Shown here piece after piece: positions 1-40,820 of a DNA stretch of 40,820 nucleotides. The stretch spans positions 1 to 40,820 of the forward strand of contig CANPHS010000006.1 of assembly GCA_947573925.1 (NCBI GenBank), in the 5' to 3' direction. How positions within the stretch are numbered: the first letter of the stretch is position 1; each line of letters starts with the position of its first letter. Position numbers and translations under genes: made by a program. The notes below the pieces were generated by a model. It saw only the letters and a list, made by a program, of their open reading frames with translations, made no database searches and had not been told where the DNA came from. The stretch comes from an uncultured Enterorhabdus sp. (GTDB taxonomy: Bacteria > Actinomycetota > Coriobacteriia > Coriobacteriales > Eggerthellaceae).

Positions 1-866
1 GCCGATCCGAGCGGCACCAAATGGGACGACGTGGTGCGCTTGAAGGCCAAGATGGGATTGGGCACGGTCTCCGTGTCGGACACCACCAGATAGCGCTCGT
101 CGCCTTCCGCGAACGGCACCGTCAGCATCATGGTAGAAGTGCTATGGGAAGACCCGGGAGGCGCCTGCAAGGTGGGGGAAACCTCCGGCTCGAACATGCC
201 GTCGTCGCCCTCGTTCTGTTCCACCAGGTACTCTTCGATAAAGGCCTCGGCCTCGGGCTCGGGGCCCGTCGGCTCGTCGGCCGGCACGCCCTCGGCAGCC
301 CCGTCGGCAGCAGCCTCCACCTCGGCCACCTCCGCCTCGTCGGCGCCCTCGGCATGGGGGGCAGCGTCGGCAACGGCCTCGGCGGCGATTTCCCCGTCAG
401 CCAGCATCGCCTCGTCGAAGCTCTCCTCCTCGAGCAGCTCGTCCTCTTCCACGGGAGGACGGTTGAGCGAACGGAACTCGTTGACCGGATGGTTCGGCGC
501 CACGGGCATGAGCGCCCCATCTACCCCGGAGCCGGGCTTCACGGTGCGCGTCCGCGGCTCGGTGCGCACCCGCATGGTGGGCTCCTCGCGCCGCCGCGCC
601 GCCTGGGCGGCCTTGGCGGCCTTCATCACGCCCATGTAGGAGGCCAGCGGCACCACAATGCAGGCAATGGCGAAGAACGGCGCCGTCCACACCTGGGAGG
701 CGTTCATGGCCACCAGCCAAAACAGCACGGCCACCAGGGCCATGGAGGCAAAAGCGGCAGCAACGGCACGGCGCTGAGGCGATGTCGAACTGAGGCGCAG
801 CCCGATAATGAGGCCCACGACGATGATCAGCACAAACAGTGCGATGCCGATCGAGAAGTCGCCCAC
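1..866 (-). CDS. Hypothetical membrane protein with N-terminal hydrophobic segments and an acidic Ala/Glu-rich region; C-terminus runs off the window
   Basis: Missing from the ORF track because it is truncated at the edge. Manual reverse-strand reading from GTG at 866 gives VGDFSIGIALFVLIIVVGLIIGLRLSSTSPQ... and ...LVVSDTETVPNPILAFKRTTSSHLVPLGS at the edge. The 21-893 (+) ORF is antisense to it. Confidence 0.7.
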   Translation of the reverse strand, partial: MGDFSIGIALFVLIIVVGLIIGLRLSSTSPQRRAVAAAFASMALVAVLFWLVAMNASQVWTAPFFAIACIVVPLASYMGVMKAAKAAQAARRREEPTMRVRTEPRTRTVKPGSGVDGALMPVAPNHPVNEFRSLNRPPVEEDELLEEESFDEAMLADGEIAAEAVADAAPHAEGADEAEVAEVEAAADGAAEGVPADEPTGPEPEAEAFIEEYLVEQNEGDDGMFEPEVSPTLQAPPGSSHSTSTMMLTVPFAEGDERYLVVSDTETVPNPILAFKRTTSSHLVPLGS

Positions 867-1014
867 GTGCTCTCCGTTTCTTCACAAAAATAGACGGTCT
901 TATCCATTGAAAAGGAAGTATAGCATCCGTCAAGAAAGGAAACCACCAGGCAACAATTTATTGGAATTATAGACACAACCAGCGGATATTTAGTAAGTCA
1001 GCCACTCATGAAAA

Positions 1015-1041
1015 GAGGGCGACCCGCGCGGAATCGCCCTC
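1015..1041 (-). terminator. Intrinsic terminator of guaB
   Basis: GAGGGCGA/TCGCCCTC stem followed on the minus strand by CTTTTC, just downstream of the guaB stop. Confidence 0.7.
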
Positions 1042-1066
1042 CCTTCGCAGCTCTCTGGCCGCTCCC

Positions 1067-2587
1067 CTAGCGGGTGTTGCTCGCGTAGGGGGCCTTGTCC
1101 TTCAGCAGCACGTCGTGGGCGCCGCCCTCCACGATGGATGTGGCGCTTACCAGGGTGAGCTTCGCCTTGTCCTGGAACTCGGGGATGGTGAGCGCACCGC
1201 AGTTGCACATGGTGCTCTTCAGCTTCAGCAGGGTGATGGCCATGTTGTCCTTCAGGCTGCCGGCGTAGGGCACGTAGGAATCGACGCCCTCCTCAAAGGA
1301 GAGGTTCTTCTTCTTGCCACCCAAATCGTAGCGCTGCCAGTTGCGGGCGCGGGCGGAACCTTCGCCCCAGTACTCCTTCATGTAGGTGCCGTTCACCATC
1401 ACCTTGGCCGAGGGGCTCTCGTCGAAACGGGCGAAGTAGCGGCCCAGCATGACGAAGTCGGCGCCCATGGCCAGGGCCAGCGAGATGTGGTGGTCGTACA
1501 CGATGCCGCCGTCGGAGCAGATGGGGATATAGACGCCGGTCTCGCGGAAGTACTCGTCGCGGGCCTTCGCCACTTCGATGGTGGCCGTGGCCTGGCCGCG
1601 GCCGATGCCCTTGGTCTCGCGGGTGATGCAGATGGAGCCGCCGCCGATGCCGATCTTGATGAAGTCGGCGCCCGCGTCGGCGAGGAAGCGGAAGCCCTCG
1701 GCGTCCACCACGTTGCCGGCGCCGATCTTCACCGAGTCGCCGTAGTGCTCGCGCACCCATTCGATGGTGAACTTCTGCCAGTCGGAATAGCCCTCCGAGG
1801 AGTCGATGCAGAGCACGTCGGCACCGGCCTCCACCAAAGCCGGGATGCGCTCGGCGTAGTCGCGGGAGTTGATGCCCGCGCCCACCATGTAGCGCTTGTG
1901 GGCATCGAGCAGCTCGTCGGGATTGGACTTGTGGGAGTCGTAGTCCTTGCGGAACACCAGCGCCACCAGGTGGTCGTCGGCGTCCACGATGGGCAGGGAG
2001 TTCAGCTTGTGGTCCCAGATGATGTCGTTGGCTTCCTTCAGCGACGTACCGTCGGGCGCCACCACGAGCTTCTCGCGGGGGGTCATGAAGTCGGCCACCT
2101 TCTCGTCCATGCTCATGCGAGACAGGCGGTAATCGCGCTCGGTGACGATGCCGAGCAGCTTGCCGTGGGCGGTGCCGTCCTCGGTGACGGGCATGGTGGA
2201 GTGGCCGAACTCCTCCTTGAGGTCGACCACCTGGGCCAAGGTCATGTCCGGCGAGAGGTTGGCGTCGGAGGTGACGAAGCCGGCCTTGTAGTCCTTCACG
2301 CGGGCCACCATGGCGGCCTCGTCCTCGATGGACTGGTTGCCGTAGATGAACGACAGGCCGCCCTCGGTGGCCAGGGCCACGGCCATCTTGTCGTCGGACA
2401 CGGCGGCCATGATGGCGCTCACCATGGGCACGGACAGGCTGAGCGGGCATTCCTCTTCGCCCTTGCGGTACTTCACCAGCGGCGTCTTCAGGCTGACGGC
2501 CGCAGGCACGCAGTCGGCGGGCGTATGGCCCGGGACCAACAGGTACTCGTTGAAGGTACGGGACGGTTCATCGAAATAGTAGGCCAC
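1067..2587 (-). CDS. guaB: IMP dehydrogenase
   Basis: 506 aa; CBS-like region, [23 protein letters not shown] catalytic loop, [31 protein letters not shown]. Confidence 0.93.
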
Positions 2588-2680
2588 GGCTGCGCTCCTT
2601 CTTCCACTCGGTGCCCTGAACGGGGAACGGCCGGCCGCCCATGCCGCGACAACCGCGCGAGTGGTTCAACCCACGCTCCC

Positions 2681-2705
2681 CGTTATGAGTAATTGTCTCA
2701 TTATA
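2681..2705 (-). promoter_or_regulatory. Candidate guaB promoter -10 (TATAAT, reverse strand) next to an ATGAG-N7-CTCAT inverted repeat
   Basis: Reverse strand CCTATAATGAGACAATTACTCATAACGG upstream of guaB; no good -35 seen. Confidence 0.4.
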
Positions 2706-2795
2706 GGCCGAGAAGCCCCCGCCCGACCAGACCGCTCCGGGAATTTCGGCGGCGTACTCCAAGGAATGGCCCGCGACCACGACCGCCGGTGGTCC

Positions 2796-3593
2796 CTACC
2801 GGGCCACGGCGGCGTCCATGGCGTCGGCGTAGATGGGGGTGGCCAGGCCGAAGCCGCCGGCCACTTCCAGAAGCTGGCCCGTGGTGGCGGCGCTCTCGTC
2901 GCCGAGGAAGTACACCACAGCCGCGGCGATGTGCTCCGGGTCGGCCATGCGGCCCAGCGGGATGTGGCGCAGGAAGAAGTGCTTGAACTCGTCGGAGAGG
3001 TTGTCGGCCACGGCGTCGGTGGCGGTCATGCCCGGAGCCACGGCGTTCACGCGGATGCCCGCGCGGGCCAGCTGCACGGCCATGGACTTCGTCATGTGGT
3101 TGATGGCCGCCTTGGCCGCGCCGTAGGCGATCTGGCTAATATCGGGCACGCTGCCGGCGATGGAGCTGATGTTCACGATGGAACCGCCGCCGGTCTTCGC
3201 CATTTCCCGGGCCGCGGCCTGGCAGCCGAGGAACACGCTGCCCACATTGGCGTCCACCCCGGCGAGAAAATCGCCGTAGGCGGTGGAGAGTAGGTCCTTG
3301 TCCTGGGCCGGGTTCGTGCCGCCGAAGTTGTTCACGAGGCCGTCGATGCGCCCTTCGGCCGCCACCACCGTGTCGATCATGGACTGATAGCTCTCCGGCT
3401 GGGTGGCGTCGTTGAACACGGGCTTCACCCGCAGGCCGGCGGCCACCATCGAGTCGGCCTCGGCCTGGGCCTTCTCCATGTTGCGGGCACCGATGTAGAC
3501 AAGCGCCCCCTCTTCGGCGCAGGCCTTCACAATGGCAGCCCCAATGCCGCGCGTGGCGGCGGTGACGACGATGACCTTATCTTGCAAGCGCAT
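2796..3593 (-). CDS. SDR-family NAD(P)-dependent oxidoreductase
   Basis: MRLQDKVIVVTAATRGIGAAIVKACAEEGA (TGxxxGIG-like), NNFGG, YGAAKAAINHMTKSMA (YxxxK). Start at 3593 preferred because GGAAAGGAAG lies just upstream. Confidence 0.88.
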   Translation of the reverse strand: MRLQDKVIVVTAATRGIGAAIVKACAEEGALVYIGARNMEKAQAEADSMVAAGLRVKPVFNDATQPESYQSMIDTVVAAEGRIDGLVNNFGGTNPAQDKDLLSTAYGDFLAGVDANVGSVFLGCQAAAREMAKTGGGSIVNISSIAGSVPDISQIAYGAAKAAINHMTKSMAVQLARAGIRVNAVAPGMTATDAVADNLSDEFKHFFLRHIPLGRMADPEHIAAAVVYFLGDESAATTGQLLEVAGGFGLATPIYADAMDAAVAR

Positions 3594-3712
3594 GGCACTT
3601 CCTTTCCGCACAACACCGTAAGGCTTTCATCATAAAGGGCACGGGTGCCCGGAAAGACCTCCCCCGCCACTCGTTGATCGGGCGTTACAGCCTCACATTC
3701 CCGGCAAAGACA

Positions 3713-3819
3713 GCGAGAGGCCCTGCCGCGTTCCAGATTCGCCTGCCTTTGGCCCAAGCGTACTTCGGTACGCGCCGTGGCCAAAACAAGGGCGAAGATG
3801 GAATGCGACAGGGCCTCGC
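3713..3819. repeat. Long imperfect hairpin element (about 42-nt arms) with GCGTAC-TTCG-GTACGC apex
   Basis: Left arm GCGAGAGGCCCTGCCGCGTTCCAGATTCGCCTGCCTTTGGCC. Reverse complement of right arm: GCGAGGCCCTGTCGCATTCCATCTTCGCCCTTGTTTTGGCC. Confidence 0.75.
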
Positions 3820-3831
3820 AGCGTCGACGTG

Positions 3832-3857
3832 TCCGTCGTTGCGTCAGCAACGACGGA
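3832..3857. terminator. Hairpin just downstream of the rubrerythrin stop; possible terminator without a clear T-tract
   Basis: TCCGTCGTTGC-GTCA-GCAACGACGGA, perfect 11-bp stem. Confidence 0.45.
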
Positions 3858-3862
3858 ACAAA

Positions 3863-4471
3863 CTAGAACTTGCGGAACTTGTCAGCGGGGGTGAAGCAGA
3901 TGGGGCACTTCTCGAAGTCGTCGCCCTTGTGGATGTAGCCGCAGACGGGGCACAGGTAGTAGGCGTCGTTGTCGGGGCAGTCGATGTTGTTGTAGGCCTC
4001 CATGTACAGCTCGGCGTGCACCGACTCGGCCAGCTTGGCGCGGGTGAACACGAACTCGGCCTTCTTGTTGCCCTCTTCCTGGGCCACCTTGATGAAGCTC
4101 GGGTACATGTCGGAGGTCTCGTAGATCTCGCCCAGGGCGCCGGCGATGAGGTTCAGGTCGGTGGCAATGCCCTCGGCCTCGGGGGCGGCGGGGCGCTCGT
4201 AGCCCGGCTCCATCTCGGTGATGACGCCGGCCTCCAGGCCGATGTGGATCTGCTCGGCGGCGCTGGTGGCCTCGAACAGGCGGGCGATCTGGTCGTAGCC
4301 CTGCTCCTTGGCGGCCTTGGCGCAGGCGGCGTACTTGGCGGAGGCGCCGGTCTCGCCGCACACGGCGGCCTTCAGGTTCTCCAGGGTGGAGCCCACCTCG
4401 GTGATGGACTCGGGCACCACGTCGAAGTTGGTGGAATTCTCAGCGTTGGGGATAACATCGCGCAGATTCAT
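3863..4471 (-). CDS. Rubrerythrin family protein
   Basis: 202 aa; ferritin-like helices plus C-terminal rubredoxin-type CPVCGYIHKGDDFEKCPICFTPADKF. Confidence 0.92.
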   Translation of the reverse strand: MNLRDVIPNAENSTNFDVVPESITEVGSTLENLKAAVCGETGASAKYAACAKAAKEQGYDQIARLFEATSAAEQIHIGLEAGVITEMEPGYERPAAPEAEGIATDLNLIAGALGEIYETSDMYPSFIKVAQEEGNKKAEFVFTRAKLAESVHAELYMEAYNNIDCPDNDAYYLCPVCGYIHKGDDFEKCPICFTPADKFRKF

Positions 4472-4745
4472 GGAATCGCTCCTTCTGACTCGTCTTCTTG
4501 TTCGGCGCCCCTCGGGACGCCGTGGGTATTATAGTGCGGCTCCCACGTAACACCGGCGACATCGCGCGGCCTTCACAAACCCCTTACGTTGATCGACCGC
4601 GCCGTTTTTCTCCGGCGATGCGGCACCGCACCGAAGGCCATTATGGGGCACCTTCCCTGCTTTTTCCGCGCCGTGCGCCCCATCCGTTGCGGTTTCGTAG
4701 CATACTGGGGCCAACCCGAGGAAACCTTCGAGAAACGAGGCTTGC

Positions 4746-6182
4746 ATGGAACGCGATATCGCCTGGAAGAAGTACGACGAGGCGGCCCACGAGGCGCTGG
4801 AGGCGCTGGCCGCCGACTACATCGAGTTCATTTCCGCGAACAAGACCGAGCGGGAGTGCGCCACGGCCGCCATCGCCGCGGCCGAGGAGGCCGGCTACGA
4901 CTCCCTGGCCGACGCCATCGCCGCCGGCACGCCGGTGGGGCCGGGGGCGAAGCTGTGGGCCTGCGCCCAGGGCAAGGCGGTCATCCTCGTGCACGTAGGG
5001 GCCGCGCCGATGAGCGACGGGCTGAACATCCTGGGGGCGCACATCGACTCGCCGCGCCTCGACATCAAGCAGAACCCCCTGTACGAGGCCCACGGCTTCG
5101 CGCTGCTGGACACCCACTACTACGGCGGCATCAAGAACTACCAGTGGACGGCGCTGCCGCTGGCCCTGCACGGCGTGGTGGCGAAGACCGACGGCGAGGT
5201 GGTGGAGGTGAACATCGGCGAGGACGCCGGCGACCCGGTGTTCTGCGTGACCGACCTCTTGCCGCACCTCGGCCGCGCCCAGATGGAGAAGACCGGCGAG
5301 AAGGTGGTGGAAGGCGAGGACTTGGACGTGCTCGTGGGCAACCGGCCGCTCGTGGCTGAGGCCGAGAGTGGCACCGCCGACTCCTCCGACTCTTCCGAAG
5401 CCGAAACCCCGAAAGACCCCGTCAAGCAGATGGTGCTGGCGGCGCTGGCCGAGAAGTACGCCGTGGACGAGGAGGACTTCCTGTCCGCCGAGCTGGAAGT
5501 GGTGCCGGCCGGGTGCGCCCGCGACCTCGGTTTCGACCGCTCCATGGTCATCGGCTACGGCCAGGACGACCGGGTGTGCGCCTACACGTCGCTGGCGGCC
5601 CAGCTGGCCCTGGGCGACGACGTGCCGGCCCGCACCGCCGTCTGCGTGCTCGTGGACAAGGAGGAGATCGGCTCGGTGGGCGCCTCGGGCATGGCATCGA
5701 TGTTCTTTGAGAACACCATCGCCGAGATCATGGCCCTGGCCGGCGAGGACGGCCCCCTGCCCCTGCGCCGGGCGCTGACCCGCTCCCGCATGCTGTCCTC
5801 GGACGTGTCCGCCGGCTTCGACCCCGCCTACGCGAGCGTGTTCGAGGCGAAGAACTCCGCCTTCCTGGGGCGCGGCCTCGTGTTCAACAAGTACACCGGC
5901 GCCCGGGGGAAGAGCGGCTCCAACGACGCGAGCGCCGAGTACGTGGCCCAGGTGCGCCGCATCATGGACGAGGCCGGCGTGAGCTTCCAGACCGCCGAGC
6001 TGGGCCGCGTGGACGCGGGCGGCGGCGGGACCATCGCCTACATCCCCGCGAAGTACGGCATGGACGTGATTGACTCCGGCGTGCCGGTGCTCTCCATGCA
6101 CAGCCCCTGGGAAGTCACCAGCAAGGCCGACATCTACGAGGCTCGTCGCGGCTACGAGGCCTTCCTGCGCGACCCGTCTTAG
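4746..6182 (+). CDS. M18 family aminopeptidase
   Basis: 478 aa; LGAHIDSPRLDIKQNPLYE, DKEEIGSVGASGM, VLSMHSPWEVTSKADIYE. Confidence 0.9.
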   Translation: MERDIAWKKYDEAAHEALEALAADYIEFISANKTERECATAAIAAAEEAGYDSLADAIAAGTPVGPGAKLWACAQGKAVILVHVGAAPMSDGLNILGAHIDSPRLDIKQNPLYEAHGFALLDTHYYGGIKNYQWTALPLALHGVVAKTDGEVVEVNIGEDAGDPVFCVTDLLPHLGRAQMEKTGEKVVEGEDLDVLVGNRPLVAEAESGTADSSDSSEAETPKDPVKQMVLAALAEKYAVDEEDFLSAELEVVPAGCARDLGFDRSMVIGYGQDDRVCAYTSLAAQLALGDDVPARTAVCVLVDKEEIGSVGASGMASMFFENTIAEIMALAGEDGPLPLRRALTRSRMLSSDVSAGFDPAYASVFEAKNSAFLGRGLVFNKYTGARGKSGSNDASAEYVAQVRRIMDEAGVSFQTAELGRVDAGGGGTIAYIPAKYGMDVIDSGVPVLSMHSPWEVTSKADIYEARRGYEAFLRDPS

Positions 6183-6206
6183 GGAGGCATCCGGCCCTGA
6201 TTGTCC

Positions 6207-6348
6207 GCGTTGGCGGAGGGGCACGCCCCGCTTCGCTGTTCGCCTTCGGCTCAGGCGCTGCGCTCCTTCATGCTTTTACGAAGCGACCTTCGGTCGCGGA
6301 TAGACAGTGTTCAGAGGGTGTCCCTCCCAACGCCCCCTCCGCCAACGC
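6207..6348. repeat. Structured intergenic element bounded by ~14-15-bp inverted arms with internal small hairpins
   Basis: GCGTTGGCGGAGGG(G) at 6207 and CCCTCCGCCAACGC ending at 6348; internal GCGACCTTCGGTCGC and CGCC...GGCG hairpins. Confidence 0.6.
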
Positions 6349-6361
6349 TACCTGCCTCCAA

Positions 6362-6395
6362 CAACGGAAGGACTCCCGCGGGAGCCCTTCCGTTG
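6362..6395. terminator. Probable bidirectional terminator between convergent apeA-like and lipoprotein genes
   Basis: CAACGGAAGGaCTCCCGCGGGAGcCCTTCCGTTG near-perfect hairpin followed by CTTCTC. Confidence 0.7.
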
Positions 6396-6442
6396 CTTCT
6401 CGGCGGGTCGACCGTCGTCAAATGCGCGGCCGCTTCCCTCCC

Positions 6443-7288
6443 CTATTCCGCTGCTTCCGCTTCCTCGGCCCAGGGGCTGGCGTACACGGCGTAGCTGGCG
6501 AACTCGGGGGCGCCCACGGCGTAGATGTCGTAATCGGCGGCCTGGCCGGGCTCGGTGTCCACGATCTTGAAGTAGCCACCCTCGATCTTACCGTCCTTAT
6601 CGAGCAGGATCACATCGACCCGGGACTGCTCGGCGCCGTCAAGCTGCTCGCTCGCGGTCACCGTGCCGGTGAACTCCTTGGCGCCGAACTGCGTGTCAGC
6701 CGCGCCGCCATCCGTTACGGCGTACACGTCGCCGAGCTTCTGATCAGTGGCCTTCCACGAGCCCTCCGGCGTGGTGATGGAGAAGTCCACGGTGGCCGGC
6801 TTCACGGTTTCCGTGGCATCGTCTGCGGCCTTGGCGGTGGAGCCGGCCACGTAAGAGTAATAGTAGGTGGAGTCGGGCAGCACACCGGGAGTCTCGATGG
6901 TCTCGTCGAAGATGACGTTGCCGGCCTCGTCCTTGCCCACCACTTCGATGACCGGATCAACGGCTTCCACGGTCTGGTTCGGGTTCTGCACCTTCACGGC
7001 GAAATCAACCATGCCGTTGTCGGCGGCGAACCAGCCGGAATCCACGATTTGCAGCGCGGCGGGGCTGGCCGCCTCCTGCTCGGCGGTGGCTTCCGTGGCC
7101 GGAGCCGTCTGCTGGTCGCCGGCACCCTGTTGGCCGGTCGCCTGCTGTTGGTCGGCCGCGGACTGGGCCGCCTGCTGGCCGCCGGTCGGCTCGGCCGTCG
7201 GCTGATCGCCGGCAGGGGCGGCGCATCCAGTCAAGCTGAGGGCGAACAGGCCCGCACAGGCCGCCATGCTCAACGTGCGGAATTTCAT
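6443..7288 (-). CDS. Lipoprotein with Gln/Ala/Thr-rich linker and a C-terminal beta-rich domain, function unknown
   Basis: Start at 7288: MKFRTLSMAACAGLFALSLTGCAAPAGDQPTAEPTGGQQAAQSAADQQQATGQQ; lipobox LTGC. The longer 7492 start is not supported by a signal peptide. Confidence 0.8.
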   Translation of the reverse strand: MKFRTLSMAACAGLFALSLTGCAAPAGDQPTAEPTGGQQAAQSAADQQQATGQQGAGDQQTAPATEATAEQEAASPAALQIVDSGWFAADNGMVDFAVKVQNPNQTVEAVDPVIEVVGKDEAGNVIFDETIETPGVLPDSTYYYSYVAGSTAKAADDATETVKPATVDFSITTPEGSWKATDQKLGDVYAVTDGGAADTQFGAKEFTGTVTASEQLDGAEQSRVDVILLDKDGKIEGGYFKIVDTEPGQAADYDIYAVGAPEFASYAVYASPWAEEAEAAE

Positions 7289-7589
7289 GTCAATCACCAT
7301 TCCCAACTCGTAGGGTTGCGTTCTTGTCGAACGGAGGCGTCGCCATCGGTGAGCGCCTGAGTAAATGATGAGGGACACAGGGTGCGAATACCGTCGGCAC
7401 GGGCCCATCGTGGCGGTCGCGCGGGAAAACTGTTGCCGTTGAAAACACGGCGTTACACAGGGGAAATGTACACCTTCGACCTCATGGTTCACGGGGTGTC
7501 AACGAAGATGACGGAACCGGGGCACCGCGTTCCCGTGCCGGCAACGGGAAAGCGCATACTACCAAACTCGTTTTTCGGAGAAAAAGCCA

Positions 7590-7755
7590 GCCAAAAACAC
7601 GAAGGCCCGCAGGGAGGGGGTTCCTGCGGGCCTTCGGCGCGGCGACAGCGAGACGAGGAGATGCTTCGCCGCTCGATAAAACAAGAAGAGAGGAGGTGCC
7701 GGGCAGCGGCGCTGGGGCCTGAACCTTGGAGGTTTCGGCATTTCGCTTCGCCTTC
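7590..7755 (-). ncRNA. Candidate short minus-strand transcript (sRNA or leader/attenuator)
   Basis: Reverse strand TTGCGC-17 nt-TATTAT promoter-like sequence near 7770-7800, followed ~150 nt later by the strong terminator 7601-7635. Confidence 0.35.
7601..7635 (-). terminator. Intrinsic terminator on the minus strand
   Basis: GAAGGCCCGCAGG...CCTGCGGGCCTTC 13-bp stem; minus strand continues CGTGTTTTTGG. Confidence 0.7.
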
Positions 7756-7979
7756 CGACAAAAGTTATAATAGTGTAACTTGTGCAGGTGCGCAAGGTTG
7801 TTAGCTATGGTTTACACTTTCTCCACATCTCAGGACCTTGGCACTCACCCCCTCCCCGACGACGCTGACACTCCTGCCATGAAGAGAGAATTATCACGGG
7901 AACATGGACGCTTATTAACGCGACGGTAACTAACGGCTTCGATGAGTTTTCCCCTCAGGAAAGCCCGGGTATACTGCCC

Positions 7980-8163
7980 TCAGCGAAACGGAAAAGAGCT
8001 GAATCCTCCTGAAAGCATTCTTCCTTTCCCTTTCCTTTCCTTCTTCTCTCTTTTGGAAGTCGGGCACCCCTCAACAGCCCGCTTCCGCGAGAACGAGATC
8101 TCCCCAATCCGTTCTCGAACCCCTGCAAGAGGCGGCCTTCCCCAGGCCGCCTCACTTCTTCTT
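7980..8163 (+). ncRNA. Candidate plus-strand sRNA: pyrimidine-rich 5' part, two hairpins and a terminator hairpin
   Basis: GGAAGtCGGGC/GCCCGCTTCC (8055-8086), CGAGAACG/CGTTCTCG (8088-8117), GAGGCGGCCT-TCCCC-AGGCCGCCTC (8129-8153) then ACTTCTTCTT; TATACT at 7970. Confidence 0.45.
8129..8160 (+). terminator. Intrinsic-like terminator on the plus strand
   Basis: Perfect 10-bp stem, 5-nt loop, T-rich tail only on the plus strand. Confidence 0.65.
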
Positions 8164-8210
8164 AAGGCACGTGCCTCAGCTGCGATTGCCGTTCTTGCGC
8201 TCCCGATGCC

Positions 8211-8516
8211 CTAGGATTCCGCAGGCGCCGCGTCTTGGCCGAGAATAGCCAGAGCGCGCTCATAGCCGCCAGCGCCGTAGCTGAGGCACTTCGACACCCG
8301 GGCGATGGTGGTGGCCGACGCGCCGGTCTCCGCCTCGATGGCCGCGTAGGACTTCCCCGCCGACAAGAGCCGCGCCACCCCGAGGCGCTGGGCGATCTCG
8401 CGAATCTCGCGCACGGTGAACAGGTCTTCCAACAGCGCGAAGATGGCGTCCGGGTCGTCCATCGCCGCGAGCACCTTCAGAAGATCGTCCACTTCCGCCG
8501 TGCGAATTTCCGCCAT
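8211..8516 (-). CDS. YerC/YecD family TrpR-related protein
   Basis: MAEIRTAEVDDLLKVLAAMDDPDAIFALLEDLFTVREIREIAQRLGVARLLSAGKSYAAIEAETGASATTIARVSKCLSYGAGGYERAL; ATG at 8516. Confidence 0.88.
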   Translation of the reverse strand: MAEIRTAEVDDLLKVLAAMDDPDAIFALLEDLFTVREIREIAQRLGVARLLSAGKSYAAIEAETGASATTIARVSKCLSYGAGGYERALAILGQDAAPAES

Positions 8517-8619
8517 CGTATGTCCTCCCACACCTCGCAAGCCCGAAAGGCCTGCCGCCAGCCCTATAAGTAAGTAAGGACCATTGTACTCCAACACAGT
8601 AGAGTGGCGAAGCCGTTTC

Positions 8620-9140
8620 GGAGAACGCCCATTTCCCAGCCGGCCTTGTCCTGCGCGTCAATCGAATTACAAAGCCGGGATTGCCCCTCTCCTCTTACGA
8701 GAACCGGGACGCTTTCAAGATCTATCTGTTCGACGTGGGACTTCTGGGTGCTGCAAGCCGCCTCGATGCTTCGGTTCTCTCTCGTTAATGGCCACGAGTT
8801 GTTTTCCGAGTTCAAGGGCGCCCTTACCGAGAACTACGTGTGCCAGGAACTCGTCGCTTCGGGCAAGGTAATTCCCTACTACTGGTCGGCTGAGAACTCC
8901 TCGGGGGAGGTCGACTTCGTGTACGATTACGACCGCTCCGTCGTAGCCGTCGAAGCGAAAGCAGCCACGAACCTGAAGGCCAAAAGCCTGCGCCTGTTCG
9001 TAGAGCGCAACCACCTCGGCCGAGGCCTGCGCCTGTCGCTTTCCCCCTTCAAGGAGCAGGACTGGGTGGTGAACCTACCCCTGTACGCAATGGGTTTGCT
9101 ACCTGAGTGGTTCAAGGAGCTCCAGGGGAACAATAGATAA
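8620..9140 (+). pseudogene. Remnant of an AAA ATPase/DUF4143 protein: N-terminal ATPase domain absent, internal frameshift
   Basis: One frame reads FPAGLVLRVNRITKPGLPLSSYENRDAFKIYLFDVGLLGAASRLDASVLSR* and the next frame continues NGHELFSEFKGALTENYVCQELVASG...EVDFVYDYDRSVVAVEAKA; junction near 8785. Confidence 0.8.
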
Positions 9141-9292
9141 AGCCCGGAGTGTGCGGCTCTGGACCCTGGGGGAACGGCGAATTATTGTCCTTTTATTGCA
9201 AAGGCTTTTCAGCTGGCCGCGAAACCTGAACCACGGCCTGTTTCCGCTATACTGGCTGCGAAGACCATTCGCGCCAAGTCGAAGGAGGTCCC

Positions 9293-9925
9293 GTGCTGCT
9301 CTACCATGGCTCGCGTCACGGCATTGACGGGCCCATTGCGCCTATCAGCCGAGATCGGTGCGATTTCGGTCGGGGCTTCTACCTGGGCACGGAACCAACG
9401 CAGCCACTCACGCTGATCTGCGATTTTCCCGATGCCCGTTTCTATACCGTTGAGCTTGACCTTGACGGTCTCGACGTGCGCGAACTTTCCGCCGACGCAA
9501 CCTGGGCCCTTGTCGTCGCCTACCATCGCGGCAAGATGGAACAGGCCCGCGACACCGACCTCTATGTGGCGACGGCCGCCGTGCTTGAGGGCGCAGATGT
9601 TGCCGTCGGACCCATCGCCAACGACCGCATGTTCGTCGTCCTTGATCGCTTCTTCAACGGGGAAATCACCGACGTCGCCCTTATAAAGAGCCTTTCCGCG
9701 CTGCAGCTAGGCAACCAAGTGGTGGCACTCACCCAAGCTGCATGCGATGCCATTCGCATCGTGGACAAGCGCGGCCTCAGCGAAGACGAGCGGACCGAGC
9801 TGATTGCCACGAGCGAGGCAAACCGTGCCGAAGGAGTAGCCTTGGCGGAGCGCATCTGCCGCGATTATCGCCGCGAGGGACGCTTCTTCGATGAGATATT
9901 GGAAGCCGGTGTTCCCCTTGGCTGA
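9293..9925 (+). CDS. DUF3990-like protein (ADP-ribosyltransferase-fold family), putative toxin
   Basis: GTG start after GAAGGAGG; MLLYHGSRHGIDGPIAPISRDRCDFGRGFYLGTEPTQP matches the LYHGS...DFGxGFYLT pattern. Confidence 0.75.
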   Translation: MLLYHGSRHGIDGPIAPISRDRCDFGRGFYLGTEPTQPLTLICDFPDARFYTVELDLDGLDVRELSADATWALVVAYHRGKMEQARDTDLYVATAAVLEGADVAVGPIANDRMFVVLDRFFNGEITDVALIKSLSALQLGNQVVALTQAACDAIRIVDKRGLSEDERTELIATSEANRAEGVALAERICRDYRREGRFFDEILEAGVPLG

Positions 9926-10346
9926 CCTGCGATTGGACCAGAGGCAGCTGTGCGACATCCAAGGGCGGCTCTTCGAACTGGCCCGCGCCAACGGCTACGA
10001 TTGCCCCGCCTTTATCGCCGCCTTCATGGAAAGCGACGTAGCCCGGCGCATGGACGCAACGTTCGACTTTCTGCAATGGGCCGGCGAGGAATACCTGCTA
10101 GAAGAACTGAACGACGAGGTGGGCGGCCTGCCCCGAGCCGGCACTACCTGGGGCCGCGAGCCCATGTACTGGACCGGCTGGCTGTACCGCTTTTGGCACT
10201 ACCTCACCGGCGAGACGAGCCGCGGCATCCACGCCACCGCCGATGCCGTCACCATGGGCGGCGCCTACCTCGGCATGCACGTACTGGACCCGGAGCTTGC
10301 TATTGAAAATCTGAAGGAGCTGGCGGCGCAACGGTCGCAGGCCTAA
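9909..10346 (+). CDS. Hypothetical protein overlapping the DUF3990 gene; possible partner/antitoxin
   Basis: ORF in the track starts at ATG 9891; GTG at 9909 also possible. ...LADLRLDQRQLCDIQGRLFELARANGYDCPAFIAAFMESDVARRMDATFDFLQW; overlaps the upstream stop. Confidence 0.7.
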   Translation: MFPLADLRLDQRQLCDIQGRLFELARANGYDCPAFIAAFMESDVARRMDATFDFLQWAGEEYLLEELNDEVGGLPRAGTTWGREPMYWTGWLYRFWHYLTGETSRGIHATADAVTMGGAYLGMHVLDPELAIENLKELAAQRSQA

Positions 10347-10451
10347 GCGATTTCCTTGCCCGTGCTTTTCAAAGCCATGGCCCTTCAGGCCGTTTAGCGG
10401 AAAGACCATCCTTCGAAGAAAGCGCTGAAGGGCGGCTAGTACGAGCCGGAC

Positions 10452-11834
10452 TTAAGCGGCCTTCCGCAACGTGCGGGCGTAGGCGAGGGCGAGGGCGGTG
10501 CCGGTGAGGGCTATGGCGGCGGCTACGGCCATGGCGGCGGCGAAGCCCTCGGCGCTGGCCTGGGCGGCCGGGGTGCCGGCGGCGGCAATGCCGGTAGCGG
10601 CGGCGCTCATGACGCCGATGTAGAGGGCCGGCCCCAGGCAGGCGGACAGCTGCACGGCCATGGACATGAGGGTGACGCCGTGGGCGTCCAGCTCGTCGGG
10701 AAGGCGGCGCAGGCCGGCGGTCTGGGCCGGCGAGAGCACCATGCCCGTGCCGAGGTAGCCGAAGAACATGCCCGCGGGGGCCGCGGCCACCACTCCCGCG
10801 AGCGCCCCGCCAATGGTGACGAGCAGCCCCGCCGTGGCGACGCCGAGCCCTGCGGGCAGCACGGGCCATTCCCCGCGCCGGTCGAGCACGCGGCCCGAGA
10901 GCACCGAGGCCGTAGCGTTGGCCAAAACCGGCGCCACCATGAGCACGCCGGCGGTGCTGGCGGCCAGCCCCGCGGCCTCCTCGAAGTACAGCGGCGCCAT
11001 GACCGACAGGGAGAAGTAGGTCATCATGGTGATCATCACGAGCACGGCCGCCGGCCAGAACGCGGGCTGGCGCACCGGCTCCAGGGACACGAGCGGGCGG
11101 GGCAGGCGCACCTGGCGCCGGGCGAACCAGCCGAGGGCGAAGGCGGCGCCGGCGAGGGCCGCGGCCCCCACCGCTGGGTGCAGGGCCACGTCCGAGAGGC
11201 CCACCGACAACAGCGTCACGCCTGAGGCCACGAGCAGGGCCGAGGGCGCGTCGAACCCGCCGCGCACCGGTTCGCGGCCGCCGCGCACCACGAAAGCGCC
11301 CGCCACGGCCAGCAGCACCGCGGCCGCCAGGGGCACCGCGAACACGCTGCGCCACCCAAGGTCGCTCACCATGAAGCCGGTGACGATGGGGGCGGTGGCG
11401 GGGCCGATGGTGATCATGGCCGAGCCGATGGCCAGGTAGGTGCCCATATTCTCGTGGGGCACGCGATCCACGATGACGTTCATCATAAGGGGGATGAACA
11501 CGCCGGTGCCCACGGCCTGCACGAGTCGCGCCACCAGCAGCAGCGCGAAGTTCGGCGCCACGAGGCCGCCGAGGGAACCGGCAATGCTCAAGCCCGCAGC
11601 GGCGAAGAACAGCGCCCGCATGGTGAGGCGCCGGTACAGATAGGCCATGCAGGTGACCACCACGGTCACGGCGATCATGTAGCCGGTGACGAGCCACTGG
11701 GCGGTGACGGCGTCCACGGCGAAGTCGCCCATGATGGACACGAGCGCCATGTTCACCAAATTCTCGTTGAAGCCGGCCAAAAACCCACAGCCGTAGAAGA
11801 CCGCCAGCAGCGCCTTGAGCGAAGGGGTGCGCAT
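10452..11834 (-). CDS. MFS transporter, DHA2 (EmrB/QacA-type) family
   Basis: 460 aa hydrophobic protein; AQWLVTGYMIAVTVVVTCMAYLYRRL, ARLVQAVGTGVFIPLMMNVI, IGPATAPIVTGFMV. Confidence 0.88.
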   Translation of the reverse strand: MRTPSLKALLAVFYGCGFLAGFNENLVNMALVSIMGDFAVDAVTAQWLVTGYMIAVTVVVTCMAYLYRRLTMRALFFAAAGLSIAGSLGGLVAPNFALLLVARLVQAVGTGVFIPLMMNVIVDRVPHENMGTYLAIGSAMITIGPATAPIVTGFMVSDLGWRSVFAVPLAAAVLLAVAGAFVVRGGREPVRGGFDAPSALLVASGVTLLSVGLSDVALHPAVGAAALAGAAFALGWFARRQVRLPRPLVSLEPVRQPAFWPAAVLVMITMMTYFSLSVMAPLYFEEAAGLAASTAGVLMVAPVLANATASVLSGRVLDRRGEWPVLPAGLGVATAGLLVTIGGALAGVVAAAPAGMFFGYLGTGMVLSPAQTAGLRRLPDELDAHGVTLMSMAVQLSACLGPALYIGVMSAAATGIAAAGTPAAQASAEGFAAAMAVAAAIALTGTALALAYARTLRKAA

Positions 11835-12146
11835 GGGCCCAACCTTTCTTCCGCATCCGAACCGTGAAGCGCGGCGGAACCCAGGGAACGGCCGCAGGCA
11901 GCGTAGATACGAGGGTGCGGGGGCCGGCTTGTCGCCAGGGCCGGTGCACGGGCCGGCGGAGGCGGTATGCGCCGCCCGCTCGGCACCCTCGCCGCGTTCT
12001 GCAAGCCGCTAGTGTAGCGCAAGAAGCCCGCCCGCCACGGAATCGTCACGGACGGGCGACGCGGGCGTAGCGAGAGAGGGAGCTCCGAAGCAATTCCCAG
12101 CACAAACAGAGTTACATCGCCAGATCGTTGGGTCTTGCTTCCAATA

Positions 12147-12166
12147 GAATTAAAAATTTTTAATTC
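12147..12166. promoter_or_regulatory. Perfect 20-bp AT-rich palindrome upstream of the DUF4143 ATPase
   Basis: GAATTAAAAATTTTTAATTC, inside an AT-rich island in a high-GC region. Confidence 0.5.
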
Positions 12167-12224
12167 AATGTAAGATATTCTGATAGAATAAGAGAAGCTT
12201 AATTCCTTTGTTCAAGGAGGCACG

Positions 12225-13463
12225 ATGGTTCCCCGCACTCTCTATCTGGAGCGCATCCGACCCTTTTACGACTCGCCGCTCATTAAGGTCATTGTCGGCG
12301 TACGTCGGTGCGGAAAATCGGTGCTTCTGCAACAAATTGCCTCGGAGCTAGGACGCGAAGCCCCAGCGAGTCTTATTGTCTTCATTGACTTCGACGATTA
12401 CGCCAACCGACACCTGCTAGATCCCGAGCAGTTGCACGAACACATTATCTCCCAGATAGACAAGCACCCCGGCCAAAAGGCCTATCTGCTCTTCGACGAG
12501 ATTCAGAATGTCCCCGATTTCGAACTGGTCATCAACTCGCTGAACAACTCGAGCCGTGCGAGCATCTTCCTCACGGGCTCGAACTCCAAGCTGCTTTCGG
12601 GAGAGCTCGCTACCAAACTCGGAGGCCGCACACTGTCGTTTCGCATGATGCCTTTCAACTTCCGGGAATTCCTCCAGTTTAAGGAGGATGAGCTTCGTCC
12701 CGGTGTTTTCAGCGGCCACCTGGATCCCGATGCGTTGCTCCCTCTTTATCTGGAGTGGGGAGGTTTTCCCCTGGTCTGCGCCCAAGACACCGATGAGTCG
12801 CGCCGGGTGGTGCTCGACAACCTGTACAGCTCCATCGTGCTGCGCGACATCATTCAGCGTAGCAAAGTGTCCTCGGCTGTCACCTTGGAAAACGTGCTCG
12901 ACTACCTCATCGCCAACTCCTCGGCTACGATTTCGGGCAACAACATCGCCGCCTCCCTCTCCGACTCGGCACGCAAAGTCTCGGCTCCCACCGTGTATGA
13001 TCTACTGCGCTCCATTGAGGAGTCTTATGTCGTAAGCAAGGTTGATCGATTCGACATTCGAGGCAAGAAAGTGCTTTCCTTTGAAGCCAAGGAATACGTG
13101 TGCGACCTCGGTTTCTTCCATGTGCGCAAGAACCGCGTCAAAGACGAGTGGAACTGCATTCTGGAAACCGTCGTCTTCAACGAGCTCATCAGCCGCGGCA
13201 TGCGCGTCTACATCGGCAAGACCTACCGAGGCGAGATAGACTTCATCGCTGAACGCGACGGAAAACGCTGCTACATTCAAGTCGCCTATCTCATGCCCAC
13301 CGAAGAAACGAGGGAGCGCGAATTCGGAGCCTACGCCGCCATTCAGGACAACTATCCCAAGTACGTCATCTCCATGGATCCGATCACCGCCAGCCGCAAC
13401 GGCATTGTGCATCTGCGCCTACTGGACTTTTTGCTTGACGAGAGCCTGCTTACGCTCGGATAA
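12225..13463 (+). CDS. AAA family ATPase with C-terminal DUF4143
   Basis: 412 aa; VIVGVRRCGKSVLLQQIASELG (Walker A), LLFDEIQNV (Walker B), C-terminal GEIDFIAERDGKRCYIQVAY; SD AAGGAGG. Confidence 0.9.
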   Translation: MVPRTLYLERIRPFYDSPLIKVIVGVRRCGKSVLLQQIASELGREAPASLIVFIDFDDYANRHLLDPEQLHEHIISQIDKHPGQKAYLLFDEIQNVPDFELVINSLNNSSRASIFLTGSNSKLLSGELATKLGGRTLSFRMMPFNFREFLQFKEDELRPGVFSGHLDPDALLPLYLEWGGFPLVCAQDTDESRRVVLDNLYSSIVLRDIIQRSKVSSAVTLENVLDYLIANSSATISGNNIAASLSDSARKVSAPTVYDLLRSIEESYVVSKVDRFDIRGKKVLSFEAKEYVCDLGFFHVRKNRVKDEWNCILETVVFNELISRGMRVYIGKTYRGEIDFIAERDGKRCYIQVAYLMPTEETREREFGAYAAIQDNYPKYVISMDPITASRNGIVHLRLLDFLLDESLLTLG

Positions 13464-13531
13464 CCAACAGTCAAACTCTCTTACCCCTGCTGCGTCTCTA
13501 TCGTCCCGTAAACGCGGACCAGCTCCCTTTA

Positions 13532-14041
13532 TCAAAGGCTTTGGCGCATTGATCCCATAGCCGTCATGTCAGACTGTTCTTCCATCCAGAAGGCGTCGAA
13601 GGCGTCCATGAGTTCCATGCGGGAGTGGACGTCGCACTTGCGGTAGATGCTGTGGACGTGGGCGCGCACCGTGGACTCGGCGATGAACAGCTTCTCGGCG
13701 GCGAAGCTGGTGGTGCGGCCAGCCAGCAGGTAGGCGGCCACCTCCGCCTCGCGACGGGACAGGCCCCGGGCGTCGGCGAAGGCCGCGGCCGCCTCCTCGC
13801 GGGTGGGGCCCTCGGCGCCGCCCTCGGCGAGGGCGCGGTCGTCGGCCACCGAGGCCAGGGAGGACAGATCGCGCTCGGTGAACACGACGGAAGCCGCCAT
13901 GAGGGCCGCAAAGAGGCCCAACGCCACGAGGAACGCGACCGTGGCGTGCACCCCCGCCAGAAACAGCCATGCCCAGAAAAACCCGAACCCGAGAAACCGC
14001 ACGGGAAAGAGGTTCCCGTCTGCGCCCCTATCGGTTGCCAT
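13532..14041 (-). CDS. LuxR-family HTH regulator with short N-terminal membrane segment
   Basis: GLSRREAEVAAYLLAGRTTSFAAEKLFIAESTVRAHVHSIYRKCDVHSRMELMDAF; only about two TM segments upstream. Start 14041 (MATDRGAD) chosen over 14080. Confidence 0.88.
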   Translation of the reverse strand: MATDRGADGNLFPVRFLGFGFFWAWLFLAGVHATVAFLVALGLFAALMAASVVFTERDLSSLASVADDRALAEGGAEGPTREEAAAAFADARGLSRREAEVAAYLLAGRTTSFAAEKLFIAESTVRAHVHSIYRKCDVHSRMELMDAFDAFWMEEQSDMTAMGSMRQSL

Positions 14042-14080
14042 AGTGCCAGCCTCCCTTCCCTTCACGGGGTCTTCCCACAA

Positions 14081-14160
14081 CTAAACGCTCTCCACCTGCG
14101 GTTTCGCCGAACCTAAGCGTTTTGGTGGAGGGGAATATTTCCGTTTTTACAGCGTTTAGG
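14081..14160. promoter_or_regulatory. Candidate regulator-binding region: three CTAAACGCT-like half-sites between LuxR gene and cluster 1
   Basis: CTAAACGCT at 14081, CCTAAGCGTTT at 14112, AGCGTTTAGG (inverted) at 14151-14160. Confidence 0.45.
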
Positions 14161-14297
14161 AGAATGTTCAGCACCCCGTTGTCCGCGTAACCTTGCCTGC
14201 CAAGGGAGGCTCGAAATGACGAGTGGATGAGCCTCCCGCAGTGTACCAGAAACCCAGCGCCGCCGTCTTGCGGCGACCGCGCGAGAGGAGACGCGTG

Positions 14298-14954
14298 ATG
14301 GAGAAGAGGGAAGAGCGCACAGCCGCCGAGGCGCCAAAGGCAGCCGAAGCCGGCCAGGGCCCGGGGCTCAGCCGCCGGTCGCTTATCGGCGGGGCCGTGA
14401 TGGCCGCCGGACTGGTGGCTTTCGGAGGCGCCACCGTGGCCTTCGGCGACGAAACTGAACAGCTGCGGCCCCCGGGAGGCCAGGACGCCGACCGGTTCTG
14501 GGGCGCGTGCATCCGCTGCGACCGCTGCCGGGCGGCCTGCCCGCTTGCCGCCATCGGCGTGGAGGGGCTCACCCCCGGCATTATCGGGGCGCGGCTGCCG
14601 ATCATGGATTTTCGCGAGGGCTACTGCGACATGTGCGACGGCGCCTTCCGCTGCATCGCCGCCTGCCCCACCGGGGCGCTTACGGCCTTCGACCCCTACG
14701 TGGACAAGATCGGCATGGCCGTGGTAGACGAGGCCGAGTGCCAGCTGTACGGCATCTCGGGCACGTGCAACGCGCCCTGCATCGATGCCTGCGAGTGGGA
14801 CGCCCTGTCCCTGGACGAGAACGGGCGCCTGGTGGTGGACGAAAAGCGCTGCAACGGCTGCGGCGCCTGCGAGTACGTTTGCCCCACGAGCGCCTATCGC
14901 AATTACGACGCCAGCAACAAGCGCGGCATCAATGTGGAGGTGTGGCATGGCTAA
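14298..14954 (+). CDS. NapG-like periplasmic [4Fe-4S] ferredoxin, Tat signal
   Basis: LSRRSLIGGAVMAAGLVAFGG; CIRCDRCRAACP, CDMCDGAFRCIAACP, CNAPCIDAC, CNGCGACEYVCP. Confidence 0.85.
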   Translation: MEKREERTAAEAPKAAEAGQGPGLSRRSLIGGAVMAAGLVAFGGATVAFGDETEQLRPPGGQDADRFWGACIRCDRCRAACPLAAIGVEGLTPGIIGARLPIMDFREGYCDMCDGAFRCIAACPTGALTAFDPYVDKIGMAVVDEAECQLYGISGTCNAPCIDACEWDALSLDENGRLVVDEKRCNGCGACEYVCPTSAYRNYDASNKRGINVEVWHG

Positions 14955-15939
14955 GTCGACAACCCCCGAAAACGGCGCCGAGGTTTCCGCGCAGCCGGAG
15001 GAGGGCCGCCGCTCGAAGGTGAGCCGCGTGCGTCGGTACGTCCCGGGCATCGTGTTCGCCCTTCTCATCATCGGCCTGGTAGCCGGGATCGGCTCGGGCA
15101 CCCTGTGCTCGGTGGGCTACGAGTCCATTGCGGCAGTATGTCCCCTCGGCGCGCTGGAATCGCTCTTCGGCGCCGGGGCCTTCGTGGCGCGGGCCGTAAT
15201 CATCCTGGCCGTGGCCGCCGCGGCAGTGCTGCTCGTGGGCAAGGCCTTCTGCAGCTGGGTGTGCCCCATTCCGCCGCTTGACCGGTTCCTGTCGGGCAAG
15301 AAGCGTCGCGAGGCCGACAAGGCGGCGCGCATCGAGGCGGCCCATCACGTGAGCGGGCGCCTGGCCGCGTGCGCCGGTTGTGCGGGCTGCGGCGAGAAGA
15401 AACCCGGCGAGACGCCCCTTGCCCCCGCCGATGGCACCGACAAGCGACGGTTCGCGAAGGTGGACGGGCGCCACGTGGCGCTCGGCGGCTCGCTTGTGTC
15501 GGCGGCAATCTGCGGATTCCCCGTGTTCTGCCTCATCTGCCCGGTGGGCCTCACCTTCGCCACGGCCATCGCCCTCTACCGCCTCGTCGGGTTCAACGAG
15601 CCCACCTTGGACCTCATCGTGTTCCCCCTCATCATCGTAGCCGAGCTCACCCTGCTGCGGAAATGGTGCCACCGCTTCTGCCCCATCAGCGCCCTTATGG
15701 GGCTCGTGGCCAACTTCAACAAGGCCACGCGTCCCAAGATCGACCCTGACCTCTGCCTGCGCAAGGACGGCACGCCCTGCACCGTATGCGCCGCTGCCTG
15801 CCCCGAGTTCATCGATCCGGCGGGAGATCTGGGCGACCGGGCCCTGGCCGAGTGCACGCGCTGCGGCCAGTGCGCCGCCGCCTGCCCCGCAGACGCCATC
15901 CGCTTCACGAAGAAAGGACTGACCCGTGGAAACCGCTAG
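14947..15939 (+). CDS. NapH-like membrane [4Fe-4S] protein
   Basis: MAKSTTPENGAEV...; multiple TMs, FCSWVCPIPPLDRF, FCLICPVGLTF, CTRCGQCAAACPADAIRF. The 14785 start is upstream of the real ATG at 14947. Confidence 0.85.
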   Translation: MAKSTTPENGAEVSAQPEEGRRSKVSRVRRYVPGIVFALLIIGLVAGIGSGTLCSVGYESIAAVCPLGALESLFGAGAFVARAVIILAVAAAAVLLVGKAFCSWVCPIPPLDRFLSGKKRREADKAARIEAAHHVSGRLAACAGCAGCGEKKPGETPLAPADGTDKRRFAKVDGRHVALGGSLVSAAICGFPVFCLICPVGLTFATAIALYRLVGFNEPTLDLIVFPLIIVAELTLLRKWCHRFCPISALMGLVANFNKATRPKIDPDLCLRKDGTPCTVCAAACPEFIDPAGDLGDRALAECTRCGQCAAACPADAIRFTKKGLTRGNR

Positions 15940-16663
15940 CACACCCGCGCCCTACGTCGCCGCTGCCGACGGCGACCTCGCGCCCAAGGCCGCCGAGCCC
16001 GCATCGACACCCGAAGCCGACGCCAGCGCCGAGGCCACCTTCGAAGAGGCCGTGGCCGCCCTTACCGAGACGGTGAACCGGGCGCCCCTGCACCGCGAGA
16101 TATTCCTCAAGCTGCTCGCCTTCTGCACCACCCAGCGTCCGCTCGCCGAAGCCGAGGAAGCGGCCCGGGCCTGCCCGGAGTTCGCCTCGGTGGCCCAGAG
16201 CCCCTACCGGCTCATCCGCACCCTCGTGCACGCCGGCGGCCTGTACTGGCTGGAGTTGGACGAGGAGGGCCGCCCCCTGACACCCCAGGCCAAGGCGGGC
16301 CTCACCCCCGACGAGATCGAGGACGCCACCTTCGCCTACGCCGTGGTGACCACCCCGGTCGGCGAGCAGGTGGCCGAGGACCTCGCCCCCGAGAAACGGC
16401 TGCGGCGTCTGTTCGACCTCGTGCCCCAACGCATGACCACCTACCTGGACCTCATGGACTTCTGCCGCGAGCGGCGCACCTTCAAGGAGGTCGAGGCGCT
16501 GTTGCGCGCCCGGCCCGCCGCCGCCTTCGCGAGCACCACCTCAAGCCAACCCTTGCAGCCGAGCTTCTTCGTGGACGCGTTGGAACGCTCGGGCGGCCTT
16601 GCCTGGAACGATGGATGGAAGATCACAGAGAGGGGAATGAGAATTCTGCAAGAACTCCGCTAA
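15926..16663 (+). CDS. Hypothetical cytoplasmic protein within the molybdoenzyme cluster
   Basis: 245 aa; overlaps the NapH-like stop by 14 nt; no family recognised. Confidence 0.75.
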   Translation: METASTPAPYVAAADGDLAPKAAEPASTPEADASAEATFEEAVAALTETVNRAPLHREIFLKLLAFCTTQRPLAEAEEAARACPEFASVAQSPYRLIRTLVHAGGLYWLELDEEGRPLTPQAKAGLTPDEIEDATFAYAVVTTPVGEQVAEDLAPEKRLRRLFDLVPQRMTTYLDLMDFCRERRTFKEVEALLRARPAAAFASTTSSQPLQPSFFVDALERSGGLAWNDGWKITERGMRILQELR

Positions 16664-16706
16664 ACCGACCGTACCACCTGCGAAAACGAACGAAAGAGAG
16701 GAAGCG

Positions 16707-19591
16707 ATGACCCAGACAACCCTCAGCCGGCGCGGTTTCATGAAAGCCGCCGCGGCCACCGGCGCGGCGCTCGCCGCCGCGTCCGTCCCGCTGCTGGAAA
16801 CCGCGGACGCGGCCTTTGCCGACGGCTCCGTGGAGCGCGTGATGCACAAGACCGCCTGCCACGGCTGCACCAACTGCTGCCCGGTGCGCGTGTACACCGA
16901 GGACGGCCGCGTCGTGAAGATCGAGGGCGACCCGGACGGCCCCCTGAACAAGGGCGGCGTGTGCCTGAAGTGCCTGTCCCAGATTCAGACCGTCTACAGC
17001 CCCCGCCACGTGCTGCACCCCATGAAGCGCGTGGGCGAGCGCGGCGAGAACAAATGGAGGCCATCAGCTGGGACGAGGCCGTGGACTTGGCCGGCGAGCA
17101 GATCGCCACGGCCGTGAAGAAGTACGGCCCCTACTCCTACTGGAGCGCCCGCGGAGGCGGCGGGGCCTACATCGAGTGGGAGACCTCGGGCCTCGACTAT
17201 ACCTTCGGCGGCTGCAACTCGCTGGCCTCCGGCGCCTGCCAGTGCGCCATGCCCCGCGACTTCGTGTCCACCACCTCGGTCGGCTTCAACTGCTGCGTCG
17301 ACATGGACAACGTGGACCGCTGGGTGGGCATCACCGACAACGCCGAGCTGGACGGCACGCGCCGCGACGACACCGAGCGCGTCTTCGTGCTGTGGGGCAG
17401 CCAGCCCCATTCGTCGAAGGCGGCCCACGGCGGCCACGGCCTCACCGACGCCCGCTCCAACCTGGGCGCCAAGACCATCGTGGTGGACCCGTACCTGACC
17501 GCCGAGGCCTCCAAGGCCGACGTGTGGCTGCCCGTGCGGCCCGGCTCCGACTGCGCCCTCATGCTGGCCTGGATTCACCACATCATCGAGAACGACCTGT
17601 ACGACGAGGAGTTCGTGAAGCACTGGACGAACCTGCCCTTCCTCATCAACCCCGACACGCGCCTGGCCTACAAGGCCGAGGACGTGTGGCCCGGCTACGT
17701 GAACCCGGCCGCCGACCCGGCGGGCGTCTACGACACCCCGGCCTACGTGTGCTTCGACGCCAAGACGGGCTCCATCCAGCCCTTCCCCTTCACCGCCCCC
17801 GAGGATTGCGCCGTTGACCCGGTCATCTTCGCCACCGCCACGGTGAACGGCAAGGAGGCCAAGACCGCCGGCCAGATCTACCGCGAGGAGGCGGAGCCCT
17901 GGACCCTGGAGGCGGCCGGCGAGACCTGCTGGCTCGATCCGGAGCGCATCCGCGAGGCCATCGAGCTGTACGCGAACGCCGATTTCGGCGGCCTCTCCAA
18001 CGGCGTGTTCTCCGACCACCAGGAGAACTCCTCCACCGCGCCTTTGGGGGCGCTCGCCATCGACGCGCTGCGCGGCTACGTGGAATCCCCCTGCTCCGCC
18101 TTCCAGAACCACGGCGCCGCCAGCCGCACTCCTGACCGCCCGACCCAGCGTCTGGGCGTGTTCTCCTCCACCTTCGAGCGCTACGGCCTGGGCTGGACCA
18201 CCGGCCTCACCAAGGGCGAGAACGACCGCCTGCTGGACGAGATTGTGGCGGGCTGGGACGCCAAGGGCCGCGACGGCAAGGAGATGCAGCGCTACTTCTT
18301 CCAGTCCCGCTGCGACACCATGGGCGCCAACGAGCATAAGGGCACTCACCAGTGGCAGACCTGCGCCCCCAAGGAGCTGCGGCTGGCCATCACCACCGGC
18401 GAGCCCTACCGCCCGCGCGTGATGTACGAGATGTCCGGCAACAAGTACGCGGTCATGGGCCCGTCCCTGGAATGGAAGAAGGCCTACGACCAGCAGGACT
18501 TCGTCATCCAGCAGTATCCGAACATGACCTCGTTCACCGTGCAGACCGTCGACTTGTTCCTGCCCACCAACGAGTGGCTGGAGTACGACTCCTACGAGGC
18601 CCCGGGCACCCACTTCAACCGCCACTACGCCCGCTGCCAGGTGACGCACCTCGGCGAGACCGTGAACCCCTTCGTGTCGCCCTACCAGGTGGCAGAAGCG
18701 GCCGTGGAGAAGCTCGGCGCCGAGAACGTGTTCGACCCCGACACCTACAAGGTGCCGTTCTTCGAGAGCCTGGAAGCGGCCCGGGCCGCGTGGGCCGAGC
18801 AGATGGGCAAGGAGAGTTGGCAGGCGATGCTCGACGACATCGACCACCGCTTCACCGAAGAGCCCATGGACACCTACATGGCCTACTACCAGTACAAGGA
18901 ACCGGTGAGCGATGGGCTGCCCCGCGGGTTCGCCACCATGTCGCGCAAGGTGGACGTGTACTCCGAGGCCATGCTGCGCCTGGCCCGCACCGGCTTCCCC
19001 TACATGTACCCCTTCGATCAGCCGGCCTGCGAGGATTACGACCCCATCTGCACCTTCAAGGAACCCACGGAAAGCCCCCTCGAGGGCCAGCCGGGCTACG
19101 ATCCGGAATACCCGCTCGTCATCACCACGGGCCGCTTGCCCCACTTCCACCACGGCACCATGCGCCACGCCCCCTTCGTGCGCGAGGTCATGCCGGCGCC
19201 GGAGCTGAAGATCAACCCGGCCACGGCCGCCGAGTACGGCATCGAGCATTTGGACTGGGTGAAGATCACCTCGCGGCGCGGCTCCTCCAATGCCCGGGCC
19301 TACCTCACCGAGGGCATTGCCCCCGGCGTCCTCATCACCGAGCGCTTTTGGAACCCGGAGTGCTTCGACGAGACCCAGGAGACCATCACCCCGGGCATCG
19401 AGGAGTGCGGCTACAACATCATGTCCGCCGACGAGTTCCAAAACCCCTGCTTCGCCACGAACAGCTACCGCGCCTTCACGGTGAAGATCGAGAAGACCAC
19501 CCGCCCCGAGCGCATCTGGATCGAGAGCGAGCAGTTCCAACCGTTCATGCCCACGCTTTCGGGCGAACCTGTCACCGAGGAGGTGTTCTAA
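16707..19591 (+). pseudogene. Molybdopterin (bis-MGD) oxidoreductase catalytic subunit, Tat signal, split by a 1-nt frameshift at about 17057
   Basis: 16707 frame: MTQTTLSRRGFMKAAAATGA...CHGCTNCCPVRVYTEDGRVVKIEGDPDGPLNKGGVCLKC...VGERGENKW. The ORF listed from 16961 continues EAISWDEAVDLAGEQIA...; restoring one G (TGG GAG GCC) joins them. Confidence 0.85.
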
Positions 19592-20179
19592 ATGCGCAAG
19601 GGCCTGCTGATCAACCTGGATCGTTGCTCCGGCTGCGACAGCTGCATCGTGGCATGCAAGCTGGAAAACGACCTGCCCCTGGGCCATTTCTACAACAAGG
19701 TGATCGCCGTGGGCCCCACGGGCACCTTCCCCGACGTGGAGAAGTACTGGCTGCCCTCCCAGTGCCAGCAGTGCGAGAACCCGGCCTGCGTGCATGTGTG
19801 CCCCACGGCGGCCAGCTACCGCGACCCGGAGACGGGCATGGTGCTCATCGACAAGGAGAAGTGCATCGGCTGCCAGTACTGCATCTACGCCTGCCCCTAC
19901 GGCGTACGCCAGTTCAACGAGGATGCCGGTGTGGTGCAGAAGTGCACCCTGTGCGCCCAGATCACCGCTGACGGCGACGGCGTGCCGGCCTGCGTGCACA
20001 ACTGCAACTGCGGCGCCCGCTTCTTCGGCGACTACGACGACCCCGATTCCGACGTGTGCCGCGAACTGGCGAAGTACCCGGACGAGGCCATCCACACGCT
20101 GCCCGACCCCGGCAATGCCAAGCCGCTCACACGCTACATCCTGTCCCCCAAGATCGCAAGCTGGAAGGAGCTGGTGTAA
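19592..20179 (+). CDS. DmsB-like four-cluster ferredoxin subunit
   Basis: MRKGLLINLDRCSGCDSCIVACKLEND, CQQCENPACVHVCPTAA, CIGCQYCIYACPYGVRQF, CTLCAQ. Confidence 0.92.
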   Translation: MRKGLLINLDRCSGCDSCIVACKLENDLPLGHFYNKVIAVGPTGTFPDVEKYWLPSQCQQCENPACVHVCPTAASYRDPETGMVLIDKEKCIGCQYCIYACPYGVRQFNEDAGVVQKCTLCAQITADGDGVPACVHNCNCGARFFGDYDDPDSDVCRELAKYPDEAIHTLPDPGNAKPLTRYILSPKIASWKELV

Positions 20180-20181
20180 CC

Positions 20182-21093
20182 ATGGCGATCCAATGGCCCC
20201 TTGTCCTGTTCTCCCTGCTGGCCGGCGGTGCCGGCGGCCTGCTCGCCTTCACCGGCCTCTCCGAGCTGCTCGGCGGTTCCCGCACGGTGCGCCGCCGCGC
20301 CTCGTGGGTGGCCCTGGCGCTGCTCGTCGTGGGCGGCCTCGCCTCGGTGGCGCACCTGGCCTCGCCCCTGCACGCCATCAGCGCCGTGACGAACCTGCTG
20401 TCCTTCTCGGGCATCTCCATCGAGCTGATGCTTTTGGGCGCAAACTTCATCGTGGGTGCCGCGTACCTAGGACTCACCCGCGAGGGCGACGGCGGCGCGG
20501 CGACGAAGGTATTCGCGGTGCTGGCCGTGGTGTGCGGCATCGCCATCGGGTTCTTCTGCGGCCACGGATACGTGATCGACGCCCAGCCGACGTGGAGCAC
20601 CGAGACGCTGCCCTTGGCCTACCTGGGCACGGCCCTGGCCCTGGGCGCGTTCCTGTACGCGCTGGTGGCCGGACTGGCGAAGAAGCCGGCCGGTGCCGAG
20701 GTCGCGAGGGCCGACAGCTCTGACGGCGCCCCTGCGGCGACGGTTGTCGCGAGCGAGCTGGGCGGCAAGCTGTGGCTCGCCGTGCTGGTGTGCTGCGCCT
20801 TGGACGCCGTGGGCATCGTGGCCTACGGGCTGTTCCTCGGCTTCGACGCCGCCGGGGCCCACGGTGCCCTGTTCTGGGGCGGTTGCGTGGTCGTCGGCGT
20901 GGCCGGCGTGCTGGCCTGCGGCGTTGCCGGCATGACGGCCGCGGCGACGAAGGCCCCGGTGCCCCTGGCCGCCGTGGGCGCGGCCTGCGCCTTCGTGGGC
21001 GGCATCGCCCTGCGTATGCTCATGTGGGCAGCAGCCACCGGCTACCTCGACCTGTTCTCCCACACCGTTCCCAGCGTCATGCTGAACCTGTAG
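20182..21093 (+). CDS. DmsC-like membrane anchor subunit
   Basis: MAIQWPLVLFSLLAGGAGGLLAFTGLSELLGG..., about 8 TMs; ATG 20182 right after the DmsB-like stop. Confidence 0.82.
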   Translation: MAIQWPLVLFSLLAGGAGGLLAFTGLSELLGGSRTVRRRASWVALALLVVGGLASVAHLASPLHAISAVTNLLSFSGISIELMLLGANFIVGAAYLGLTREGDGGAATKVFAVLAVVCGIAIGFFCGHGYVIDAQPTWSTETLPLAYLGTALALGAFLYALVAGLAKKPAGAEVARADSSDGAPAATVVASELGGKLWLAVLVCCALDAVGIVAYGLFLGFDAAGAHGALFWGGCVVVGVAGVLACGVAGMTAAATKAPVPLAAVGAACAFVGGIALRMLMWAAATGYLDLFSHTVPSVMLNL

Positions 21094-21112
21094 CGCATTT
21101 CCTCTCTTTTCC

Positions 21113-21151
21113 GGCGGCGGGAGGCTTTCCTCCTTCCTGCTTCCCGCCGCC
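21113..21151 (+). other. Hairpin in the dmsC-like/torD-like spacer
   Basis: GGCGGCGGGA...TCCCGCCGCC. Confidence 0.5.
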
Positions 21152-21185
21152 CCTCCTCATCCACTCGTCATCTAAGGAGCTTGCC

Positions 21186-21869
21186 ATGAACGACAACACC
21201 CGCGCCGAGGCCATCGCGCTGTGCGAGAGCCGCGCCGGCCTCTACCACCTGATCGCCACGCTGTACTTCCAGCCGCTCTCCCAGGAGCAGATCGACGCCC
21301 TGGCCGCAAGCGATATCGCGGACGCGGCGTCGGAAGAGGGCTCCCCCTTCGCCATCGCCTGCGCCGATTTGTCCAAAGCGTTGCGCCTGCGCCATTCCGG
21401 CACGAAGGAAACGCTGGCCGCCGACTATACCGGCGCCTTCTACGGCATCCGTACCGTGAGCGGCCGCACCGCCCAGCCGTTCCAGTCCCTGTTCGAGGCG
21501 AACGCCCTGGGACTCATGGGCGAGGCCCGCAGCGAGGTGTACCGCACGCTGAAGGCCCATGCCCTGCGCGTGCCCGCAGGTGCCGACCTGCCGGAAGACC
21601 ACCTGTCGTTCATCTGCGAGTACCTGGCCTTCCTGTGCGACGAGACCGCAGCAACCCTTCGCGAGCAACGCGACGAGGATGCCGCCTCGCTGATCCGGGA
21701 CCAGCGGGACTTCTTCGAAACGCACGTCGCCTCCTGGTTTCCCACCTTCCACGCCATCGCCAACCAGATCGTGGAGACCCGCTTCTACCGCGGCGTCCTC
21801 AACCTGACGGAGGCCTTCATCGCCGAAGAGGCCGCCATGCTCGATGATCTCGAGCGGCTACTCAGCTGA
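21186..21869 (+). CDS. TorD/DmsD-type molybdoenzyme maturation chaperone
   Basis: AGLYHLIATLYFQPLSQEQ, LAADYTGAFYGI, LPEDHLSFICEYLAFL; SD AAGGAGC. Confidence 0.8.
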   Translation: MNDNTRAEAIALCESRAGLYHLIATLYFQPLSQEQIDALAASDIADAASEEGSPFAIACADLSKALRLRHSGTKETLAADYTGAFYGIRTVSGRTAQPFQSLFEANALGLMGEARSEVYRTLKAHALRVPAGADLPEDHLSFICEYLAFLCDETAATLREQRDEDAASLIRDQRDFFETHVASWFPTFHAIANQIVETRFYRGVLNLTEAFIAEEAAMLDDLERLLS

Positions 21870-23960
21870 GTCCGGACGCTGGTCTCGCGGATCGCGACCG
21901 CCGCCCGGACCTCCCATGCCGCGGTCTCCCATGCCGCCCACGGTGTTGGTCGGGGTGGTGGAGGCGGTGAATTCGGTAGCCGCGCCGTTCACGATGGCCT
22001 GGTAGGTGCCGCCTTCGGTGAAGTTGGGGGACGAGACCACGACGCACTGGAAGGCCTTGGGCACCGTGCACTCGGCGATGGTCGCGCCCGAGGCGTCGGC
22101 GATGGCCAGGGTATCGCCGGCCGCACCGCTCACGGCCACGAGGGCGAAGGGCTGGGTGCCCTCGGTGAAGGTCTCGGCCATGCCCGCCGATCCGGCGAGG
22201 ATGACGGTGCCACCCGTCACTGTGGCGCCGTACTCGTAGTCGAGGGCGCTGTCGCCGCCGCCGGCCGAACCATTGACGAGCACGGTGCCACCGTTGATTT
22301 CCACATACCCGTTGGAATCGAGCCCATCGCCGCCGGCATCGATGGTCACCTTCCCGCCGTTGATCTGGATGAGGCAGTCCTCGCTGGCATTGGCTGCCAT
22401 CGGGCCGCCTGCACCGCCGCCCATGCCGCCGTCCGGAGCACCCTGGGGTTGCTGACCGTCGGCCATGTCGGCGGGAGGTTCGGGCACCTGACCCTCTTCC
22501 ACGCCTTCGGGAAGCTCGGGGCGCTCGCCGCTGGCGGAATCGAAGCCCTCAGGGAGCTCGGGCATGGCGCCGTTTTCGCCCATCGGGGGCTGGGGCCGCT
22601 GGCCGTCGGCGCCCGTGGGGGACTCGGGCATCTGTCCCTCTTCCATACCCTCGGGCAACGCCGGGGGCTCGCCGACGCCGTCGCCCGGAGTGTCCTGCTC
22701 CCCGCCGGCCGCGGTGTCGCCGCCGGTTTCGCCATCCGCAGCGGTCGCCTCCACCGTGCCTTCGGTCTCATCCGAGCGCTCGGCCACGGCGGCGTTGATG
22801 CCGTCGTCGCTGGCCACGATATTCAACGCGCCATCGTTGACGATCACCTTCTCGGTCTCGATGCCCTCATCGCATCCGGTCACGTTCAGCGTACCGCCGT
22901 CCATGGTGAAGCGGGTCTCAGGGTTCATGCCTTTGCCGCCGGCTTCCACGGTGAAGTCGCCGCCGGTCATGGCCGCCTCCACTTCCGAGCGGAAGGCGTG
23001 ATCAGCCGCCGTCACCGTGCCCTCGCCCCCGGCAATGCGCAGGTAGGTGGCGGCCTGGATGCCGTCGTCCTGCACCTCCAACGCGAAGGTGCCGCCGTCG
23101 ATGGCCACGAAGCCGCGCGTGGGATCCTCGTCGTTGCTCGACCGGATGCCGTCCTCCCCCGCCGTCACCGTAAACGTGCCGTCGGCGATCTTCACGCAGT
23201 CCTTCCCGCGCAAGCCGTCCTCCTTGGCCGTCACGGCGATGGCGCCGCCCGTCACCACCAGGTCGTCCTTGGAGTTCACGCCGTGACGGCAGTTGCCTTC
23301 CACGGTGAGAGCGCCCGTGCCGTTGATGGTGAGGTCGACCTTGGAGAACAGAGCCGCGTTGGGCTCGTCCTCCCCTTCAGCCAGGGCGTAGTCGGCGCCG
23401 TCGGCCAGCGTGTTCTGCGAGCCCTCGGCCAAGGTCACGAACACCTTGTCCGCCTGCTGAATGTTCAGCGCCGCGCCGTCAGCGTTGCGAATGGAGGCGC
23501 CGGCCAGCACCACCTGCACCTTGTCCTGGTCGCTGGCGTTCACCACCACCTCCCCGTCGGCCAGCTCGCCGGACACCACGTAGGTGCCCGCCGCCGAGAT
23601 AGTCACCGTGGAACCGTCGGCTGTGGCACCTTCGCCTGTCACCGTGGCCCCGTCGCCCGCAAGTGCTATGGTCGTAGCGGAAGCCGCATCGTAGGAAGCG
23701 TCCTTGTCGCGATCAGAATAGCCGAAGTCCATCCCGTCGATGTCGATGAGCGCATCCCAGTCGACGGCTTCCGCACCACTATCGGTCGCGGACGTATCCT
23801 GCTTCTGAGCGTCATCGCCAGCGACAGCCGCATCGTCGCTATAGTTCCCGCCCGCACATCCCGTCAGCGCCAACGCCCCCGTCAGCGCCACAGCCACCGC
23901 CCCGCGAGCCCAAGCCCGTCGTCGAGCGGCCACCTGATCCAATAAGCTATTCTTCACCAT
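21858..23960 (-). CDS. Large lipoprotein with carbohydrate-binding (DUF4353-like) beta-repeat domain
   Basis: Lipobox LALTGCAGG; repeated GGTFxxxxxxDGIxA motifs; Pro/Glu/Met-rich linker. Start 23960 (MVKNSLLD) or 23978. Confidence 0.8.
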   Translation of the reverse strand: MVKNSLLDQVAARRRAWARGAVAVALTGALALTGCAGGNYSDDAAVAGDDAQKQDTSATDSGAEAVDWDALIDIDGMDFGYSDRDKDASYDAASATTIALAGDGATVTGEGATADGSTVTISAAGTYVVSGELADGEVVVNASDQDKVQVVLAGASIRNADGAALNIQQADKVFVTLAEGSQNTLADGADYALAEGEDEPNAALFSKVDLTINGTGALTVEGNCRHGVNSKDDLVVTGGAIAVTAKEDGLRGKDCVKIADGTFTVTAGEDGIRSSNDEDPTRGFVAIDGGTFALEVQDDGIQAATYLRIAGGEGTVTAADHAFRSEVEAAMTGGDFTVEAGGKGMNPETRFTMDGGTLNVTGCDEGIETEKVIVNDGALNIVASDDGINAAVAERSDETEGTVEATAADGETGGDTAAGGEQDTPGDGVGEPPALPEGMEEGQMPESPTGADGQRPQPPMGENGAMPELPEGFDSASGERPELPEGVEEGQVPEPPADMADGQQPQGAPDGGMGGGAGGPMAANASEDCLIQINGGKVTIDAGGDGLDSNGYVEINGGTVLVNGSAGGGDSALDYEYGATVTGGTVILAGSAGMAETFTEGTQPFALVAVSGAAGDTLAIADASGATIAECTVPKAFQCVVVSSPNFTEGGTYQAIVNGAATEFTASTTPTNTVGGMGDRGMGGPGGGRDPRDQRPDSAE

Positions 23961-24008
23961 GTTCAATTCCTTTTCCATTCGATAATTTCAACCAGGGAAA
24001 CCGTTCCA

Positions 24009-24207
24009 GGCGGCTTCCGGATGTGCGGTTTCGGCGATCTCTGAGCGCCCCACGGAGAACGCGGCCCATAAGAAGCAGATTCCACTTCAGCAGCAACAAT
24101 GCTGGGATAGTACCGGCAGATGTGCGTCATCTTCTCTGCTTCTTTTGCCGCGTTCGCAGTGGGATCAGCGCTCAGCGGGCGACGAAACCGCACATCCGGG
24201 AGCCGCC
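24009..24207. repeat. ~199-bp hairpin element, copy A
   Basis: GGCGGCTTCCGGATGTGCGGTTTCG / CGAAACCGCACATCCGGGAGCCGCC ends; core shared with copy B at 30085-30281. Confidence 0.85.
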
Positions 24208-24246
24208 CCCGAGCGGGCGACGAAACCGGTCGCTCGGGAGCCGCCC
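24208..24246. repeat. Tandem partial duplication (38-bp period) of the right end of copy A
   Basis: AGCGGGCGACGAAACCG at 24174 and 24212; GGGAGCCGCCC at 24198 and 24236. Confidence 0.75.
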
Positions 24247-24259
24247 GAGCAGAGCCGGC

Positions 24260-24955
24260 TTACAACGTTTCCCGACCCTGGGGCATAACCCCGAGAGAGA
24301 TCTTCAAGTTGCCGTTCAAGCAGCGCAGTTCGTCGATGAGGGCCTTCTCCAGCCCCGGCTCCCGCAGGCGCAGCGCATAGGTGAGCTGGAAGAGGCTGCC
24401 CATGTTCGTGGTGGTCACTTCCGTCAGTTCCGCCTCGCTGGCGTAGCGGGCCAGCACGCCGTCGAAGATGCCGTCGTATTCCAAATCCTCGGGGATGGTG
24501 ATCTTCAACATCTTCCCCGGTTCGTGCGGACGCCCAAAGGGAGTGAGCACGAACAGCAGGTTCACCACGGCCACTACCAGGGTGAACACCACGGCGAGCC
24601 CCAAAAAGCCCATGCCCGTGGCCAGGCCGACGGCCATGGCCAGAAACACGCTGCCGATGTCCTTGGCCGAGCCGGGGATGGAGCGGAACCGCACGAGGTT
24701 GAACACGCCCATGACGGCGATGCCCGCGCCGAGGTTCCCGTTCACCAGGGTGATGACCATCTGCACGATGAGCGGCAGCAGCGCCAGGGTGACCACGAAG
24801 TTCTTCGAGTAGTTGTGGCGGAACATGTACACGGCCGCGCAGGCCATGCCGAGCACCACCGAGGCGGCGCAGCACAGTAAGAAGTCAGCCGCCGACACGG
24901 CGCCCACGAGGGATTCGGCGCTGCCGAACACAGAGCTGAACGTTGATTCGAGCAT
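24260..24955 (-). CDS. DUF4956 family membrane protein
   Basis: MLESTFSSVFGSAESLVG...NLGAGIAVMGVFNLVRFRSIPGSAKDIGSVFLAMAVGLATGMG. Confidence 0.85.
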   Translation of the reverse strand: MLESTFSSVFGSAESLVGAVSAADFLLCCAASVVLGMACAAVYMFRHNYSKNFVVTLALLPLIVQMVITLVNGNLGAGIAVMGVFNLVRFRSIPGSAKDIGSVFLAMAVGLATGMGFLGLAVVFTLVVAVVNLLFVLTPFGRPHEPGKMLKITIPEDLEYDGIFDGVLARYASEAELTEVTTTNMGSLFQLTYALRLREPGLEKALIDELRCLNGNLKISLGVMPQGRETL

Positions 24956-24969
24956 AGTTTTCCTTTCTT

Positions 24970-25905
24970 CTAGCTGACTGCGAGGGCCGCTTGTAGCGCA
25001 GTGCCCTCGCAGAGTTGGTAGGCGTTGCCGTACTTGGTGAACGGCACCGGGTAGATGGCGTGGGCCGAAAGCGCCTCCACGAGCCACGGCGGGTAGGGGC
25101 CGGCGCTTTTGATCTCCAAAATGGATTCCGTCGGCGCAATGATGGGTTCCCAATCCTGCGCGAGGCCGTGGCAATTACGGTACGCCAAGCGGTCGTCGAA
25201 GGTGAGGCGCAGACCGGGATCGAGAGCCGCGCTTTCATTCGACGGCGCGGGTGCCCAGGCCACGCGGTCGCAAGCGATGCCCATGGAAGGCGCCAGGGGC
25301 AGCCAGCGATCCATGGCGGCTGTCAGTTCCCGGGCGATCTGCCGGGTGGCCGGGGCGAGGGCGGCAGCGACCAGGGCCGGGTCGGCCAAGGGCCAGCGGG
25401 CGCAGGCCTGTTCGTAGGGCAGGCCGCTCACGAAGGCCAGGGCCGCCGGCAGGGTGAGGGCCAACCGACGCTTGTACACGATGCCCTTGAACTTCTTCTT
25501 GATGCCGAAGAACACCGGCACCGTCAGGAGGTCGAAGGCCGCAGCCGCATCGCCGACCGCAGCCGCGGCCGCCCGCACCCGGGCCTCCACCTCGTCGTCG
25601 GCCAGGGGCACGCCGCCAGCCTCGCGTACCACCGGGCCGGCGCCGAAGGCCGCCATAAGCACGACGCCGGCCGCTTCTCCGTAGGTCCGCAGGCGCAGTT
25701 TCTCCTTGTACAGCGGCTTTTCCACCGACCGGGCAATCATGGCCCGGCCCGGCGTGTCCAGATACAGACTCGTGATGCGACTGCGCCCGAACCGGTCCGG
25801 TCCCAGGCCGCCCCCGTTCCGCGCCGCAGCCTCCATGGCGCTGCGCTGGACCGCATCGATGCGATACTTTTTCTCCACGCGCTTGAACACGCTGTCGTAG
25901 GCCAC
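24970..25905 (-). CDS. VTC domain (polyphosphate polymerase-like) protein
   Basis: VAYDSVFKRVEKKYRIDAVQ, SLYLDTPGRAMIARS, YKEKLRLRTYGE, VFFGIKKKFKGIVYKRR, ILEIKSAGPYPPWL. Confidence 0.85.
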   Translation of the reverse strand: MAYDSVFKRVEKKYRIDAVQRSAMEAAARNGGGLGPDRFGRSRITSLYLDTPGRAMIARSVEKPLYKEKLRLRTYGEAAGVVLMAAFGAGPVVREAGGVPLADDEVEARVRAAAAAVGDAAAAFDLLTVPVFFGIKKKFKGIVYKRRLALTLPAALAFVSGLPYEQACARWPLADPALVAAALAPATRQIARELTAAMDRWLPLAPSMGIACDRVAWAPAPSNESAALDPGLRLTFDDRLAYRNCHGLAQDWEPIIAPTESILEIKSAGPYPPWLVEALSAHAIYPVPFTKYGNAYQLCEGTALQAALAVS

Positions 25906-25986
25906 GGCGCCTCCTTTCCCACGCAATCTGCCGACGGGCCGCACCGACCCGCTCCGTGTCAACGGCGGCCCATCTTAGGGGTACTT

Positions 25987-26034
25987 CCTGAAAACTCACT
26001 GAACCAGCGACCTTCCTTTCAGTTTGCCTTCAGG
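25987..26034. promoter_or_regulatory. Candidate response-regulator operator: two inverted pairs of 11-bp-spaced direct repeats
   Basis: CCTGAA-N5-ACTGAA (25987-26003) and TTCAGT-N5-TTCAGG (26018-26034) in the divergent VTC/response-regulator spacer. Confidence 0.65.
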
Positions 26035-26083
26035 AGGCACGGTACAATAACGCCAGCACATTCGCCATGGAGAAGGAGCAGCC

Positions 26084-26764
26084 GTGCGCATACTGGTAGT
26101 GGAAGACGACGTTCGCCTCGCCGAGGCGCTGGCGCGCATTCTGGAAGACAACGGCTACACCGTGGATATGGTGCACGACGGCCAGGCCGGCATCGACTAC
26201 GGCGAGTCGGGCACCTACGACGTCATCATCATGGACGTCATGCTGCCCAAGGTGGACGGCTTCACCGCCACCCAGCGTTTGCGCCGGGCCCACGTGAGCA
26301 CCCCCATCCTGCTGCTCACGGCCCGCGACGCCACCACCGACAAGATCACCGGGCTCGATTCCGGAGCCGACGATTACATGACCAAGCCCTTCTCGCCGGC
26401 CGAGCTCATGGCCCATTTGCGGGCGCTCACCCGCCGCCAGGGCGACGTGGTGTTCGAAACGCTCACAGCAGGCGACCTCACCCTGAACCTGGAAAGCCTC
26501 GACCTCACCTGCGGTGGCGAGACTATCCGCCTGTCGCAGAAGGAATTCGCCATCGCCCGCATTCTCATGGGCACGCCGGGGGCCGTCATCTCGAAGGAGG
26601 CGCTCATCGACCGCGCCTGGGGCCCCGATTCCACGGCCAGTGAGAACAACGTGGAGGCCTACATTTCGTTTCTGCGGAAGAAGATGGGGCACGTGGGTTC
26701 CACGGCCCGCATTGAGACCATCCGCAGCGTGGGCTACCGCTTTGCGGAAGGCGCGGCCCAGTGA
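26084..26764 (+). CDS. OmpR-family response regulator
   Basis: MRILVVEDDVRLAEAL, DVIIMDVMLPKVDGF, GADDYMTKPFSPAELMAHLRAL, winged-helix C-terminus. Confidence 0.94.
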   Translation: MRILVVEDDVRLAEALARILEDNGYTVDMVHDGQAGIDYGESGTYDVIIMDVMLPKVDGFTATQRLRRAHVSTPILLLTARDATTDKITGLDSGADDYMTKPFSPAELMAHLRALTRRQGDVVFETLTAGDLTLNLESLDLTCGGETIRLSQKEFAIARILMGTPGAVISKEALIDRAWGPDSTASENNVEAYISFLRKKMGHVGSTARIETIRSVGYRFAEGAAQ

Positions 26765-28176
26765 CATCCCCCCTGCCTCACCACGCCCCTCCCCTCCTGC
26801 GCCGGCTGCGGGTGAAGTTTGTCACCCTGAACATGGCCATTGCCGCCGTGGTGCTGGCCGGTTCCTTCGCGGCCATCTGTTACATGGACTACCGCGGCGA
26901 CGTGGACGAGGCGTACCGCACCCTCCACCAGGCGGCGGCCGCGGCCGTGGAGAAGCCGCCCCTCACCCCCGATCATGCCCCCCTTATGCCCGACGGGCCT
27001 CGCGGCGAGGATCCCGAAGGCGTGCCGAGCGCGGAAGATGCCGAAATCGGAGGCGGGGAAGGGAACGCCGACGGAGACGAGGGCTTCGCGCCACCCCAGA
27101 TCGGCGGCGGTCGGCGGCGCAACAGCGAGAACATGCTGCCTGTGGCCGTCTACTACTGCCAGGACGGCTCGGCAATGGCGCTGGCCGATCATTCGTCGGC
27201 ATCGGTGCCCGAGACCCTCTTGCCCCGGGCTCTTGCCGACGCCCTCGCCGCCGAGGGCACCCAAGGCTACCTGCCCGAAGCGGGCCTCTTCTTCTCGCGG
27301 CGCGCCGAAGGGCCCGGCGCCATCGTCGCCTTCGCCGACGGCGGGGCAGCGAGCGCCTGGCGCAGCCTGGCCCTCGGGCTCACTGGCGTGGGCGTGGTCG
27401 CCCTCGGGCTGTTGTTCCTGCTGAACCTGTACCTGTCGCGCTGGGCCCTGCGGCCGGTGCAGCGAGCCTGGACCCAGCAGCAGCAATTCATCGCCGACGC
27501 GTCCCACGAGCTGAAAACGCCGCTCACGGTCATTCTGGCCAACAACGCCATCCTGCGCCAGCGGGGTGCGGAAACCGTGGCCAGCCAGGGCCAGTGGATC
27601 GAGAGCACTCAGATGGAAGCCGAGCGCATGCAAGCCTTGGTGACCGACATGCTGGATCTGGCCCGCCCCGCCGCCGACGGAGGAGCCGCGCAAGCCGAGT
27701 CCGCGTCCTCCGTCGATTTCAGCCGTCTCGTGGAAGGCGAGGCCCTCACCTTCGAGGCCGTGGCCTTCGAGCGGTCCATCGCCTGGGAAAGCGCCGTGGC
27801 CCCGGGCGTGACGGTGCGCGGCGACGCCACCCGGCTTCAGCGCTGTGTGGCCGTGCTGCTGGACAACGCCTGCAAGTACACCGAGACCGGGGGCACCGTG
27901 GCCGTGGCGCTGCGGGCGGAAGGGGGCGAGGCGGTGCTCGCCGTGCGCAACTCCGGCGACCCCATCGCGCCCGAGGACCTGCCGCACCTCTTCGACCGCT
28001 TCTACCGCGCCGACAAGGCCCGCACCCACGGCGACGCCGAGAACGACGCGCCCCAGGGCTACGGTCTCGGCCTCGCCATCGCCCAGGACATCGCCCGCGC
28101 CCACAAAGGCACCCTCACCGTAACCAGCACCCCCGAGGCGGCCACCACCTTCACCCTGCGCCTACCGGTAGCGTAG
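26761..28176 (+). CDS. Sensor histidine kinase
   Basis: FIADASHELKTPLTVILANNAIL, LDNACKYTETGG, HLFDRFYRADKAR, GYGLGLAIAQDIARAH; overlaps the RR stop by 4 nt. Confidence 0.93.
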   Translation: MTSPLPHHAPPLLRRLRVKFVTLNMAIAAVVLAGSFAAICYMDYRGDVDEAYRTLHQAAAAAVEKPPLTPDHAPLMPDGPRGEDPEGVPSAEDAEIGGGEGNADGDEGFAPPQIGGGRRRNSENMLPVAVYYCQDGSAMALADHSSASVPETLLPRALADALAAEGTQGYLPEAGLFFSRRAEGPGAIVAFADGGAASAWRSLALGLTGVGVVALGLLFLLNLYLSRWALRPVQRAWTQQQQFIADASHELKTPLTVILANNAILRQRGAETVASQGQWIESTQMEAERMQALVTDMLDLARPAADGGAAQAESASSVDFSRLVEGEALTFEAVAFERSIAWESAVAPGVTVRGDATRLQRCVAVLLDNACKYTETGGTVAVALRAEGGEAVLAVRNSGDPIAPEDLPHLFDRFYRADKARTHGDAENDAPQGYGLGLAIAQDIARAHKGTLTVTSTPEAATTFTLRLPVA

Positions 28177-28214
28177 CGCCCCCCACCGCCCGCCGCTCGC
28201 CCCACTGCCGAAAA

Positions 28215-28310
28215 CCCGTGCAAATGTGCGCCTTTTTGCAGCCAATCCGCACAAAGCTTGGGAAAACGTGCAGGTTTCTGCCGATGAAACGTACAAAGTG
28301 ACGGATTCCG
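28215..28310. repeat. Two degenerate copies of a short intergenic repeat
   Basis: CGTGCAAATGTGCGCCTTTTTGCAGCCAATCCGCACAAAG vs CGTGCAGGTTTCTGCCGATGAAACGTACAAAG. Confidence 0.4.
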
Positions 28311-28356
28311 TACGGAGATTCGCAGATTGCGTATGGTCCCGGCGGAACATGCAAAG

Positions 28357-28392
28357 GCCCCCAGGCCGTGAAGAGGATAGGGGCCTGGGGGC
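28357..28392. terminator. Hairpin between convergent HK and Fe-S genes, likely terminator
   Basis: GCCCCCAGGCC...GGCCTGGGGGC, perfect 11-bp stem. Confidence 0.5.
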
Positions 28393-28505
28393 AGGGTAGG
28401 GAAACCGCCGGGTTTGCAGGGAGAGTGGCGGCTTTCTACCTCTCGGAATGGGCGAAACGCACAACGGAGACGGACAGGTAAGCGCGAGCGAAGTGCCTGC
28501 CGCCG

Positions 28506-29987
28506 CTACCTCTCGAAAATGTCTCCGTTGAAGGTTTGGCGGAAGGTGTCGAGGATCTGGTGGGGGTTGTCCGCCAGGTCCACGGCCCGCGGGGTCATGG
28601 CGTAGCGGTGGCGGCTGCCGTCCACGAGCCAGCTGGCTCGCACCTCGTCCAAGATGGTGATGGCGCCGGCTGGGCAAATGTCCTGGCAGCTGCCGCATTT
28701 CACGCAATCGGCCGGAGTGTGGGTCACGCCCATGGCGCCGTCGGCCTCGTCGAACTTGGCGATGGCGCCGGTGGGGCAGAACGTGGCGCACATGCGGCAC
28801 GAAGTGCACTTCACGCCGTCGATGACCACGGCGCCCACGAGCCGGCCGCCCACCGTGGGGGCCGCAGGCTCGCCGAGGGCGGCCAGGGCGTCCAGCAGCC
28901 GCTCGCGCCGGTCGGGAATGAAATGGGGCAGGGTGCCGTCCTTCATCACGTGGAGGGCGTGGGCCGCCACCTTGCGGCTGTGGCCCGAGTTCCAGAAGAA
29001 CCGCAGGCCCGGGCCGACCGGGGTGTCGGCCGCCTCGGCCTCGGGGGACGAAAGGGACAGCGGGGCGGGGGCGTCGTTGGGGGTGTCGCCGGAGGCAGAG
29101 GGGGCTCCGGGAGCGGCATCCTCCGGTCCCGCTGTTCCCGCAGGAACCGCCGCAGCGGAAGGCACTTCCTCAGGTGGGCGGCAAGGGCAGAGCCCTTGCC
29201 CTACGGGGGAGTTCTCGGGCGCGTTTGGCGCATCGGCGATGCCAGGGGCGCCCGATGTCCTGGCAACCTCGGCATCGTTGTTCATCTCGCCAACCTCCCC
29301 GGCCCGCACCGGTTCGCAGGCCCGGTCCTCGGCGAAGAAGGCGTCGCGGGCGCGGGCGGCGTCGGCGGGCGCGGCGCCGGGCGCCAGCACGGCGGCGGGA
29401 ACCTCGTCGGTCACCGTCATGGCGAAGGGGGTGCCCCAGGCGTCCAGCAGCGTGCGGGTCGTTTCGGCCACGAGCACGGCGGTGGCGGCCCCGTGGCGCT
29501 GGGCACACTGGTCGCAGCGGCCGCACAGCACCGTGGCCTCCGTCACGCCGCGGGCGGCCAGGGTGCACAGCAGCGCCTCGTCCACCCGGCCCGCGCACAC
29601 CACCGGCGCCACCTTCGCGGCATCCACCAGGCCGTCCAGGGCCTCCAAAGCCAGCGAGCAGGCCACGGTGACGTGCTCCTCGTCCGCCGCGACGAGGCAT
29701 GCGCCCAACAGCTCGGCATCGCTCGGGTTCAGGGCCTCCAGGGCGCAGGTAGGGCACACCGTGGCGCAGGTGCCACAGCCCACGCAGCGGGCCGCATCGA
29801 TGACCAGCTCGCCATCGACCAGCGCAATGCAGCCCGACGTGCAGGCCGCGGCGCACTTCAGACACTCAACGTTGCGGTTGCGCACCTTGGCGCACCGCTC
29901 CCGATGCACACGGATAGCGGTGCCGTCCACGGCCGCGAAGGCGGCGCCCACATGGCGGTGGGCCGCCGCGTCAACTCTCTCAACCAT
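28506..29987 (-). CDS. Multi-[4Fe-4S] cluster protein with long low-complexity linker, last gene of cluster 2
   Basis: CLKCAAACTSGCIAL, CVGCGTCATVCPTCALEAL, CTSCRMCATFCPTGAIAKF, CVKCGSCQDICPAGAITIL; start ATG 29987. Confidence 0.82.
   Translation of the reverse strand: MVERVDAAAHRHVGAAFAAVDGTAIRVHRERCAKVRNRNVECLKCAAACTSGCIALVDGELVIDAARCVGCGTCATVCPTCALEALNPSDAELLGACLVAADEEHVTVACSLALEALDGLVDAAKVAPVVCAGRVDEALLCTLAARGVTEATVLCGRCDQCAQRHGAATAVLVAETTRTLLDAWGTPFAMTVTDEVPAAVLAPGAAPADAARARDAFFAEDRACEPVRAGEVGEMNNDAEVARTSGAPGIADAPNAPENSPVGQGLCPCRPPEEVPSAAAVPAGTAGPEDAAPGAPSASGDTPNDAPAPLSLSSPEAEAADTPVGPGLRFFWNSGHSRKVAAHALHVMKDGTLPHFIPDRRERLLDALAALGEPAAPTVGGRLVGAVVIDGVKCTSCRMCATFCPTGAIAKFDEADGAMGVTHTPADCVKCGSCQDICPAGAITILDEVRASWLVDGSRHRYAMTPRAVDLADNPHQILDTFRQTFNGDIFER
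29174..29208. repeat. REP-like palindrome inside the Fe-S protein coding sequence
   Basis: GGGCGGCAAGGGC-AGA-GCCCTTGCCCTACGGGGGA; encodes SPVGQGLCPCRPPEE within the linker. Confidence 0.6.
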
Positions 29988-30084
29988 CGTCGCTCCTCTT
30001 CTGCAGGACCCCGGCCTCTCCCAAAGCCGAAGCCCCACGTCAACGATCGTTACTTCAACAACTTCAACAAAAGAAACCTCTCGT

Positions 30085-30281
30085 GGCGGCTCCCGGGTGC
30101 CCTGTTCGCGGACGTCTGAGCGCCCTGCGAAGAACGCGGCCCTTAAGAAGCGGATTCCACTTCAGCAGCAGCGATGCCGGGACCGTACCGGCCCATGTGC
30201 GTCATCTTCTCCGCTTATCTTGCCGCGTTCGCAGCAGGATAAGCGCGAAGTCGGCCGCGAACAGGGTACCCGGGAGCCGCC
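30085..30281. repeat. ~197-bp hairpin element, copy B
   Basis: GGCGGCTCCCGGGTGCCCTGTTCGCGG / CCGCGAACAGGGTACCCGGGAGCCGCC ends; core shared with copy A. Confidence 0.85.
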
Positions 30282-30293
30282 CCAGAGAAGTCG

Positions 30294-31298
30294 CTAGTCC
30301 AGTTTCGGCTCCAGGTCTTCCAGGGTGGGCTCCAGCACCTCCACGGTGCCCTTCTTCGCCGGGGCAAACAGCGGCATGGTGATGGCCTTGGTGGGGCAGG
30401 CGTCCACGCAGGCGCGGCAGCGGGTGCAGTCGGCCGTGGTGAGCTCGCCGAAGTCGGGGTGGCGCAGATTGATGTCGAACTCGCACACCTCGGCGCACTT
30501 GCTGCAGGAAGCGCCCTTGGCGGTCTCCAGGCACTTCTCGTCGTTGATGACCGGCACGAAGGTGCGCGAGAAGCGGCCCACCAGGTTCATGAGCGCCGAC
30601 AGCGGGCAGAAGCGCGTGCACCACTTCCGCAGAAACACGATCTCGATGATGAGCATGGCCGGGATGAGAATGATGCCGATGGTGGCGTCGCCCGCCGAGA
30701 AGGCCCGCCACAGCACGAGCACCGTGGCGAAGGTGAGGCCCACGGGGCACACGAGGCAGAACACGGGGAACCCGAACACGGCCGTGGAGAGCAGCGCCCC
30801 GGCCAGCACCCCGTGGCGGGAATCCAGCTTGCCGTGCTTGACGGGCTGGCACTTCCCACAGACGCCGCAGGCATGCCCGCCCTCGGCGTCGCCCTTCGCG
30901 CCCGCGCCCTTCCCCATGGCCGCGTGCAGCCCTTCCAGCTCCTGCTGGGAAATAGCCTTGATCTCGCTGTTCTTCTGCTCGGCGAGCGCCTTGCGCTTCT
31001 TGGGCGAGCGGAAGTAGTCGCGGATGCGGTAGATGAGGGTGGTGGGGCACAGCCACGCGCAGAAGGCGCGGCCCACGAGCAGCACGAGGGCCGCCATGAT
31101 GACGAGCGAGATGACGGCCCGCGGGATCATGGTCTTCGTGGCGATCATGGTGCCGAGCGCCCCCAGGGGGCACAGCGCGGCGATGGTGTCCCAGCCGAAG
31201 CCGGACAGGGTGCCGGTGCTCACGCCGGCCACGAGCCCGAACGCCATGGCGCCGAACACCACGGCGGCGATGATGGTGCGGAGGTTCTTGGTCTTCAT
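30294..31298 (-). CDS. NapH-like membrane [4Fe-4S] protein
   Basis: MKTKNLRTIIAAVVFGAMAFGLVAG...; FCAWLCPTTLIYR, FCLVCPVGLTF, CTRCRACVDACPTKAI. Confidence 0.85.
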   Translation of the reverse strand: MKTKNLRTIIAAVVFGAMAFGLVAGVSTGTLSGFGWDTIAALCPLGALGTMIATKTMIPRAVISLVIMAALVLLVGRAFCAWLCPTTLIYRIRDYFRSPKKRKALAEQKNSEIKAISQQELEGLHAAMGKGAGAKGDAEGGHACGVCGKCQPVKHGKLDSRHGVLAGALLSTAVFGFPVFCLVCPVGLTFATVLVLWRAFSAGDATIGIILIPAMLIIEIVFLRKWCTRFCPLSALMNLVGRFSRTFVPVINDEKCLETAKGASCSKCAEVCEFDINLRHPDFGELTTADCTRCRACVDACPTKAITMPLFAPAKKGTVEVLEPTLEDLEPKLD

Positions 31299-31311
31299 AC
31301 AGGCTTCCTCC

Positions 31312-32064
31312 CTAGGCCTCGATGGGGCGGACCACGATGGCCCGCTCGGTGGACTTGATGGAACCCGACGACAGGGACAGGCACGCCGCCTGGCAGGCGC
31401 CGCAGCCGTTGCAGCGGTCCTCCACCACATAGGGGATGGGGTTCGCGCCGCCCTCGTCTTTCAGCTCGATGGCACCGTATTTGCAGGCGTCGAAGCAGTC
31501 GCGGCAGCCGGTCATGCGGTAGGCCAGGCAGGTGCGCGGGTCGATCTCGGCGATGCCGATGATGACGTCGCCGGTCTCGCCGGTCTCGGGGTTGCCCACG
31601 GTGTAGGCGGCCGGCAGCTCCAGGGCGTCGGTGGGGCACACGGCCACGCACTGCGGGTTGCCGCCGTTCTCCTCGTAGCAGAAGTCGCAGTAGTTCCCCG
31701 TGTTGAAGTCGAGCATGGGGCTGCGCATGCCGAGCAGGCCGTCCTCGATCTTCGCCGGCACGATCACCTTGCGGGGGCAGGCCTCGTAGCAGCGCTCGCA
31801 GCGAATGCAGCCGGACACGAGATGGGCCTCGTCGGTGCCTCCGGGCGGGCGGTTCAGCGGGTTGTGGCCCGCATAGCGCAGGCTTCCCAGGCCCAGCAGG
31901 GCCACGGTGGACCCCACGCCGATGAACAGCCCGCGCCGCGAGATGCCGCCGCGCTCGGCCCGCTTGGGCTCGGCGCCCTCGGTGCCCTCGACGCCCGCCG
32001 CGGCGTTCTCGGCCGCCGGGGCCGCGGCCGCATCGACGGCCACTTCCTTCTTCTCTTCTTCCAT
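31312..32064 (-). CDS. NapG-like [4Fe-4S] ferredoxin with Tat-like signal
   Basis: ISRRGLFIGVGSTVALLGLGSL; CIRCERCYEACP, CVAVCPTDAL, CRDCFDACKYGAI, CNGCGACQAAC. Confidence 0.85.
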   Translation of the reverse strand: MEEEKKEVAVDAAAAPAAENAAAGVEGTEGAEPKRAERGGISRRGLFIGVGSTVALLGLGSLRYAGHNPLNRPPGGTDEAHLVSGCIRCERCYEACPRKVIVPAKIEDGLLGMRSPMLDFNTGNYCDFCYEENGGNPQCVAVCPTDALELPAAYTVGNPETGETGDVIIGIAEIDPRTCLAYRMTGCRDCFDACKYGAIELKDEGGANPIPYVVEDRCNGCGACQAACLSLSSGSIKSTERAIVVRPIEA

Positions 32065-32132
32065 AGGTTCTCCTCTTCTTCAATTCACCCTGCGATCACT
32101 TCTCTCCAAAAGGGATCGGAGGGGGAATTCAA

Positions 32133-32196
32133 AAGAGCAAGGCGGGCCCTCTGCGTTGCCTGCGGGGCTTGTCCAGTAGTTGCAAGCCCGCCTTGC
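32133..32196 (-). other. Terminator-like hairpin within the cluster 2 operon
   Basis: GAGCAAGGCGGGC ... GCCCGCCTTGCTC 13-bp perfect stem, minus strand followed by TTTTG. Confidence 0.55.
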
Positions 32197-32253
32197 TCGC
32201 CGTTCCTTCAAATGCGGTGCCCACCGACCAGAGAGGGCACCGCCGTCTTTACG

Positions 32254-33168
32254 CTAGTTCGCCCACTGGAACTGGATGAGGGCGTTCACGGCCACTTCGT
32301 AGAGCAGCACGCGCCACACGATGGTGCCGATGATGGCGCACAGGATGGCGACCACGGCGGCCACGAGCACCTTGTCGGCGGGAATCTTGCCCACCATGGC
32401 CAGGCCGGACACGATGGCCGGGGCGATGCACCCGATGACGATGGCGCCGAGCCAGAAGGCCAGGGCGTGCTCGCCGGTCATGATGGCACCGGTGACGGCC
32501 GCCTCAGCCCCGCGCATGGGCACGTCGGGCAGGGTCGGGTCGAAGTAGAACTCCATCTCGGTGTAGTGCTCGCCCATGCCGGAGATGGCCACGGCGTACA
32601 CCACGGTCACGATGGCCACGCACACGGTGCCGATGAAGGCCAGGGTGCTCGACAGCTTCACCGCATCCTCGGCCTTGGTGGCGCCGGCGATGATCATGGC
32701 GGCGAACCCGCCGAGCATCACCGTGGCGGCCACGTAGTACACCGGCAGCAGCATGGTGTCCCACACGGGAATGGCGGCCATCAGGTAGCTATCGCCGGTG
32801 GCGAAGGGCAGGGCCACCGAGACCACGATGGCCAGGATGGCACACCACTTCGGGGCCACGCCGTCTTCCGCACGACGCATCATGAGGAAGTACAGCACCA
32901 CGGCGATACCGAAGATGATCACGAAGATCAGCTCGATGGTGATGCCGGAGGTGAGGTGGCCGAAGCCGTTCAGCATGCGCAGGGGGTTCTCCAGGTGGAA
33001 GAACACCGCCAGGCCGCCCACGGCCAGGGCCACGATGGCGCTCACGCAGGAGGCCAGCTGCATGGCCTTGCCCTTGCCCGCCAGGGTCAGGATGCCCTGG
33101 ACGAGGAAGATGCCGGAGGCCAGGCAGTTAAAGAACGTGAAGAGAATCAAGGGCCATTGGATTTCCAT
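32254..33168 (-). CDS. DmsC-like membrane anchor subunit
   Basis: MEIQWPLILFTFFNCLASGIFLVQGILTL...; N-terminus similar to the cluster 1 anchor MAIQWPLVLFSLLAGGAGG. Confidence 0.85.
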   Translation of the reverse strand: MEIQWPLILFTFFNCLASGIFLVQGILTLAGKGKAMQLASCVSAIVALAVGGLAVFFHLENPLRMLNGFGHLTSGITIELIFVIIFGIAVVLYFLMMRRAEDGVAPKWCAILAIVVSVALPFATGDSYLMAAIPVWDTMLLPVYYVAATVMLGGFAAMIIAGATKAEDAVKLSSTLAFIGTVCVAIVTVVYAVAISGMGEHYTEMEFYFDPTLPDVPMRGAEAAVTGAIMTGEHALAFWLGAIVIGCIAPAIVSGLAMVGKIPADKVLVAAVVAILCAIIGTIVWRVLLYEVAVNALIQFQWAN

Positions 33169-33174
33169 CGGTTG

Positions 33175-33834
33175 TTACTCCCTCCACTTGCGGCCCTCGC
33201 GCAACAGGTACATGATCTTGGGATCGTTGCCCTTGTTGGTGAGGTGGTGAATATCGTTCTCGGTGAAGGCCTCCACGTAGTCTTTCAGCTTCACGCGAGT
33301 CTTGGTCATCTCGTCGTACTGGCAGCCGGGGCTGTCGGGGTGAGCCGGGCCCTCGAAGTTCTCGACGCCCTGGTCCAGGTCGCCGAAGAAGCGGGCGCGG
33401 GCGCCGCACTGGGCCACGCACTGGGGCAGCTCGCCCTGGGAGATGCGCTGCTCGCACATGGTGCATTTCTCCACCACGCGCTCGGTCTCGTTCAGGTAGC
33501 GCACGCCGTAGGGGCACGCCATGGCGCAGAACTGGCAGCCGATGCACTTGTCCTTGTCGATCTGGATGGTGCCGTCCTCGGCCACGTGGGACGCCTCGGT
33601 CGGGCACACCTTCACGCACTCGGGGTTCTCGCAGTGCTGGCACTGAACGGGGAGGAAGTACATCTCCACGTCCGGGAAGGTGCCGGAGCCGCCCTCGATG
33701 GGATGGGGACCGACGCGCAGGGTCTTGATCCAGAAGTTGCCCACGTCCACGCCGTTGATGGCCTTGCACGCCACGGTGCAGGCGAGACATCCCGTGCAGC
33801 GGTTCAGGTCGGTGATGATCGCGTAATTCGCCAT
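33175..33834 (-). CDS. DmsB-like four-cluster ferredoxin subunit
   Basis: MANYAIITDLNRCTGCLACTVACKAINGV, CQHCENPECVKVCPTEAS, CIGCQFCAMACPYGVRYL, CTMCEQR. Confidence 0.93.
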   Translation of the reverse strand: MANYAIITDLNRCTGCLACTVACKAINGVDVGNFWIKTLRVGPHPIEGGSGTFPDVEMYFLPVQCQHCENPECVKVCPTEASHVAEDGTIQIDKDKCIGCQFCAMACPYGVRYLNETERVVEKCTMCEQRISQGELPQCVAQCGARARFFGDLDQGVENFEGPAHPDSPGCQYDEMTKTRVKLKDYVEAFTENDIHHLTNKGNDPKIMYLLREGRKWRE

Positions 33835-33849
33835 GATTCTTCCTCCTTT

Positions 33850-36800
33850 CTATTCCTTGATGAGGCTTACGGTCTGCAGGCCCTTGGCGTCGGCGCTCGC
33901 GTAGGTGAGCTCCACCTTGGAGTCGGCCAGGCGCGGATCGTTGGCCAGCCATTCCTTCAGACGCGGGTCGTTGGCGTTGGTGATGGCCTCGTTGCCCCAC
34001 GGGTCGCACGGCACGGGGTTGCCGAACGGCGAGTTCTCCTCGGTGGCCTTGTAGACGACCATCGGGTTGCCGCGCAGCTGGGAGGCGCCGCAGATCCAGC
34101 ACTGGGCGTACTTGTCCATGGTGCAGTTGATGCCGACGAGCTCGAAGCCGTGGGCGGCGTGGTCCATCTCCGGGTACCACCAGGCGTGGTTGGCGTTGGT
34201 GGTGCCTTCCTTGATGCCGTAGTACAGGTCCACCACTTCGCGGATGGCGCCCCAGGGGGTGCGCACCCAGATCCAGTCGCCCTGCTCCAGGCCGAGGCGG
34301 GCGGCGTCCTTCGGGTTCATCTCGAAACGCGGGGACGGCCACAGCTCGCGGCACCAGGGCAGCTGACGGTGCTCGGAGTGGAAGTAGACGGGCTGGCGGG
34401 CGCCGGAGGTGCAGATGAAGGTGGCCTCCGGGTTGTCCTTCACGGCCTGCTTGTAGGCTTCCAGGTTGTCGGTGTCGCCGTTCTCGGTCTGCGGGGCGTT
34501 GCCCACGCCGTCCAGGGCGTGGTAGGGCTTGTTCAGGTAGTTCTCGCTGTTGTAGGAGGCGCTGTCAACCAGCGAGGCGTCGTACCATTCGGGCGCCTGC
34601 ACGCGGGAGTTCTTGGCCTCGAACCAGTGCGGGAACTTGTCGATGTCCGGAATGTCGCCGGCGTAGGCGGCGCGATCCGGCGAGCACACCTCGGCGAAGG
34701 TCTTGGTCTCGTCGCCGATGTAGGACTCGGCGATGGTGGACCAGATTTCCACCTTGCCCGTGGGGGTGCCGAAGGCGCACTTCTCGTCCACGGCGGCGTA
34801 CAGGTTGTAGCCGGCCTGCTGGCGACGGTAGCCCATCTCCCAGCGACGGTAGGTGCCCCAGCGCTCGGGGTGCCACTTGCGGCAGTCGAACCAGCCCTCT
34901 TCCTGGAACTTCGCGGCGTACTGCGGGAAGTCGGGGCCCTCGGGGAACTCCTCGATCTTCCACCAGTCGGTGGCGTCCTTCAGCACGCGGTACTCCTGCT
35001 CCTCGTAGCCCACGGTGCCGCCATTCTGCACGAAGTCGTGGTAGTCGAGGTTCAGCCACTCGTCGTATTCCGGGTCGCGGTCGTTGAAGGGCACGCCCAT
35101 GGACTTATGCAGGCACACGACGAAGGTCGGGTCGAAGACCACGTCGCCGATGGGCTCCACGCAGCGCTGGCCGGCACCGAAGATGCCGCCGGCGCCCTGG
35201 GACACGCGGCCGGTGTTGGTCTCCAGCCAGTGGGTGCAGGCGAACACGTAGTCGGCGCAGCCGTTGTTCGGGCAGGACCACAGGTTGATGTCCACCCAGA
35301 AGTCCAGCTGGGTCAGGGCGTCCCACGCCTCCAGCAGGTTCGACTGGTTCATGAAGTCGCCGGACATGCAGATGCCGCCGTAAATCTTGTAGGGGGAGTC
35401 GATCTCGCGCACGGCGTCCCAGATGGAGCTGGCGTCGGACCAGCTGTTCCAGAAGCGGAGCAGCGGGAAGCGCTCGGCGGAAATCTGGTCCTCGTTGGTC
35501 TCGAAGGGGGTCTTGAGGCCGGGGAAGGCGCGGGAGGACTTGTAGTCGCCGCCCTTGCGCTCGGCGATCCAGCGGGCCTCCTCGTCGGTGGGCACATGCC
35601 CGCCGTAGCGCTCCACGAGCGGGGACTTCTCGTCGATGAGGTACTGCACGAAGTTCTGGATCAGCGGGATCTGGTCCTCGATGGAGAGGTCGCGCGGCGT
35701 GTTGCCGAGCTCCATGGTGCCGATGCCCTCGCGAATGCCCCAGTCCACCGGGTCATGGTCGGTCACGATCATGTTGGCGCGGCCGCAGCAGCCGTCGACC
35801 TGGGCCTTGGAGGAGCCGCGGTTGCCGGCGGGCTCGTCAGAGTTGCCGGTGATGCAGGCGATGATCTGCAGGGCGCGGGTGTTCTGCACCGCGTGGCCCG
35901 TCTGGTCGGGGGCCAGCTGGTAGTGGATGCCGCCGTTGCCGTGGAGCGGGTTCAGGCGCGTGGTGTAGGTGCGCACGGCCTCCTCGATCTTGTCGGCGGG
36001 CACTTCCGTGATCTCGGCCACGCGATCCAGCGTGTACTCCTCCAGGTTGTGCTCCCACTCCTGCCACACGGACTTGGCCTCGATCATCTTGCCGTTGGCG
36101 AGCTTCACCTGCACGCCGTCGGGCCACAGCTCGGGGTCTTTGGGGAGGCCCTTCGGGTTGGACTTCTTACCCTTCTCGTTGCCCTCGCCAGTCCAGTAGG
36201 CGTCGTAGGCCGGGTCGGACGGGTCGGCGAACTTGGAGGGGTCGGGCAGCCACGCATCGGCGATGATGGGCTTGTAGGGGTGCTCGATCCAGGTACCGGT
36301 GGTCGGGATCTTGTGCTTCTCGCCCTCCCACTGGCATTCCTCGGCGTCCCAGTAGGTCGGCTTCTCGTTGGCCGCGTCCCAGCAGATGAAGCGGCGGTAG
36401 GAGTACTCGGCCGGGGCCGGCTCCCAGAACTGGGACACCCACTCGCGGTCGAGGTCAGCCTCGGTGAGCAGGCGGCTCGTCATGTGGATGCCGCCGTTCA
36501 TCTCGAAGAAGTAGCCCTTGTAGGTCTTGCCGTCGGCCTCGGGGTTGTACAGGAAGGGGCCGTTGGACCAGCGCTTCACGAAGTTCTTGTCGTAGGCGTC
36601 GTTATCGACGATCCACTTCAACCAGCCGAGCGACATGGCCAGGTCGGTGCCGACGCGGATGGGCAGCCACAGGTCGGCCTCCTTGCCGAGCGGGCTCATG
36701 CGCGGGTCCACCAGGATGTGCTTGTAGGCGCGCTGGGAGCAGTCCACCACGGTACGGTTCGTGGAGTCGTAGTTGGAGTACTCGGACGCGGTGCCCCACT

Positions 36801-37440
36801 GCACGTACACGATGGGGCCCTGCTCCACCTCCATCCAGGGCGAGCCCTTCTCGTCGGTGAGCACGCCGCCGAAGTGACGGGGGCCCTTGCAGATCTCGTA
36901 GGCGGAGTGGAAGTTGTGGGTGCCGAGCACCGACTTCAGCGTGCCGTAGGGAGGCTGCGCCCACACGCGGGACGTGCCGCCCATGGTGAACAGCGCCTTG
37001 CCGCCGCCGAACTTCTCCTTGATCTCGTTGAACTTCGCGCCCACGGCGTCCAGCGCCTCGGCGAAGCCCACGCGCACCCAACCGGGATCGTCCTCGCCCT
37101 TGGGGTTCGTGCGCTTCATGGTGTAGCGCAGACGATCGGGGTGGTACAGCGCCAGCATGGACGACTGCGACTTGGCGCAGCAGTGACCGCGGCTGTGCGC
37201 GTTGGACTCGTCACCTTCCACCTTGATGACCTTGTTGTCCTGGACCGTGACCCACACACCGCACTCGACCTTGCCGCAGGCACGGCAGCAGGAGCGGATG
37301 CGCTTGACCTCACCGGCTGATTCGTCGACACCCTCGGCCAGAGCCGTCGAGGGCACGGCGGCGAAGCTCAGCGTGCTCGCGGCGCCCGTGACAGCTGCGG
37401 CCTTCAGGAAGCTGCGACGCGTCAGTGAAAGTTTAGCCAT
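33850..37440 (-). CDS. Molybdopterin (bis-MGD) oxidoreductase catalytic subunit, catechol dehydroxylase-like, Tat signal
   Basis: LTRRSFLKAAAVTGA Tat signal; CRACGKVECGVWV...HCCAKSQSS Fe-S motif; AYEICKGPRHFGG; PVYFHSEHRQLPWCRELWPSPRFEMNP; LYYGIKEGTTNANHAWWYPEMDHAAHGFELVGIN. ATG 37440. Confidence 0.88.
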   Translation of the reverse strand: MAKLSLTRRSFLKAAAVTGAASTLSFAAVPSTALAEGVDESAGEVKRIRSCCRACGKVECGVWVTVQDNKVIKVEGDESNAHSRGHCCAKSQSSMLALYHPDRLRYTMKRTNPKGEDDPGWVRVGFAEALDAVGAKFNEIKEKFGGGKALFTMGGTSRVWAQPPYGTLKSVLGTHNFHSAYEICKGPRHFGGVLTDEKGSPWMEVEQGPIVYVQWGTASEYSNYDSTNRTVVDCSQRAYKHILVDPRMSPLGKEADLWLPIRVGTDLAMSLGWLKWIVDNDAYDKNFVKRWSNGPFLYNPEADGKTYKGYFFEMNGGIHMTSRLLTEADLDREWVSQFWEPAPAEYSYRRFICWDAANEKPTYWDAEECQWEGEKHKIPTTGTWIEHPYKPIIADAWLPDPSKFADPSDPAYDAYWTGEGNEKGKKSNPKGLPKDPELWPDGVQVKLANGKMIEAKSVWQEWEHNLEEYTLDRVAEITEVPADKIEEAVRTYTTRLNPLHGNGGIHYQLAPDQTGHAVQNTRALQIIACITGNSDEPAGNRGSSKAQVDGCCGRANMIVTDHDPVDWGIREGIGTMELGNTPRDLSIEDQIPLIQNFVQYLIDEKSPLVERYGGHVPTDEEARWIAERKGGDYKSSRAFPGLKTPFETNEDQISAERFPLLRFWNSWSDASSIWDAVREIDSPYKIYGGICMSGDFMNQSNLLEAWDALTQLDFWVDINLWSCPNNGCADYVFACTHWLETNTGRVSQGAGGIFGAGQRCVEPIGDVVFDPTFVVCLHKSMGVPFNDRDPEYDEWLNLDYHDFVQNGGTVGYEEQEYRVLKDATDWWKIEEFPEGPDFPQYAAKFQEEGWFDCRKWHPERWGTYRRWEMGYRRQQAGYNLYAAVDEKCAFGTPTGKVEIWSTIAESYIGDETKTFAEVCSPDRAAYAGDIPDIDKFPHWFEAKNSRVQAPEWYDASLVDSASYNSENYLNKPYHALDGVGNAPQTENGDTDNLEAYKQAVKDNPEATFICTSGARQPVYFHSEHRQLPWCRELWPSPRFEMNPKDAARLGLEQGDWIWVRTPWGAIREVVDLYYGIKEGTTNANHAWWYPEMDHAAHGFELVGINCTMDKYAQCWICGASQLRGNPMVVYKATEENSPFGNPVPCDPWGNEAITNANDPRLKEWLANDPRLADSKVELTYASADAKGLQTVSLIKE

Positions 37441-37471
37441 GGGTCCTCCTCTCTCTTTCTCGTTCGATTTC

Positions 37472-37569
37472 CAACAAAACACCGGCGGCGGCCGGTTGGG
37501 TGCGGCGCCTTCCTTGGAGGGGGCGGGTCGGCCGCGGCGCCCGACCGGTGCGCCACCGATGTTTTGTTG
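37472..37569. repeat. ~98-nt imperfect hairpin upstream of the cluster 2 catalytic gene
   Basis: CAACAAAACACCGGCGGCG (left) vs reverse complement of right CAACAAAACATCGGTGGCG, with further pairing CCGGTTGGGTGC / GCGCCCGACCGG. Confidence 0.65.
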
Positions 37570-37797
37570 CCCAACGGTGAGAAATGATACGGAGCCGTTA
37601 CGGATGGGAATCATAAGAGCAGGGGTATTCAGGGCCCACGCAATCATCCGCAGGGTCATCTTTCCGGGATGATTTCCCTGCTCGCACCCCTTCTATACTG
37701 GTCGGCGAAGAGGATAGAAGGGCATCGCCTGCCGCCTTGGGCCGTTGGGAAGGCCGGGCGGAATCACCGGGCGGTGCACGCAGAAAGGAGAACGTTC

Positions 37798-38757
37798 ATG
37801 AGCAAGCCCCATCCCTCTTTGGCCCTGCGCCTCGATTTGGACGAGCGCTTGGTAGACCACGATCTGCGCCTGGAGATCGACCGCTGCTATTCCTACTTGG
37901 GAACCCCCGTGGTGCGCACCCATCCGGCGCCGGCCGCCGATGCGGCGCCCGTTAACACCATGGTGGCCACGGTGCGCGTGGGCGCCCGGGAGTACCTGGA
38001 CTCGTCCGTGGAAGGCGCCGACGCGCTGTGGAACGACTATGTGGAGCACTGGCTGCTGAACCAGGTGCACGCCCTTGAGAACCAGATGAAGATCTTCAAC
38101 CGCCGCCAGCGCGAGGAGGGCCGCGAGGAACTGTCCTTCACCTGGCTGGCCGTGGAGCTGATGGGCGGCCGACTCACCGTGCGCTTCCGACTTGATTCCA
38201 CCTGCGGCATCGACCCGGCCGACAGCGCCTGGGTGGGCCGCGTGCGCCAGGCCCTGAACGAGGGGCGCCTGGGCACGGACGTGGTGGAGGTTCAACTGCC
38301 CTCCGACGCCTCCTTCGAGGCCCACCGGGCCGCCGGCTTGGCCGCCAAGGCCGAGCGCGAGGCCGCCCGCGCCGCCGCAGCCGCCGAGGAGGAGGCCCGC
38401 GCCGCCGCCGAAGCCGCAGCCGCCGAGGCCGCCGCTGAGGAAGCCTTCTTGGCCTCGCCGGAGCTTGTGGCCCAGGCCGCCGAGGCCCGCCTGGAGGCCG
38501 AGGAAGCGGCCGACCTGGTGGTGCAGGCCCGCATCCGCGAGGATCTGGAGGCCGCCGAGCGCGGCGAGACCGAGAAGACCGCCGAGGAAATCGTAGCCGA
38601 GCGCATTGCGGAAGAGGCCCACTTGGGCGAGGACATTCAGAAGAAGTACGCCCTGCCCGAGGCCGACTTCCCCATCGCCTTCGACCACTGGACCGTGCGC
38701 TACGCCGACGGCACCGCCCGCGACTTCGACGCCGCCGCCGGCGTCCTGGCCGAATAG
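37798..38757 (+). CDS. Hypothetical protein with Ala/Glu-rich coiled-coil segment
   Basis: ATG 37798 after AAAGGAG; MSKPHPSLALRLDLDERLVDHDLRLEIDRCYSYLG...; (A/E)-rich region 230-300. Confidence 0.8.
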   Translation: MSKPHPSLALRLDLDERLVDHDLRLEIDRCYSYLGTPVVRTHPAPAADAAPVNTMVATVRVGAREYLDSSVEGADALWNDYVEHWLLNQVHALENQMKIFNRRQREEGREELSFTWLAVELMGGRLTVRFRLDSTCGIDPADSAWVGRVRQALNEGRLGTDVVEVQLPSDASFEAHRAAGLAAKAEREAARAAAAAEEEARAAAEAAAAEAAAEEAFLASPELVAQAAEARLEAEEAADLVVQARIREDLEAAERGETEKTAEEIVAERIAEEAHLGEDIQKKYALPEADFPIAFDHWTVRYADGTARDFDAAAGVLAE

Positions 38758-38768
38758 GAGGCGCGAGG

Positions 38769-40703
38769 ATGACGCTGATTGACGAGATCGCCGCCTTCGA
38801 CGGCCGCGCGGCCAAGGTAGTAGGCGCCGTGCGCACGGGCAAGACCGAGGCCCTGGTGCGCCGCGCCGCTGCGGCCGTGGCCGCCGGTGTGGCCCCCGAG
38901 GACATTTTGCTGGAAACCACCACGGCCGAAGGGGCGCGACAGGCCCGCGAGCGCGTGGCCGCCGCCCTCGCCGCCGCCGGCGTGGCCGACGCCGCAGCCG
39001 TGGCGGGCCGCCTGACGGTGGCCACGGCCGACGCGGTGTGCCTGGAGGTGCTGGCCAGCCCTGAGGCCCGGGCCTTCACGGGCCGGGAACCCCGCGTGCT
39101 CGCCCCCTTCGAGTACAACTTCTTCCTGGAGGACATGAAGACACTGGGCCAGCCCGCCCGCCGTCTGCGCTCGGTGCTGTACCAGTTCAAGAAGCAGTGG
39201 TGCGCCCTGGCCCCCGAGCAGGACTGGGTCGTGCCCGGCGACGAGGAAGAGGCCCTGCGCCACGCCCAGCGCCTGCTGGCCCTGGAAGGGGCCGTGCTGG
39301 CCGAGGAGGTGGCCTGGCTCGCGGGCACCTACCTGCAAAGCGAGGCGGGAGCTGCGGCCCGGGCCCGTTTCGCCGTGGTGCTCGCCGACGACTTCCAGAA
39401 CCTGTCGGCCGCCCAGCAGACCTGCCTCTGCCTTCTGGCCCGCGACCAGCTCATCGTGGCGGGCAACCCCGATGAGACCGTGGCCGCGGCCACGCCCTTC
39501 CCCGCCCCCGAGGGTTTTGCCGACTTCGACGCCCTGCGCCGTCATGTGACCGTGTTCGCCCTGGAAGAGGCCTTCGGCAACCCCAACGTCACCGCCTTCT
39601 GCGATGCCCTGGGCACCACAGGCGCCGCCGAGCGCACCGGTGTCATCCGCGACATCGCCGCCGTGAAGTGGACCGACCCCGACCACGAGTTCAACGGGCT
39701 CACCCGCTACCTGTTCGCCCTGAACGCCGAGCGCGGCGAGGACGCGGCGGTCGCCACCTGCCTGGTGGCGCCCAACAAACAGTGGGCCTCCGCCTTCGAG
39801 CAGATGCTCGCCCGGCGCGGCTTCGCCGTGTCGTCGATCGGCTTCGACCGCATCGGCGGCGACCCCCGCGAGATGGGTCGCGCCAAGGCCATGGTCGCCT
39901 ACACCTCCCTGAACCTGCTGGCCGACCCCACCGACGTGGCCGCCTGGCGCGCCTGGCTCGGCTTCGGCAACTACCTCACCTTGAGCGACGGCTGGGACGC
40001 GCTCATGACCTGGTGCGACGAGCACGAGGCCACTCCCTTCGAGGCCCTGGAGGCCGCCGTTGCCGCCGCCGATGCCGGCCAGCCCGACCCCTTCCTGCGG
40101 GCCGGCGCCCTGGCCGAGCGCTACCGGGCCGGCCGCGCCCTGCTGGCCGACCACCAGGGGCGCCGCGGCTTCGCCCTGATGGCGGCCGTGGGCGCGAGCG
40201 GCCTGCGCGAGTTTTCCGCCGTGGAAGCGGCCCTGGAGGGCGACGAGGACGCCGTGGCCCTGTTCGCCCTCGTCCGCGAGCGCCAGTTCGCCCCCGTCCA
40301 CGACGGCAACCCCCACGCCGTGCGCGTGAGCTCCTACGAGCAGATGTGCGGCTGCAGCTACGACGCCGTGTACCTGGCGGGCTGCGTGGACGGCTTCATG
40401 CCGGCCCGCGACGCCTTCGAGGTGGTGGCCACCGACGCCGACCGCGCCTGGGTGCGCGACGGAGGCCGGCGCCAGTTCCTGGCCGCTGCGGGCAAGGCCG
40501 GCGACACGCTCATGTTCTCCACCTTCGCCAAGGCCGATCTGGAGCTGGCCGAGCGCACGAAGATGCAGGTGGCCCGCGTGCGCATGGAAGACGGCCGCCG
40601 TGTGGCGACCCTACGCCCCACCTGCTTCATCGAGGAAGCCGGCGCCGCCGCCCCCCTCACCTTGGGCGGCCAAGCCCTCCTGGCCGACCTGGGCATCGAC
40701 TAA
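38769..40703 (+). CDS. UvrD/PcrA-like SF1 helicase family protein with degenerate motifs
   Basis: VVGAVRTGKTEALVRRAA (motif I), FAVVLADDFQNLSAAQQ (motif II), SSYEQMCGCSYDAVYLAGCVDGFMP (motif V position). Confidence 0.75.
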   Translation: MTLIDEIAAFDGRAAKVVGAVRTGKTEALVRRAAAAVAAGVAPEDILLETTTAEGARQARERVAAALAAAGVADAAAVAGRLTVATADAVCLEVLASPEARAFTGREPRVLAPFEYNFFLEDMKTLGQPARRLRSVLYQFKKQWCALAPEQDWVVPGDEEEALRHAQRLLALEGAVLAEEVAWLAGTYLQSEAGAAARARFAVVLADDFQNLSAAQQTCLCLLARDQLIVAGNPDETVAAATPFPAPEGFADFDALRRHVTVFALEEAFGNPNVTAFCDALGTTGAAERTGVIRDIAAVKWTDPDHEFNGLTRYLFALNAERGEDAAVATCLVAPNKQWASAFEQMLARRGFAVSSIGFDRIGGDPREMGRAKAMVAYTSLNLLADPTDVAAWRAWLGFGNYLTLSDGWDALMTWCDEHEATPFEALEAAVAAADAGQPDPFLRAGALAERYRAGRALLADHQGRRGFALMAAVGASGLREFSAVEAALEGDEDAVALFALVRERQFAPVHDGNPHAVRVSSYEQMCGCSYDAVYLAGCVDGFMPARDAFEVVATDADRAWVRDGGRRQFLAAAGKAGDTLMFSTFAKADLELAERTKMQVARVRMEDGRRVATLRPTCFIEEAGAAAPLTLGGQALLADLGID

Positions 40704-40735
40704 GGCTTCACCGACGACATTACACCCCCACATTG

Positions 40736-40768
40736 AAACGGCGCTCCCACGAGCGCCGTTTTGTTTTT
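40736..40768 (+). terminator. Intrinsic terminator
   Basis: AAACGGCGCTC-CCAC-GAGCGCCGTTT then TGTTTTTC. Confidence 0.9.
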
Positions 40769-40820
40769 CACTGGGACGCCTTACCGGGAAGGCTGTCCCT
40801 TTCTGGCTCTCCCCAGACAT

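Follow-up and report, generated by a model that had tools for sequence, protein, structure and literature searches.

The window (the whole stretch of 40,820 nucleotides analysed here) contains two copies of a hairpin element on the plus strand, copy A (24009-24207) and copy B (30085-30281), each next to a minus-strand gene: a DUF4956 protein gene (24260-25174; Pfam PF16316), whose 3' end is directed towards copy A and whose stop codon marks the site (in the G003 orthologue, 4 nt separate it from the arm); and a 4Fe-4S protein gene (30294-31430; Pfam Fer4_5 and related), whose stop codon is 12 nt past the right arm of copy B. Each copy forms a single long hairpin, with RNA folding energies of -138.2 kcal/mol for copy A (dinucleotide-shuffle mean -87.5, z -11.0) and -138.9 kcal/mol for copy B (mean -87.0, z -11.0); none of 200 shuffles was as low in either case. 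The copies are 80% identical overall and have in common the core strings listed in the original prediction, and their outer-arm sequences are unlike, each arm being complementary to its own partner. The fold, identity and arm comparisons confirm the two-copy hairpin with differing, self-complementary outer arms that had been proposed from the sequence.

Copy A, oriented so that the family core lies on the plus strand, is 97% identical to its orthologue in G003 (L008) and comprises a left variable arm of 27 nt (24010-24036; columns 4-30 of alignment A1), a conserved core including the mid stem, internal loops and apex (24037-24179; alignments A1 and A2; matched by covariance model R1 at 24038-24178, 165.7 bits), and a right variable arm (24180-24206) pairing with the left one. 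Its apical region (24080-24131) carries the conserved unpaired TTCCACTTCAGCAGCA ... GTACCGGC ... GTGCGTCA, with several near-invariant unpaired columns among 63 copies. Copy B has the same organisation: left variable arm (30085-30111, from sequence alignment and arm comparison), conserved core (30112-30254; R1 match at 30113-30253, 158.4 bits) and right variable arm (30255-30281) pairing with 30085-30111. A single pairing exception had been reported for each outer stem; copy B does have one, a G.T wobble, whereas copy A has a T.G wobble plus a real G.A mismatch near the core.

BLASTN with copy A detected 5-11 copies per genome in all nine Adlercreutzia-group genomes, including six places plus a fragment in the source genome (seven copies by the covariance model), and none in 32 genomes outside the genus; the further copies that the original prediction called for are thus present in its own genome and in relatives, dispersed over about 36 sites across the nine genomes. 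The covariance model that had also been suggested was built (R1: 141 positions, 32 pairs) and found the element in 18 of 140 family genomes and 4 of 48 genera, recovering full-length relatives in three further genera (g17, g61, g62) with the same fold and a genus-specific apex. A 301-genome sample of the order added one weak match (G171, E 2e-5). Rfam gave no gathering-level match in the window and nothing credible at E up to 1; searches of plasmids and viral contigs gave no match to the family, and a literature search for repeats in Adlercreutzia or Eggerthella returned nothing relevant. DNA-pattern matches in Mycobacterium, Streptomyces, Betaproteobacteria and other unrelated records were judged to be chance, because none of them fits the covariance model. 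The element, about 200 nt as a hairpin and about 230 nt with its tips, belongs to a previously uncatalogued family of dispersed hairpin repeats of Adlercreutzia and some other Eggerthellaceae, which no catalogued family matched.

Where the neighbouring genes are co-directional or convergent, an arm typically begins from a few to about 25 nt past a stop codon, whichever way the element is oriented. By rough gene calls, about half of the copies in the genus lie in one of the two co-directional arrangements and about a third between convergent genes; divergent placement is rare, at 4 of 66 copies. The placement of both copies between co-directional genes, as first described, is therefore right for this window, where both flanking genes are on the minus strand, and does not hold as a general rule, which is a position immediately after a stop codon in either orientation. 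Three empty sites were found among orthologues: L057, filled in G005, compared to L073/L074 in G002 and G004 (flanks 97% identical); and L068 compared to L088 and L028 compared to L091, both filled in G007 and empty in G008. All three consist of a short intergenic gap lacking the core and either arm, indicating that the hairpin comes or goes whole and that the arms are part of the element; they are unpolarised, and gain or deletion is possible. At L057 there is a degraded direct repeat, about 15 bp long, that resembles a target duplication, though not a clean one; L028 has a 5 bp direct repeat, and L068 no clear repeat.

At seven sites the copy has opposite orientations in different species. 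At L042/L062 the arms are recognisably alike (best 1.2% of background) and only the core is inverted; at L049/L053 the flanks are 99% identical and the entire element differs; and L067/L070 records a nested event, in which G007 retains half of a G008-type copy, the other half being replaced by a new copy that follows it, inverted and carrying new arms.

Pairing was evaluated in alignment A1 (63 copies, 48 pairs) against shuffles, a null that leaves the relatedness of the copies in place, and against slid alignments. About 95-96.4% of the cells are paired, compared to 67.6% in the shuffles and 41-48% in the slid controls, so the copies do not break pairing freely; double-changed cells number 851 compared to 267 in the shuffles, and the covariation score is 0.733 (shuffles 0.198, slid controls 0.12-0.15). 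Most outer pairs occur as GC, CG, AU and UA, indicating that the pattern does not come from one ancestral change. Mean column entropy is 1.41 bits in the highly variable arms and 0.54 in the conserved paired columns of the core, and the apex and internal loops include several unpaired positions that are invariant or near-invariant, among the most conserved of all. The element shows covariation beyond shuffles and slid controls, together with conserved unpaired positions. The covariation of the arms noticed at the outset is accordingly strong; between paralogues, simple stepwise covariation does not describe how the arms differ, the cores being swapped and the arms site-specific.

The exceptions to pairing are strand-biased. 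In well-paired columns read on the plus strand, 54 distinct events are G.U and 23 are A.C (P 5e-4) in the genus, and an independent count in the other genera gave 24 G.U and 9 A.C (P 0.014), so the plus-strand reading of the wobbles in the original prediction holds. In copies antisense to both neighbours the plus-strand ratio is 20:2, and read-through transcription from the neighbours is therefore no explanation of the bias. Transcription-linked deamination, also considered as a cause, predicts the opposite sign in precisely these copies and was rejected. Selection on a plus-strand RNA and selection on plus-strand single-stranded DNA fit the bias equally; it is no proof of an expressed RNA.

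Cores and arms have different histories. Among 52 copies having orthologues, the core of 24 is nearer to a non-orthologous copy (9 of them within the same genome), and the arms follow the site: L055 and L063 have 100% identical arms and 79% identical cores, and L032 has its nearest core (95% identical) in L024, a copy of the same genome, the arms of the two being at background level. With cores swapped between copies and arms site-specific, similar cores can bear unrelated arms. L066 is an uncorrected half-converted copy, whose right half derives from another copy and is mispaired with the left half, and L068 and L033 have the inner arm in common on both sides, to the same break point. L129 contains a 79-bp palindrome. 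Two-sided arm changes in close orthologues are in excess of independent placement (9 compared to 2.7 expected, P 1e-4), although one-sided changes are commoner (27), and in two groups of copies (L017/L020/L022 and L010/L011) one-sided changes accumulate, as in decaying DNA. Both causes proposed earlier, structural selection and hairpin-templated correction, fit this excess: the two-sided changes may arise through selection with rapid compensation, and published work shows that a single template switch can produce double changes and invert loops (PMC8794818) and that template switching can homogenise arms and invert the spacer (PMC8604942). Searching the flanks and the complete G001 genome for the origin of the arms turned up other copies or fragments of the element, each at its own site, and no further clear source; in the G102 relatives, paralogues have arm sequence in common.

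Sites that lack the first family in other species sometimes hold another hairpin (L081, L082, L083, L102). This second Adlercreutzia family (16-48 copies per genome, about 110-130 nt) has a conserved core, a covarying apical stem and variable paired arms. It resembles the first in the conserved core with paired variable arms, in GTAG and CGGACAG tips and in the kinds of site occupied, and differs in core sequence and in its higher copy number. GTAG to the left and CGGACAG to the right of the arms occur together in 2 of 65 first-family copies of the genus (0.03 expected), in 3 copies of the second family (0.00 expected) and in 3 of the copies from other genera (0.01 expected); this motif pair was picked after inspecting the data, which is not a formal test, and the co-occurrence is therefore suggestive. 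GTAG by itself lies left of 16 of 34 second-family copies (2.5-2.8 expected) and 7 of 31 copies from other genera (about 2 expected), and only weakly exceeds expectation in first-family copies of the genus (9 of 65, about 6 expected). The end motifs are weak in old copies and the tips are kept in a minority of copies; their presence in both families is suggestive of common machinery.

The family resembles known stem-loop repeats of bacteria: YPAL / RU-2, ERIC and NEMIS are likewise intergenic, 100-200 nt long, folded as one long stem-loop and devoid of their own transposase (PMC2229807, PMC2267715). Unlike them, the element described here has hypervariable yet paired outer arms and a core exchanged independently of the arms. 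As in a bacterial MITE, it is short and dispersed and has no transposase gene of its own. Its ends form the stem; no autonomous parent was found, only partial copies beside full ones. The contrast with an ordinary MITE in the original prediction was too strong, since a minority of copies retain the GTAG/CGGACAG tips and long stem-loops also occur among the known MITE-like repeats of bacteria; the original interpretation as a whole is partly supported. The multi-base compensatory changes and the loop inversions from one switch recall the RNA hairpins maintained by template switching (Monttinen and Loytynoja, PMC8794818), which are found in rRNA and other RNA genes, whereas here a dispersed bacterial repeat offers 27-bp arms and many natural replicates.

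The element is dispersed, structurally conserved, located beside stop codons, wholly missing at some orthologous sites and exchanged in its core, and its stems are paired despite change. It is probably a non-autonomous mobile long-hairpin family, whose pairing is kept by structural selection plus template-switch correction. Under this reading, the element would move as a single-stranded plus-strand hairpin, DNA or RNA, and a trans-acting enzyme would recognise the conserved apex, the internal loops and the end motifs GTAG/CGGACAG common to the second family; if recognition requires the paired stem, selection would act on structure. After insertion, template switching within the hairpin would carry a change from one arm over to its partner, and cores would pass between copies by gene conversion. 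A more tentative version, perhaps correct, treats the modules as separable: a putative enzyme would move single-stranded hairpins whose cores are of two or more unrelated types and which are alike only in their tips and in requiring a long paired stem, and landing or repair may renew the arms, restoring perfect pairing.

Four other explanations were weighed against the mobile hairpin. A neutral old repeat, in which pairing after the spread is kept only by template-switch correction and gene conversion without structural selection, would account for the excess of two-sided changes even among close orthologues, the symmetric break points of L068 and L033, the homologous arms with an inverted core at the L042/L062 site and the uncorrected L066 copy; we regard it as unlikely, because the conservation of unpaired apex and internal-loop positions is beyond what correction explains, and the plus-strand G.U bias is unexpected of a strand-neutral process. 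The position of nearly all copies a few nucleotides past a stop codon, with divergent (promoter) sites rare, would suit an RNA element that serves the host at the 3' end, as a terminator, an RNase III site or an mRNA stabiliser needed by the upstream transcript, and REP, ERIC and NEMIS have 3'-end RNA roles in other bacteria (PMC2267715, PMC2229807). However, both orientations are found at the same site, orthologous genes manage without the element, and the doubly antisense copies would be transcribed as the minus strand and yet show the plus-strand excess, which leaves this role quite improbable.

REP sequences have as their hallmark a GTAG at the hairpin's 5' foot (PMC3733652, PMC8266576), and REP/REPIN elements, mobilised by the Y1 transposase TnpA-REP (RAYT), also resemble the better preserved copies of this family in GTAG position, location after genes and strand asymmetry; plus-strand-specific recognition of single-stranded DNA would account for the G.U/G.T bias, and among nine genomes of other genera that bear the element, five contain weak Y1 homologues. 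On the other hand, the element is several times longer than REPs (about 200 nt compared to 20-40 bp), has 5-11 copies per genome and carries an extra CGGACAG tag at its other end, and most host genomes lack a RAYT gene: Y1/HUH transposases (PF01797) are missing from 7 of 9 genus genomes and from the element-bearing G024, G103, G132 and G140, and where other genera have Y1 genes, no GTAG hairpins of this sort lie beside them. No mobilising gene was found, and mobilisation by a Y1 transposase is disfavoured, which makes a REP/REPIN-type element very unlikely. The arms could finally be host sequence, through insertion of the core into the loop of a pre-existing terminator or through an insertion that made an inverted target copy, as they vary by site, remain with it and lie at gene ends; both variants are refuted at the tested sites, where the three empty sites lack both arms, and the shared arm sequence of the G102 paralogues and the lack of another clear source in the G001 genome or nearby flanks make this origin extremely improbable.

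The hairpin represents a new family of bacterial stem-loop repeats whose cores and arms, unusually, evolve separately, and it suggests a hairpin-handling enzyme in Eggerthellaceae. It bears on the old question of whether long stems are kept paired by stepwise G.U compensation or by single-event template switching: the family supplies dozens of 27-bp stems, at orthologous sites and in species that can be cultured, and with its snapshots of double changes, of inverted copies and of a copy left half-converted and mispaired it constitutes a natural test case for the upkeep of perfect long hairpins. Covariation in a repeat family can also arise other than by selection on an expressed RNA, which calls for caution in automated ncRNA discovery. 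A minor feature of the window itself is an imperfect tandem repeat of the end of the copy A right arm (24209-24245, plus strand), missing in the G003 orthologue.

A second hairpin repeat family was present in all nine Adlercreutzia-group genomes, at 16-48 copies in each (members: loci L081, L082, L083, L102 and L207-L236), with the core GACCGAGCGAGTTCCGCAGC...CGAGGACTGTCTGAGCGAATC and an apical stem that covaries. Outside Eggerthellaceae, the covariance model built from the first hairpin family gave a weak match (38.6 bits) at G171:C4:72730-72855, in a genome from the sample of the order.

Both L046 and L055 consist of a full copy of the first element adjoined by additional tandem right halves of it (~100 bp per unit). 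In another copy, L129 (G140, around 1422-1721), the inverted arms are perfect over 79 bp and run on into the neighbouring sequence; since the genome is a draft, this may be an artefact of its assembly. Beside copy A, window positions 24209-24245 hold an apparent imperfect tandem repeat of its right end, containing a small palindrome of its own; this tandem repeat, absent from the closest orthologue of copy A, may be either real or an assembly effect.

A 29-bp palindromic repeat, ATGAGTCRYGCCCCAGGGGCAAAACTCAT, lies on either side of the element at L127 and L160 (genus g61), and at L085 and L086 another palindromic sequence, CCGTAGGGCGAAGGCC...GGCCCTTGCCCTACGGG, is found where the orthologous site holds the element.
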